From a virus: DNA of 44,478 bases. Location: IMG/VR virus record IMGVR_UViG_3300009553_000006, positions 1 through 44,478 of that record; one strand, written 5' to 3'. The notes below the pieces were generated by a model. It was not told the DNA's origin, ran no database searches, and worked only from the letters and a program-made list of their open reading frames with translations. The position numbers and the translations under genes were made by a program. Positions 1 through 44,478 of this stretch are shown piece after piece. How positions within the stretch are numbered: the stretch's first letter is position 1; each line of letters opens with the position of its first letter.

Positions 1-123
1 CGGTGCCAGCACGGGCAACCAGAAGGTCGACCCGAGCAAGGTGCACACGCTCAGCCGCGAGTCGTTCCTGGCCCGGTACACGCCCGAGGGCGCCCTGGTC
101 GGTAACGGCACGCCGGCGACCAG
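1..123. repeat. Terminal direct repeat, left copy
   Basis: These 123 bases are identical to 44356-44478. A gene starting at 44234 runs in frame through the repeat into the reading frame that ends at 1069. This is what a circular or circularly permuted genome gives when an assembler leaves an overlap at its ends. A physical terminal repeat is possible but less likely, because the repeat falls inside a coding sequence. Unique genome length is about 44,355 bp. Confidence 0.95.
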
Positions 124-1069
124 TTTCCGCCAGCGCGCTGCGCCCAAGCCGAAGCCATCCGAGACGGGCACGCCGCTCCCGCCGCTTGCGCCGGGCGAGA
201 TGCACATGCAGGTGGTCGACGTGACGCCGGCCCAGGCCCAGGCGTGGCTCGATAACGAGGGCGCCAACCGTCGGCTCAAGAAGCGCACCGTCGAGCGCTA
301 CGCGGCGTTCATGCTGCGCGGCGAGTGGCGCATGACCGCCGAGCCAATCAAGCTCGATGCCCAGGCGAGCGTGCGCGACGGCCAACACCGCCTGGCAGCG
401 ATCGTGCTGAGCGGCATGACCGTGCCGCTGCTGGTCATTCGCGGCGTCACCGAGGATGCCTTCGACGTGATGGACACCGGCAAGGCGCGCACACCGGCCG
501 ACGTGTTGAGCATCCACGGCTACACGACCACGGTCGGCAAAGCGGCCGCGATTCGGAGCCTGATCCTGATCGAGCGGCAGGGTCACGTCAACCCGTCGAC
601 GGTTGCCGCACGCGCGCTGTATAGCGGTCCGGTCGTGCTCGCGTATGCCCAGCAGCACCCCGAGATCGAAGAGACCTACCCGCTGGCCCAGACCCTCGCG
701 GCAGCCGGCTTGCAGGGCGGACCGGGCACCTGGGCGGCAGCGCTGACCCTGCTCTGGCGGATCGACCAGGACGCCACGCGCGAGATGGTGCGCTACCTGC
801 TCAGTGGCGCTGGGATGAACGCCGGCCACCCGCTGCTGGCGCTGCGTAACCGCGCCGTCAACCGTGACGCACGCCTGTATACGCGCGGCCCGGAAGGCCG
901 CCAGGAACTCTTGGGCATGATCATCAAGGCCTGGAACGCGTGGCGTCAGGGTGAGTCGCTGACCCGCCTGACATGGCGACCCAAGGAACCGAGCCTGCCT
1001 GAGATCGACGGCGCGCCAGCCCGGCCGCTCAAGCAGATCAGGATTCCGTCACTGGAGCAGGAGGAGTGA
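1..1069 (+). CDS. ParB/Srx-fold DNA-binding or nuclease-like protein, C-terminal part
   Basis: This is the remainder of the gene that starts at 44234; the GTG at 41 is internal. It has a central VRDGQHRLAAIVLSG segment, matching the D/N-G-x-H-R signature of the ParB/sulfiredoxin fold. That is followed by VMDTGKARTPADVLSIHG and a helical C-terminal half. Phage members of this family are usually annotated as ParB-like nuclease-domain proteins; partitioning, DNA binding and ATP-dependent chemistry are all known for the fold. It sits directly after the integrase and before a SLOG-fold gene. The fold is fairly clear from the motif, but the function is open. Confidence 0.75.
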   Translation, partial: GASTGNQKVDPSKVHTLSRESFLARYTPEGALVGNGTPATSFRQRAAPKPKPSETGTPLPPLAPGEMHMQVVDVTPAQAQAWLDNEGANRRLKKRTVERYAAFMLRGEWRMTAEPIKLDAQASVRDGQHRLAAIVLSGMTVPLLVIRGVTEDAFDVMDTGKARTPADVLSIHGYTTTVGKAAAIRSLILIERQGHVNPSTVAARALYSGPVVLAYAQQHPEIEETYPLAQTLAAAGLQGGPGTWAAALTLLWRIDQDATREMVRYLLSGAGMNAGHPLLALRNRAVNRDARLYTRGPEGRQELLGMIIKAWNAWRQGESLTRLTWRPKEPSLPEIDGAPARPLKQIRIPSLEQEE

Positions 1070-1440
1070 TGGCCACCGTGCTCGTGACGGGGGATCGCAA
1101 CTGGCGCGACATGGCGATGGTCTTTGGCGTGCTGGCGCGCTATGGCCCAGACACCGTGCTGGTCCACGGCGCAGCCAGAGGCGCCGACCGCCACGCGGAC
1201 GCGTACGGCTACTACCGCAAATGGCAGGTGCATGCCGAGCCGGCCGACTGGGATAGGTATGGCCGGGCGGCCGGCATCCTGCGCAACCAGCGCATGCTCG
1301 ACACGTGGCAGCCCGATGTGTGCCACGCCTTCCACGACGACCTGAACCACTCGAAGGGAACGCGCGACATGGTCATCCGCTGCCTGGCCGCTGGGGTGCG
1401 CACGTATCGCCACTGCCATGCGCGCATAAGCCCCCCATGA
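1069..1440 (+). CDS. SLOG-fold protein, YspA/YpsA-related (DUF2493-like)
   Basis: This 123-aa protein has the hallmark VLVTGDRNW start, a VLVHGAARGADRHAD loop, PADWDRYGRAAGILRN, and a GTRDM near the C-terminus. This is the layout of the cpYpsA-related SLOG family, a Rossmann-like nucleotide or ligand-binding fold common in phages. Family members are thought to bind nucleotide-derived ligands, but none has a firmly known phage role. The ATG at 1069 is preferred over the GTG at 1066 because AGGAGG lies at 59-64 of the preceding hundred (1059-1064). The start overlaps the stop of the ParB-like gene (TGATG). Confidence 0.85.
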   Translation: MATVLVTGDRNWRDMAMVFGVLARYGPDTVLVHGAARGADRHADAYGYYRKWQVHAEPADWDRYGRAAGILRNQRMLDTWQPDVCHAFHDDLNHSKGTRDMVIRCLAAGVRTYRHCHARISPP

Positions 1441-1733
1441 CGCTGGTCTGTGCACTCGCCGGCTGCGGCGAGCCGGTAGCGACGATCTACTGCGGCTCAG
1501 CCCTGTGTCACGAGCACTGGGTGATGACCGACGAGATCCCCGACGAGTGGCAGTACGACATGCGCGCCGTCATGAAGATCCTCGGAGACGCCGATGACTC
1601 GATGTTCATGTTCGTCGACGAGCCGGATGAGCCGACGCGCAGGTTCAAGGCGCTGCGGGCCGCGTGTGCCATGTTCGCAAAGCAGGAGTCGGCCCGCATA
1701 AACCCCCCGATAAACCCCCTAGAGGCCACATGA
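1437..1733 (+). CDS. Small Cys-rich, probably Zn-binding protein
   Basis: This 98-aa protein starts at an ATGA overlap with the SLOG gene, a strong sign of translational coupling. Its N-terminus carries C-x4-C, then C-x4-C-x2-H-W, fitting a small zinc knuckle or treble-clef-like site. The rest is acidic (DEIPDEWQYD, FVDEPDEP) with a helical tail. I do not recognise the family. A longer in-frame extension to 1305 exists but overlaps the SLOG gene in an arginine-rich shadow frame. Confidence 0.65.
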   Translation: MTLVCALAGCGEPVATIYCGSALCHEHWVMTDEIPDEWQYDMRAVMKILGDADDSMFMFVDEPDEPTRRFKALRAACAMFAKQESARINPPINPLEAT

Positions 1734-1834
1734 CCCGAGCCGCTGAGATGGGAATGGGCCACTTTCCGACACTGCGGGGCGGTGCAGAGCAGAGCCTCTC
1801 AGACAGGGTCTCCAATCTCGAATATGAGCGGTAG
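1730..1834 (+). CDS. Tiny ORF, 34 aa
   Basis: The ATG at 1730 overlaps the preceding stop in ATGA, with AGAGG just upstream. It encodes a 34-aa peptide ending DRVSNLEYER before a TAG at 1832, three bases ahead of the next gene. The C-terminal heptad-like piece resembles the coiled-coil starts of other small proteins in this genome. Evidence is position and coupling only. Confidence 0.45.
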   Translation: MTRAAEMGMGHFPTLRGGAEQSLSDRVSNLEYER

Positions 1835-1836
1835 CG

Positions 1837-2136
1837 ATGCCAAATGAACGGTCTCCAGCGGTCCCGATAGACCCCCCGCCAACCCCCTTGCGATTGACCG
1901 AAAAGGTGTTGCTCAAACGCGAGGAGGCGGCCGAGTTGGCCAGTGTATCGCCCGACCGCATAGATCGCCGGGCGGTACTACCGGGCTTTCCGGTAATTCG
2001 TGATGGCCAGTTGGTCAGGATCCATCGCCAGGCTTTTGAGGATTGGCTGTGTGCATGGGCCAAGGCAACTAATGAACGCCCGCCTGAGATTAGGATCAAC
2101 GCACCCCGTACAATGAAGCCGCCTCGGCCAGGTTAG
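1837..2136 (+). CDS. Excisionase/AlpA-like helix-turn-helix protein
   Basis: This 99-aa protein has a MerR/AlpA-type winged-helix core: KREEAAELASVSPDRIDR (recognition helix), then PGFPVIRDGQLVRIH (wing) and FEDWL. Proteins of this fold act as excisionases (recombination directionality factors) or small activators. It lies in the integrase transcription unit, which favours an excision role. It is clearly paralogous to the protein at 41565-41819, with which it shares the recognition helix, wing and a C-terminal RPPEI-INAPRT block. The extra 20-residue proline-rich N-terminus is unique to this copy. Confidence 0.75.
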   Translation: MPNERSPAVPIDPPPTPLRLTEKVLLKREEAAELASVSPDRIDRRAVLPGFPVIRDGQLVRIHRQAFEDWLCAWAKATNERPPEIRINAPRTMKPPRPG

Positions 2137-2175
2137 CGACCGAGGCGGACAGCACAACGAAGAGGTGACTTCGCC

Positions 2176-2430
2176 ATGCCTACGCAATCGTATCCCTATC
2201 CCGATCACGAGCACCCGCAGTACGTCACCCTGGCGTATCTCGAAGCGTTCGAAGGCCGCATGATCAACCGCATCGAGCAGCGGTTCAACGAGCAAGCGGT
2301 CGACCTAGCCGTGATCAAGGAGCAACTAAAGGCACTGCCGTCCCGCTGGGTGCAGTACGCCTTCGCCATGGGCATCCTGATCCCGATCTACGGCATCCTC
2401 GCCGCGCTGCTATATCAGGTGTCGAAGTAG
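2176..2430 (+). CDS. Coiled coil plus C-terminal membrane helix, XhlA-like
   Basis: This 84-aa protein starts after a GAAGAGGTGAC ribosome-binding region. Residues about 20-55 form a coiled coil (EGRMINRIEQRFNEQ), followed by one hydrophobic helix near the C-terminus (YAFAMGILIPIYGILAALLY) and a short basic tail. This is the architecture of XhlA-type holin accessory proteins, but also of other small membrane-anchored phage proteins. It is far from the lysis cassette on the other strand, so a lysis role is only a possibility. Confidence 0.65.
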   Translation: MPTQSYPYPDHEHPQYVTLAYLEAFEGRMINRIEQRFNEQAVDLAVIKEQLKALPSRWVQYAFAMGILIPIYGILAALLYQVSK

Positions 2431-2433
2431 CGA

Positions 2434-2715
2434 ATGCCCTGTCCGCACGGCTCCTCCAGTGCAGAACGATGCGGGGTCTGCATTCAGGCCGAGCGCGACG
2501 AACTGCGCACCCGCCTGACCGAGTCGGAAGCCGAGAACGATCAGTGGCAGAAGAAGCTAGCCGAGACGTGGGCCGAGATCGAGCCACTGCGGGCAGCGCT
2601 GGTGCAGATCGAGAATTGGGTAGGCAGGCTACCGAGCAACATGGGCGAAGCAGCACTGATCTTCGAGTACATCGGCAAGGCGTGCTCGGCAGCGTTGGAC
2701 CGATCTAAGGACTAG
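2434..2715 (+). CDS. Small Zn-motif coiled-coil protein
   Basis: This 93-aa protein begins three bases after the previous stop codon. The N-terminus has C-P-H-G ... C-x2-C (MPCPHG, RCGVC), fitting a small zinc site. It is followed by a long coiled coil (ERDELRTRLTESEAEND) and a helical tail. The same ERDELR phrase recurs in the next two genes, so the three probably arose by duplication of a coiled-coil module. Function unknown. Confidence 0.65.
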   Translation: MPCPHGSSSAERCGVCIQAERDELRTRLTESEAENDQWQKKLAETWAEIEPLRAALVQIENWVGRLPSNMGEAALIFEYIGKACSAALDRSKD

Positions 2716-2733
2716 CCAGAACTAAGTGCCGTT

Positions 2734-3288
2734 ATGACTGACTCAACTGCGGGGGCATGGGTTCACCGTCAAGCAGAACTTCAGGCACAGATAGCGAATC
2801 AAGAACGACGATGGCGAGAGGCTGAGGCCGAGTGGGTCGAACGATTCGAGAGTCTGACCAGCGAGCGCGACGAACTGCGCAAGGCGCTTCGGCGCACTGA
2901 AGGTGAACGTGACGACTGCAGCGAGGAGAAAATGGAACTGCGTGCCGAGGTCGATCGGCTCAAGCAAGAGAACGCGAGCTATCGGCTGGACTGGCTTGAT
3001 TCAGAAGAAACGGCCGCCCGCGAGGTTCACAAGCGAGGGCTAATCGAGGCCGAGGTCGAGCGGCTGGAAAAGCTATTGACTGACGCAGACTGGCGTGAGT
3101 TGGACGAAAAGCGAAAGGTGGAGGCGCTCGCCAAGCACAACGGCTCGCTGATGATGGACGCCGTAGAACGCGAAAAGGAAGTCGAGCGGATGCGGAATCT
3201 GTTAGCCGAGTGCTTCCCGCTCGTCAGGCCAGGTACAGATCTGAATCGGCGGCTACGTGAGACGCTTGTCAGCGATAAGGAGTGTTAG
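2734..3288 (+). CDS. Long coiled-coil protein
   Basis: This 184-aa protein is almost entirely predicted coiled coil: heptad-rich and highly charged, with repeated SERDELRKAL, DDCSEEKMELRAEVDRLK and EAEVERLEKLL blocks. There is no enzymatic motif. The base composition is lower in GC than in the late genes. It lies in the accessory run downstream of int. Function unknown; possibly a scaffold or an interaction partner of its coiled-coil neighbours. Confidence 0.65.
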   Translation: MTDSTAGAWVHRQAELQAQIANQERRWREAEAEWVERFESLTSERDELRKALRRTEGERDDCSEEKMELRAEVDRLKQENASYRLDWLDSEETAAREVHKRGLIEAEVERLEKLLTDADWRELDEKRKVEALAKHNGSLMMDAVEREKEVERMRNLLAECFPLVRPGTDLNRRLRETLVSDKEC

Positions 3289-3644
3289 TGCTGACTAAAG
3301 TTCACCATTGGGACTTCGTGGACGATGATGGTTGTCTGCATTGCAACTGCGAATTCGGTCTGATCGAGCCCACACCGGGGAGCGTGCCGTGGGTGTCAGA
3401 TAAGCGAATGGGTGAGATTGCGTGGAAGCAGGCGCATGATGATCTGTACAACCGACTCACACACATGCAGGCCGAGCGCGACGAACTGCGTTCCGATCTT
3501 GCCCAACTCCACCTCATCATGGCCGAGAACAACTTGGAGATCGAGCGGCTGCAGGCGGCGCTAGACGAGGCAGTCCAATGCCTGGAAATGGGTAATGAAA
3601 TCGGGGCGCACAACATCCTTGCCAAACATACGGGGAGTGAGTGA
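3288..3644 (+). CDS. Cys-containing coiled-coil protein
   Basis: GTG at 3288 is chosen as start because AAGGAG at 3277-3282 is well spaced for it and it overlaps the previous TAG. A GTG at 3282 is the alternative. The 118-aa product has a short GCLHCNCEF cysteine/histidine cluster near the N-terminus, then a coiled coil with ERDELRSDL. It shares the ERDELR heptads with the two upstream genes. Function unknown. Confidence 0.6.
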   Translation: MLTKVHHWDFVDDDGCLHCNCEFGLIEPTPGSVPWVSDKRMGEIAWKQAHDDLYNRLTHMQAERDELRSDLAQLHLIMAENNLEIERLQAALDEAVQCLEMGNEIGAHNILAKHTGSE

Positions 3645-3645
3645 T

Positions 3646-3870
3646 ATGCCTACCAAAACCGACGTGTACAACCCGATATGGCACTACCTGAACGGTGCCC
3701 TCTCGCTCCAGTGGTGCGGCCCATGCTCCCCCTTCTACAAGGTCTGGCTAACCGATAAGCCCGACGTATGGCATGTCGCCAAATCCTCTGACGAGGCACT
3801 GGCCGGATTCATCGTCCTGTATGGCGGCGACTACCTGAGGGTCGAAATCCCCGTCGCGATAGCCGTCTAA
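3646..3870 (+). CDS. Small hypothetical protein
   Basis: This 74-aa protein starts at the ATG at 3646, after a GGGGAGTGAG ribosome-binding region. An upstream in-frame ATG at 3595 would overlap the previous gene. It contains an SLQWCGPCSPFYKVW segment with a C-x2-C pair, and a beta-rich second half. WCGPC recalls a thioredoxin active site, but the protein is too short and lacks the rest of that fold, so I do not call it a thioredoxin. Confidence 0.5.
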   Translation: MPTKTDVYNPIWHYLNGALSLQWCGPCSPFYKVWLTDKPDVWHVAKSSDEALAGFIVLYGGDYLRVEIPVAIAV

Positions 3871-3896
3871 TCGGTTAGTCAGACATAAGAAATAAA

Positions 3897-4118
3897 ATGC
3901 CTGACAAGGTCACCCTCGAACTCACCGAAGAAGAGGCCGAATGGGTCGCCGCATGCATGGGCATGGTGATGCAGTTGTCGCGACACTGGGACAACCGCAC
4001 CGCCAACGACCTAGCCAATCGCATCTTCGCCAAACTGACGCTCGCGCGCGTCCAAGGCAACGTCGGCATGGACCCGGACGAATGGCTCAAGCAGGCCCAG
4101 GAACGCTTGGCCGAGTGA
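3897..4118 (+). CDS. Small acidic helical protein
   Basis: This 73-aa protein begins MPDKVTLELTEEEAEWV. Its beta-strand followed by an E-rich helix resembles small phage proteins with a TLELTEEE start, found in many actinophage accessory regions. It is the last gene of the + strand run. The convergent late operon ends only four bases away at 4123, and no terminator hairpin is visible between the two. Confidence 0.6.
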   Translation: MPDKVTLELTEEEAEWVAACMGMVMQLSRHWDNRTANDLANRIFAKLTLARVQGNVGMDPDEWLKQAQERLAE

Positions 4119-4122
4119 CCGT

Positions 4123-4344
4123 CTAGGCCTGATGGGCGCGCCGTGGTCTGCTGGTCGTCACCAGACCGAAGCTCGCGCCGATGACGACCCCGATCAATGC
4201 GATGGCCACCGACGAGTACTCGGGACGAAACAGCAGCAGCAGCCCGCCGCCGACCAGCACGGTCAGGATGACGATCGTGACGCACACCAGGCGCGTGATC
4301 GATACCGACGTTGGCTCGGGGTAGCCGGTCGGCTCCGTGAGCAC
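4123..4344 (-). CDS. Two-helix membrane protein, holin candidate
   Basis: This 73-aa protein (GTG start at 4344, weak ribosome-binding site) has two hydrophobic helices, roughly residues 15-38 (ITRLVCVTIVILTVLVGG) and 43-62 (SVAIALIGVVIGASFGLV), separated by a short charged loop, with a basic C-terminus. Small size, two helices and position downstream of the lysis peptidase fit a class II-like holin. It is the last gene of the late operon. Confidence 0.6.
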   Translation of the reverse strand: MLTEPTGYPEPTSVSITRLVCVTIVILTVLVGGGLLLLFRPEYSSVAIALIGVVIGASFGLVTTSRPRRAHQA

Positions 4345-4350
4345 GCTAGG

Positions 4351-4428
4351 TCAGACGATTCCCAGGATCTTGAGCAGGATGATGATGATCAGTACAGTGA
4401 TAATCAGCCCGCCTACGCCGTACCCCAT
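4351..4428 (-). CDS. 25-aa single-helix membrane peptide
   Basis: The ATG at 4428 opens a 25-aa peptide ending at TGA 4351. It is a glycine-rich start followed by almost pure I/L/V (GGLIITVLIIIILLKILGIV). It is wedged between two other small membrane genes with 7-8 bp gaps. The ribosome-binding site is weak, so expression may depend on coupling. It could be a spanin-like, antiholin or pinholin-type regulator; nothing in the sequence decides. Confidence 0.5.
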   Translation of the reverse strand: MGYGVGGLIITVLIIIILLKILGIV

Positions 4429-4435
4429 GGCCTGA

Positions 4436-4597
4436 TCAGGTCAACCGGGCTACTGCGAGTGCCGCGATCAGACCGAACACCACCGTCGGGCTCGTCGGCA
4501 CCACGCCCACCAGGCCTAGGATCGCCAGGATCAGGACCAGTAGCGCGATCAGCCAGCCAATAGTGATCGCCATGCTGCCGACCGTGGTGATCTGCAT
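4436..4597 (-). CDS. 53-aa two-helix membrane protein, holin candidate
   Basis: The ATG at 4597 follows a strong GGGAGGA site. The 53-aa product has one long hydrophobic helix (about residues 10-32, with LIALLVLILAILGLVGVV) and a second weaker one near the C-terminus. The start lies inside the 3' end of the preceding gene, a 49-bp overlap. With the next two genes it forms a three-gene cluster of tiny membrane proteins behind the peptidase, the usual place for holin and antiholin. Confidence 0.6.
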   Translation of the reverse strand: MQITTVGSMAITIGWLIALLVLILAILGLVGVVPTSPTVVFGLIAALAVARLT

Positions 4598-4791
4598 TTG
4601 TGTTCCTCCCTCAGTAGTCGTTCTCGGATGGATCGTGCGAACAGAATCCCATTGATGAAGCGCTGATCGAGCATTGCCTGATGAGCACCACAGTGGCCCG
4701 TGCCGCAGGCGCAGTTGTTGAGGATCGCAGCAGCCAACTGGTAGGACTCAGCCAAGTCACCGTGCCAGATAACGAGCGGCACCATGTGCAC
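4549..4791 (-). CDS. Small Cys/His-containing hypothetical protein
   Basis: GTG at 4791 (or ATG at 4785) starts seven bases after the peptidase stop, with GGAG upstream. The 80-aa product contains an NNCACGTGHCGAHQAML cluster, a possible metal site, and a basic helical C-terminus. Its last 49 bp overlap the next membrane gene. Family not recognised. Confidence 0.5.
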   Translation of the reverse strand: MHMVPLVIWHGDLAESYQLAAAILNNCACGTGHCGAHQAMLDQRFINGILFARSIRERLLREEHKCRSPRSAAWRSLLAG

Positions 4792-4798
4792 CGTCGGC

Positions 4799-5483
4799 TC
4801 ACTCCAGCAGCACCACGCTGAACGGGCCCAGTCGCTCGAAGTCCGCGCGCGTCAGGGTGTCCCAGATCCCCTTGTAGCCTGGCGCCGAGTTCGCGATCCA
4901 CAGGGCATCACCCGACACTCCCCTGAGGGCTATCCAGTGGTACCAGGCAGCCCCACTCATCATGCCCGTCGTGTCCTGGGCAGCGGCGTGGACGCTATCG
5001 AAGTCGAGGTACGCCGAGGATGATTCCTGGTCGTAACTGCGCAGCACGGCTTGCAGCGCCGAGCCTGAGGCATCCATCAAGCCGTACGCCGGGTTGACGT
5101 TCTCTGGGTAGCCGACCTGCAAACCCGTCTGGTAGCGCGACTCGTACACGGTCAGGTTGGGGCGCGGGTCGATGCCGGCCGACTTCAAAACCCAGTCGAG
5201 CGAGCAGACGCTGCACGTCCAGCCGTAGTACTGGCTCGGCTGCGCCAGAGTCTGGTCCCACCAGACACCAGCGGGCCATTCCTCGTCCTCGTTGATTTCG
5301 TCAAAAGGAGACGCGACGGGTCGCGTTGTCCTCCTCGTAGTACCAGTAGATGGCGTCGCGCGCGAAGGTCTGCGAGACCTTGTGACCCGGTTCCAGGATG
5401 ACGAACTGCTCGTCGCTGCGCGGCTCGTCGTTGTTGTCAGCAATCGCCTGGGCAACCCCCGGCCCGATCACGTAGTCAGCCAT
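4799..5483 (-). CDS. C39/papain-like cysteine peptidase split by a +1 frameshift
   Basis: The ATG at 5483 follows a strong GGGGAGG site and opens a 60-aa frame (MADYVIGPGVAQAIADN...) that stops at TGA 5301-5303. The +1 frame continues without a stop to 4799 but has no ATG, GTG or TTG before its catalytic region. Joined, they give about 227 aa. The second part has GWTCSVCSLDWVL (candidate Cys), YHWIAL (candidate His) and WIANSAPGY (Asn/Asp side), the order of a C39-like papain fold. The switch site reads TCC TTT TGA C. Position next to holin candidates suggests peptidoglycan hydrolysis, but virion processing or fibre maturation is possible. Whether the shift is programmed or a sequence error is unresolved. 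Confidence 0.7.
5301..5309 (-). other. Candidate +1 frameshift site (TCC TTT TGA C)
   Basis: Reading on the minus strand, the upstream frame ends TCC-TTT-TGA followed by C. Phe-tRNA on UUU can slip one base forward and re-pair perfectly with UUU because four Us are present, and UGAC is a poor termination context. The same stop context is used at the prfB (RF2) +1 site. No Shine-Dalgarno-like stimulator is present directly upstream, unlike prfB. Confidence 0.45.
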
Positions 5484-5760
5484 CACTAGCCTCCCCTCGG
5501 CGCAGGCTGACCGTGCCGCCGCGCCAGTCGATGTGAAACCCGTCCTGTGGACTGGCCCGGATGCCCGCGTCCTCGAAGATGCCCAGCAGGGTCTCCTGGA
5601 ACTGGGCGTTGGCCTGCTGAGCCATCTCCTGGGCAAACTCCAGGCGCGCGTGCAAGCGGTGCAGCCGGCGCAGGGCGTTCGGGTGGACCGGCACGCCGTC
5701 GGCATTTTCGACCGGCTGCCACTCGTGGTTGTCGTTCAAACGCTCGTTGGTCGTGACCAC
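5476..5760 (-). CDS. Small helical protein next to the tail fibre (possible fibre chaperone)
   Basis: This 94-aa protein (GTG start at 5760) begins two bases after the fibre gene stop. It has a central charged helix (NALRRLHRLHARLEFAQEMAQQANAQFQETLLG) and a short beta C-terminus (GFHIDWRGGTVSLRRGE). It overlaps the peptidase start by 8 bp. A fibre-assembly role is inferred only from its place; no known chaperone family is recognised. Confidence 0.5.
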   Translation of the reverse strand: MVTTNERLNDNHEWQPVENADGVPVHPNALRRLHRLHARLEFAQEMAQQANAQFQETLLGIFEDAGIRASPQDGFHIDWRGGTVSLRRGEASDG

Positions 5761-5762
5761 GC

Positions 5763-6926
5763 TCAGATCCCCTTGGCCTGGCAGCGCGCGTCCAGTTCAC
5801 GCAACGCCCCCCACAGCATCGCCGCCATCTGCCCGTAGACCACCGACACCGGCTGATCATTCGCGTCGATGCCGGCGAACTCAGGCACCACGCGCAGCAC
5901 ATCGGCTGCGTCGAACCCGACATCCGTCGTCGTCGGACGGACCGGGCTACCCTCGACCGGCGGTGGGATCTCGTACGAGTACACCTCCATGCTCGTGTCG
6001 CGCACGCGAGCCATACAGTCGACGTCCGGCATAACTACCGCGTTCTGCTTGAGACTCATGTTGGACGTGGTCATGAATGAGATGCCGTGGACGTAGGTGC
6101 CGGCCCAGATGTCGCCGTCGACGAATAGACGAATCGCGATGTGCACCTCGCCACCGCCGTAGGTCGCGGCTGAGCGAGAACTGGGACCAATCACCCGAAG
6201 CGTCTGCCCGCCGCCGGCTGGATCAACGGGCGTGTAGAAGGTGAGCCCGTTGTTCAGAATCCACAGCCCGCTGCCCGTCGAGTTGAACATGAACGGGTGC
6301 GGATCGGCCCCAATCGCCGCCGAGCGTTGGATCCACGTATCGGTGCTGCCGATGTACAGCGTGTTGGGCATCAGCAAGGCACCGGCTGCCTGGCGAGTAA
6401 TGCTCGTGTCGCCGCTGCTGTGCATGTACAGGGTGCCGTTGCCCACCACCATGTCAGTGCCACTGCTGACGCGCCCGCCACTGCTCAGCGCACCAGTCGC
6501 GCTGAGCGTGCCACTGAACGAGCCGTTGCGTGAAGCGGTCAGGTCGCGACACGTGATGTCGAGCGACACCCCGAGCGCGCCGGTCACGGTCACATTGCCG
6601 TTCGAGGTCAGGCCGGTCACCGTCGCTGCCCCGTCCGTTGTGATCGTGCCGCTGAAACTCACGTTGGTCGACTGGAAGCGCAACTGGTTGCCGGTCGCAA
6701 ATGGGCCGAGCGTGGCCCCATTGGCGAAGGCGATGCTGGTCGTGTTGAGCGTGCCGAAGACCAGGTTGCCACCCTGGTGGGCACCGTTGTGGTTGTGCCC
6801 GGTCGATGACGAGAACACGCCGTCGAGCACGTTCAGCGAGTTGCGCAGCGAGGTGACCAGGTAGTCGGCGGTGTCGTCGGCGTCGACGGCGAGTTTCAGC
6901 CCGAGTTCGGCGGTGGTGTCACTCAT
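5763..6926 (-). CDS. Tail fibre with C-terminal S74 intramolecular chaperone domain
   Basis: This 387-aa protein has a long G/S/T/N-rich repetitive shaft (about residues 50-200: SFSGTITTDGAATVTG, SGTLSATGALSSGG). The C-terminal ~100 aa match the peptidase S74 fold: SNMSLKQNAVVM at about 285-297 (Ser-x-x-x-x-Lys autoprotease motif), then VYSYE, DVGFDAADVLRVVPEF and VSVVYGQMAAMLWGALRELDAR. In this family the domain trimerises, guides fibre folding and then cuts itself off. An N-terminal GHNHNG motif could bind a metal or cap the shaft. Its start overlaps the preceding stop (ATGA). Confidence 0.85.
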   Translation of the reverse strand: MSDTTAELGLKLAVDADDTADYLVTSLRNSLNVLDGVFSSSTGHNHNGAHQGGNLVFGTLNTTSIAFANGATLGPFATGNQLRFQSTNVSFSGTITTDGAATVTGLTSNGNVTVTGALGVSLDITCRDLTASRNGSFSGTLSATGALSSGGRVSSGTDMVVGNGTLYMHSSGDTSITRQAAGALLMPNTLYIGSTDTWIQRSAAIGADPHPFMFNSTGSGLWILNNGLTFYTPVDPAGGGQTLRVIGPSSRSAATYGGGEVHIAIRLFVDGDIWAGTYVHGISFMTTSNMSLKQNAVVMPDVDCMARVRDTSMEVYSYEIPPPVEGSPVRPTTTDVGFDAADVLRVVPEFAGIDANDQPVSVVYGQMAAMLWGALRELDARCQAKGI

Positions 6927-8974
6927 AAATAACGCAGGCTCCCAATGCTGTATCCCCGAAGGTCGCCGATCCGCGTGCCGCGCAGGCGGCGAATAATCCC
7001 GTACACGGTCAGAATGCGGAACTGGGTGGCCTGGAAGTTGATCGTCCAGCCGTGGCCGCCACCACCCTGCATGGGCGTGATCGCCTCGCCGTAGTCGAAC
7101 ACTGCGACTTCGTTGATCGTCTCGTCGGGTAGCTCGATGGCGATCGAGCCGGGCAGACTCGCTGCGTCCATCATCACCTGGTGGACCGTCTCGGGATTGG
7201 GCCGGTACGCCGCGCCGTCCAGACGCGTGATCACCGCGCGGCCATCGACGGTGCCGGAGATATCCCGCTTGAACGCCGGCACCACGCGTTCGTGGATGGC
7301 GACCGTGTCGATGACCGGCGTGGTCGCGTTGTTCTGGTTGGTCAGCGATACCTTGAGCGATAGCCCATGCCCGGCCAGGTTGGGCGGGGCGTCGATGCGC
7401 TGGCCGTTCTGGGTGAACTCACCCAACAGCAGCCAGTCGCCGGTCGGCTGCGAGGGCGGCGTGCCAGCCGAGGCCATGATGCGGTAGTAAACCGTCGCCT
7501 CGTCACCGACTCTGAGCACCGGGCCGAAGATCGAAAAGCCCAACCAGTGTTTGAGATCGGCCTGGAACATCGCCGTATGGAGCGGGAAGACGATCTCGGC
7601 TGGGCCCAGGTTGAACTCGGCGCCGCTACCCGTGGCGAGTGGGCTACGGACCAGTTTGATCCAGTCCCAGGTGCCATCGTTGAAGCCGACGTACAGCCGG
7701 TCCTGGCCGCTCGCGCCGGAAGTCGACATGGCCGTGATGATCTTGTTCGGCCAGTGCGCCAGACTGCCGTCCCATTGATCATTGAACTGGGCATCGGCGC
7801 CATCCTCGGTCTGGCGCATCTCCCACGAGCCATAGGTCAGCAGGTACGACGTCGGTGGTGAGTCCTGGGCGTTGTACAGCCCGAGGAAACCCTGGTAGCC
7901 GCCCCAACCGCAGAACACCCGGGCTTCACCCCGGACGGGTGAGGCATTATCGAGCAGGCGCCCCGGCCCCATCGGCGTGAGTTGCGCCCCTGGCATATCC
8001 AGGCGGTAGAACGCGGGCCCCACGCTGAACCACAGCGAGCCCATCCACGCCTGGGCGCGACGACCGTTGTCGGGGCTGATCGTGGTCGCCAGCCCGGGAA
8101 ACAGGTCGACAGCGCTACCGTCCGAACTGATCGTGAAGATGCAGCCATCCTCTTTGAACACGCACAGCACGTTGCCTGTTTGACGGATGGCGCTGATCTG
8201 GACGCTCGGGTCACCAACGAAGAACGGGCCGGACCAGTTGGCCGCGACCTTGGGGTCAGCCGTCACCTTGCGCAGCACACTGCCCACGATGTCCGCAGCC
8301 CACAACTCGGTGCCGACGACCTCCAGGCGGTACGCGGCGAAACCCGCCGGTAGAGCAGCCTGGGCCCACGTGCCGGCCGGCGTGCGCTCCCACAGCAGGC
8401 CCGCCGCAGTCGTGACGTACAGGCTCTTGAGCGCCCCAGCAAAGCCACCCTGGTAGACCACACCGTCCGCGACGGCCGAGGCGAAGTCGCCTTTGTCGAC
8501 CACTTGTCCGCCGTTCGTGTCGTCGGCGCGGCGGTAGACCTTCGTGCCGGCCAGGATGAACTGGGTGGGGGTGTTGGCGGCCGTGTGAAAACCGTCGATG
8601 AACTTGACGACCTGGCCGCCGGCTGCCGTGGTTGGCACGATCGGGTGGAGCAGCGGACCCTTGCCGACCAGACCACCGCTGACCTGGATGTCGGAGCCCC
8701 AGTAGTAGCGCTTGTCGCCGAAGGAACTCTGGACGCGCTCGCCATAGCCGGCCGTTGGCTTGGCTGGCCACGTGCGTTCGCGGTAGACCGGTGCCGAGGC
8801 GTACTCCTGAGCAGACGGGATGACGCCGTCGAGCATTTGCTGCTTTTTGCCAACTAGCAACCCCTGCTGGGTAGGGATCAGCATGAGCCCAATACGGTCC
8901 GCCGACGTGCCCAGAATGCTGCCAATTCGGCAGTGGTACGGAAACGGGCGACGCTTCGACGAGAGAAGGCTCAC
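6923..8974 (-). CDS. Large beta-rich tail/virion protein
   Basis: This 683-aa protein is rich in repeated beta-blade-like segments (QFILAGTKVYRRADDT, KSLYVTTAAGLLWERT, TELWAADIVGSVLRKV, GNVLCVFKEDGCIFTI, GSLWFSVGPAFYRLDM) through residues 120-350, suggesting a beta-propeller-like region. A sandwich-like C-terminal half (LLLGEFTQNGQRIDA, SLKVSLTNQNN) follows. Podophage tail-tube or nozzle proteins (T7 gp12-like) have a similar layout, and the position between capsid/adaptor and fibre genes fits. The GTG start at 8974 overlaps the previous stop; an internal ATG at residue 31 is an alternative. Confidence 0.65.
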   Translation of the reverse strand: MSLLSSKRRPFPYHCRIGSILGTSADRIGLMLIPTQQGLLVGKKQQMLDGVIPSAQEYASAPVYRERTWPAKPTAGYGERVQSSFGDKRYYWGSDIQVSGGLVGKGPLLHPIVPTTAAGGQVVKFIDGFHTAANTPTQFILAGTKVYRRADDTNGGQVVDKGDFASAVADGVVYQGGFAGALKSLYVTTAAGLLWERTPAGTWAQAALPAGFAAYRLEVVGTELWAADIVGSVLRKVTADPKVAANWSGPFFVGDPSVQISAIRQTGNVLCVFKEDGCIFTISSDGSAVDLFPGLATTISPDNGRRAQAWMGSLWFSVGPAFYRLDMPGAQLTPMGPGRLLDNASPVRGEARVFCGWGGYQGFLGLYNAQDSPPTSYLLTYGSWEMRQTEDGADAQFNDQWDGSLAHWPNKIITAMSTSGASGQDRLYVGFNDGTWDWIKLVRSPLATGSGAEFNLGPAEIVFPLHTAMFQADLKHWLGFSIFGPVLRVGDEATVYYRIMASAGTPPSQPTGDWLLLGEFTQNGQRIDAPPNLAGHGLSLKVSLTNQNNATTPVIDTVAIHERVVPAFKRDISGTVDGRAVITRLDGAAYRPNPETVHQVMMDAASLPGSIAIELPDETINEVAVFDYGEAITPMQGGGGHGWTINFQATQFRILTVYGIIRRLRGTRIGDLRGYSIGSLRYL

Positions 8975-9207
8975 GCCGGCGGGCTACCTACAATATGGTC
9001 GCCATCGCTGGCCAGGTAGGCCGGGTCGTACTTCATCAGGTTGGCGTATTCGGCCATGTCGTGGATGACGGCCAGTTTGTTCTGCGAGCCGACACCACCA
9101 CCCTTGGGACTCAGGCCGACGATTAGCCGGTCGCTGTTGCGGTAGATCACCTGGAATTGCTTGGGTGCTGCTGCTGGTTGCTGTTCGGGTGCTGTTGGTT
9201 GGGTCAT
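8971..9207 (-). CDS. Small structural-region protein
   Basis: This 78-aa protein starts at ATG 9207, which overlaps the stop of the upstream frame (ATGA). The N-terminus is Q/A/P-rich. It is followed by KQFQVIYRNSDRLIVGLSPKGGG and an HDMAEYANLMKYDPAYLA helix. It is compact and probably a minor virion or adaptor protein. Family not recognised. Confidence 0.6.
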   Translation of the reverse strand: MTQPTAPEQQPAAAPKQFQVIYRNSDRLIVGLSPKGGGVGSQNKLAVIHDMAEYANLMKYDPAYLASDGDHIVGSPPA

Positions 9208-9557
9208 ACCTGCCACCGATCCGGACCGTCCATGCGGTCACATTGAAGGTGCATGTGGGCATCGGCGACTGTTTCGTTACCGGCCGCGACGTTGCCGCAC
9301 GCGCAGCCGTCGCGATTGGTCTTCTAGACAAACATCTGCTGCACGTCGGAGGCTGCGGCACCGCCCCCGACCGGGTGCGTCGAGGTGGCGCCGCAGCCAT
9401 CGGGACAGACCAGAACAATGAAATTATGGTTGTGCGAGCCATCCATCTGTGTGGCCCACTGGACTTCGGCGGCGGGGATGGTGCCGCTGTGACCCAGTTC
9501 ATCGAAGACCACGTCGATGTCGCCGTTCGCTTGAAAGGTGACCGGTCGAACGCTCAT
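9204..9557 (-). CDS. Zn-binding protein interrupted by an in-frame TAG
   Basis: The first part (9557 to 9327, 77 aa) ends at TAG 9324-9326. The same frame then continues for 38 codons without a usable start and ends at a TGA that overlaps the next gene in ATGA. The upstream part has VLVCPDGCG and HPVGGG; the downstream part has CACGN, HMHLQC and ends DGPDRWQV. Together they supply two cysteine pairs and C/H ligands like one zinc-ribbon-type protein. Read-through, a recent nonsense change and a sequencing error are all possible. TAG serves as an ordinary stop elsewhere in this genome, so wholesale recoding is unlikely. Confidence 0.55.
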
Positions 9558-9566
9558 TGCATGCTC

Positions 9567-10493
9567 CTACGGGTTGGCCTCAATGGTGAGATACTGGCCG
9601 CTCGCTGTGCTTAGCAGCCGAGTGGCGTTGCCGAGGGCTAATCCGCCCGCAACACCAACCAGCACAGCGCCCGAATTAATACCTTGGGACATAGCACCAA
9701 AACTGGTCAGTGCGATTGCGGTGCCGGTGTTGCCAGTAAGAGAAAGCGTCCCGACCGCAGTGATTGTCGGCACCACGGGTTTAGTCGTATAGCGCAACGG
9801 AAATACAGCCCCAGTCACGGCATGGCATTGGCCGGCGCCCATTTCTCCAGTGCCTACTACGTTGCCAATGACCTCGTAGTAGCGGAGGCAGCGCGCCAGG
9901 TCGTCGGCCGGGTGTAGCGGCGCGTAGTCGGCCGCCACGTTGCCCACCACCAGCATGGCGTTGTCGAGGTACGCCGTGCAGGAAACGGGATTAGTGAAGC
10001 CGACATACACAAGCAGGTTGACAACAGTGGCGTCAGATGGAACCGCTCCGACTGACACAGTCAATGTCTCCCACTGGTTAGCCTGAACGTTGAATGCGGA
10101 CTCTGCATACACTGCAGCAGTTCCATCTGAACCTGCAGCGATCTTCACTTGACTTGCTACCGTGCAGCGCACGCGCATAGAAAAACTCAGCGATTTGCCG
10201 CGCAGGCTAAGGTCGGTCATTTTCAGTGGTTGGGTCAGGGTGACGTATCCACTGGCAGCAGTGAATGTGACGCGTGCCGATGATTGAGAGCCGTCAGAGA
10301 CGATGCTTGTTTCCTTAGACACAGACAGGGTGCTGCTTCCGCTCCAGCCGAGTGTCCATCGATCTGGCCCCCACGAGTTTGTGGTGAACGGCCCATTGCC
10401 GCGCTGCCAGATCTCGAAGCCGCCGTTGGTCAGCAAATTGTCGCGTGCCGTATCCCTGGCCAACTCGACATTTGGCACTTGTTGCCGGGTCAC
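9567..10493 (-). CDS. Receptor-binding/fibre tip protein, paralogue of the upstream gene
   Basis: This 308-aa protein is beta-rich with a carbohydrate-binding-module look: NLLTNGGFEIWQRGNGPFTT near residue 20, a jelly-roll-like region to about 180, then YLDNAMLVVG and DYAPLHPADDLARC-RYYEV. The variable C-terminal 110 residues are probably the host-contact part. It is homologous over nearly its whole length to residues ~275-554 of the collagen-like fibre upstream. It lacks the collagen-like stalk. The GTG start overlaps the upstream stop (GTGA). Confidence 0.75.
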   Translation of the reverse strand: MTRQQVPNVELARDTARDNLLTNGGFEIWQRGNGPFTTNSWGPDRWTLGWSGSSTLSVSKETSIVSDGSQSSARVTFTAASGYVTLTQPLKMTDLSLRGKSLSFSMRVRCTVASQVKIAAGSDGTAAVYAESAFNVQANQWETLTVSVGAVPSDATVVNLLVYVGFTNPVSCTAYLDNAMLVVGNVAADYAPLHPADDLARCLRYYEVIGNVVGTGEMGAGQCHAVTGAVFPLRYTTKPVVPTITAVGTLSLTGNTGTAIALTSFGAMSQGINSGAVLVGVAGGLALGNATRLLSTASGQYLTIEANP

Positions 10494-12154
10494 GGATTGC
10501 TCTCAGCGGTTATGTAGCAAGTGGCGTTGGGCGAATATACCTGGCACGCCCCTACTGCCGCCGCCGACACAAAGGCAAACGTGTAACTCGATACGTGTGC
10601 ATCGCCAGCGGTTGGTTGCCCTGACAGGTTTGTGCCCGACCAGGTCCCGACTTTCGTCAGAGTCGGCGTGATGGCTTTTTGGGTCGCAAACAGGTGTGTC
10701 CACTGGATGTTTAGACCACCCGCACCCGACCATACTTGATGAACGAACGTCGCGCCCGACCCACCGGCATGCACTTCGTAATAGCGCTGACATCTGGCGA
10801 GATCATCCGCCGGGTGGAGTGGGGCGTAGTCGGCGGGCACGCTGCCCACCACCAGCATGGCGTTGTCGAGGTAGACCGTCGCTGAGCCAGTAAAGATCAC
10901 GCCAACCACTAGAGACGAGGCGCCCGCACTTGGAACCGTCGCCGTGAGTGTTTGGTACGTGCCACCGCCAGTGTGCGTCGTACCTGGCGTGTTGGTCCCA
11001 TCGACCTGAATAAAAGCTTGTGCGGCACTCGCTACCGTAGTCTTCACGCGGATCGAGAACGTGATGCCGCGTGCAACTCCACTACGCAACTGCCAGAAGT
11101 CTTCGACCTTTTGTTGCAGATTGGCGAACCCGCCGCCGACGTTCACCGTACAAACAGCAGCAACCAGTGAGTTGTCACTGATGTTGGTCGTTTCGCGGGA
11201 CACACTGAGCGTTGCGCCTCCACCAAAAGAGAGCATCCAGCGATCGGCCGCGAACGCATTTAGCGTCGTGAACGGCCCGTTTCCCCGCTGCCAGATTTCA
11301 AACCCACCGTTCGTCAGCAGATTGGCACGCGCCGTATCGGTGCCGAGTTTGATGTTGGTGACCGACTGATTGGCCAGGTCGGCCGTGGCGATCGCGCCGT
11401 CCTGAATCTGGAGCGAGGTGATCGAGCCGTCCGCGATCCCGGCTCCGGAAATCGGCGGGACCGGCGTGTAGCCCGTCGAGGCGTAGTCGACGATCACCCG
11501 CTCGGCACCGTTGAAGGCGTCGGTGAACGTGATCGTGCTGGCGCTCAGCGAGTAGTTGCCGTCCGTCTGCGACTGCACCACGCCCGCACGGGCGATCATC
11601 AGGATCCACAGCGGCGGCTGGCTAAGCGTGACCGTCGTCGCCCCATTGCCGGGCATGAATTCTTCGTGGACCGACGACGATGGGCCAACCGGGCCCTGGG
11701 TGCCGGCGGCGCCGGTTGGTCCCGCCGCGCCTTGAGGGCCGGCGGGGCCGGTGTTGCCCGTAGCACCGGGCACGCCCTGCGGACCGGCTGGGCCCTGCGC
11801 ACCAGGCACACCCTGAGCACCGACGACGTTGCCGTCGAAACGCCACGTCCACGTCGGCGAGGTGTTGTCAGTCAGCGTCCAGAATTTCCCGGCGACGGCG
11901 TCGTACCAGATCGTGCCCAGCACGTCGCCGGTCACTTCACCCGGATTCGGTGCCCGCTGCTGGACCTTCCAGCCCGGACCGGTCAGTCCGTCGTCGCCCT
12001 GGATGCCTTCCTGACCGTTCGTGCCGGGCGGGCCAATGGGCCCCTGTGGACCGGCCGGACCCGTTGGCCCGGGCGGGCCCGTGGTGTAGTCGGGCGGACC
12101 GGGCGTGCTGTCGATATCGTTCCAGTTGACGACGTCCGGAAGGGGTGCAGTCAT
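10490..12154 (-). CDS. Collagen-like tail fibre with C-terminal carbohydrate-binding-like module
   Basis: This 554-aa protein has two G-x-y collagen-like blocks, about residues 25-60 (GPPGPTGPAGPQGP) and 112-158 (GAQGPAGPQGVPGATG), flanking a short globular insert. Then comes a small beta-domain with the phage-fibre phrase EEFMPGNGATTVTLSQPP, a linker (ADGSITSLQIQDGAIATADL), and the NLLTNGGFEIWQRG carbohydrate-binding-like module shared with the downstream gene. Collagen-like repeats trimerise fibres and are common in phage adhesins. Confidence 0.85.
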   Translation of the reverse strand: MTAPLPDVVNWNDIDSTPGPPDYTTGPPGPTGPAGPQGPIGPPGTNGQEGIQGDDGLTGPGWKVQQRAPNPGEVTGDVLGTIWYDAVAGKFWTLTDNTSPTWTWRFDGNVVGAQGVPGAQGPAGPQGVPGATGNTGPAGPQGAAGPTGAAGTQGPVGPSSSVHEEFMPGNGATTVTLSQPPLWILMIARAGVVQSQTDGNYSLSASTITFTDAFNGAERVIVDYASTGYTPVPPISGAGIADGSITSLQIQDGAIATADLANQSVTNIKLGTDTARANLLTNGGFEIWQRGNGPFTTLNAFAADRWMLSFGGGATLSVSRETTNISDNSLVAAVCTVNVGGGFANLQQKVEDFWQLRSGVARGITFSIRVKTTVASAAQAFIQVDGTNTPGTTHTGGGTYQTLTATVPSAGASSLVVGVIFTGSATVYLDNAMLVVGSVPADYAPLHPADDLARCQRYYEVHAGGSGATFVHQVWSGAGGLNIQWTHLFATQKAITPTLTKVGTWSGTNLSGQPTAGDAHVSSYTFAFVSAAAVGACQVYSPNATCYITAESNP

Positions 12155-12159
12155 CGCAC

Positions 12160-13038
12160 TTAGCCCACCAACGGCAGGCGGAACGTCTGCGCGAAGCCGA
12201 TGCCGCGCGAGATCTCCGGCCCCCAGATCATCGCCTGGCGCGTGAACTCGCGCGCGGCCATCTCCTGGGTCGCCTGCAAATTGCCGGCTGCCGCCGCAAA
12301 CATGCGGCTCGGAAACAGGTGCCAGGCCTCGATGTGCGCGGCGCTCGCGGCGTAGTCGAGGTCGATGGCCAGCGTGTCACTGTCCTTGGTCGGGCCAGTC
12401 GTCGAGTCGGCGCTGTTGACCCACGACCAGGCCGGCCGGGCGGCCGACAGGTAACTGCCGCTCGGTACGCCGTAGCCGATCAGGATGACGTGCCCGGCCT
12501 GGGTGATCGCCTCGAACGGCTGGTCCGGTCCGCTGCCCTGATAGCCCGAGCGGAGCCGCAGCACCTGACCCGGATTGACCAGCCAGGGCAGCGTCGCGGT
12601 CAGGTCGATGCCCAGGCCGGAATTGATCGAGACCGGGCCACGGTCCTCGAAGAAACAGCGCCGCAGCCCGGCCAGGACCGCCACGCGCAACTCCTGGCTC
12701 GGGTGCAGGTGGGTGAAGTCGGCCAGTTCGCTCGGCTGCATCGGGTTGTACCAGTTGCGATCGACGATCACCCGCCCGGCGCCCGAGTCGAACGTCTGGA
12801 CCATCCGCTCGCGATCGACCACCTGGACCGGCGCCGGGGTCGGCGTCCCGTCCGCCAACAACCCACGGCGGACCAGCCACAGGTTCTCTGGTCCGCCCAG
12901 CAGCGCGTTGCTCTTGAGGCCAGGCATGAGCGCGCTGGTCGCGGTCGAGGAGGTCGGCGTGCCCGAGTCCTGGGCGGCCTGGAAGAACGGCCCGGTCCTG
13001 CGCGCGACCTCCTGTTCCAATTGCGCCAGCGTGATCAT
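12160..13038 (-). CDS. Virion structural protein, possible head-tail adaptor
   Basis: This 292-aa protein starts MITLAQLEQEVARRTG, a short helix of a type common in adaptor or tail-tubular-A-like proteins. Mixed alpha/beta follows, with ELRVAVLAGLRRCFFEDRG and a C-terminal helix ATQEMAAREFTRQA. It lies between small capsid-region genes and the fibres, where podophages often place the gatekeeper or T7 gp11-like protein. The family is inferred from context, not from a motif. It overlaps the upstream stop (ATGA). Confidence 0.55.
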   Translation of the reverse strand: MITLAQLEQEVARRTGPFFQAAQDSGTPTSSTATSALMPGLKSNALLGGPENLWLVRRGLLADGTPTPAPVQVVDRERMVQTFDSGAGRVIVDRNWYNPMQPSELADFTHLHPSQELRVAVLAGLRRCFFEDRGPVSINSGLGIDLTATLPWLVNPGQVLRLRSGYQGSGPDQPFEAITQAGHVILIGYGVPSGSYLSAARPAWSWVNSADSTTGPTKDSDTLAIDLDYAASAAHIEAWHLFPSRMFAAAAGNLQATQEMAAREFTRQAMIWGPEISRGIGFAQTFRLPLVG

Positions 13039-13448
13039 GCGGTGGTGAAGGTGAAGTCGCCGGTGAGCGTGACGAACGTGCCGACGGTCACGGTGATGCG
13101 GTAGTGGTAGAGCGTGGCCGTGGTCAGCCCGGTCAGGTTGACCACCACGTCGCCCTGGCCGGACGCGGGCGTGGCCGCCTGGGTGCTGCCGTACGCGGTC
13201 GTGGTGCCGTAGTTAGCGGCCATCGCCGTGCATGGCTGATCGACCGTGAAGCCGAGTTGGGCCGTCGTCGCGGCGCGCGTGATCAGGCGCACGTTGCGGA
13301 TGCTGGCGCCCTGGTAGGCGGCCTTGCCGTCGGCGATCAGGCGCTGCACGTACGCCTCGTCGGTGATGCTCGCGGCGTGGCCGGCACCGTGGATGGTGGT
13401 CGCGGTCACCGAGTCGACCGCCGGCGCCAGGAACACGATGTTCGACAC
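13035..13448 (-). CDS. Structural protein with Fn3-like C-terminal half
   Basis: This 137-aa protein has an N-terminal half similar to small capsid-associated proteins (HGAGHAASITDEAYVQRLIADGKAAYQG). The C-terminal half reads like one fibronectin-III/Ig-type sandwich (AQLGFTV, VVVNLTGLTTATLYHYRITV, DFTFTTA). Such domains decorate capsids or tails. Note that the N-terminal half and the next gene (13452-13655) share a V/YVQ-x-LI/KSLLLDGKA pattern, suggesting duplication. Confidence 0.6.
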   Translation of the reverse strand: MSNIVFLAPAVDSVTATTIHGAGHAASITDEAYVQRLIADGKAAYQGASIRNVRLITRAATTAQLGFTVDQPCTAMAANYGTTTAYGSTQAATPASGQGDVVVNLTGLTTATLYHYRITVTVGTFVTLTGDFTFTTA

Positions 13449-13451
13449 GCC

Positions 13452-13655
13452 TTACTGCCCCGTGGTCGGCTCGGGCGCGGCGAACAACGCCTCGGGTGGA
13501 CCGTCGAGCAATTCGGCCTTGCCATCCAGCAGCAGCGACTTGATGTACTCGTAGTCCGCTTGCACGTAGTCCGTCTCGTGGCCCGGCCCGTACGTCGTCG
13601 CCGGATGGTCTGGGCGCGGGTCGGTCGACGTAGCCAGGAAGCGTATGCGCGGCAT
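13452..13655 (-). CDS. Small capsid-region protein
   Basis: This 67-aa protein begins MPRIRFLATSTDPRPD, and has a YVQADYEYIKSLLLDGKAELLDG segment like that in the following gene. It is proline-rich at the end. It sits between capsid and adaptor genes, so it is probably a minor head protein. Function unknown. Confidence 0.55.
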   Translation of the reverse strand: MPRIRFLATSTDPRPDHPATTYGPGHETDYVQADYEYIKSLLLDGKAELLDGPPEALFAAPEPTTGQ

Positions 13656-13903
13656 CAGGCCTTGCCCTTCTTGGACTTGTCCTCAACCTCGGCCTCGCCA
13701 GCCTTGCCGCGCGTCATGCGCTCGCCGTAGTTGCCCTCCTTGGCCGCCTCTTCGGCCTTCTTCTCGTCTTCGATCAGCGAAATCTTGCCGTCCGCTTTCC
13801 AGCCGGCCGCGATGTCGTCGGCCACGTCGACCTCGGCACCGGCCGCAAAGACCTCGGCCGTCTTGGGATGGGTCAGCGGCACGAGGGTGCGGATCTTGAC
13901 CAT
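13655..13903 (-). CDS. Small head-region protein
   Basis: This 82-aa protein starts at ATG 13903 after GGAGGA. VKIRTLVPLTHPKTAEVFAAGAEVDVADDIAAGWKADGKISLIE forms a small beta-barrel-like domain, frequent in phage head-completion regions. A highly charged K/E tail follows (EDEKKAEEAAKEG ... DKSKKGKA). The start overlaps the stop of the upstream 44-aa gene (TAATG). Confidence 0.6.
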   Translation of the reverse strand: MVKIRTLVPLTHPKTAEVFAAGAEVDVADDIAAGWKADGKISLIEDEKKAEEAAKEGNYGERMTRGKAGEAEVEDKSKKGKA

Positions 13904-14037
13904 TACTTTTTCCTCCTCGACTTGCCGGCTGACCGCATGGCCATCGCGATCGCTTGCTTCTGCGGTCGGCCGGCGCGCATCTCATTGCGGATGTTTTCGC
14001 TGATCGTCTTCTTGCTAGAGCCCTTCTTGAGCGGCAT
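13903..14037 (-). CDS. Small basic phage protein, DUF6496-like
   Basis: The ATG at 14037 opens a 44-aa protein beginning [20 protein letters not shown] and ending in a [20 protein letters not shown]-type block. This lysine-rich pattern of KKGxSKKTISxNI-x-E followed by GxPQKQAxAIA is a widespread family of tiny phage proteins near capsid genes (DUF6496 by memory). Role unknown. Its stop overlaps the next start. Confidence 0.75.
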
Positions 14038-14040
14038 GGC

Positions 14041-14133
14041 TCACGGCCTGGGCGGAACGGGCTCCGGCTCGGGCTGAGGGTCCGGTTCGGGCTCGGGTTC
14101 GGGCGGCGGATTGGGATCAGGGGTCCAAGTCAT
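14041..14133 (-). CDS. 30-aa Pro/Glu-repeat peptide
   Basis: The ATG at 14133 lies one base after the capsid gene stop (TAAATG), with GGAGGCGAGGG inside the capsid 3' end. The 30-aa product is a PEPEPEPD-type repeat between MTWTPDPNPP and PVPPRP. It could be a flexible decoration or spacer peptide. Evidence is frame, ribosome-binding site and spacing. Confidence 0.5.
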   Translation of the reverse strand: MTWTPDPNPPPEPEPEPDPQPEPEPVPPRP

Positions 14134-15162
14134 TTAGCCCTCGCCTCCGGTGCTGGCCTTCTGCTGCAGGACGAAGAACGGATAGCGCGACGCCTTGGTC
14201 GGCTGTTGGCGGTTGACCGGGTTGGGGATCGCCCAGGCAAACCTGGCCGTCACGCGCAACGCGACCATGTCCTGCTGGAGCAGGTTGAAGATGATCACCG
14301 GCGGGGCACCGTTATCGGTGATCACGCCCGTATCAAACATCTCCATGTCGATGTCTTCGCGGATGGCGAGCATCGACTGGTCCCACTGGCCGCCGATCAT
14401 CGAGTAGTTGGCCGCGCCCGTCGCAAAACCACTCAGGCCGGCGTTGTTGAAGATGATCGGCTCGCCGAACAGCGTGCCGACGCGATCGTCCGAGCCAGAC
14501 GGCGCCTGGTCCGGGTAGTACAGCAGGCCCTTGGTCGTGTCGCGCAGGCCGCGCAATTTGGCCCGCACCTGACGACGTGCCCAGAAGCCGGTGACGTCGA
14601 AGCCATCGGCCTCGACCGTCGCCATCGCGTTATTGATGTCGTCCAGATAATCGACCGTGGATGCGCCGGCCAGGACCAGGTTGCCGGCGGCGTTGGCGCC
14701 CGAGACGATGGATGCTGGAAAGGTGGTCGGCGCGTTCACGCCGAAGAAGATGGCCTCGTCCAGGGCCACCCCAAAGGCCTCGGTGACCTTCGGTTTGACC
14801 TGGCTCCAGAAGTCGTAGTCCATGTCCGAGAGCAGGTTTTTGCTGATCGGCACGATCACCGCGATCTCTTCGGCGTTCAGGTACACGTTGTCCCACTGGA
14901 CGCTCGTGGTCTGCTTCATGCCGATGTCGCGCGCGTCGAGCGAGGCACCCGAGACCCAGTACGCGATCGGCAACTGGCTCATGACCGGGATGCGCTGCTG
15001 GGCGCGCTTCATCCTGACGTGCGGCATCAGACGCATCGCCGCACTCTTCTCGACGGTCGACTGGACGATCTCGCGCTGAACGTCCTCGGGAATCAGCGGC
15101 CCCCCGCCTGGGGTAGCCCGGTTGGCGATGCTGTTGTACGGCGTGAGAGTGGCCCTCTTCAG
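14134..15162 (-). CDS. Major capsid protein, HK97 fold
   Basis: The frame is homologous-looking from well before its first ATG (15036): ATLTPYNSIANRA, then LIPEDVQREIVQSTVEKSAAMRL, then RIPVMSQLPIAYWVSG. This is the N-arm and E-loop region of HK97-type capsids. Further motifs are EEIAVIVPISKNLLSDMDYDFW, a central domain with DDINNAMATVEADGFDVTGFW, and the P-loop-like LFGEPIIFNN. The first codon that could start the conserved N-arm is CTG at 15162, giving 342 aa. No ATG, GTG or TTG lies in frame between the upstream stop and this region. It lies right after the scaffold gene. Confidence 0.85.
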   Translation of the reverse strand: MKRATLTPYNSIANRATPGGGPLIPEDVQREIVQSTVEKSAAMRLMPHVRMKRAQQRIPVMSQLPIAYWVSGASLDARDIGMKQTTSVQWDNVYLNAEEIAVIVPISKNLLSDMDYDFWSQVKPKVTEAFGVALDEAIFFGVNAPTTFPASIVSGANAAGNLVLAGASTVDYLDDINNAMATVEADGFDVTGFWARRQVRAKLRGLRDTTKGLLYYPDQAPSGSDDRVGTLFGEPIIFNNAGLSGFATGAANYSMIGGQWDQSMLAIREDIDMEMFDTGVITDNGAPPVIIFNLLQQDMVALRVTARFAWAIPNPVNRQQPTKASRYPFFVLQQKASTGGEG

Positions 15163-15196
15163 AACGGGCCAACCCCGCGATTAGCTCAGCGTGCGG

Positions 15197-15964
15197 TCAG
15201 CCCAGGGTGTTGTGTTCGCGTGGTCCCGGCAGGTGGTAGTAGTCGCGCAGGAGGGTCGAGACGGTCTGGTCGGTGCTGCCGCCGCTTGCGCCGGGTAGGA
15301 GTTCGGGCTCGACGGTTCCGTCACGGCTTTCGGCCAGCACCTGCTTGCGGAAGGACTGGTTGCGACGAAGTCGGGCCTCGGCGTCCTTGGCGCCCTCGGC
15401 TTTCCACTTCTTTTCGAGCGCCTTGAGTGCCTCGCCCACAATCAGACGGCGCCCGTCCACACCTACCCCCGCGCCGTCGAGCTTCAAGATGCGTTCCCGC
15501 TCGTCCTGGCTCACGGCATCCATGAGCGGGTCGATCGTGATGCGGTCGTGCGCGACGCCGATACTGGCGACGAAGGTCTCCAGTTGCTGACCGCCTTCGG
15601 CTTGCTGCTCGGCCTTGCGCTCCTGCTCGGCGAACGCCCACGGGTCTTCGTCCCGTAAGCGGCGCCGCTCGGCTGCTCGCGCCTCGGCCTGCCGCTTGGC
15701 TTCGCGGCGATCGGTCTCGGCCTGGACTTTGCGCTCTAACTCTTCCTGGGTCAGCGCGAGCGGCTGCGACGTCTGCTCGGCGGCCTGGGCCTCCTCGTCG
15801 ACTGGTGGCTCGTCCCGTCCAAACGAGGTGTGGCGGGTGATCCGCTGCCACCACGTCGGGCTCTTGGAAGGAGTCTCGTCAGTCTGGGTAGAAGGCTCGG
15901 CGGGCGAGCCTGCATCGGGCGGCTGGGCGCCCTGCGAAAGGGTCTCTGGTTGTTCCGAGGCCAT
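15197..15964 (-). CDS. Putative scaffolding protein
   Basis: This 255-aa protein starts at ATG 15964 behind a near-perfect AAGGAGGGG site. It is highly charged and helical: QEELERKVQAETDRREAKRQAEARAAERRRLRD and AFAEQERKAEQQAEG. A more ordered C-terminal part contains VGEALKALEKKWKAEGAKDAEARLRR. Composition and position directly before the major capsid gene are typical of scaffold proteins. No protease motif is present. Confidence 0.75.
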   Translation of the reverse strand: MASEQPETLSQGAQPPDAGSPAEPSTQTDETPSKSPTWWQRITRHTSFGRDEPPVDEEAQAAEQTSQPLALTQEELERKVQAETDRREAKRQAEARAAERRRLRDEDPWAFAEQERKAEQQAEGGQQLETFVASIGVAHDRITIDPLMDAVSQDERERILKLDGAGVGVDGRRLIVGEALKALEKKWKAEGAKDAEARLRRNQSFRKQVLAESRDGTVEPELLPGASGGSTDQTVSTLLRDYYHLPGPREHNTLG

Positions 15965-15991
15965 AGTGCCCCTCCTTTATAGGCGTGTCAA

Positions 15992-17854
15992 TCAGCCGCC
16001 ATAGACGTAGTTCGGCAGACGCGGCGCACCGAAGTTCGGCGCCGGCTGCTGCCACGACTGCGGCACCGGCCAGGTAATGCCGGGATAGCCCGGTGGCACT
16101 CGCCCCTGCAGGTTCGGATCGAGGTTGGTGCCGGCCACGCCGGGCGGTGCGAGCGGACCAGGCCCGGCCGGCGGCCCGGCGGCCAGGGCCGGCACCGGCG
16201 GCGGTGCTGCGGGCGGTGGCGGGGTGGCGCCCGGATAGGCGTAGTTCTGCTGGCCGAGCGCCTGGTTGACGTCGACGCTGCCGTACGCCGGCGGGGGTGC
16301 GCCGGTGGCTGCGGCGGCGGTCGGCGAGATGTTCTTGAGCGCGTTCATGGTCGCCTGCTCGGCCATGTTGCGCAGGTAGTCCGAGCCGCCCGAGAAAAAC
16401 GCCGCGCCCTGCAGGTTGACCTGGTCGAGCGGTTTGCCCTGCATGACCTGGCTGGCTACCTCGCCGGCGCGCGGGCCGACGCGGCTCAGGCCGCTGGCGG
16501 TGTACGCGTTGATCGCCTGGGTGCCGGCCGCCTGGGCGGTCGCCATCGAGGCGCGACGGGTCTCCTCGGCCTTCTGCTGGCGCTCGATGTCGATCTGCTG
16601 CTGGGCCGCGTTCAGGTACGCCTTCTGCGGCTCGATGGTCTGGTCGTACCAGGCCTTGAAGTCGGACGCGTACTGCTCGGGCGAGTAGCTCGGGCCGACC
16701 TTGGCCTGCAACTCGGCACTCTTGGCGCGCATCTGCTGCTGCCACTGGGCGACCCGCTCGGCAACCTGGGCGGCCGTGGTCGGCTGGTAGTTCGGGCTCT
16801 CGGAGACGATCAGTTTGCCGGTCTCGTCACGGGCGACGATGTTCGGCTGGTCGGTCGTCGTGGTGACGGGGGTGACCTTGGGCGTGTAGTCCGGATTCTT
16901 CTGGCTCTTGACCACGTTGCCCTGCGCGTCGAGGAAGGTCCACGTCTTCGAGTTGGCGTCGCCGATCATGGTCGTCGAGCGCGGCTTGATCGCCCCCGCG
17001 ACGTCTTCCATCTTGCCGTCGACGATGCGGTAGCCCTGCTCGTCGGTGGTGCCCGGGATCGGCCGCCAGGCAATCTGGCCGGCCGCCGCCACGTCCGGCT
17101 TCTTTTCGCCCTTGACGATCTCGGTCGCGCGCTGGCCAGGCGGCTTGGATGGGTCGTATTCCCACTGCGAGCCGTTCGGGCCCTGGAAGGTGCTCGTCTT
17201 GAGCGGGTCGACGTTGGTCAGGACCACCTGGGGCTGCTCACCCGGCTTGAGGAAGTACAGGTTGTTGCCAACCTTTTCGTACTTGCCCTCCGGCGCACTC
17301 TTCGGGTCGGGCATGTCGGTCACCGTGCCCGTGCCCGGATCGCGGATCTTGGCCACCGGTGTGGTCAGGTCGCCGGCTGGGATGACTTGCCCGCGCGCGT
17401 CGAGGCGGTCGAGCGCGGTGCTCGCCGAGGGCGGCCGAGTGGCGTTCGGCGCTGGCTGGACCGGCGCACCCGGCACACGCTTGAAGACCTGGTCGGCCGG
17501 GTCGAAGCCGTGCAGCACGTACTCGCCGGTGTCCTTGTCGAACTGCATGCGCTGGCCCGACCAGTCGGACGTCGAGGGTGCCTTGGTCCCGGTCGCCTCC
17601 GAGGGCGCGCGCTCGTTGATTCCGCCCGGGCCGATCTCGCCGTCCTGGTTGATGTCGACCGTCGAGCCATCGCCCAGTTCGTAGTGCCAGTGCACCTTGT
17701 CGGGCGGGATCGGCCGCTTAGTCTTCTCGTCGCGTACCTCGCCGGCCGAGTCCATGTACTGGCCCTTGGCCAGCGTGCGGTCGGTGGCCTGGCCCTTGTG
17801 CCGCGCGAGAAACGCGGCCCAACCTTCGTCTGTTTTCAGGTTCTCGGTCGCCAT
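15992..17854 (-). CDS. Large virion protein (ejection-protein candidate)
   Basis: This 620-aa protein begins MATENLKTDEGWAAFLARHKG. It holds many P/T-rich linkers and repeated short beta segments such as FQGPNGSQWEYDPSKPPGQ and KTWTFLDAQGNVVKSQKNPDY. A helical region (AAQVAERVAQWQQQMRAKSAELQ, then EPQKAYLNAAQQQIDIERQQKAEETRRASMATAQ) follows. The C-terminal 90 residues are Pro/Ala/Gly-rich. Lying between the giant lytic protein and the scaffold, it is a candidate internal or ejection protein. No catalytic motif is seen. Confidence 0.55.
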   Translation of the reverse strand: MATENLKTDEGWAAFLARHKGQATDRTLAKGQYMDSAGEVRDEKTKRPIPPDKVHWHYELGDGSTVDINQDGEIGPGGINERAPSEATGTKAPSTSDWSGQRMQFDKDTGEYVLHGFDPADQVFKRVPGAPVQPAPNATRPPSASTALDRLDARGQVIPAGDLTTPVAKIRDPGTGTVTDMPDPKSAPEGKYEKVGNNLYFLKPGEQPQVVLTNVDPLKTSTFQGPNGSQWEYDPSKPPGQRATEIVKGEKKPDVAAAGQIAWRPIPGTTDEQGYRIVDGKMEDVAGAIKPRSTTMIGDANSKTWTFLDAQGNVVKSQKNPDYTPKVTPVTTTTDQPNIVARDETGKLIVSESPNYQPTTAAQVAERVAQWQQQMRAKSAELQAKVGPSYSPEQYASDFKAWYDQTIEPQKAYLNAAQQQIDIERQQKAEETRRASMATAQAAGTQAINAYTASGLSRVGPRAGEVASQVMQGKPLDQVNLQGAAFFSGGSDYLRNMAEQATMNALKNISPTAAAATGAPPPAYGSVDVNQALGQQNYAYPGATPPPPAAPPPVPALAAGPPAGPGPLAPPGVAGTNLDPNLQGRVPPGYPGITWPVPQSWQQPAPNFGAPRLPNYVYGG

Positions 17855-17884
17855 CAGCCTCTTCTCCCGCTCATTCCCGTTACG

Positions 17885-17896
17885 ATTTCGAGTCGC
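17885..17896 (+). promoter_or_regulatory. ATTTCGAGTCGC element upstream of the + strand membrane gene
   Basis: This 12-mer is identical to one at 42125-42136, and one mismatch from copies at 42147-42158 and 42191-42202 in the control region. It lies 16 bp before the GTG of the only + strand gene inside the late operon. A shared regulator-binding or promoter element is inferred. Confidence 0.4.
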
Positions 17897-17912
17897 GTGT
17901 TACAGTCGGCGC

Positions 17913-18116
17913 GTGTACCGCTTCCTGAGCGCCGTCATGATGGGCCTGACCAGCCCGCCGGTGGTCATCGCCTGGTTCTTGTTGTTCCTGGTCATGAGCA
18001 ACTGGGCCACCGACAAGAACTGGATCTGGTGGTGGGCCGCACCGATCGTGGTCACCGCCATCGCGCTGGCGATCGAGGCGCGCGTGTACAAGAACCGCCA
18101 CCGCCGACGCCCCTAG
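17913..18116 (+). CDS. Two-helix membrane protein on the opposite strand within the late operon
   Basis: GTG at 17913 opens a 67-aa frame with two hydrophobic helices, about residues 8-28 ([20 protein letters not shown]) and 36-54 ([19 protein letters not shown]). A strongly basic tail follows (YKNRHRRRP). The 258-bp gap between minus-strand genes at 17854 and 18113 is filled only by this gene, and its TAG shares CTAG with the stop of the convergent giant gene. Small size, two helices and a basic tail suit a holin or superinfection-exclusion protein. An ATG at 17937 is an alternative start. Confidence 0.55.
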
Positions 18117-21100
18117 CGACCCGCCGCAGCGCGCTCTTTTTGCAGCACGCGGTCGTAGCGGCGGTCCTGCTCGCGGCCGGGGATCGACTCCAGGATCTCG
18201 CTCGCGGCCTGGTCGCGCGCGGCCTGCACGCGCGCCTGGATGATGTCGAGCTTCTCCTGCGGCTCCAGACGGGTCAGTTCGTTGTTCTTGCGCATCAGTT
18301 GGATCTCGTTATCGACGTAGCGATTGGTCAACTGCTGGTAGCGCGCCTGCTCGCGATCGAGCAACGGCAGTTTGTCGATCTCGCGGCCGACCGGGCTGGG
18401 CGTCCACTCGACGCCCTCGGCCTGCAGGTAGCGCAGGGCCGAGTCGGTGAGCAGGTTGCGGCGTGCCTGAGCGCCGATCTCGCCGGTCTCCTGGCGCAGG
18501 CCAGCGGCCTTGAGCGCGCCACCCAGGACCGGCGTGGCCAGCACGCCGGTGTCCTTCTTGGACGGCTCGGCGCCGGGCAGGAAGCCGCGTGCGCCGCCGA
18601 CGCTGGTGCCAAGCGAGCCGAACGAGTCGCGCACGGCGAAGTCGACTTGCGACGGATGGATCTCGACGCGCGGATTGACCGCGCGACCGACCGAGGTCAT
18701 CGCCTGGGCGATCTCGCGCGCCCACTGGGCCGACTGCTCGTCGTTGCGCTCGGTGACGATGTCGCGGTTGCGGAAGACGTCCTTGTTGATGACCAGTTGG
18801 CTGGCCGTGCCCAAGCCAGGGATCATCTGCGGCGTGAGCGCGGATGGGATATCGCTCACGTCGGTCGCGCGAATCGGCGCGAGCGACCAGAACATCGACT
18901 GGGTCAGGTCGGCCCAGTCCTCGGGCTTGGCGGTCTTGCTGCCGCCGGCGGTCATCACGTCGTTGGCTATTTGGCGCCCGATGATGGCGAACGGAGCAGC
19001 CGCCTGCATGTTCAGCCACAGGAACTGCGGGTGGCGATTGCCGTCCTCGTCGAGCGGCTGCTCGCCGGGCAGCATCAGCACCGGGCCCTGCTTCTTGAGG
19101 TACTCGGGCACGTCGTCGTAGTCGTCGCTGCGCTGCTGGTCGCTGCGGTTCCACGCCTCGGTCATCATTGTCGGGCCGCCGACGAGCATCATCATCGTCG
19201 GCACAAACATCCTCGGGTTCTCGCGGTACATGCGCTGCAAACTGGCCGCGCCCTGCACGCCGACGTTGAAGAACGGCACGTAGCTATTGATCGTCTTGGC
19301 CAGCGTGCCGCCCTCGTCGAAGTTGATGGTCGCCGTCTGACCGGCCAGGGCCGCGCGCGGGCCGGTCGCGCCACGCTCCTTGGCCAGCAGCATCGAGCCG
19401 ATGCGCGGCCCCTCCTCGAAGCGCTGAGCGATGTTCGGGATGGTCCGCAGCGGGCGCTCCAGGTTGCGCCCGAGCAGGTCGGCCGCCTGCCTCGGGTTCC
19501 TGACCTGGGCGACGTCGCGCACCAGCGCCTGGGCGTCGCTGGTCATGTTCTCGATCACGCCGCGCAAGTCGTCTATCGAGCGAATCTCGTGCGCGCCCAG
19601 GCGGGCCAGATCCTCGGTCTTGACCTGCCGCTCGGCGACGGTCGTGCTGGCAAACGTGCCCCCGCCGCCGCCAGTTTGCATGACGTACTCGCGCCGCGCC
19701 GGGCCACTGGTGAACGCCTCGGCATAGCCCTGCATCATGCGCGTCATGATGCGCGGCAACGCGAGCACGTTGCGGTCGTCGCGCAGGGTGTTGCGGATGA
19801 CCGCCGTCGGCAGGTCGATGATCGGATTGCGGATGATGGCAAAGACCGGCGAGCCGACGGTGTTCACGTAGCGCACGGCGTTGGTCCACCAGCGCGCGAA
19901 GCCAGGCGCCTGATGGATGGCCGGCGAGTTGATCGCGGCGGCCAGCGCGGGCGGCGCGACGTAGCGCTCGACGGTGCCGTCCTTGATGCGCTGGATGACC
20001 GGCTCGTTGGCCTTGAGCGGGCGGTCGGTCGGGATGAGTTGGCGCTCGGCTTCCGGCAACAGCAGGTCGGTATCGACGAACGAGTTGGCCGCGCGGTTCT
20101 GGCGGACCTTCGACTCGACCTGGTGGGTCAGTGACTGGATCGCGCCGAGCGGGTTTTCGCGGAACTTCTCGGTGCCCTCGATGCTGTACTCGCGCACGCC
20201 GTTATCGGCCAGCCCGATCTTGGTCCCGCTCTTGAGTTGGCCCGTCGTGCCGGCCTCGTCCATGTAGTCGAGGATGCGCGTGGGCACCCAGTTGGGCATG
20301 TCGCGCGCCCAGCGGTCGGCCTCTTCCTTGGCCACCAGGCCGCCCTCGACCATCATCTCGCGCAGGCTGCCGATGTAGTCGTGGACCATGTCGGCGGCCT
20401 GCTGGACCTGCTCGAAGCGCTTGTCGCCCAGGCGCATGCGCAGCGCCTCGATGCCCTGCTCGGCGTCACTGGCGACCATGCCGCCCGAAAACATCCGCCC
20501 GCGCGCCGCCGCCTCGCCCTTGAGCGTGGCCTCGGTCGAGCGCAGGTTCTCGGCCGCTGCCTTCTCCTTGGCGTAGAACGCCTGGGCCTTCGTGTGCGTC
20601 GTCTGGGCGCGCTTGAGGTTGGTCTGGGCAGCCTTGATGCGGGCCTCGTCGCCGTCGGCTGCGGCGAAGTCGAGTTGCCGCTCGCGCATCTGGACGCGGC
20701 TCTGGGCCGCGCGCACGCGGGACTCACCCTTGATCGGGCCGAGGTCGCTTTGCAGGTGCTCGGCCTCGACCTTGGCGCCGATGTGCTCGGCCGTGTCGAT
20801 CACGTTTTCGTGCATCAGCAGCACGTTGAGCGCTTCCAGGTTGTCCTGGCCGGCGTGCCGCAGCGCGGGCTGCAGGCCCTCCTTCAGGCGCCACTCGGCC
20901 GCGCCGTCGCCGGCGCGCTGGCGGATGTGGGCGAGCGTGTCGTACTGGACCGGCGTCTGCTCGGCCATGCGATTGCCGACGCCGACGCTCGCGTCGCGCA
21001 GCGTGTCCTGCTGGAAGCGGTCGGCCGCCTCGTAGCGGTTGGTCCAGCGGCGCACGTTGCGCTGGATGATGTTGCCCTCGTCGGGCTTGGGTGGCTGGGC

Positions 21101-24100
21101 CGCAAACATCTCGCCGGTGCGCTGATTGGTCGGGTTGGGATCCTCGACAGCGCGATACGGCACATCGGGCGGCAGTTCGCCATACGGCGGTGGTGTCGCG
21201 CGCGGTTCGGTCGCCGGTTCGCCGAACCTGGCCGAGACGCGACCCGCCTCGGTTTCGCCGGTGACCGTGGTGCCGGCGCGCGCACGAGCCTCGCCGATCA
21301 CTTCGGCGCTGGTCACTGGCTCGCCAGCGGCACGGGCGGCCTCTGCAGCCCGCGCGCCCTCGGGGTCCAGACTGAACTCGGCGCGCTGGCGGGCGCGCAG
21401 GACCGGCTCCAGTTCCGGCAGGCGGCGCAGGATCTCGCCGCCGACCTGGCCGCCGAGCGCCGGCACGCTATCGAGCACTGGGCCGAGGCCGGCACCGAGC
21501 AGGAACTGCGCGCCGATCGACTCGGGCGTCGCCTCGGAGCGGCCAGCCTCGAAGATCGCGTTCTGCACGCCGCCGTTGATCGCGCTGGCCGTCAGCCGCG
21601 TGGCGAGTGGGCCGAGGCGCGGCGCAAAGGCGCTGACCACGCCGCTGCCCAACTCATTCAGCGCGCTACCCATCGGTGCGCCCGGCACAAACAGCAGCGG
21701 ATTCTGGATGACCATGTCGGCCAGGCCCTGGACCAACGCGCCGCCGACGTGGGTCGGTTCCGCCTGGCCGGGCAAGGTCACGTCCGGGCCCCAGGTGGTG
21801 GTCGGGCTGGCTTCCTTGAACTCACCGCTCAACTGCTCGGCCGCCGCCTGCTTGTCGGCCGTGCTCTGGACCTGGCCAAAGGGTTGACCGGTGAGCGCAC
21901 CACCAAGGGTGCCGAGCGCCTCGCCGGGGCCGATCTCTTCTGGGGCGAGTGGCTTGAATTGCCGCGCTTGTTGATCATGCAAGCGCAAGGCGTAATCTGT
22001 TGCGGCCTCGGGCGACGCGAACACGCCCAGGTGCTGCCCAGTCGTGCGGTACTGGTCGATCGCCTCCTGGTTGGACATGATCCGCCCATCGTCGCTGACG
22101 GTTGGGATCAAGACCTCGTTGCCGCTGTCGTCCTCGATCGAAATCGAGCGAACCGTGCTGATCGAACCGTCGGCATTGCGCACGGTCGGACGATTGCCCA
22201 GATCAATGTTGCCGGGCGTAAGCATTCCCGGTGCGCGTGTCAGCGCCGCGCGGCGGCGGGCGAGTTCGGCCTCGTCGAAACCGAGGTTGGGCGCGATCTG
22301 CGCGCCGACGTCGCCGATCTGATCGAGGATGGTCGGCTGCGGCTGGGTGTCGCGCGCGTCCTGGCGGAGTGGAATACCCGCCTCGGGTGGGGCGGTGCGC
22401 GCGCCGAGTGCACTCGGGTCGTAGCCCATGCCTGGCGCGGGCACGGCGCCCGTTCCGGCGGCGGCCGGGTTGGTGCCGCTGAGTGAATCGATGAAGTCGC
22501 CGAACGCCGACTTCAAGCGGTCGACCGGCGAGGCTGGCTCGACGCTGGCTGCCTGGTGGGTGAGCGGCTCGGCTACGCGCGCGGGCGCGTGCGCGACCTC
22601 TTCTGTAACACCGGCCACCTCGGGGGCAGAGCCGATCACTTGCAGGCCGGACGGCGCGGGTTGCGCCGGCTGGACGAGCGCGTCGCGTGTCTGGTCGAGC
22701 ACGGTCGACGGCGGTGTGTCGTGCGGGCTGACCTGCGGCTGGTTGGCCGGCGCGTCGGCCGAGGTCGCCAGCAGCCCGCTCAGGAAGCCCTTGGCGTCGA
22801 AGCGTTGGCCGAGTCCGCCCTCGGCGCCGGTGCCGGTCGAGATGCCGTGGCCGATGCCGATGTGCAGGTGCGTCTCACCCTGACCACCCTTCCAAGCGTT
22901 GCCGGTGTTGCCGACCGCGCCGAGCAACTCGCCGGCGCCGATACGCTGGCCCTCGCCGACCTGCGGCGCGCCGTCCAGGTGGGCGTAGTAGTAGTCGAGC
23001 CCGTCGTCGCCGCGCACCTGCACGGCATTGCCGCCGACGGTGCTGCCCGGGCGCTTGGGGTCTTCGCGCATGACCTGGACGACCGTGCCGCCGCTAGCGG
23101 CCACGACCGGCGTGCCGCGCGGCGCCATCAGGTCCGAGCCGCCGTCCAGGTGGTAGGTCGCGTGCGGATCGTTGTTGCCGTTGCTGCCGACCTTGAAGCC
23201 GACCAGCGGGAAGGTGTGCCCACTCTGGTCAACGCGATTGGCACTCGCCTGCGCCGCACCGGCGCGCGCCAGGCCCTCGGTCGGCGTGGGTGCGGTCCGC
23301 CCGCCACCCAGGATGTTGCCGACGTAGCGCTGCGTTTCTTCAAAGGGCGGCACGCCGCCGTAACGCGCCACCGCGCCGGGCCCAGCGTTGTACGCGGCGA
23401 GCGCCTTGCTGTAGTCGCCGTCGTACGTGCGCAGGTGGTTGGCCATCAGCCGCGCGGCGTAGTCCAGACTGGCGTACGGGTCGCTCACGTCGACGCCCGG
23501 GTGGTACTGGGGCACGATCTGGGCGATGCCCTGCGCGCCAGCGGGGCTCTTGGCGGTCGGATTGAAGCCGCTCTCTTGCTGGATCTGGCGAACGAAGATC
23601 TCCGGGTCGACGCCGGCCTTGCTCGCGGCCGCGCGCGCGTAGTCCTGGAGTGGCCCACCGGGCACGCCACTGGGCGCCGCCGCCGCAGCCTGGGCAACCC
23701 CCACGCGGCCCAGTCCCTCACCGACCGTCGGAGCCGGCGGCGGCGGTGGGGGCGGTGGCTCCGAGCCGCGCAGGGCGGTCACGCCGGGTGCGCCGAGCAC
23801 CTGGCCGGTTAGGCCGGTCACGCCCGTGCCGCCGCTACCGATGACGCGCAGGCCGGGCGGGGGTGGGCTGCTCGGCAGGACCGACGGCGGCACGCTCGCA
23901 ACAGGTGGTGATGGAGGAGGTGGCGCGGCCGCCGCCGGCGGACTGGATGCTACCGCCGGCGCAGGTTGGTACGCGGGCTGCGAAGGTGGTGTCACGACCG
24001 GCGGTGCCGGTTCGGCCACGGGTTCGGGTGCCACTGGAGGCGGTGGCACCGGACCCTCGGGCACGGGTGCCGTGGCCCAGCCGCCGATGCGGCCCAGGTC

Positions 24101-24229
24101 AGCGATCTGACTCTCGATCTGCTGCTGCGCGCCGAGCAAATTGATCTGGCGCTCGATGTCCTGGGTCGCCTGGTCGGTCTGATACGAGCGCCAGTCGTCC
24201 TCGTTGATGTCCGGCAGCGGGACGGTCAC
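18113..24229 (-). CDS. Giant virion lytic/ejection protein: SLT + M23 + LPD38-like
   Basis: This 2038-aa protein has a proline-rich segment at residues ~55-170. At about 195-305 is a lytic transglycosylase domain with catalytic Glu in QQESGFNP, then GIAQI and [10 protein letters not shown]. At about 338-460 is an M23 metallopeptidase: [16 protein letters not shown], and HLHIGIG as the HxH zinc motif. Around 660-730 is an [15 protein letters not shown]...[17 protein letters not shown] block often seen in phage polyvalent proteins. The long C-terminal half has coiled coils (~1150-1200) and an LPD38-like stretch ([45 protein letters not shown]). Such proteins are packaged and injected with DNA, opening peptidoglycan at entry. 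Confidence 0.85.
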
Positions 24230-24230
24230 G

Positions 24231-25343
24231 CTACTTCAGGCGCCACGTCCCGGCGCTCGGCGCGTTCGAGCCGTACCTGGGCAGCGCCTGCGCGAGCAGC
24301 GCGCTCACGTCGTCCTTGTTCCAGCCCTGCGCCTCGTACTGGCCAAGCAGCATCTGCTGCTGGCTCGGGGCCATGTTTTTCCACGACTGGGCGGCGATCT
24401 GGTTGGGCGCCGGCAGGTTGTATTGCTGCTGCGGCGCGCCCATCGTGTTCGTGCCGCCACCGGCCGCCTGGAACGCCTGCGCGGCCGGGCTGAACAGGCT
24501 CTCGGGATTGGTCGTCGGCTGGGCGTACACGCTCGCGCGACCCTCGGGTTGGGCGATCTGGTTGTTGGGCGCGTACGCCGCCTGGTTGCTGCCCATCGGC
24601 GTGAAACTGGCGACCGGCCAGTTGGCGCCCCCGCCGGCCTGCTGACCGCCGTATTGGCCGTACTGGCCGCCGCCGCTCACCTGGCCGTAGAGCGTATTCA
24701 GGTTGGCCGCCTGAGGCTGCACGCCGGTCGTCGCGCCGCCGCCCGGGATGTACTGACCCATCGCCATGCCGACCAGGTCGCGCATGCCGCCGGGTGTTGC
24801 GCCGAGCACCTCCTGGTACTTGGCCCAGTCGGCCGGCCCGCGCAAACTGCTGAGCAGGGTCAGGTACTTGTTGGCCGTGTCCTGTTGCTGGGCTTGCTGC
24901 AGGCGCTGCTCTTGCTGCTGACGCAGCCACTGGGTATACGCCTGCTCCTGGGCGCTCAGCGTCTGCTGGCCGCCGGGCACCGCGCCGAAGTTCTGGTAGC
25001 CCTGGCCGTACATCTCGGCCAGCGCCTGCTGTTGGGCAAACGCCTGCTGCTGCGCACTCAGCGTCTGCTGGCCAGCCGTTGGCGCGGCCCAGTTGCCGAA
25101 CTGCTCGGCCCACCACTGCTGGGTGGGCATCGTCGGCGCGCCCTCGTAGTAGCCGGTCATGGTCGCCTTGTCGACGGTTTCCTTCCATGCCTGCTGGGCG
25201 CGCAGCAGCGCGACCTTCTCGCCCTCGTACCCGGCCAGCGACGCCTGATAGGCGTTTTTGGCGTTGTTGTCGGCGTTGGTAATCAGGTTCTTGTGGTACT
25301 CGGCGTTGTAGTCCTGGCCGGGTGCGAAGTCACCCATCGTCAT
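24231..25343 (-). CDS. Gln/Gly-rich virion protein
   Basis: This 370-aa protein has an N-terminal helical part and then an internal duplication: two copies of [12 protein letters not shown] with Q-rich helices at about residues 90-150. A glycine/tyrosine/glutamine-rich low-complexity stretch follows ([17 protein letters not shown]). It ends in a folded domain with [23 protein letters not shown]. It lies two bases upstream of the giant lytic gene and overlaps its own upstream gene (ATGA). It is probably an internal virion or ejection component. Confidence 0.6.
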
Positions 25344-25747
25344 GCGCTCACTCCCGGAGGTCTGAGTTGCTCAACATTCGGCATCGCCGCCTCACCCGGC
25401 CTGGGGCGCAGGTCGGGGTGCGCACGTACGACCGCCTGGTAGACCTGGCTGAAGCCCTCGGCGCCCAGGCGCGCCACTTCCTGGGCACGGCCCTGCTGGT
25501 TGGGCGTGCCGTCCGGGTTAAACAGCCGCCGAGTGTAGTACTCCAACTTCTGGGCTTCGGTGACCTGGGCCGAAAAGGGCGCCCTGGCCGGGGCAAAGGC
25601 GAGCGCGACCTTGCTCGCGGTTTCGTCGATCCACAAGGCCAGGTCGTTGGCGACGTCTTCCAACATCGTCGGCCGCGCGCTCGCCCGCCGCGCCGGCGTC
25701 TCTTCTTGCTCGGGCACCTCGTAGGGCAACGCGGACGACTCAGCCAC
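25340..25747 (-). CDS. Small head-region protein
   Basis: This 135-aa protein (GTG start at 25747, overlapping the preceding 36-aa gene) has an acidic start. It is followed by MLEDVANDLALWIDETASKVALAFAPARAPFSAQVTEAQKLEYYTRRLFNPDG, and then EVARLGAEGFSQVYQAVVRAHPDL. Its YYTRRLFNPDGTPN phrase is a segment seen in phage proteins located after portal genes. Function unknown. Confidence 0.6.
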   Translation of the reverse strand: MAESSALPYEVPEQEETPARRASARPTMLEDVANDLALWIDETASKVALAFAPARAPFSAQVTEAQKLEYYTRRLFNPDGTPNQQGRAQEVARLGAEGFSQVYQAVVRAHPDLRPRPGEAAMPNVEQLRPPGVSA

Positions 25748-25850
25748 GCCGTCTCCGGTCGCGCAGACAGTAGCCGCCCGCGATGCCAGCCAGCACCACG
25801 AACCAGTAGTAGTACTTCGAGTAGTGCAGCATCGGCCGCCGCAGGCTCAT
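25740..25850 (-). CDS. 36-aa single-pass membrane protein
   Basis: The ATG at 25850 overlaps the portal stop (ATGA) and follows AGGTGGCGG. The 36-aa peptide has a basic N-terminus, an aromatic-rich stretch (HYSKYYYWFVVLAGIAGGY) forming one membrane helix, and a CLRDRRRRG basic tail. Coupling to both neighbours supports a real gene. Its role between portal and ejection genes is unknown; membrane-active ejection peptides are one possibility. Confidence 0.6.
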   Translation of the reverse strand: MSLRRPMLHYSKYYYWFVVLAGIAGGYCLRDRRRRG

Positions 25851-27961
25851 CCGCCACCTGGCAGGGCGACGAAGTTCCCCGGCGGCCCGGGCACGACCGG
25901 CGCGCCGGGAATGCCGCCCGGCGGAATCCCGCCACCCCCGCCAGCGGGGGGCGGTGGCGCGAGCGGCAGGCCCTGGCCCGGACTGGGCACCGGGTTGGGC
26001 GGCATACCGCCCGGACCAGGCATCGGCGGCGCACCCGGCGTGCCACCCGGCACCCCCGTCGCACCGACCCCGGCCATCTCCTCGGGACTGGGCGCGCCGG
26101 CCTTCTGCATGCGCTCGCTCTCGATCGTGCCGACCTTCTCCAGGATCTTCTGCTTGAGCAGCGTCTGGACCTCCTGCGAGTTCTTCATGTCGTGCAGCAG
26201 CCAACTCTTCTCGACCTCGTCCGGGTTGGCGCCAGCCTCTTCGACGGCATCCTCGTAGGTGATCAACTTCAACTGCATCTTTTCGCCGATCGCCCTGATC
26301 TTGATGATCTCGTTACTAGGCGTGCTGGGTTCGAGCCGCGCCTCGTAGCGATGCACGCCCTTGAGGTCGTCCGGGCCGAGGCCGAGCCAGGTCGCCTTGG
26401 TCTGGCCGCCGATGGTCTTCTTACCCTTCTTGGCCTCGATCTCGCCCCACGCGTAGACCTTCTCGCCGATCCGCCGCTCGATCAGCCACGACTCGAAGCC
26501 GATGCGGTCGCCCAGCGCGACCTGGGCGTTGCTGACAATCGGATCCCAGCCCAGTCGCGCGAGGTACGCGGCCTGGTTGAGTGCGTAACCGGACTGGTCG
26601 CTGGCCACGACGCCCTGGATGACGCTCGGCAGCGCCCACTCCAGCATGCCCTTGATGTTGTCGATGAGCTTGTCGCTATCGACGCCGCTCCTGGGCTGGT
26701 CGATGGGCGACACGTCGAACGGGTAGAGCTTGCCCGGCTCGATCTGCTCGGCCTTCTTGCCCTCGCGCCCGTCGTTGCCGTAGGGCGTCTGGGGTAGGCC
26801 GGGGATCGAGCCCGGCGGACTGGTCTTCTTGAACGCCGGGAAGCCGGTCATGTACGCCGCGTTGCCCTGCATGGTCAGCAGCGAATCGAGCAACGGGAAC
26901 AGCCGCAGAAAGCCGAACAAAATCGAGAGCCCCGCATGCTCGGGCAGTCGTGATGCGGTGGTGATGCCGAGCGCGTGGAAGTACGGCCCCCGCAGGGACT
27001 TCAGAATCGGGTCGCCGTAGGCGTGCTTGACGACCTTGCACAGCGTGCTCTGGCCGAGCTTGCCACTCCGGTTGCGCTGGTTCGGCCCGGCCAGCAGCAC
27101 GACCTGGCACTGGTGATCCCAGCCCTCGATGCACCTGAGCGTGCTGGTGCCGGCCGAGCGCATCAGGTGGCCCCACTCGGCCCTGGCCAACTCGGTCGCG
27201 CGCGGGTCCAAACCCGACCAGGTCTTCGGGTCGACCACGTCGCCGCTACTGTTCAGTCCTGCACCGAAGCGCTCCAGAGCTTCGAGGTACGGGATCTCCT
27301 TGATCTCGAACACGCTGGTCAGCCCGTTTTCGTTCTTCGAGTAGTAGAACGTCTCGGGCGGCACGTCGGTCGTCGCGATCGGGTAGGGCAGGCGGAGTTT
27401 GTAGTCCTCGGTCTTGCTGTGATACAGGCGGTCCTGGGCGTCCTGGTCGTAGTCCTGGCTGGCGAGTTCCTTCTCCAAGTCCTTGCTGGCCAGGGTGTAA
27501 TCGCTCCAGGCGGTCTTGGCTCGCTCGACGGTTTTCAGCACACCCTCGCCCTTGACCGCGAGCGACCACAAAAAGAGCCTGAGCAACTGGCGCTTGGCCT
27601 CCTGCTCCTGCCTCTTCCAGGACGCCTCGAAGAACTGCTCCCGCAAGGTCGAGTTCTGCTGATAGACGTCGCCGAAGCCGATCGGCTTGAACATCGTGCT
27701 CATCGGGTTGACCGAGAGCGCGGCGGTGACGGTCGTCGCGATGTGGATGGCGAGCGGGCTTCTGACCTCGATGGCGGTCTTCTTGTACGCCTCGGGCACC
27801 TCGACCGGCACGTTGCCGAACAGCACCGCGTCGATGTCCTCGTAGAGTTGGTCGCGGTCGCTGAAGTTGCTCTTGAGTTGCTCGGCCACTTCGAGCGCGC
27901 CGCGCTCCATCGCGTCGGCGGCCTTTGACCCCTGCTCGAACAGCACCCCGTTTTCGCTCAC
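25847..27961 (-). CDS. Portal protein
   Basis: This 704-aa protein begins with a helical region typical of portals (LYEDIDAVLFGNVPVEVPEAYKKTAIEVRSPLAIHIATTVTAALSVNP). A stem/wing-like middle follows (YPIATTDVPPETFYYSKNENGLTSVFEIKEIPYLEALERFG), then WALPSVIQGVVASDQSGYALNQAA and a long helix region IKIRAIGEKMQLKLITYEDAVEEAGANPDEVEKSWL. The last ~90 aa are a Pro/Gly-rich tail. It lies downstream of the large terminase, the usual order, and is of a size typical for podophage portals. Confidence 0.8.
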   Translation of the reverse strand: MSENGVLFEQGSKAADAMERGALEVAEQLKSNFSDRDQLYEDIDAVLFGNVPVEVPEAYKKTAIEVRSPLAIHIATTVTAALSVNPMSTMFKPIGFGDVYQQNSTLREQFFEASWKRQEQEAKRQLLRLFLWSLAVKGEGVLKTVERAKTAWSDYTLASKDLEKELASQDYDQDAQDRLYHSKTEDYKLRLPYPIATTDVPPETFYYSKNENGLTSVFEIKEIPYLEALERFGAGLNSSGDVVDPKTWSGLDPRATELARAEWGHLMRSAGTSTLRCIEGWDHQCQVVLLAGPNQRNRSGKLGQSTLCKVVKHAYGDPILKSLRGPYFHALGITTASRLPEHAGLSILFGFLRLFPLLDSLLTMQGNAAYMTGFPAFKKTSPPGSIPGLPQTPYGNDGREGKKAEQIEPGKLYPFDVSPIDQPRSGVDSDKLIDNIKGMLEWALPSVIQGVVASDQSGYALNQAAYLARLGWDPIVSNAQVALGDRIGFESWLIERRIGEKVYAWGEIEAKKGKKTIGGQTKATWLGLGPDDLKGVHRYEARLEPSTPSNEIIKIRAIGEKMQLKLITYEDAVEEAGANPDEVEKSWLLHDMKNSQEVQTLLKQKILEKVGTIESERMQKAGAPSPEEMAGVGATGVPGGTPGAPPMPGPGGMPPNPVPSPGQGLPLAPPPPAGGGGGIPPGGIPGAPVVPGPPGNFVALPGGG

Positions 27962-28179
27962 ACCGGATCCCTCGGCTCAAGCGGTTGGATGACGCCCGTG
28001 GGGTGGCTGCGCGCTTCGTGGTAGCGGCGACTCAGGCCGCAGTAGACGGTGTGGGTGTCGAGCACGAGCACGACGTGGTCACAGAAGTCGAGGCCGCTCG
28101 GCTCGAACGGATGGTCGGGCGGGGCGACCGGGGTGGGCATATCGACGCGGATCTGATAGGTCGGGTTGTCTGGGTTCAC
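27958..28179 (-). CDS. Small hypothetical protein between terminase and portal
   Basis: This 73-aa protein overlaps both neighbours (ATGA-type). It starts MNPDNPTYQIRVDMPTPV and contains GLDFCDHVVLVLDTHTVYCGLSRRYHEA. No recognised family. A single compact beta-hairpin and helix is likely. Confidence 0.55.
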   Translation of the reverse strand: MNPDNPTYQIRVDMPTPVAPPDHPFEPSGLDFCDHVVLVLDTHTVYCGLSRRYHEARSHPTGVIQPLEPRDPV

Positions 28180-28676
28180 CGCCGCTGCTCCGTCAGGTAG
28201 AGCGTGCTCGGCAGCGCCGCGTAGATCTGCGTGCCGGCCGGCCCGTACAGGCCGAAGCCGATCCGCCCGCTGCCCGGCTGCGAGGGCACGTAGTAGGTGC
28301 CACTGGCCATCATGCCGAAATTGTTTTCAGGCGCGTCCAATGCCCCGAGGGCCTGGTCCGGATTGGCGCCATTGAGCATGATCCCCCACACGATGCGCTG
28401 GCCCTTGGTCGGGCAGCCCAGGAAGACGTTGAACTCGATGCGCACCAGCCCGCCCTGGAAAGTGGCCGTGGCCTGGACCGGCGTCTCGGTCCACACGTTG
28501 CTCGTCGGCAGGGTATACGCGACCAGGCTGGCGTAACTGCCGACACGTTCCTGGACGGTGCCGGTCGGTAACTCGACCGGACCGCCCTTGATGACCAACT
28601 TGCCGTTGTGCGTCCACAGCCCGGCCGTCTGGCGCTCGCCGCCGAGTACCCGGTCCTCGACCCCGTGTGTGGTCAT
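28176..28676 (-). CDS. Beta-rich hypothetical virion protein
   Basis: The ATG at 28676 overlaps the terminase stop (ATGA) and gives a 166-aa product. The longer upstream frame is a proline/arginine-rich shadow. The protein is beta-rich (KLVIKGGPVELPTG, QATATFQGGLVRIEFNVFLG, GSGRIGFGLYGPAGTQIYAA) and looks like a jelly-roll or sandwich fold. Position after terL and before the portal is unusual for a decoration protein. Function unknown. Confidence 0.6.
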   Translation of the reverse strand: MTTHGVEDRVLGGERQTAGLWTHNGKLVIKGGPVELPTGTVQERVGSYASLVAYTLPTSNVWTETPVQATATFQGGLVRIEFNVFLGCPTKGQRIVWGIMLNGANPDQALGALDAPENNFGMMASGTYYVPSQPGSGRIGFGLYGPAGTQIYAALPSTLYLTEQRR

Positions 28677-29989
28677 CCCCAGCGGAAGTCCTCGGCCTGG
28701 TCCGGCTCGGGCGGCTGGGCCTCGGCGCACAAGCCGTACCTGAGCGCGTCGGCGGCGTGGTCCTCGGTCTTACCGCCGTGCAAGGTATCGGCCACGTCCT
28801 CGGGGTCGAGCGAGTCCATGACCAACGTGGGGAGCGTTCGCACGAGATTGGGCGCGCGGTCCTTCATGACTACCAGACGTGGCTCGCCCGAGTCGTGCGC
28901 GAGCGCTCGCCGCACAATCGCCCAGCCCTGCTTGCGCGAGTTCATGCCCGGCACAACCGGGCGGACCCCGAGCGCGGCGTAGACGGCGGCGATGCTGGGC
29001 CGTTGCTGCTCGGTCCTCAGGTTGAACATGGACGGATCGAGCACGCGCAGCACGAGGCCTTCGTCGCCGGTGCGCTCCAGGATGTGTTCGGCCTGCTGCT
29101 CGTCCCTGAGGCCCGAGCCGTAGCTCTCGCGGTAGACGACGACCTGCCGGGTCTCGGGCGAGCGGGCGAACCACAAGCAACAAAAGGGCGCCGAGAAGCC
29201 GTAGTCGACGGCGATCCACCTGGGCCACTCGGGCGGCACGTCGAACGGCGGCACGACGTGGACCAGCGGATCCCACTCCTGGAAGTACATGCCCTGCGCG
29301 GCAACCCACATACCGAGCCGCAGGCGCTGGTACTGGTAACCACGCAGCGAGTCGAGGGTGCCGATGTAGTCCTTGCCGAACTCGGTCTGCTGACCGTCGT
29401 CCTCGAACAAGAGCGGGTTATCCTCGTGTTTCGACTCGAACAGGGTGGTCTGGCCGTCGTTGCAGCGCTGCTTGAGCCAGTGGTCGGGATACGTCGGGTT
29501 GCAGTCGGCGATGAGTTGCTGGTAGCCGAGCACGCCGTTGCGCAAGCCCCTGAGCAGCATGCCCCAGTCGTCGGCGTCGAGTTCGGTCGCTTCCTGGACG
29601 TAGATCACGTCGAACTCGGTCGAGCCAACCTTCTCCGGGTCATCCAGCCCGGAGACCATGACCCGTGCGCCATTCGGGTAGCGGTACTCCTGATCCCCGT
29701 CGTGCCACCTGACCCCCGAGGGCATAGGCAACACGCGCTGCTCGAAGGTAACCATCGCCGACTGGGTGAGCGAGTGCCTGACCTTCCTGACAATGGCCGC
29801 CCGAATAGGCACCTGCATACAGATCAGGTTGAGTTTTTCCAGGCACGCGCGTGACTTCCCGGTGCCGGCCGGCCCAGCCAGCAGCACCTCCCGATCGGTG
29901 CACCTCATCAACTCCCTGGCCGCCCCCCGAGGACGGAAGACCTTTTCCGCCGGCGCCGCCGTGTCGCCCTTCTGTATCGTCAGCGGCAT
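28673..29989 (-). CDS. terL: Terminase large subunit
   Basis: This 438-aa packaging motor has Walker A GPAGTGKS at residues 39-46, a Walker B region FDVIYVQEATE at about 126-136, and the coupling segment ADCNPTYPDHW near 161. The C-terminal RNase H-like nuclease has WIAVDYG (Asp262), VLDPSMF (~320) and DHAADALRYG (~418). Length fits the family. The ATG at 29989 has no clear Shine-Dalgarno sequence and follows a >700-bp stretch from the small subunit that holds a gene on the other strand. Confidence 0.93.
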   Translation of the reverse strand: MPLTIQKGDTAAPAEKVFRPRGAARELMRCTDREVLLAGPAGTGKSRACLEKLNLICMQVPIRAAIVRKVRHSLTQSAMVTFEQRVLPMPSGVRWHDGDQEYRYPNGARVMVSGLDDPEKVGSTEFDVIYVQEATELDADDWGMLLRGLRNGVLGYQQLIADCNPTYPDHWLKQRCNDGQTTLFESKHEDNPLLFEDDGQQTEFGKDYIGTLDSLRGYQYQRLRLGMWVAAQGMYFQEWDPLVHVVPPFDVPPEWPRWIAVDYGFSAPFCCLWFARSPETRQVVVYRESYGSGLRDEQQAEHILERTGDEGLVLRVLDPSMFNLRTEQQRPSIAAVYAALGVRPVVPGMNSRKQGWAIVRRALAHDSGEPRLVVMKDRAPNLVRTLPTLVMDSLDPEDVADTLHGGKTEDHAADALRYGLCAEAQPPEPDQAEDFRWG

Positions 29990-30025
29990 AAGACACCATT
30001 TTTGGCCGGCCGGGCATGTTGTGAC

Positions 30026-30038
30026 TTGACAACGTCAA
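30026..30038. promoter_or_regulatory. TTGAC-N3-GTCAA palindrome, candidate promoter -35/operator
   Basis: TTGAC at 30026-30030 and GTCAA at 30034-30038 form a perfect hyphenated palindrome. TTGACA (30026-30031) is also a consensus -35 hexamer for rightward transcription; TATGGA at 30051 is only a weak -10 at a 19-bp spacing. It lies 44 bp before the small + strand gene at 30082 and 37 bp behind the terL start codon, so it could serve either direction. Confidence 0.4.
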
Positions 30039-30081
30039 AAGGCTTGGTCGTATGGATGGGAACCATCAGGAGGGCGGTCCC

Positions 30082-30336
30082 ATGATCAGGGGGGTGGCTG
30101 CGGCGCCGTCGAGCAGGGCAGACCAGATTCGGCTGCCGCTTGGCTTTCACCATCGCCCCGGCCGGCACGTGCGGTGCAACTTCTGCGGTCGCGAGTGGCA
30201 CATCCCGGAGGCCATGCGGACTCTGAGCCGGAACGCCCGAGCCGCGCTGCGCGAACACTGGTTCCTGTGCGCACCCCGCGCGATCAAACGCATGAGCATG
30301 CCACGTCGCCTGCGGCACTGGGTTCCGGTTTCCTGA
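30082..30336 (+). CDS. Small Zn-finger-like protein, + strand, between the terminase genes
   Basis: The ATG at 30082 follows a strong AGGAGGGCGG site. The 84-aa product is basic. It contains HVRCNFCGREWHIPE and, about 20 residues on, REHWFLC, giving a C-x2-C ... H-x3-C arrangement like a small zinc finger. It would be transcribed against the terminase operon. No other gene explains this 730-bp interval. It may be a DNA-binding regulator of the late operon; this is inference. Confidence 0.5.
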   Translation: MIRGVAAAPSSRADQIRLPLGFHHRPGRHVRCNFCGREWHIPEAMRTLSRNARAALREHWFLCAPRAIKRMSMPRRLRHWVPVS

Positions 30337-30721
30337 AATCCGAATCTCGTTTGGTGGGTTTCCCGCGATCTGACCTTTCGGGATTCCGGAAAACCGAAGT
30401 TCAAAAGTTGAGTTGCGCGGGAACTGAGCTATAGATATTTCGCGCACCCGGGCCGGCGGGGGATGGTGGTACCCGTGGGCGGCCCCGCGCGTGTGCCGTG
30501 GAACAGGCCCGCCTGCGCAGTCCTCTGACCGCCGGCAAGGCTCCCGACTCCCCACATAGACTCCCCTGGCCAGGCAGAGGGCCCTCACACGAGTAGGCTT
30601 CCGACACTGCTGCCCACAGTGCAGGGTGGTGTCCCGAGTCGGGCCGGGGTGCTCAACGCTCAACTTTCACGCTCTGGGCCCAGCCACTCGCGAGGCGTAG
30701 GGTTGTGCGTTGCGGGCCCTG
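30337..30721. other. Non-coding interval between the terminase genes (385 bp)
   Basis: No convincing gene is seen. A long minus-strand open frame here has shadow-like composition. An imperfect inverted repeat is present: GGTTTCCTGAAATCCGAA around 30327-30344 pairs with TTCGGGATTCCGGAAAACC around 30379-30397, partly over the end of the + strand gene. It could be a transcription-end structure. Because it adjoins the terminase genes, a packaging site is also possible but unproven. Confidence 0.4.
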
Positions 30722-31309
30722 TCACTGGCGTACGGCGCCTAGAACCTCTGCAGGATCGAAGCCTTGAATCGACTTGATGACCTGCGACACATTCAAGCCG
30801 ACGGTCTCTCTGTACTTGTCCGGCGCTCTAGCCCTGAGGAGCAAGGTCAGGAGAGCGTCTGAATACTCAAGTTTGGTGTCCTGGCCGACTGGCCGGCCGT
30901 GGTAATACGTCGTCCGCTTCTGGGACGTGCCCTGCACGCCACGTCGGAAGGCTTCGGCTTCGAGGACTTCGGTTGCCCTCGCTTCGGCTTGGTGGAATTG
31001 AAGGGCAAACTGCTCGTCATGCTCTAGCCACGAGTAGATTGTCTGCCGGCTTGCTATGCCGGCTTGCTCGCATGCCCAGCCGATGTTGCCCCGCTCAGCC
31101 ATCGCCTCTAAGAAGCGTTGGCGCTTCGACTTCCTGACCTTGGGAATGTTCGCGTCGCCACCGGTGTGCCAATGCTTGACCACCGGCAACGGCGTTGGTT
31201 CCGCCGGGGCCGGCTTGGGACGGACCGGTTTTAGGCCTCCCCCGGTTTGTCTTCGCGACGCCACCGCCGCCAGTCGATCCTCAACGCTCAGCGCGTCTTC
31301 CGATGCCAT
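30722..31309 (-). CDS. terS: Terminase small subunit
   Basis: ATG 31309 (behind GGGGTGA) gives 195 aa; a GTG at 31315 is also in frame. After a disordered P-rich start it has KVRKSKRQRFLEAMAERGNIGWACEQAGIASRQTIYSWL, a helix-turn-helix of the kind that small terminases use to bind the packaging site. FALQFHQAEARATEVLEAEAFRRGVQG follows, and then DALLTLLLRARAPDKYRE. This combination is a classic TerS signature. It is the first gene of the late operon; the large subunit is >730 bp downstream. Confidence 0.88.
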   Translation of the reverse strand: MASEDALSVEDRLAAVASRRQTGGGLKPVRPKPAPAEPTPLPVVKHWHTGGDANIPKVRKSKRQRFLEAMAERGNIGWACEQAGIASRQTIYSWLEHDEQFALQFHQAEARATEVLEAEAFRRGVQGTSQKRTTYYHGRPVGQDTKLEYSDALLTLLLRARAPDKYRETVGLNVSQVIKSIQGFDPAEVLGAVRQ

Positions 31310-31846
31310 TTTCACCCCGTTACAGGTTTGTGATATCGAGATTGACTGCGAGTCTCGCTGAGATTGGGCCGTCGGTCTATGCGCCGGCCGGGTCGGGATT
31401 GAACCATTGATTTATCTAAACCAATGGTCTATAACTCCTGTGTCGGTTCCGCAAGGGGCCAGGCACCTGAACAATCGCAGAACGCGGGAAGGCCCAGACA
31501 ACGCCGTGCCGGCCCTGCTACTCACCCGAGTGTCGAGACCTAGCGCTCTCCACTCGCACACTAGTAGCCGGGCACCGGGCGCAGTGCCAGACCAAACGGA
31601 CTCCGGACGGAGTGAACGGACTGGCCAGACGCAACACGAATCCGAATGGGAGATACGCCGTAGCAAGTAGACACAGTGCAAGCGCGCAACGTGACACCAG
31701 TCGCGACCGGCCAATGATCGGGCCGCCGTTCCATTTATGACGTATGCATTCTGACCAGAGCAGGTGAAAGAATCCGGGTGCTCTCGACGGAACACGGATA
31801 CAGAGTGGATAAACGAGCGGAACGCTAGACGTTGAGCGCATATGCA
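31310..31846. other. Divergent control region between late and ribozyme operons
   Basis: This is a 540-bp stretch with lower GC than its flanks. The late operon leaves leftward at 31309 and the ribozyme operon rightward at 31847. It holds the palindrome GCGAG-T-CTCGC (31348-31358) and the 26-nt hairpin at 31403-31428. Minus-strand frames here have no convincing composition. I could not pick out confident -35/-10 pairs in either direction. Confidence 0.5.
31403..31428 (-). promoter_or_regulatory. 11-bp hairpin in the terS leader
   Basis: On the minus strand the 26 nt fold as an 11-bp stem with one G-U pair and a four-base AGAT loop. The outer arms are ACCATTG and CAATGGT. It stands 94 bp before the terS start. 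No T-run follows, so it is not an intrinsic terminator; an operator or an RNA-level control hairpin is more likely. The adjacent GGTTCAATCCC resembles a tRNA T-arm, but no stem supports a tRNA. Confidence 0.5.
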
Positions 31847-31908
31847 CAGTCGAAACACCGGATCCGCCGGTGTCTGCCGGGAGTGGTCACCCGGCACTGA
31901 TGAGACTG
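31847..31908 (+). ncRNA. Type II hammerhead ribozyme 1
   Basis: The order CAGTC-GAAA ... GTC|T ... CTGATGA-GACTG is a hammerhead opened at stem II. Stem II is CAGTC/GACTG. Stem III is ACACCGG/CCGGTGT with loop ATCCG. The cleavage triplet GTC ends at 31874. Stem I is TGCCGGG/CCCGGCA with loop AGTGGTCA. All core bases (CUGAUGA, GAA, A-U at 15.1-16.1, C17) are present. Loop I TGGTCA is complementary to TGACCA at 31907-31912, a possible tertiary contact. It precedes the first gene of the operon by 22 nt. Confidence 0.9.
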
Positions 31909-31930
31909 ACCAAACGGAGAGAGATTCCTA

Positions 31931-32170
31931 ATGGAAAACCTGTTTTTCGTCAAGCCACTCGCGTTTGACACCACCACCGGCCCAGTATTCGACGATGCAG
32001 GCCGCGAGCTATTCGGCGTCTTTAGTTTCGAGGACGGTCCGGACGAGACGCCATATTGTTTCTTCAGCGGCGCGCGCTTCGAGGCCAACACTCAAGCGCG
32101 CGAGTGGAACGATACCATTGCGCGCGGCCAGACGGTCAGGCTACCCGGCGGAATCCTCCGCTACTTCTAA
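31931..32170 (+). CDS. Small hypothetical protein, ribozyme operon gene 1
   Basis: This 79-aa protein begins MENLFFVKPLAFDTTTGPVFDD behind GGAGAGAGATTCCTA. It is acidic and aromatic-rich, with VFSFEDGPDETPYCFFSGARFEANTQA and a basic C-terminal GGILRYF. Its TAA stop directly abuts hammerhead 2 with no gap. No known family is recognised. Confidence 0.7.
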   Translation: MENLFFVKPLAFDTTTGPVFDDAGRELFGVFSFEDGPDETPYCFFSGARFEANTQAREWNDTIARGQTVRLPGGILRYF

Positions 32171-32220
32171 GGTCGAAACGCTCCGGAGCGTCCACACGTA
32201 TGGCGTGTGCTGACGAGACC
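32171..32220 (+). ncRNA. Type II hammerhead ribozyme 2
   Basis: Stem II is GGTC/GACC. Stem III is ACGCT/AGCGT with loop CCGG. The cleavage triplet GTC ends at 32192. Stem I is CACACG/CGTGTG with loop TATGG. The core reads CTGACGA, allowed because position 7 of CUGANGA is variable; GAAA is intact. It is 50 nt, the most compact copy. It begins at the base after the stop codon of gene 1 and ends 30 nt before the next ATG. Confidence 0.9.
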
Positions 32221-32250
32221 GTACCTATCACACATTGGGGAGAGATACCA

Positions 32251-32562
32251 ATGAACAACATTCGAGTGATTACCAATAATGTGCCGCGCCCGGTGGTGGA
32301 CGCGTGGGAACTGACGCCGGCTGAGCGTGTCGAGTTCGATTACCTCGACTGGGCCGCGATTGAGGCCGGCTCCGATAGCGCCTCATTCTTCCGCTACCGT
32401 GGTCAGTTGTATGACCTAGGCGAGTTCATGCGCTGGTCAAGCGCGCCGGAGCCGGAACTACGCAAATGGGACGGCTACGCGTCCGATTCATTCTTTAGCG
32501 CTACGGTGGTGCGCTATGTCGACGATGGCGAGTCGGTTGTGGTCGGCACCGTCATTAGTTAG
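32251..32562 (+). CDS. Conserved-looking small phage/plasmid protein, ribozyme operon gene 2
   Basis: This 103-aa protein starts after GGGGAGAGATACCA. It contains RVITNNVPRPVVDAWELTPAERVEFDYLDW, then SASFFRYRGQLYDLGEFMRW, and later KWDGYASDSFFSATVVRYVDD. I recognise this pattern from small proteins of phages and plasmids of GC-rich bacteria, often among antirestriction-type accessory genes, but no activity is established to my knowledge. The TAG stop overlaps the first base of hammerhead 3. Confidence 0.7.
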   Translation: MNNIRVITNNVPRPVVDAWELTPAERVEFDYLDWAAIEAGSDSASFFRYRGQLYDLGEFMRWSSAPEPELRKWDGYASDSFFSATVVRYVDDGESVVVGTVIS

Positions 32563-32617
32563 GTCGAAACACTCCACTCCGGAGTGTCTGCAGGTATGTG
32601 CCTGCACTGATGAGACC
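32562..32617 (+). ncRNA. Type II hammerhead ribozyme 3
   Basis: Stem II is GGTC/GACC. Stem III is ACACTCC/GGAGTGT with loop ACTCC. The cleavage triplet GTC ends at 32588. Stem I is TGCAGG/CCTGCA with loop TATGTG. The core CTGATGA and GAAA are complete. Its first base is the last base of the stop codon of gene 2. Confidence 0.9.
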
Positions 32618-32652
32618 ATCAGCCACTACCAAACCATTGGGGAGAGATACCA

Positions 32653-32913
32653 ATGTCGAAGCACTACCACGTCATTAGCGGCCTGCAGGGTGGCTACATT
32701 CCGAATAGCAACGAACAATGGGGCACGCGTGCCGGCGCCGTCCGGGGTGCGCAACGTCACCTCGATGATTACCGCGACGCGGGCGAACGGATCATTGGCT
32801 CGGCTAAGGCCGGCGTCTGGCAGATGCGCGAATCCGAATCACTCCCCGGCACGTTCTGGGACTACATTGAAATCACCGGCCCGTGCTTCGACGATTGCGA
32901 GGAGTGGGACTAA
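32653..32913 (+). CDS. Small hypothetical protein, ribozyme operon gene 3
   Basis: This 86-aa protein follows GGGGAGAGATACCA. MSKHYHVISGLQGGYIPNSNE is followed by a charged middle part (RGAQRHLDDYRDAGERIIG) and an acidic end with CFDDCEEWD. The YHVISGLQGGYIPNSN-type start is seen in small phage and plasmid proteins of unknown role. Its TAA overlaps the next ATG by one base. Confidence 0.65.
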   Translation: MSKHYHVISGLQGGYIPNSNEQWGTRAGAVRGAQRHLDDYRDAGERIIGSAKAGVWQMRESESLPGTFWDYIEITGPCFDDCEEWD

Positions 32914-33206
32914 TGGCCAGGCCGGTCGACGCGAACGCGATTCCGTTCGAGCCGTTCGAGTATGAGATTGGTCCGCGCGTGGTCGGCGGCCGGTATCACT
33001 CTGGCTATTGGAATCAAGAGTACGAAGTCCTCGAAATTCGGACCAACGTGCCGGTATGGGGTTGGGAAATTTCGGTCCGTTGGCGTGGAGGACGCAACAT
33101 CACCCATCACTCCACGGCGTGGAATTACCGCCGCGACCGGGTGTTGAAGTCAAAAGCCCAGCCGGCGCTCTATTTCAAACCGGACACCATCCTACGCGGC
33201 GAGTAG
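32913..33206 (+). CDS. Small hypothetical protein, ribozyme operon gene 4
   Basis: This 97-aa protein starts in TAATG, coupled to gene 3. It is beta-rich (NQEYEVLEIRTNVPVWGWEISVRWRGGRNITHHSTAWN) and ends in a basic stretch. It could be a small SH3-like or antirestriction-type fold, but there is no decisive motif. It stops three bases before hammerhead 4. Confidence 0.65.
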   Translation: MARPVDANAIPFEPFEYEIGPRVVGGRYHSGYWNQEYEVLEIRTNVPVWGWEISVRWRGGRNITHHSTAWNYRRDRVLKSKAQPALYFKPDTILRGE

Positions 33207-33209
33207 CAA

Positions 33210-33261
33210 GGTCGAAACCGGGTCCGCCCGGTCTGCGCGTATGGCGCGCACTGATGAGACC
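33210..33261 (+). ncRNA. Type II hammerhead ribozyme 4
   Basis: Stem II is GGTC/GACC. Stem III is ACCGGG/CCCGGT with loop TCCG. The cleavage triplet GTC ends at 33233. Stem I is TGCGCG/CGCGCA with loop TATGG. The core CTGATGA and GAAA are complete. It lies between gene 4 (stop at 33206) and the ribosome-binding cassette of gene 5. Confidence 0.92.
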
Positions 33262-33294
33262 ATCAGCCACTATCAACATTGGGGAGAGATACCA

Positions 33295-33582
33295 ATGAAC
33301 ACCGTTATCAATGGCGTGACCATCACGCCGGCGCAATTGCGCTCACTCAAGCGTATGAGCACTGACGAATTGCTCGAAGCGGCTAATACGCTCGTGGGCG
33401 GCTATGGCGTGGAGTACATACGCCACCGCTCAGACACCATGCGCGAACGGCACGGCCTCGAATACGTCAACGTCGGCAGCACGTACGCCACCACGTTTGT
33501 GTGGGACCACCACCGTGAGCGGCTGGTCATCGGCTCGTGGGGTGACATCGTCGAGCGCGCCCCGGAAAGCCGGTACGCGTGA
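33295..33582 (+). CDS. Small hypothetical protein, ribozyme operon gene 5
   Basis: This 95-aa protein starts after GGGGAGAGATACCA. NGVTITPAQLRSLKRMSTDELLEAANTLVGGYGVEYIR looks like two short helices. A beta part follows (LEYVNVGSTYATTFVWDHHRERLVIGSWGD). The family is not recognised, though the VEYVNxGDTYxxTxxxD-like pattern is common in small accessory proteins. Its stop overlaps the next GTG start (GTGA). Confidence 0.65.
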   Translation: MNTVINGVTITPAQLRSLKRMSTDELLEAANTLVGGYGVEYIRHRSDTMRERHGLEYVNVGSTYATTFVWDHHRERLVIGSWGDIVERAPESRYA

Positions 33583-33878
33583 AAACGGCTCACCACTACC
33601 TCGTGCAACGCGTGTTCCAAGATCACTCGCAACATTTCATCGCCACGGTCGGCGACCTGCCCAGCGCGCAGGCTATCGCGTGCCGCAAGTCCAAAACAGC
33701 GCGGCCGACAACCGAGATCCGCATTTGTGGCGTCGGCGAGGACCGGCGCCTCTTGTGGCTCACGGTCTACCGCAATGGCCAGCCGTACTACACGGCTGAG
33801 CCGCGTCCGGGCGACCCGTCCTCTATGGGCTTTCAGCAGCGAACCTATCACACGACTAAGGTCGAAACTCCGGAGTGA
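33579..33878 (+). CDS. Small hypothetical protein, ribozyme operon gene 6; 3' end inside hammerhead 5
   Basis: This 99-aa protein (GTG start, coupled to gene 5) is basic and beta-rich (HHYLVQRVFQDHSQHFIATVGDL, DRRLLWLTVYRNGQPYYTAE). Its last seven codons (KVETPE plus stop) are read from the 5' side of hammerhead 5, and the TGA at 33876 lies in the stem III loop. Translation of this gene must therefore unfold the ribozyme. Function unknown. Confidence 0.65.
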   Translation: MKTAHHYLVQRVFQDHSQHFIATVGDLPSAQAIACRKSKTARPTTEIRICGVGEDRRLLWLTVYRNGQPYYTAEPRPGDPSSMGFQQRTYHTTKVETPE

Positions 33879-33916
33879 GTCCGGAGTCCGCACGTAAGGC
33901 GTGCGCCGATGAGACC
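33860..33916 (+). ncRNA. Hammerhead ribozyme 5, with U4C core change
   Basis: Stem II is GGTC/GACC. Stem III is ACTCCGG/CCGGAGT with loop AGTGAGT. The GTC triplet ends at 33888. Stem I is CGCACG/CGTGCG with loop TAAGG. The conserved CUGAUGA reads CCGATGA, a U-to-C change at core position 4 (33907). All stems are intact, so the fold should persist, but cleavage is expected to be weak or absent. It overlaps the end of gene 6. Confidence 0.8.
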
Positions 33917-33949
33917 ATCAGACCACCTACACATTGGGGAGAGATACCA

Positions 33950-34255
33950 ATGACCGATCTATCGACCGTGCTGCCGATCAGCACCACTCCGTACCGCGTC
34001 ATCCGCACGCGCTTCGTCGGGCCGACCGATTTTCGCGGCTCGCGCATCATCGCCGACGCCGGCGATAGCACCTCGCGCGTCACGCTGGGCTATGACCACG
34101 CGCTGGCACGCGACGAAAACCACGTCGCCGGCGCGCGCGCCGTGGTCGACAAAATGGGCTGGACGCCGGCCCAAGGCCAGTTCACAGCGCTGGTCGGCGG
34201 CGATTACGACGGCGCCTACTACTTCGTCTGGCAGCCACAAGAGGCGCGCGACTAG
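33950..34255 (+). CDS. Small hypothetical protein, ribozyme operon gene 7
   Basis: This 101-aa protein starts after GGGGAGAGATACCA. It contains RVIRTRFVGPTDFRGSRIIADAGDSTSRVTLGYDHAL, followed by a helix (ENHVAGARAVVDKMGW) and GGDYDGAYYFVWQ. The pattern FVGPTDxRGSRIxA is shared by small phage and plasmid proteins of unknown function. The stop overlaps the next GTG start. Confidence 0.7.
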   Translation: MTDLSTVLPISTTPYRVIRTRFVGPTDFRGSRIIADAGDSTSRVTLGYDHALARDENHVAGARAVVDKMGWTPAQGQFTALVGGDYDGAYYFVWQPQEARD

Positions 34256-34485
34256 TGCCGCGTATCTCGAAGGATGCGCCGCTCCGGCCCTGCCAGTGGC
34301 CGGACTACGGGCGCGCATGCGGCAAGCGCTCGATGTACCTCGTGCTCGTGCCGTTTGGCTCGTTTTTCCCGTACTGCGGCTACCACATGGCGCGCGCCAT
34401 CACGGCCGCCTGCGACGCCGAGTACCACCGCCGCCCGGCCGGCCAACGTGAGCCGGTCCAAGTTCTACCAATTGATCAGCGCTAA
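34255..34485 (+). CDS. Small Cys-rich protein, ribozyme operon gene 8
   Basis: GTG at 34255 overlaps the preceding TAG. The 76-aa product has PCQWPDYGRACGKRS and, about 20 residues on, FFPYCGYH. This C ... C ... C-x2-H arrangement suggests a zinc site. No known family. Confidence 0.55.
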   Translation: MPRISKDAPLRPCQWPDYGRACGKRSMYLVLVPFGSFFPYCGYHMARAITAACDAEYHRRPAGQREPVQVLPIDQR

Positions 34486-34500
34486 GGAGAGAGATTCCTC

Positions 34501-34749
34501 ATGGCAAGTCCACTCGTTTTCAAGGTCTACAACGGCGAGCGCGAACACGTCGCCTCGACACGCTACGCGGAGGATGCCGCCTTTATCGTCGGCCACTGCG
34601 CGCTCGGCACCGTCAGGGTCGATGGGCGCATCGTGTGGCGCGAGAGCCTCGAACCCACGTCGGCCAGCGAGTCGTACGACTACGCAGCGTCGATCATGCG
34701 CGAACGCCGCCGCGAGCGCTACGCGCGCTGGCTGGAGGCACGCGCATGA
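34501..34749 (+). CDS. Small hypothetical protein, ribozyme operon gene 9
   Basis: This 82-aa protein follows GGAGAGAGATTCCTC, the same leader type as gene 1 and the integrase. FKVYNGEREHVASTRYAEDAAFIVGHCALGTVRVDGRIVWRE has a strand-helix-strand look. An arginine-rich C-terminal helix follows. This YxGxxxVASxxYxEDAAxxV pattern occurs in small accessory proteins; no function is known to me. Confidence 0.65.
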   Translation: MASPLVFKVYNGEREHVASTRYAEDAAFIVGHCALGTVRVDGRIVWRESLEPTSASESYDYAASIMRERRRERYARWLEARA

Positions 34750-34970
34750 CCACCCTCGAAGAACGGGTGGCGCGCCTCGAACAGCGCGCCCTTGAACTCG
34801 AACGCATCGAACAGCGCCTGGGCCGCGTCGAGGATGCCGTGCTTGGCCTGCGCTCGGACATGAACGGCCTACGCACCGACCTGCGAGTTGCCTTCGAGCG
34901 TATCTTCGTCTCGCTCGATGCATTGAACCGCAAACCAGGTTTCCGCTGGCCGTGGGAGCGCACGTCATGA
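34746..34970 (+). CDS. Short coiled-coil protein A
   Basis: This 74-aa protein starts in ATGA. It is nearly all coiled coil: TTLEERVARLEQRALELERIEQRLGRVEDAV then SDMNGLRTDLRVAFERIF, ending RWPWERTS. Its start is paralogous to the gene at 35161 (MTLEPRVTRLE). It may oligomerise or act as an anchor. Confidence 0.65.
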   Translation: MTTLEERVARLEQRALELERIEQRLGRVEDAVLGLRSDMNGLRTDLRVAFERIFVSLDALNRKPGFRWPWERTS

Positions 34971-35164
34971 CCAGTCTCGAAGCACTCGACTATGCGCTGC
35001 GCCTGGTCGACCAGCGGCGGCACGACTTCAGACGGCGCGCTGAGCGCCTGAGCAGTAGCTCGCACGCCTCACAACGCGAGTACCAGCACGTCATCGAGCA
35101 GGCCGACGCCGCGCACGCGACCCTCGCGGCACTGCGCACGTGCATCGAAGAGGTCCAGTCATGA
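34967..35164 (+). CDS. Short helical protein B
   Basis: This 65-aa protein starts in ATGA. It is helical: SLEALDYALRLVDQRRHDFRRRAERLSSSSHASQREYQHVIEQADAAHATLAAL. It is rich in Arg/His/Gln. It sits between two coiled-coil genes and probably works with them. No family recognised. Confidence 0.55.
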   Translation: MTSLEALDYALRLVDQRRHDFRRRAERLSSSSHASQREYQHVIEQADAAHATLAALRTCIEEVQS

Positions 35165-35340
35165 CCCTCGAACCCCGCGTGACGCGCCTCGAAACGGCGT
35201 TTGTGCGCATCGCCGAGACTCTCGACGAACACACCGGCCTGTTGCGCGACATCGTCGCCCTGCTCAACCAGCAGGGCAGCCAACTCGAACGCATCGAGCG
35301 GGCTATCCGCGAGCGTGGCCAGAACGGCAGCCAGCCATGA
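35161..35340 (+). CDS. Short coiled-coil protein C
   Basis: This 59-aa protein starts in ATGA. It is a heptad-rich helix: MTLEPRVTRLETAFVRIAETLDEH, then LLRDIVALLNQQGSQLERIERAI. It is a likely paralogue of the gene at 34746. Function unknown. Confidence 0.6.
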   Translation: MTLEPRVTRLETAFVRIAETLDEHTGLLRDIVALLNQQGSQLERIERAIRERGQNGSQP

Positions 35341-35537
35341 AACCGGAAGACCTGCGCGCCTGGCGCACTGACCGCGAACTCTCGCAAATCGACCTGGCCA
35401 CGCTGCTCGGCGTGACCAACCAGACCGTTTATCGCTGGGAGGCCGGCTCGCGTAGCGTGCCCGCCTTCCTCGAACTGGCCTTGCGCTACCTCGAAAGCCA
35501 GCCGCTGCTGTACCGCGAGCCGGTCATCGCCGAGTGA
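35337..35537 (+). CDS. Cro/XRE-type DNA-binding protein
   Basis: This 66-aa protein starts in ATGA. It has a canonical XRE helix-turn-helix: DLRAWRTDRELSQIDLATLLGVTNQTVYRWEAG, followed by SVPAFLELALRYLES. It is about the size of a Cro-type regulator or an XRE antitoxin. As the last gene of the ribozyme operon it may feed back on phage promoters. The companion repressor is not obvious. Confidence 0.8.
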   Translation: MKPEDLRAWRTDRELSQIDLATLLGVTNQTVYRWEAGSRSVPAFLELALRYLESQPLLYREPVIAE

Positions 35538-35552
35538 CCGGCTCTTGACCGT

Positions 35553-35652
35553 AATCCCGGACAATCCGGACAATCCGGACAAGAGGACTGTCCGGCCGTC
35601 CGGAACCACACCCAATCCCCGCAGGGTGTGGTTTCCGGACAAACATTTATGT
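35553..35652. terminator. Hairpin and repeat cluster between convergent operons
   Basis: The + strand operon ends at 35537 and the minus helicase gene at 35653. Between them are three near-identical AATCC(C)GGAC repeats at 35553-35580. A long hairpin follows at 35598-35640, with arms GTCCGGAACCACACCC and GGGTGTGGTT-T-CCGGAC, 16 bp with one bulged T. Next comes a small AAACAT-TT-ATGTTT palindrome at 35641-35654. A bidirectional terminator is the natural reading; the TCCGGAC repeats could also bind a protein. Confidence 0.6.
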
Positions 35653-37062
35653 TTAAGGGACTGTCCGGTGTCCGGAATCGTTTTGGGGGTCAAAATCGAC
35701 TTCGGACAGGAGGTCTCGGAAGGGTGTCCAGAGGCCCTCTGAGGCCCTTTCCGGCCCGACCTGTCCGGAAACCGGCGAGTAGCGCAGCGGCCGCTTGCCG
35801 CCCTTGGTTGCCAGGCCGCGCAGCACCAGCCGGTCGAGCATGCGTCGCACGCTATCCTCGCGGCGCGCGTCCGGCTGGCGCTTGTCGACGCGCCACGCCA
35901 CCTCACGTGGGGTCTGGTTGATTGCCTCGGCCAGACTGGCCAGGATGCGCTCGGTGTCGGTCGCGTCCTCGGCTTCGGCGCCGGACGGCTCGCCGGGCAA
36001 CGGGCGAGTCACGATTGAGATTTCACGCGGGCGGTGCATGATTTCGGTCGCGAAACCCGGGCGCTCTTTGGGCCCGACGCTGTTTTTGGTGTGGTGCCAA
36101 TTGACCACGTGCCGCCCGACATCCACGGCCTCTTCGTCGGTGACCAGGCTCCATTGGTTGCGCAGGTATTCGAGCTTGCGCTCGGCGCCGCGTGCCTTGA
36201 TTGGCACGGCCGCGCGCTTGCCGTCGCGCCGCCCGGCCTGGTGTTCGGCACCGGTCACGTGGTCGAGCGCGAGCACCGTCACCGGCGGCAGGCTGCCCAG
36301 GCATTCCTCCATTTCGAGCGCCACCGCTTCCCAGGTCATGTGCTCGCCCGTCGCCCCGCCGGCGGCCGCCACCGCATCGAGCACGAGCAGGCCGACGCCC
36401 TCGCGGTCGATCGCTTCGGAGATCGCTTCGACCTGGTTGCGCAGGCGGTAGCCGTGCATGTCGCGCCACATCATGTACGGCAGCGAGCGCACGCCCAGGT
36501 TGGCGCACACGTCGAGCACGGTCCGCGTGAACGATTCGAAATCGTCCTCCCAGTCCAGGTACAGGGGCACACCCTGCTCCATCTCGCGCTCGCAGAACCG
36601 AAAGCCGGCCGCGTAGTACGCACAAATCGCCTTAGCCAGCGTGCTCTTGCCGGTCGACGAGGCGCCCAGCCAGCAGTTCGGCTTGCCCTTGAGCAGCAGC
36701 CCCTGGCACAACCAGGCTGGCTCGGGCGGCCGTTCGACGTGTCCCTGTAAACGCAGGAACGGACGCCCGTTGCGGTGTGAAGCGAGCACAGATTCGCACG
36801 CCTCACGCAACAAGCGAGCCAGTAACTTGGGGTCGCCGATGCCATCGCTGGTCAGTTCGTCGATCAAGTCCTTGACGTTGCCGCGCGTAGTGCCGGCCAG
36901 CAGGTTGATTCGGCGCGTGATCAGGTGCCCGCCGTCACGCCGCGTTACGACCACTTCCCAGGTGCTCTGGTCACGCTCCGGGTGAGAGAACTTGAGCACG
37001 AGCGGCGCTTCGGACGGACTGAAGTGATAGCCCATGCCCACTCGGTGAAAGCGCTCGCTCAT
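35653..37062 (-). CDS. RepA/DnaB-like RecA-fold ATPase, putative replicative helicase
   Basis: ATG 37062 gives 469 aa and overlaps the upstream stop (ATGA). Walker A is GASSTGKS at residues 133-140. YLDWEDDFESF follows, then a Walker B strand GLLVLDAVAAAGG near 215-225, and LALDHVTG with a QSHA/NWHHTKN region, the layout of RepA-type hexameric helicases (AAA_25-like). The C-terminal ~100 aa look like a winged helix (DTERILASLAEAINQTPREVAWRVDKRQPDARREDSVRRMLDRLVLRGLATKGG). It is the last gene of the early operon. It probably drives phage DNA replication, as helicase or initiator. Confidence 0.8.
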   Translation of the reverse strand: MSERFHRVGMGYHFSPSEAPLVLKFSHPERDQSTWEVVVTRRDGGHLITRRINLLAGTTRGNVKDLIDELTSDGIGDPKLLARLLREACESVLASHRNGRPFLRLQGHVERPPEPAWLCQGLLLKGKPNCWLGASSTGKSTLAKAICAYYAAGFRFCEREMEQGVPLYLDWEDDFESFTRTVLDVCANLGVRSLPYMMWRDMHGYRLRNQVEAISEAIDREGVGLLVLDAVAAAGGATGEHMTWEAVALEMEECLGSLPPVTVLALDHVTGAEHQAGRRDGKRAAVPIKARGAERKLEYLRNQWSLVTDEEAVDVGRHVVNWHHTKNSVGPKERPGFATEIMHRPREISIVTRPLPGEPSGAEAEDATDTERILASLAEAINQTPREVAWRVDKRQPDARREDSVRRMLDRLVLRGLATKGGKRPLRYSPVSGQVGPERASEGLWTPFRDLLSEVDFDPQNDSGHRTVP

Positions 37063-37529
37063 ACCACATGCACAGCGGTCGCCGGCGGCTCGGGCGGGCG
37101 GTAACCGTGCCGGCCAGGCCACTCGCGGGCTTTGCCGCACGCCTGGCACGCGGTGCAGTTCCACAAGTCAATCCGGATATTGGCCTTGGCCGAGTGCTCG
37201 CCACAGCGCGGGCAAGCGAGTATGGGCGACTCGCCGTACTCGTCCCACGTCCACGCCGGAGTGGGCGGCAGCGGTGGCTCCGGAGTCGGCTCCGGCTCAG
37301 TTCCGGCCAGGGGCGCCAGACCGCGCGTGCGCCGAACGTCGCGGTCGAGCGCCAACACGTGCTCGTATTCGCCGGGGTTCGCCTGCTGCAGCAGGCTGCC
37401 GACCGGCCCCCAGGACGGCTCAGCGACGGCACCGTGGTCGTTGTTCTCGGGTAATGGCCCGTACTTCCAGGCCAGTTCTGCGAGGCGATTTTCGACGTAC
37501 AGGCGGCGGATGCGGCTCGCCTCACTCAT
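37059..37529 (-). CDS. Zn-ribbon protein upstream of the helicase (possible primase/loader partner)
   Basis: ATG 37529 gives 156 aa. An N-terminal helical part (RIRRLYVENRLAELAWKYGPLPE) is followed by a proline-rich linker. A Zn-ribbon follows with CPRCGEHSAKANIRIDLWNCTACQACGK, two C-x2-C pairs plus one. A Zn-ribbon next to a RepA-like helicase suggests a primase-type or loading role, but no catalytic primase motif is present. Coupled at both ends. Confidence 0.6.
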   Translation of the reverse strand: MSEASRIRRLYVENRLAELAWKYGPLPENNDHGAVAEPSWGPVGSLLQQANPGEYEHVLALDRDVRRTRGLAPLAGTEPEPTPEPPLPPTPAWTWDEYGESPILACPRCGEHSAKANIRIDLWNCTACQACGKAREWPGRHGYRPPEPPATAVHVV

Positions 37530-37737
37530 CGCAGCCGTACTCGCCGTTGAGCGCCCGCGCCACACTCGGCGCAATCGTGCCTGGCAGGCCGTCGATCCAC
37601 GCTTCCTGGGCCGCGATGATGCCTAGCACCCGCCTGAGGTGCGGCCCTCTAGGCGCCTCCGGAAGGGCCTCTACGAGGATGCGGATCTCGCGGCGCGAGA
37701 GGATCAGCCACGGGCGGCGGTCGCTGCCGCTGCTCAC
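37522..37737 (-). CDS. Small helical hypothetical protein
   Basis: GTG 37737 overlaps the methyltransferase stop (GTGA) and gives 71 aa. SRREIRILVEALPEAPRGPHLRRVLGIIAAQEAWIDGL is amphipathic-helical. An 8-bp overlap couples it to the Zn-ribbon gene. No family recognised. Confidence 0.55.
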   Translation of the reverse strand: MSSGSDRRPWLILSRREIRILVEALPEAPRGPHLRRVLGIIAAQEAWIDGLPGTIAPSVARALNGEYGCDE

Positions 37738-38312
37738 ACGCGCCCCCAGCGGTAGACCAGGAAGGTCGAGCCGTTGTTGTAGGCGTGCTGCTGCGGGCCC
37801 CATTTCGGGTCGCGCAGCGAGCGCTTGCGGATCACGTGCGCCACGTCGTGCGGCTCGCCCAGTTCGCCGATCACCCAGCCGCTCATGCGCACGAAGCGCC
37901 CGCCGTGGACGGCGTCGGTGACTTTGACGATGGCGCCCACGCGCGCCACGCGGCGCACCTCGCGACAGCCCTGGCGGACGGCCGCTTCGAGGTCGTGATT
38001 GCGGTACGTGCCGTAGCGCGCGGCCATAATCCCGCGCACGCCACCGTCGGCGATGTGTGGTGGGTCGAACGTGACGATGTCGTGCGACTGGTCGGCCAGG
38101 TCGAGCGCGCGGAAGTCCTGGACGCCGTCCGGGGCACGCGCCGGATCGAGGTCGTAGCGCTTGACGCGGCGGCTATCGCGGGAGTCGTTCCAGAAGCCGC
38201 CCGAGCCGTACGTCACGTCGGCGATGCTGACCTGCTCGCCGAAGACGATCTCGATGATGCCGCTGACCACGCTGGACGTGGCGGTACCCGGGGCGGAGTA
38301 ACGCAACAGCAT
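37734..38312 (-). CDS. DNA methyltransferase-like protein (DPPH motif)
   Basis: ATG 38312 lies in TGATG with the upstream stop and gives 192 aa. VTYGSGGFW stands in the place of a cofactor motif. YDLDPARAPD and DFRALDLADQSHDIVTFDPPH follow, a DPPY-type catalytic motif with His, then RVARVGAIVKVTD. This is the beta-class order of amino-methyltransferases that modify adenine-N6 or cytosine-N4. The lack of a clear FxGxG and its short length suggest a compact phage variant. It may protect phage DNA from restriction. Confidence 0.75.
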   Translation of the reverse strand: MLLRYSAPGTATSSVVSGIIEIVFGEQVSIADVTYGSGGFWNDSRDSRRVKRYDLDPARAPDGVQDFRALDLADQSHDIVTFDPPHIADGGVRGIMAARYGTYRNHDLEAAVRQGCREVRRVARVGAIVKVTDAVHGGRFVRMSGWVIGELGEPHDVAHVIRKRSLRDPKWGPQQHAYNNGSTFLVYRWGRV

Positions 38313-38539
38313 CAGTCGAGCGGCAGCGGTGGCTGGACCCACGGCTGGCCGCGCGAGTCGAGCAGCAGGTACCCGCGCGCCTCTTCCTTGCCGCGCTGGT
38401 AGTACTGATAGCGGCGCTGGATGGCGCGCCGGCAGCGCTTACAGGCGCACTGCAGGCCATCCGGGCGGCGGCGGTCGCGCCAGAACTCAGAGAGTGGTCG
38501 CCAGCGCGAGCACGCGCAGCACATCTTGCGATCGGACAT
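38312..38539 (-). CDS. Small Zn-finger protein, HNH/endonuclease VII-like
   Basis: ATG 38539 gives 75 aa (an ATG at 38548 is possible). KMCCACSRWRPLSEFWRDRRRPDGLQCACKRCRRAIQRRYQ matches the C-x2-C, PLSEF, DGL, C-x2-C start of recombination-endonuclease-VII-like and HNH-related Zn proteins. The catalytic HNH part is missing, so it may be only a DNA-binding remnant or a stand-alone Zn module. Confidence 0.65.
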   Translation of the reverse strand: MSDRKMCCACSRWRPLSEFWRDRRRPDGLQCACKRCRRAIQRRYQYYQRGKEEARGYLLLDSRGQPWVQPPLPLD

Positions 38540-38551
38540 GGCTCGCATGGC

Positions 38552-39556
38552 TCACAGGCTCTGGCGGTGCTCGTCGACGTTCAGTCGACGCATGGCCTCG
38601 TGCTCGATGCGCGCGGCGAGTTCGTTGTTGACCGTCTCGACCTCGTCCAGCGGGGTGTTGTTGCGCAGCACCGGCGTGCGGATCTTGAGCCGCGCCGCCT
38701 GAGCGCTGAGTTCGCGGTTGCGGGCCCACGGCTCAGGCTCGGGCGACTCGTCCACCTCGGACTCCGCATCCGACTCGGCTTCTGGCGCGGAGGCCCGCTC
38801 CGCGTCGTCGGCCGCGAGTTCGGCCTGGCGATGCTTGATCGCCTCGCGCAACGTGAGTCCCAGGCTGGTCAGTTGCATGCGCGAGATCGGCAGGCGGGCC
38901 GGCTTGGTCTCGACGCCCAGGCCCTGCGCCTCGGCCAGCACGACCAGGTAGCGCTGCCAGATCGGCTCGTCGGCGTTTTTGACGATGTCCGGCAGCGACG
39001 GCTGCGCGGGCGGGTGCCTGGGCGCAGGCGTGGACGCGGTGGACACGGCAGCGATCTCTCCGGTGTCGTGATCCACCTGCACCACGCGCGCGTCGGGAAT
39101 CGTCTCGACCTCGCTCTCGTCGGTCATGCCCAGGCCGCAGATGGACAGCGTCAGCCGCCGCTTGGCCTTGGTCTCGCAGCGCATGATCGCGTTGGCCAGC
39201 GGGTCACCCTGCAGGCCCTTGATCCACACCGCGCCGACGGCCGAGTCGATGCGCCCCTCGCGATCCTTGCCGAACGCGGTGATGACGTACGTATCGCCGA
39301 TCATCGAGTGATCGAGTTGGGTCACGCTCACGCCGTGCAGTTTTCGGAGTTGGTCGGTCGCGTCCTTCTTGGTGTAGAGCGTCAGCCGATTGTTGAGCAC
39401 GATGTAGTCGAACGGCCGCGTGTACGGGTTCAGGCCGAGCGACTCACACACCTGGTGGTAGTACGAGACGCGCTGCTCGGGCGTGAGGCGGCTCAGGTCG
39501 CCGGTGACGATCACCTGCTCCATCAGCGACCCGGGCTCCGGTTTGACCATGCTCAT
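38552..39556 (-). CDS. RecT/Red-beta-like single-strand annealing protein
   Basis: ATG 39556 overlaps the upstream stop (ATGA) and gives 334 aa. The core EQVIVTGDLSRLTPEQRVSYYHQVCESLGLNPYTRPFDYIVLNNRLTLY, then KKDATDQLRKLHGVSV and AIMRCETKAKRRLTLSICGLG, matches a phage annealing-protein family by its NPYTRPF and ETKAKRR signatures. Residues ~180-334 are a charged tail. Known relatives bind ssDNA and pair strands in phage recombination. The neighbouring nuclease-like gene may supply the substrate. Confidence 0.75.
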   Translation of the reverse strand: MSMVKPEPGSLMEQVIVTGDLSRLTPEQRVSYYHQVCESLGLNPYTRPFDYIVLNNRLTLYTKKDATDQLRKLHGVSVTQLDHSMIGDTYVITAFGKDREGRIDSAVGAVWIKGLQGDPLANAIMRCETKAKRRLTLSICGLGMTDESEVETIPDARVVQVDHDTGEIAAVSTASTPAPRHPPAQPSLPDIVKNADEPIWQRYLVVLAEAQGLGVETKPARLPISRMQLTSLGLTLREAIKHRQAELAADDAERASAPEAESDAESEVDESPEPEPWARNRELSAQAARLKIRTPVLRNNTPLDEVETVNNELAARIEHEAMRRLNVDEHRQSL

Positions 39557-40017
39557 GGCAGATCCTCCATCGGTCGCAGCAGGTGCTGCGGCACAAAGAA
39601 CGCCGGCCGATCGAGGCCGGTCGGGTCGCCCCAGAAGCGCTCGTGCTTGCCCTCGCACGCCTCCAGCCAGCCGCGCACGCACAGGTTGGGCGGGTCGCCG
39701 GTGACCAGGATGAACACGCCCTGGTCGGTGTGGTGCAGGCGCAGGGGATTGGTCTGGCGCAGCGTGTGGCGCACCTGGTACGGCCCCACGTCGGCCGCGC
39801 GCAGGTTGCCCAGCGCACCCGACCAGAAGCGGTTGAGCGCCTTAGCCACGGCCAGTTCACCGCACGCGCCGCGCACATGCAGGCCCCACGCGTCCTTTTC
39901 GTCGGCGCCGTGCTGGTCGCTGCGGCCCTTGAGCACGTTGTCGACCTGGCGCAGCACGCCCAGCGTGGCCGCGTGCACGAACTCGTGCCGCTCCAGGCGG
40001 ATCGGGATGTCGGTCAC
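39553..40017 (-). CDS. PD-(D/E)XK-like nuclease-fold protein, possible recombination partner
   Basis: This 154-aa protein has GACGELAVAKALNRFW (conserved Glu helix), then LRAADVGPYQVRHT (Asp strand) and a QGVFILVTGDP strand. It ends in a FFVPQHLLRPM segment. The order resembles restriction-like folds. Adjacent position and coupling to the RecT-like gene suggest an exonuclease/annealing pair. The lysine of the motif is not evident, so nuclease activity is uncertain. Confidence 0.55.
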   Translation of the reverse strand: MTDIPIRLERHEFVHAATLGVLRQVDNVLKGRSDQHGADEKDAWGLHVRGACGELAVAKALNRFWSGALGNLRAADVGPYQVRHTLRQTNPLRLHHTDQGVFILVTGDPPNLCVRGWLEACEGKHERFWGDPTGLDRPAFFVPQHLLRPMEDLP

Positions 40018-40256
40018 GGGTCGTCGTTCCTGGTCTCGGAGGCGAACACGTACACGCCGCTCTTGTCGCGCGTATAGAGCACGCAGCCCTCGGAGCGGAT
40101 CTCGACCTGGCCGACCCCGCCACGCGGCACGTAGGCCCCGTCCATCGCCGCGCGGAAGTCGTCGTAGAGCGGCATCTTCAGTTCGGCCTTGAGTTCGAGG
40201 TCGGTCTCCAGGTGCATGCCGTCGTACGGCCCGCCGAACAGGCGCACGCGGGTCAT
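40014..40256 (-). CDS. Small hypothetical protein, early operon
   Basis: ATG 40256 gives 80 aa and overlaps the upstream stop. VRLFGGPYDGMHLETDLELKAELKMP is a known-looking start of small phage proteins that begin RxFGGPYDGxxL, often found in replication or accessory regions. The C-terminal part is beta-rich. No function known. Confidence 0.65.
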   Translation of the reverse strand: MTRVRLFGGPYDGMHLETDLELKAELKMPLYDDFRAAMDGAYVPRGGVGQVEIRSEGCVLYTRDKSGVYVFASETRNDDP

Positions 40257-40522
40257 CGGTCGGCTCGCGCGACGCACGCCGCGCATACTTCGCCCATCGC
40301 CCCCTCGTCGGTCAACGGGATGTCGCGTACGCCTTCGCGGAAGGCGCCGCAGGCGAAGCACTCGCTGAGCGGCTGGCCGGTCTCGCCCTCGACGATCTTG
40401 GGTGGCTCCAGGTACGGCGAACTGAACAGTCGGCCAGGCGGAATCACGCGCCGCATGCGCTGCTGCGGGCTGGCGCAGGCAAGCACGGTCGCCCACTCGT
40501 CGGCCACGTACGGCGCGCTCAC
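40253..40522 (-). CDS. Small Zn-binding protein, early operon
   Basis: GTG 40522 (GTGA overlap) gives 89 aa. A C-x2-C pair in ECFACGAF and another in EVCAACVARAD, about 20 residues apart, form a probable zinc site. The middle has VIPPGRLFSSPYLEPPKIV. No known family. Confidence 0.6.
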   Translation of the reverse strand: MSAPYVADEWATVLACASPQQRMRRVIPPGRLFSSPYLEPPKIVEGETGQPLSECFACGAFREGVRDIPLTDEGAMGEVCAACVARADR

Positions 40523-40677
40523 AGCCCGACCAGCCAGCGGTAGGCCAGGATGGCCAGCAGCGCCAGGCCAGTCCAGGCAAACATCGAGAGCACGAACAGC
40601 ACGCCGTGCACGGCCGCCTTGGTCCGCCACGATGGGTGGCACGGGTCGAAGTAGATGCCGCGTCGCGGGTGGCTCAT
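40519..40677 (-). CDS. 52-aa single-helix membrane protein
   Basis: ATG 40677 (ATGA overlap with the Rpf-like gene) gives a 52-aa protein. A basic start MSHPRRGIYFDPCHPSWRTK is followed by one strongly hydrophobic helix (AAVHGVLFVLSMFAWTGLALLAILAYRW). It may help anchor or regulate the secreted lytic protein encoded immediately upstream. Confidence 0.55.
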   Translation of the reverse strand: MSHPRRGIYFDPCHPSWRTKAAVHGVLFVLSMFAWTGLALLAILAYRWLVGL

Positions 40678-41123
40678 CAGCACAACCCCCTTTGCACCGG
40701 CACCCACTCGTGCCAACGCCCCTGGCGGGCCATCCAGCGGGCTGCCTCACGCGCCGCCACGTAGTCGAACGGCGACAGGCCGGCCTGGCCCTGCGGCGTC
40801 TGGCGCCACGTCGAGCCCAGGAATTGGAAGGCGCCGCTCGCCCCGGAAGTGCGGTTGTAGGCGCCCGCGAAGCCGTGCGACTCGTACCGCTCGATGCAGT
40901 CCAGGCGCCGCTCGGTGGCCGCGTTCAGTGGTGGCCGGGGCGGCGTGAGTTCGCCAGCCTGCACCAGGTATTGCCGCGCGGTGACAGACGGCCACACCTG
41001 ACGCACGCTGTGCAGCGCATCCGCGAGCGCTGTGACCTCGACGCCGGCCTCGGCCGCCACGTCCTCGATGGGCTCGCCAGTCACCACCTGGGCGAACAGT
41101 GCCAGGCCCAGCAGCGCGGGCAT
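40677..41123 (-). CDS. Secreted Rpf/transglycosylase-like protein
   Basis: ATG 41123 lies in TGATG with the upstream stop and gives 148 aa. Residues 1-17 (MPALLGLALFAQVVTGE) look like a signal peptide. The C-terminal domain LDCIERYESHGFAGAYNRTSGASGAFQFLGSTWRQTP, then DYVAAREAARW, matches the transglycosylase-like Rpf fold, with catalytic Glu in ESHG. Rpf proteins cleave peptidoglycan glycans in actinobacteria. Encoding it in an early operon is unusual for a lysis function. Confidence 0.75.
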   Translation of the reverse strand: MPALLGLALFAQVVTGEPIEDVAAEAGVEVTALADALHSVRQVWPSVTARQYLVQAGELTPPRPPLNAATERRLDCIERYESHGFAGAYNRTSGASGAFQFLGSTWRQTPQGQAGLSPFDYVAAREAARWMARQGRWHEWVPVQRGLC

Positions 41124-41323
41124 CAGGAGGCCGCCCGGTCGCGCTTGCGCTTGGTGATGCTCGGGCACGGGTGCACGTCACGCGTCGGCTGGTTGTCCTC
41201 GGTCACGTCGAACGCCACGCGCTTACGCTTCGGTGTTTCGCTCAGGTAGATCGGCCGGCCGCAGAGGCCACACGACAGCACCAGCGTGTACACGTGGCGG
41301 TACGGGTCGCGCACGCTGGTCAT
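41123..41323 (-). CDS. Small Zn-motif protein
   Basis: ATG 41323 (overlaps the upstream stop) gives 66 aa. LVLSCGLCGRPIYLSE holds a C-x2-C pair; VTEDNQPTRDVHPCPSITKRKRDRAAS supplies H-x-C and a basic tail. This is typical of small phage proteins of the CGRPI type that carry one zinc site. Function unknown. Confidence 0.55.
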   Translation of the reverse strand: MTSVRDPYRHVYTLVLSCGLCGRPIYLSETPKRKRVAFDVTEDNQPTRDVHPCPSITKRKRDRAAS

Positions 41324-41556
41324 GAGTGGCCCAGCAGACGCGCCTCGACCTCGCGGAAGAGGCGTACGTACTCGGCGACCGCCTCGTCGCCAGTCTCGCC
41401 CAGCGGACTGCCCGAGTACTGTTTCACGGCGACGTCCGTTCCCCGCGTGCTGGTGCGCACCTCGACGTGCGAGCGCGCCTCGCCCGTGCTCAGGCGGGCA
41501 TTGAGCAATTCGAGTTGCTCCAGGATGCGCGCGAGCAGCATCTCGCTGGTCGACAT
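41320..41556 (-). CDS. Small hypothetical protein
   Basis: ATG 41556 gives 78 aa. It has an N-terminal amphipathic helix (STSEMLLARILEQLELLNARL), a beta stretch (SHVEVRTSTRGTDVAVKQYSGSP) and a C-terminal helix (EAVAEYVRLFREVEARLL). The beta-hairpin with a helix behind it occurs in small proteins of phage recombination regions. Function unknown. Confidence 0.6.
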   Translation of the reverse strand: MSTSEMLLARILEQLELLNARLSTGEARSHVEVRTSTRGTDVAVKQYSGSPLGETGDEAVAEYVRLFREVEARLLGHS

Positions 41557-41564
41557 CGGCCGAC

Positions 41565-41819
41565 CTAGCTCGCGCGGCGGGGGCTGGTGCGCGGGGCGTT
41601 GATCTTGATCTCGGGCGGACGCTGGTTGGTCGCCTCGGCGCGCGCCGCGAGCCACTGGTCGAACAGCCGAATGTGGATGCGCACCAGTTGCCCGTCGCGG
41701 ATGACCGGGAAGCCCGGCTCGATCGCCCAGCGGTCAATGCGGTCCGGCGACACACCGGCGATGGTCGCCGCTTCCTCGCGCGTGGCCAGGATGCGGCTCG
41801 CAATCGGCTCGTCGCTCAT
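41565..41819 (-). CDS. Excisionase/AlpA-like HTH protein, paralogue of the 1837 gene
   Basis: ATG 41819 (overlaps the upstream stop in ATGA) gives 84 aa. REEAATIAGVSPDRIDRWAI is followed by PGFPVIRDGQLVRIH and FDQWLAARAEATNQRPPEIKINAPRT. About two thirds of positions match the 1837-2136 protein. It has no N-terminal extension. As second gene of the early operon it may act as a switch protein for integrase or early promoters. Confidence 0.75.
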   Translation of the reverse strand: MSDEPIASRILATREEAATIAGVSPDRIDRWAIEPGFPVIRDGQLVRIHIRLFDQWLAARAEATNQRPPEIKINAPRTSPRRAS

Positions 41820-41989
41820 ACGGCCTGCTCGACATCGGCCAGCAGTCGCTCGACGGCGACCAGGACTTCACTCTTTGGATCGCGGTGATCGCGCGCCGCG
41901 CGCTCGCACAGAGCCCAATACAACGCATCGGGCATCTCGACCATGAAGCGCTGCCGCTTCGGCTCGTGATTGTCGTCTACGTCGCCCAT
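41816..41989 (-). CDS. Ribbon-helix-helix-like regulator, 57 aa
   Basis: ATG 41989 follows GGGTGA. The 57-aa product has KRQRFMVEMPDALYWALCERAARDHRDPKSEVLVAVERLL, an Arc/MetJ-type pattern of strand-helix-helix. It is the first gene of the early operon and its stop overlaps the excisionase-like gene. Small RHH proteins repress or activate their own operons; TGCAC or ATTTCGWGTCGC repeats upstream are candidate targets. Confidence 0.6.
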   Translation of the reverse strand: MGDVDDNHEPKRQRFMVEMPDALYWALCERAARDHRDPKSEVLVAVERLLADVEQAV

Positions 41990-42072
41990 TTACTCACCCT
42001 CTACAGCGGGACATCCCCGGCCCCGAAGACCTCCAGTATGGGCCGCCCGGAAGAGACCGCGCTAGGCGCGTA

Positions 42073-42376
42073 GCCGGCGCGTTTTCAGGATTTGCACGCT
42101 TTCGTGGGTGATGTGAAGACGGCTATTTCGAGTCGCTGATTACCACATTTCGTGTCGCTTTCGATTGGCGGCTACGTCTGGTGCGGTGGGATTTCGTGTC
42201 GCCTTTGTATCCACTGGATATGCACCAATCTGCACAGATGTGCACCAATGCGGTGCACGAAGGTGCATTCGTGCACGCCTGGATTAGACACAAGGAAAGG
42301 GGCGCGCTACTGTGCGTATGCAGTGCATAGGCAAGACTGGCGCGGTTACATGATTTCCCGTCGCACTGGCGACGGG
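42073..42376. promoter_or_regulatory. Control region with two families of short repeats
   Basis: No convincing gene is seen over about 300 bp. ATTTCGAGTCGC stands at 42125-42136 and ATTTCGTGTCGC at 42147-42158 and 42191-42202, with a weaker ATTTCCCGTCGC at 42353-42364. TGCAC repeats fill 42221-42276. It separates the early operon (starting at 41989) from the HTH gene ending at 42377. An operator array or an iteron-type origin are both possible. Confidence 0.55.
42221..42276. repeat. Phased TGCAC repeats
   Basis: TGCAC(C/A)(A/G)AT elements begin at 42221, 42231 and 42241, exactly 10 bp apart. TGCAC at 42254, TGCAT at 42264 and TGCAC at 42272 follow. Ten-base spacing places each copy on the same DNA face. 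Such helically phased repeats are typical of iterons or multi-site operators. Confidence 0.6.
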
Positions 42377-42622
42377 CTATGGTCGCCAGCCGCTGTCCCA
42401 GCGCTCAGCCACGATAGCCACGTACATCGGCCACGGGGTGCCGCGCAGCAGCCGCTGAATGGTCCGCGCGGTCATGCCCAGGTGGGTTGCCACCGCGCGC
42501 TGGATGACTGGTCGGCCTCGGACCAGGAAGTACGCGATGCCCTGGTCGAGCCGACTCGTGTCGCCATTGGGGAAATAGGCGCCATCGCCTGGGTGGCGCC
42601 CCCGCCGTCGCCCTTCGCTCAT
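42377..42622 (-). CDS. Small HTH DNA-binding protein, repressor candidate
   Basis: ATG 42622 follows GGGAGG and gives 81 aa. VIQRAVATHLGMTARTIQRLLRGTPW is a helix-turn-helix with a good turn. The N-terminus is arginine/glycine-rich; the C-terminus is short. It lies alone between the early operon and the integrase, transcribed away from int, with repeats just beyond its 3' end. Position suits a lysogeny or early-switch regulator. Confidence 0.6.
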   Translation of the reverse strand: MSEGRRRGRHPGDGAYFPNGDTSRLDQGIAYFLVRGRPVIQRAVATHLGMTARTIQRLLRGTPWPMYVAIVAERWDSGWRP

Positions 42623-42762
42623 TGCCACAACCTCCCGGTTGGGGTGTTGTCGCCGCCGACACAGACCCTACTCCCCCGCGTAGCGCCGCACCTCCTAAGT
42701 TAACGACTCATAAACGGAGACGCAACCAAAGCGCCATAATCTCAACCAGTCGCCGCCCTGGC

Positions 42763-42782
42763 GGGTTGTTCTAGTACAACCC
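42763..42782. promoter_or_regulatory. 20-bp palindrome upstream of int
   Basis: GGGTTGT-TCTAGT-ACAACCC is a perfect 7-bp inverted repeat around a six-base centre, 73 bp before the int start. A partial match, GTTCTAGCACA, occurs inside the int start (42868-42878). Best read as an operator. A -10-like CATAAT at 42735-42740 stands just upstream, without a clear -35. Confidence 0.45.
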
Positions 42783-42789
42783 GACCGTT

Positions 42790-42828
42790 CAACGAAAAGC
42801 CCCCGTCACCGCTGGAGCGGCCGGGGGC
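42790..42828 (-). terminator. Intrinsic terminator for leftward transcription
   Basis: On the minus strand GCCCCCG pairs with CGGGGGC (42822-42828 / 42799-42805), with an inner CCGCT/AGCGG stem, and is followed by TTTTCGTT. This is an intrinsic terminator facing left. No minus-strand gene lies directly before it. It would stop late-operon transcripts that run past 4123, around the circle antisense to the accessory and int genes, before they enter the early operon. Confidence 0.6.
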
Positions 42829-42854
42829 AAGCACCACAAGGAGAGAGATTCCCG

Positions 42855-44231
42855 ATGATGCGCGACAGTTCTAGCACAGGCCGGACGCGCGGCCGCAAGT
42901 CGATCGCCGAGCGCGAGCGAGCCGAAAAAGGCAACGGCTCGGTGTACTACGAACGCGACCGGGGCAGCGAACTGACCGGCCGCTGGATCGCCACCGAGCC
43001 ACGCGAGCGGATGAAGCCGCTGCTGTTCAAGGCCACGCGTGGGCCCAAGTACGGCGCGGACGGCGACGCCGGCTACCGCCAGGCGGAGGAAAAGCGCGAG
43101 GCGTACCGCCTGAAGTGGGCGCGCGGCGAGGTCAACCCGCTCGATGGTCTGCCCAAGACGGCGCGCCTGGCGGCGTGGACGGTCAGCGCGTACGTCGAGG
43201 AGTGGATCGAGAGCGTCGCCCGCCCGGTGTACGAGGTCCAGCGCGGCGTCGAGGTGCGCATCGGCGGCTTCGAGCAGAACACGTACGAGAATTACCGCGT
43301 GCTCAAGCGGTACATCGTGCCGCACTTCAAGTACGTGCTGCTCAAGGAGTGCGACGGCCAGCACATCAGCGCCTGGCTGGACACGCTGATTGCCACTGGC
43401 GCGCCGCCCTCACAGCGCATGCACGCCAAGAAGTTATTGAGCACGATCTTCAACTACGCCAAGGCGCTCGGGCGCGAGACCGGCGTGACCAATAACCCGG
43501 TCGCCTTCAACCCGCTGCTGCGCAACAAGGGCAGTTACACCAGCCCACGCCCAAAAGCCAGCGCGATCGCTGACATGATCCGCCTGATCACCCTCACGCG
43601 CGACCACGAACGCTTCTCGGCGGTCGTGCCGCTGGCGCTCATGCTCGGTCTGCGCCGCCAGGAACTGGTCGGCCTGCAATGGCAGCACATCGACTTCGCG
43701 GGCAAGACGGTGACCATCGCGCTCAAGGGCAGCCGCATCAACGGTGCGCTCAAGACGCGCGCCGGCGTGAAGATGCGCCCGAACGACATGGACGTGCTGC
43801 CGATGCCCGCGCCGCTGGAGAAGATCCTGCTGGAGCATCGCGCGCGGATCATTGCCTTCCGTCTGCGCATGGGCGCGCGCTGGAAGGGTCCGTCGAATCC
43901 GGTCGAGGGCGCGGCGTGGGTCTTCCCGGCGCCCCACTCGCGCGTCAAGCGGTGCGGCCAGATGGTCGCTCCCGAGCACCTGCACGAGTGGTATCAGCGG
44001 CAGTGCGCGCGGGCCGGCCTGGACAACACCAAACTGCACCTGCTGCGCCACAACTGCGGCAGTTTCCTGCGCCACCTGGGGGTGCCGATGGTCGAGATCC
44101 GCGACATCCTGCGCCACTCCCAACTGGCGACCACCGAGTTGTACGCCCACGGCGCCGAGATCACCGGCCGCGAGGCGCTGACCAGGCTCGGCGACCAACT
44201 CGCCGCCGGGCTCGAAAGTGAGGCGATCTGA
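42855..44231 (+). CDS. int: Tyrosine recombinase, integrase
   Basis: This 458-aa protein starts at ATG 42855 (or 42858) behind AAGGAGAGAGATTCC. It has an N-terminal arm region and a core-binding SAM-like domain at about 110-215 (TVSAYVEEWIESV ... NTYENYRVLKRYIVPHF). The catalytic domain has Arg in LGLRRQEL (~265), HxxR in HLLRHNCGSF (~394), His in LRHSQLATT and the nucleophile Tyr in TELYAH (~430). It integrates phage DNA at an attachment site, which I cannot locate. The ParB-like gene follows two bases later. Confidence 0.93.
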   Translation: MMRDSSSTGRTRGRKSIAERERAEKGNGSVYYERDRGSELTGRWIATEPRERMKPLLFKATRGPKYGADGDAGYRQAEEKREAYRLKWARGEVNPLDGLPKTARLAAWTVSAYVEEWIESVARPVYEVQRGVEVRIGGFEQNTYENYRVLKRYIVPHFKYVLLKECDGQHISAWLDTLIATGAPPSQRMHAKKLLSTIFNYAKALGRETGVTNNPVAFNPLLRNKGSYTSPRPKASAIADMIRLITLTRDHERFSAVVPLALMLGLRRQELVGLQWQHIDFAGKTVTIALKGSRINGALKTRAGVKMRPNDMDVLPMPAPLEKILLEHRARIIAFRLRMGARWKGPSNPVEGAAWVFPAPHSRVKRCGQMVAPEHLHEWYQRQCARAGLDNTKLHLLRHNCGSFLRHLGVPMVEIRDILRHSQLATTELYAHGAEITGREALTRLGDQLAAGLESEAI

Positions 44232-44233
44232 GC

Positions 44234-44478
44234 ATGGCCAAGCGAGCCATCAGCAACGGCAGCACGTGGGTGCTGCTGCGCGGCGTGCACAAGGGCGAGG
44301 TGGTCAGCGTCGAGCGCACCTCGGACGTGTCGGTGTTCTTCCACGAGGTCGGCGGCGGTGCCAGCACGGGCAACCAGAAGGTCGACCCGAGCAAGGTGCA
44401 CACGCTCAGCCGCGAGTCGTTCCTGGCCCGGTACACGCCCGAGGGCGCCCTGGTCGGTAACGGCACGCCGGCGACCAG
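44234..44478 (+). CDS. ParB/Srx-fold protein, N-terminal part (continues at base 1)
   Basis: The ATG at 44234 lies two bases after the integrase stop codon, so the gene is probably co-transcribed and translationally coupled with int. The frame is open to the window end and continues through the shared 123-bp repeat into the frame ending at 1069. The joined protein is about 396 aa. This N-terminal part (MAKRAISNG, then a beta-rich stretch with an FFHEVGGG segment) resembles a small beta-barrel or regulatory domain ahead of the ParB-like domain, but I do not recognise it as a named domain. Confidence 0.85.
   Translation, partial: MAKRAISNGSTWVLLRGVHKGEVVSVERTSDVSVFFHEVGGGASTGNQKVDPSKVHTLSRESFLARYTPEGALVGNGTPAT
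44356..44478. repeat. Terminal direct repeat, right copy
   Basis: Exact copy of bases 1-123. It marks the overlap where the circular genome was opened, inside the ParB/Srx-like gene. Confidence 0.95.

Follow-up and report, generated by a model that had tools for sequence, protein, structure and literature searches.

Five type II hammerhead ribozyme motifs in a phage operon of small genes, two of them with a candidate lock hairpin

The window, a 44,478-base IMG/VR virus record, carries terminase and tail fibre genes on its minus strand. Small genes form a plus-strand operon (31931-35537) that runs divergently from the terminase side, and five type II hammerhead motifs stand at its head (Table 1). 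Comparison of genes A-G with Pfam and PHROGs gave nothing informative on function, and the genes between the ribozymes are not related to each other. Genes C and D, and likewise E and F, overlap by a few bases and therefore look translationally coupled. The part of the operon beyond gene G has no further hammerheads, and its last gene encodes an HTH protein. Relatives of gene G lie close to the genome start in several T7-like Pseudomonas phages, which suggests early expression. A promoter search 5' of copy 1 returned one weak consensus match only.

Table 1. Hammerheads, genes, ribosome-binding cassettes and candidate lock hairpins of the operon
Feature	Position	Strand	Description
Hammerhead copy 1	31847-31908	+	type II; stem II CAGUC/GACUG, stem III 7 bp, stem I 7 bp; predicted cleavage after 31874
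Gene A	31931-32170	+	79 aa; no family match
Hammerhead copy 2	32171-32220	+	stem II GGUC/GACC, core CUGACGA; predicted cleavage after 32192
RBS cassette	32233-32253	+	CATTGGGGAGAGATACCAATG; SD in loop, start codon in stem of a 6-bp hairpin
Gene B	32251-32562	+	103 aa; phrog_1845 (function unknown)
Hammerhead copy 3	32562-32617	+	predicted cleavage after 32588
Candidate lock hairpin, copy 3	32607-32622	+	CUGAUG (32607-32612) with CAUCAG (32617-32622)
RBS cassette	32635-32655	+	CATTGGGGAGAGATACCAATG
Gene C	32653-32913	+	86 aa; overlaps start of gene D, dicistronic unit
Gene D	32913-33206	+	97 aa
Hammerhead copy 4	33210-33261	+	predicted cleavage after 33233
Candidate lock hairpin, copy 4	33251-33266	+	CUGAUG (33251-33256) with CAUCAG (33261-33266)
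RBS cassette	33277-33297	+	CATTGGGGAGAGATACCAATG
Gene E	33295-33582	+	95 aa; overlaps gene F, dicistronic unit
Gene F	33579-33878	+	99 aa; GTG start; enters hammerhead copy 5
Hammerhead copy 5	33860-33916	+	U4C core CCGAUGA (33906-33912); predicted cleavage after 33888
RBS cassette	33932-33952	+	CATTGGGGAGAGATACCAATG
Gene G	33950-34255	+	101 aa; phrog_3199 (function unknown)
Remaining operon	34255-35537	+	six small genes (34255, 34501, 34746, 34967, 35161, 35337)

Both strands were scanned with a descriptor for type II hammerheads comprising GAAA, stem III, NUH, stem I, CUGANGA and stem II. The strict core gave four copies and a relaxed core the fifth, with none elsewhere in the window and none on the opposite strand. 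In 60 dinucleotide-shuffled versions of the window, the mean number of matches was 0 for the strict core and 0.017 for the relaxed one. All five copies have the three stems, I and III closed by loops and II open, the NUH triplet between stems III and I is GUC in every one, and the hammerhead is the minimum-energy fold of each. The core (CUGANGA and GAAA) is complete in copies 1-4. Stem I changes on both sides across the five copies without a mismatch, in keeping with the compensated differences in stems I and III that the initial annotation of this DNA had described. The cleavage positions it gave for copies 1-4 agree with the descriptor, which adds the one in copy 5. It had also ascribed GGUC/GACC and CUGANGA to every copy; this is true of copies 2-4, but copy 1 has a different stem II and copy 5 a different core.

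A covariance model built independently, from 50 hammerheads of other contigs, recovered all five copies at 44.9-69.6 bits (E 2.6e-12 to 1.9e-20) and had no further match in the window at E<=10, so that the presence of five type II hammerheads is confirmed. The Rfam type II model RF02276 (gathering cut-off 37), which had been proposed as a check, accepts copy 1 at 60.4 bits but leaves copies 2-4 under the cut-off at 26-35 bits and does not match copy 5 at E<=1. Its threshold also misses most copies in other arrays, found by covariance model R1. An IMG/VR contig of 5,270 bases is 100% identical over 27509-32778 and includes copies 1-3, though it may not be an independent sample. The DNA of one hammerhead copy, compared with isolated phages, gave chance-level matches only (E 0.3 or worse).

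Each copy was initially placed between a stop codon and a conserved ribosome-binding cassette, and this is exactly the position of copies 2-4. Copy 2 directly adjoins the TAA of gene A (32168-32170), the TAG of gene B (32560-32562) shares the first G of copy 3 stem II, and copy 4 starts 3 nt past the TAG of gene D (33204-33206). The other two copies differ. Among plus-strand ORFs of at least 50 aa, the closest end before copy 1 is at 31670, and copy 1 has no CATTGG...CCAATG cassette, its ribosome-binding site being unlike those of the other copies; copy 1 is thus assigned to the operon leader. Gene F reads into copy 5, with its stop codon (33876-33878) inside the stem III loop. The U4C change of copy 5 lowers in vitro activity considerably, yet still supports viroid infection, according to Perreault et al. 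2011 (PMC3088659), and copy 5 is on this ground probably weak or decaying. The gene-by-gene arrangement itself is upheld, with copies around A, B, C-D and E-F. In other phages, the cassette pattern matches three unrelated contigs, all of them without the CATTGG half and without hammerheads.

Loop I of copy 1 (UGGU, 31884-31887) can pair with ACCA (31909-31912), and loop I of copy 2 (UAUGG) could pair with CCGUA in its tail. Such a pseudoknot between loop I and the tail is common, though not universal, in type II hammerheads. As a general feature of the surveyed subset it found little support, as pairings of at least 4 bp are not clearly above the level with shuffled tails (20% versus 16%, 152 loci).

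Hammerheads of other contigs were collected from three IMG/VR pattern scans, one GTDB genome scan and other fetched loci, giving at least 541 distinct hammerheads in at least 337 loci. The search patterns fixed the core and stem II and left stems I and III free; since the survey was seeded by two stem II forms (GGUC/GACC and GGAC/GUCC), its frequencies are not representative of all type II hammerheads. Both stems I and III reach at least 5 bp in 126 of the 133 pattern matches listed, whereas swapping arms between sequences leaves 4% paired for stem I and 9% for stem III. Stem statistics selected by the descriptor lean towards structure; the arm-swap test, and the TCAG-offset count given below, do not.

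The clustered, gene-flanking arrangement is widespread. Among the matches listed, the largest arrays have 11-12 hammerheads per contig and others 6-10, and the copies are co-oriented in 111 of 112 multi-copy loci, the strands being mixed in one. In 401 of the 541 hammerheads listed, versus a mean of 35 at random positions, an open-frame stop codon falls between -12 and +4 relative to the start of the ribozyme, and the distances peak at -2, 0 and +1. Downstream, an SD-preceded start lies within 90 nt in 160 of the 185 listed (26% of random positions), at a looser distance that is mostly 10-40 nt among the matches listed. The fixed distance of the ribozyme is therefore to the upstream stop codon. 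Being pressed onto that stop, the ribozyme would leave the upstream message almost no 3' UTR before the stem III hairpin, and a terminating ribosome would cover the GGUCGAAA strand.

A search of related phages had been suggested for synteny. The closest relatives found by terminase, contigs of 44 and 41 kb in which this protein is 71% identical, gave no hammerheads. The array is thus dispensable in this lineage and was gained or lost since the divergence from those relatives. Homologues of gene B occur at 23 viral loci, and hammerheads flank three of these, tightly on both sides each time. Mobility of a gene-ribozyme cassette was rejected, as 20 of the 23 contigs have no hammerhead and gene and ribozyme are hence not co-travelling. 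The gene B pattern agrees with an earlier remark that the identities of genes next to hammerheads are not constant.

When the RNA downstream of the cut is folded computationally, copies 3 and 4 show an extra hairpin outside the hammerhead structure. The catalytic-strand CUGAUG pairs with CAUCAG, made up of the final C of stem II plus the tail, and this lock hairpin and stem II are mutually exclusive. In copy 5 the lock tail AUCAG is present with one mismatch. Owing to the alternative pairing of catalytic strand and tail, the 5' ends predicted for copies 3 and 4 are more structured than the stem I hairpin of the initial annotation. Nearest-neighbour energies, in which tertiary contacts are not counted, are slightly in favour of the lock (-6.2 kcal/mol) over stem II (-4.4 kcal/mol) in uncut RNA, and all 63 downstream products modelled have stem I together with the lock as their minimum-energy fold.

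The lock pairing covaries. TCAG stands directly after the position opposite N7 in 64 of the 538 full-tail hammerheads listed, and at each other offset in 0-5. CUGANG can pair with CN'UCAG in 65 of the 541 hammerheads listed (~12%), where the N7-N' pair is U-A in 54, C-G in nine and U-G in two, with no mismatches (Fisher p about 2e-9). These 65 sequences form 32 locus groups without common flanking DNA; the C-G form occurs in seven of the 32, three of which have both forms. Among the matches listed, all six lock pairs are found in 67 sequences, versus 2 expected with shuffled tails. Sequestration of the core was also considered for downstream products of ribozymes without a TCAG tail and rejected, since their catalytic strand shows no extra pairing in comparison with shuffled tails. 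Only a subset of the hammerheads thus has the lock, and with just ~12% of listed ribozymes carrying it, punctuation itself cannot depend on it. No description of the lock was found in searchable open-licence PMC text, and the covarying lock is to that extent new.

The overall reading, in which we have considerable confidence, is that these are five cis-acting type II hammerheads in a small-gene operon of a tailed phage, which would cut one RNA into messages and have a candidate lock at copies 3 and 4. Transcript punctuation is the best-supported function. The whole operon would be transcribed as a single RNA, and each ribozyme would fold while emerging and cut at its own GUC, co-transcriptionally at copies 1-4 and perhaps at copy 5. 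Cleavage at copies 1-5 would split the transcript into mono-, di- and polycistronic messages for the units A, B, C-D, E-F and G onward. Hammerhead cleavage leaves a cyclic phosphate on the upstream product and a 5'-OH on the downstream product. Each upstream message would then terminate in the stem III hairpin, a few nucleotides past its stop codon, and carry a 2',3'-cyclic phosphate there. Each downstream message would begin with a 5'-OH at a flush stem I hairpin, behind which come a short leader and the SD. Protection of the two ends by the stem III and stem I hairpins is a reasonable prediction. At copies 3 and 4, and weakly at copy 5, departure of the GGUC strand with the upstream product may free CUGAUG to refold with CAUCAG beside stem I. 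The lock would in this way block religation, make cleavage irreversible and close the 5' end, placing two adjacent hairpins before the SD.

The lock looks like a structure that forms after cleavage. That some phage hammerheads, copies 3 and 4 among them, are one-shot RNA switches is, in our judgement, an evenly balanced proposition; here the conserved N'UCAG tail, covarying with N7, would form a lock that excludes stem II and either traps the cut product in a closed, stable 5'-OH end or shuts off uncut ribozymes after a short window. It is also possible, if rather unlikely, that the lock acts before cleavage as an off-switch, the tail taking the catalytic strand unless cutting is fast or a ribosome or protein keeps the tail open, so that the cut fraction is regulated. 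Folding energies agree with such a role, as the lock is predicted to be 1.5-2.9 kcal/mol more stable than stem II in the uncut RNA when tertiary contacts are left out, and so does the position of the stop codons, since terminating ribosomes at the adjoining ribozyme would disturb stem II. However, the last nucleotide needed for stem II comes five nucleotides ahead of the last one needed for the lock, so that cutting first is favoured, and the lock is absent from most arrays.

Other readings do without a primary role for cleavage, or put it to another use. Copies 2-5 have a common tail and RBS cassette and align with one another at 78-89% identity, and the genes between them are mutually unrelated, as would be expected if the ribozyme and RBS block were a recombination or duplication module spreading among small genes, with cleavage secondary or absent. 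This is improbable, because the catalytic letters are conserved and stems I and III have drifted apart by compensated changes, a pattern that requires selection acting on the folded ribozyme; the scarcity of ribozyme-flanked gene B homologues (3 of 23 contigs) argues in the same direction. The hammerheads could instead be inactive relics, as the U4C core of copy 5, the reading of gene F into it and the near relatives without hammerheads might indicate; copies 1-4, which retain all core letters, the GUC site and perfect stems, make this very unlikely. Least probable of all is a circle model, in which two ribozymes together excise a single-gene RNA whose ends are then joined. Ligation is possible in principle where a unit has a hammerhead at either end, and Perreault et al. 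consider this option, but they report that spliced or circular products were undetected (PMC3088659), and at copies 3 and 4 the lock would stop ligation.

Four intact copies and one decaying copy around units of one or two genes, together with a survey of at least 541 hammerheads, allow concrete and cheap tests of what hammerheads do, a role in prokaryotes and phages that the field calls an open question (PMC6155905). If true, the lock would be a natural route to one-way hammerhead cleavage and would also be of use for engineering RNA processing. Most hammerheads in arrays of this kind escape the current Rfam type II model. The array shares topology, core and cleavage site with RF02276 (Hammerhead_II). 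In the Rfam consensus, however, stem II is 2 bp and stem I is longer; stem II of copies 2-5 measures 4 bp, their stem-loop I spans 17-18 nt and has a G(UNANG)C-like loop, and they score below gathering.

The initial annotation knew of no described array used gene by gene, and this has to be corrected. Perreault et al. 2011 describe clustered phage hammerheads flanking single genes, with prophage clusters of Agrobacterium tumefaciens, Azorhizobium caulinodans and Clostridium scindens as examples, and propose that long phage RNAs are cut to operon or single-gene length; tandem prophage sets cleave in vitro and in E. coli (PMC3088659). A 2017 review notes that the motifs flank ORFs of small non-conserved proteins (PMC6155905). 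The present array is accordingly a further member of a described kind, likewise with co-oriented hammerheads on the coding strand around A, B, C-D and E-F, and it has five copies where survey matches listed elsewhere reach 11-12. Tight abutment on the stop codon and the covarying lock are absent from the text-searched passages of Perreault et al. 2011 (PMC3088659).

The closest functional parallel is T7 early RNA, in which five RNase III sites are cut co-transcriptionally to give mono- and dicistronic mRNAs (PMC4858673). Five cuts between genes that yield mono- and dicistronic messages are likewise predicted here from sequence, and the array would be the ribozyme counterpart of that processing. 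In T7 the cutting is done by a host enzyme, whereas here the RNA would cut itself, leaving 5'-OH and cyclic-phosphate ends.

The RBS cassette of the window has the form CATTGG-GGAGAGATA-CCAATG and recurs in three further copies, each behind a type II hammerhead. It folds as a hairpin whose loop carries the SD and whose stem includes the AUG, and could be a translational operator, or merely a recent duplication. The operon's convergent end carries a cluster of short TCCGGACAA-like repeats and their inverted copies; this cluster resembles iterons or an operator-terminator region. The phrog_5931 protein also matches ParB-like partition proteins, though weakly.

Features of the window beside the hammerheads
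Feature	Position	Strand	Remark
phrog_5931 protein	41-1069	+	family function not known; E 2.4e-65
ORF, 2038 aa	18113-24229	-	structural region
RBS cassette	32233-32253, 32635-32655, 33277-33297, 33932-33952	+	
Repeat cluster	35556-35690		

Among the matches listed, stem-loop I is 17 nt long in 162 of the 185 surveyed hammerheads, and the loop of this form is close to G(UNANG)C (U in 160/162, A and G in 124/162 each). This conserved loop has no evident Watson-Crick partner in the tail of the listed hammerheads; a tertiary contact is possible.

Five IMG/VR contigs from uncultivated phages (L114, L071, L375, L385 and L368) carry arrays of 7 to 12 hammerheads, spaced mostly at one per gene or gene pair, and most copies in these arrays do not reach the Rfam type II threshold (gathering cut-off of RF02276). 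Type II hammerheads also recur as pairs, about 360 nt apart, in gut Gastranaerophilales genomes of the GTDB set L136-L186, in which many contigs belong to Gastranaerophilales MAGs; these pairs presumably represent one prophage family.
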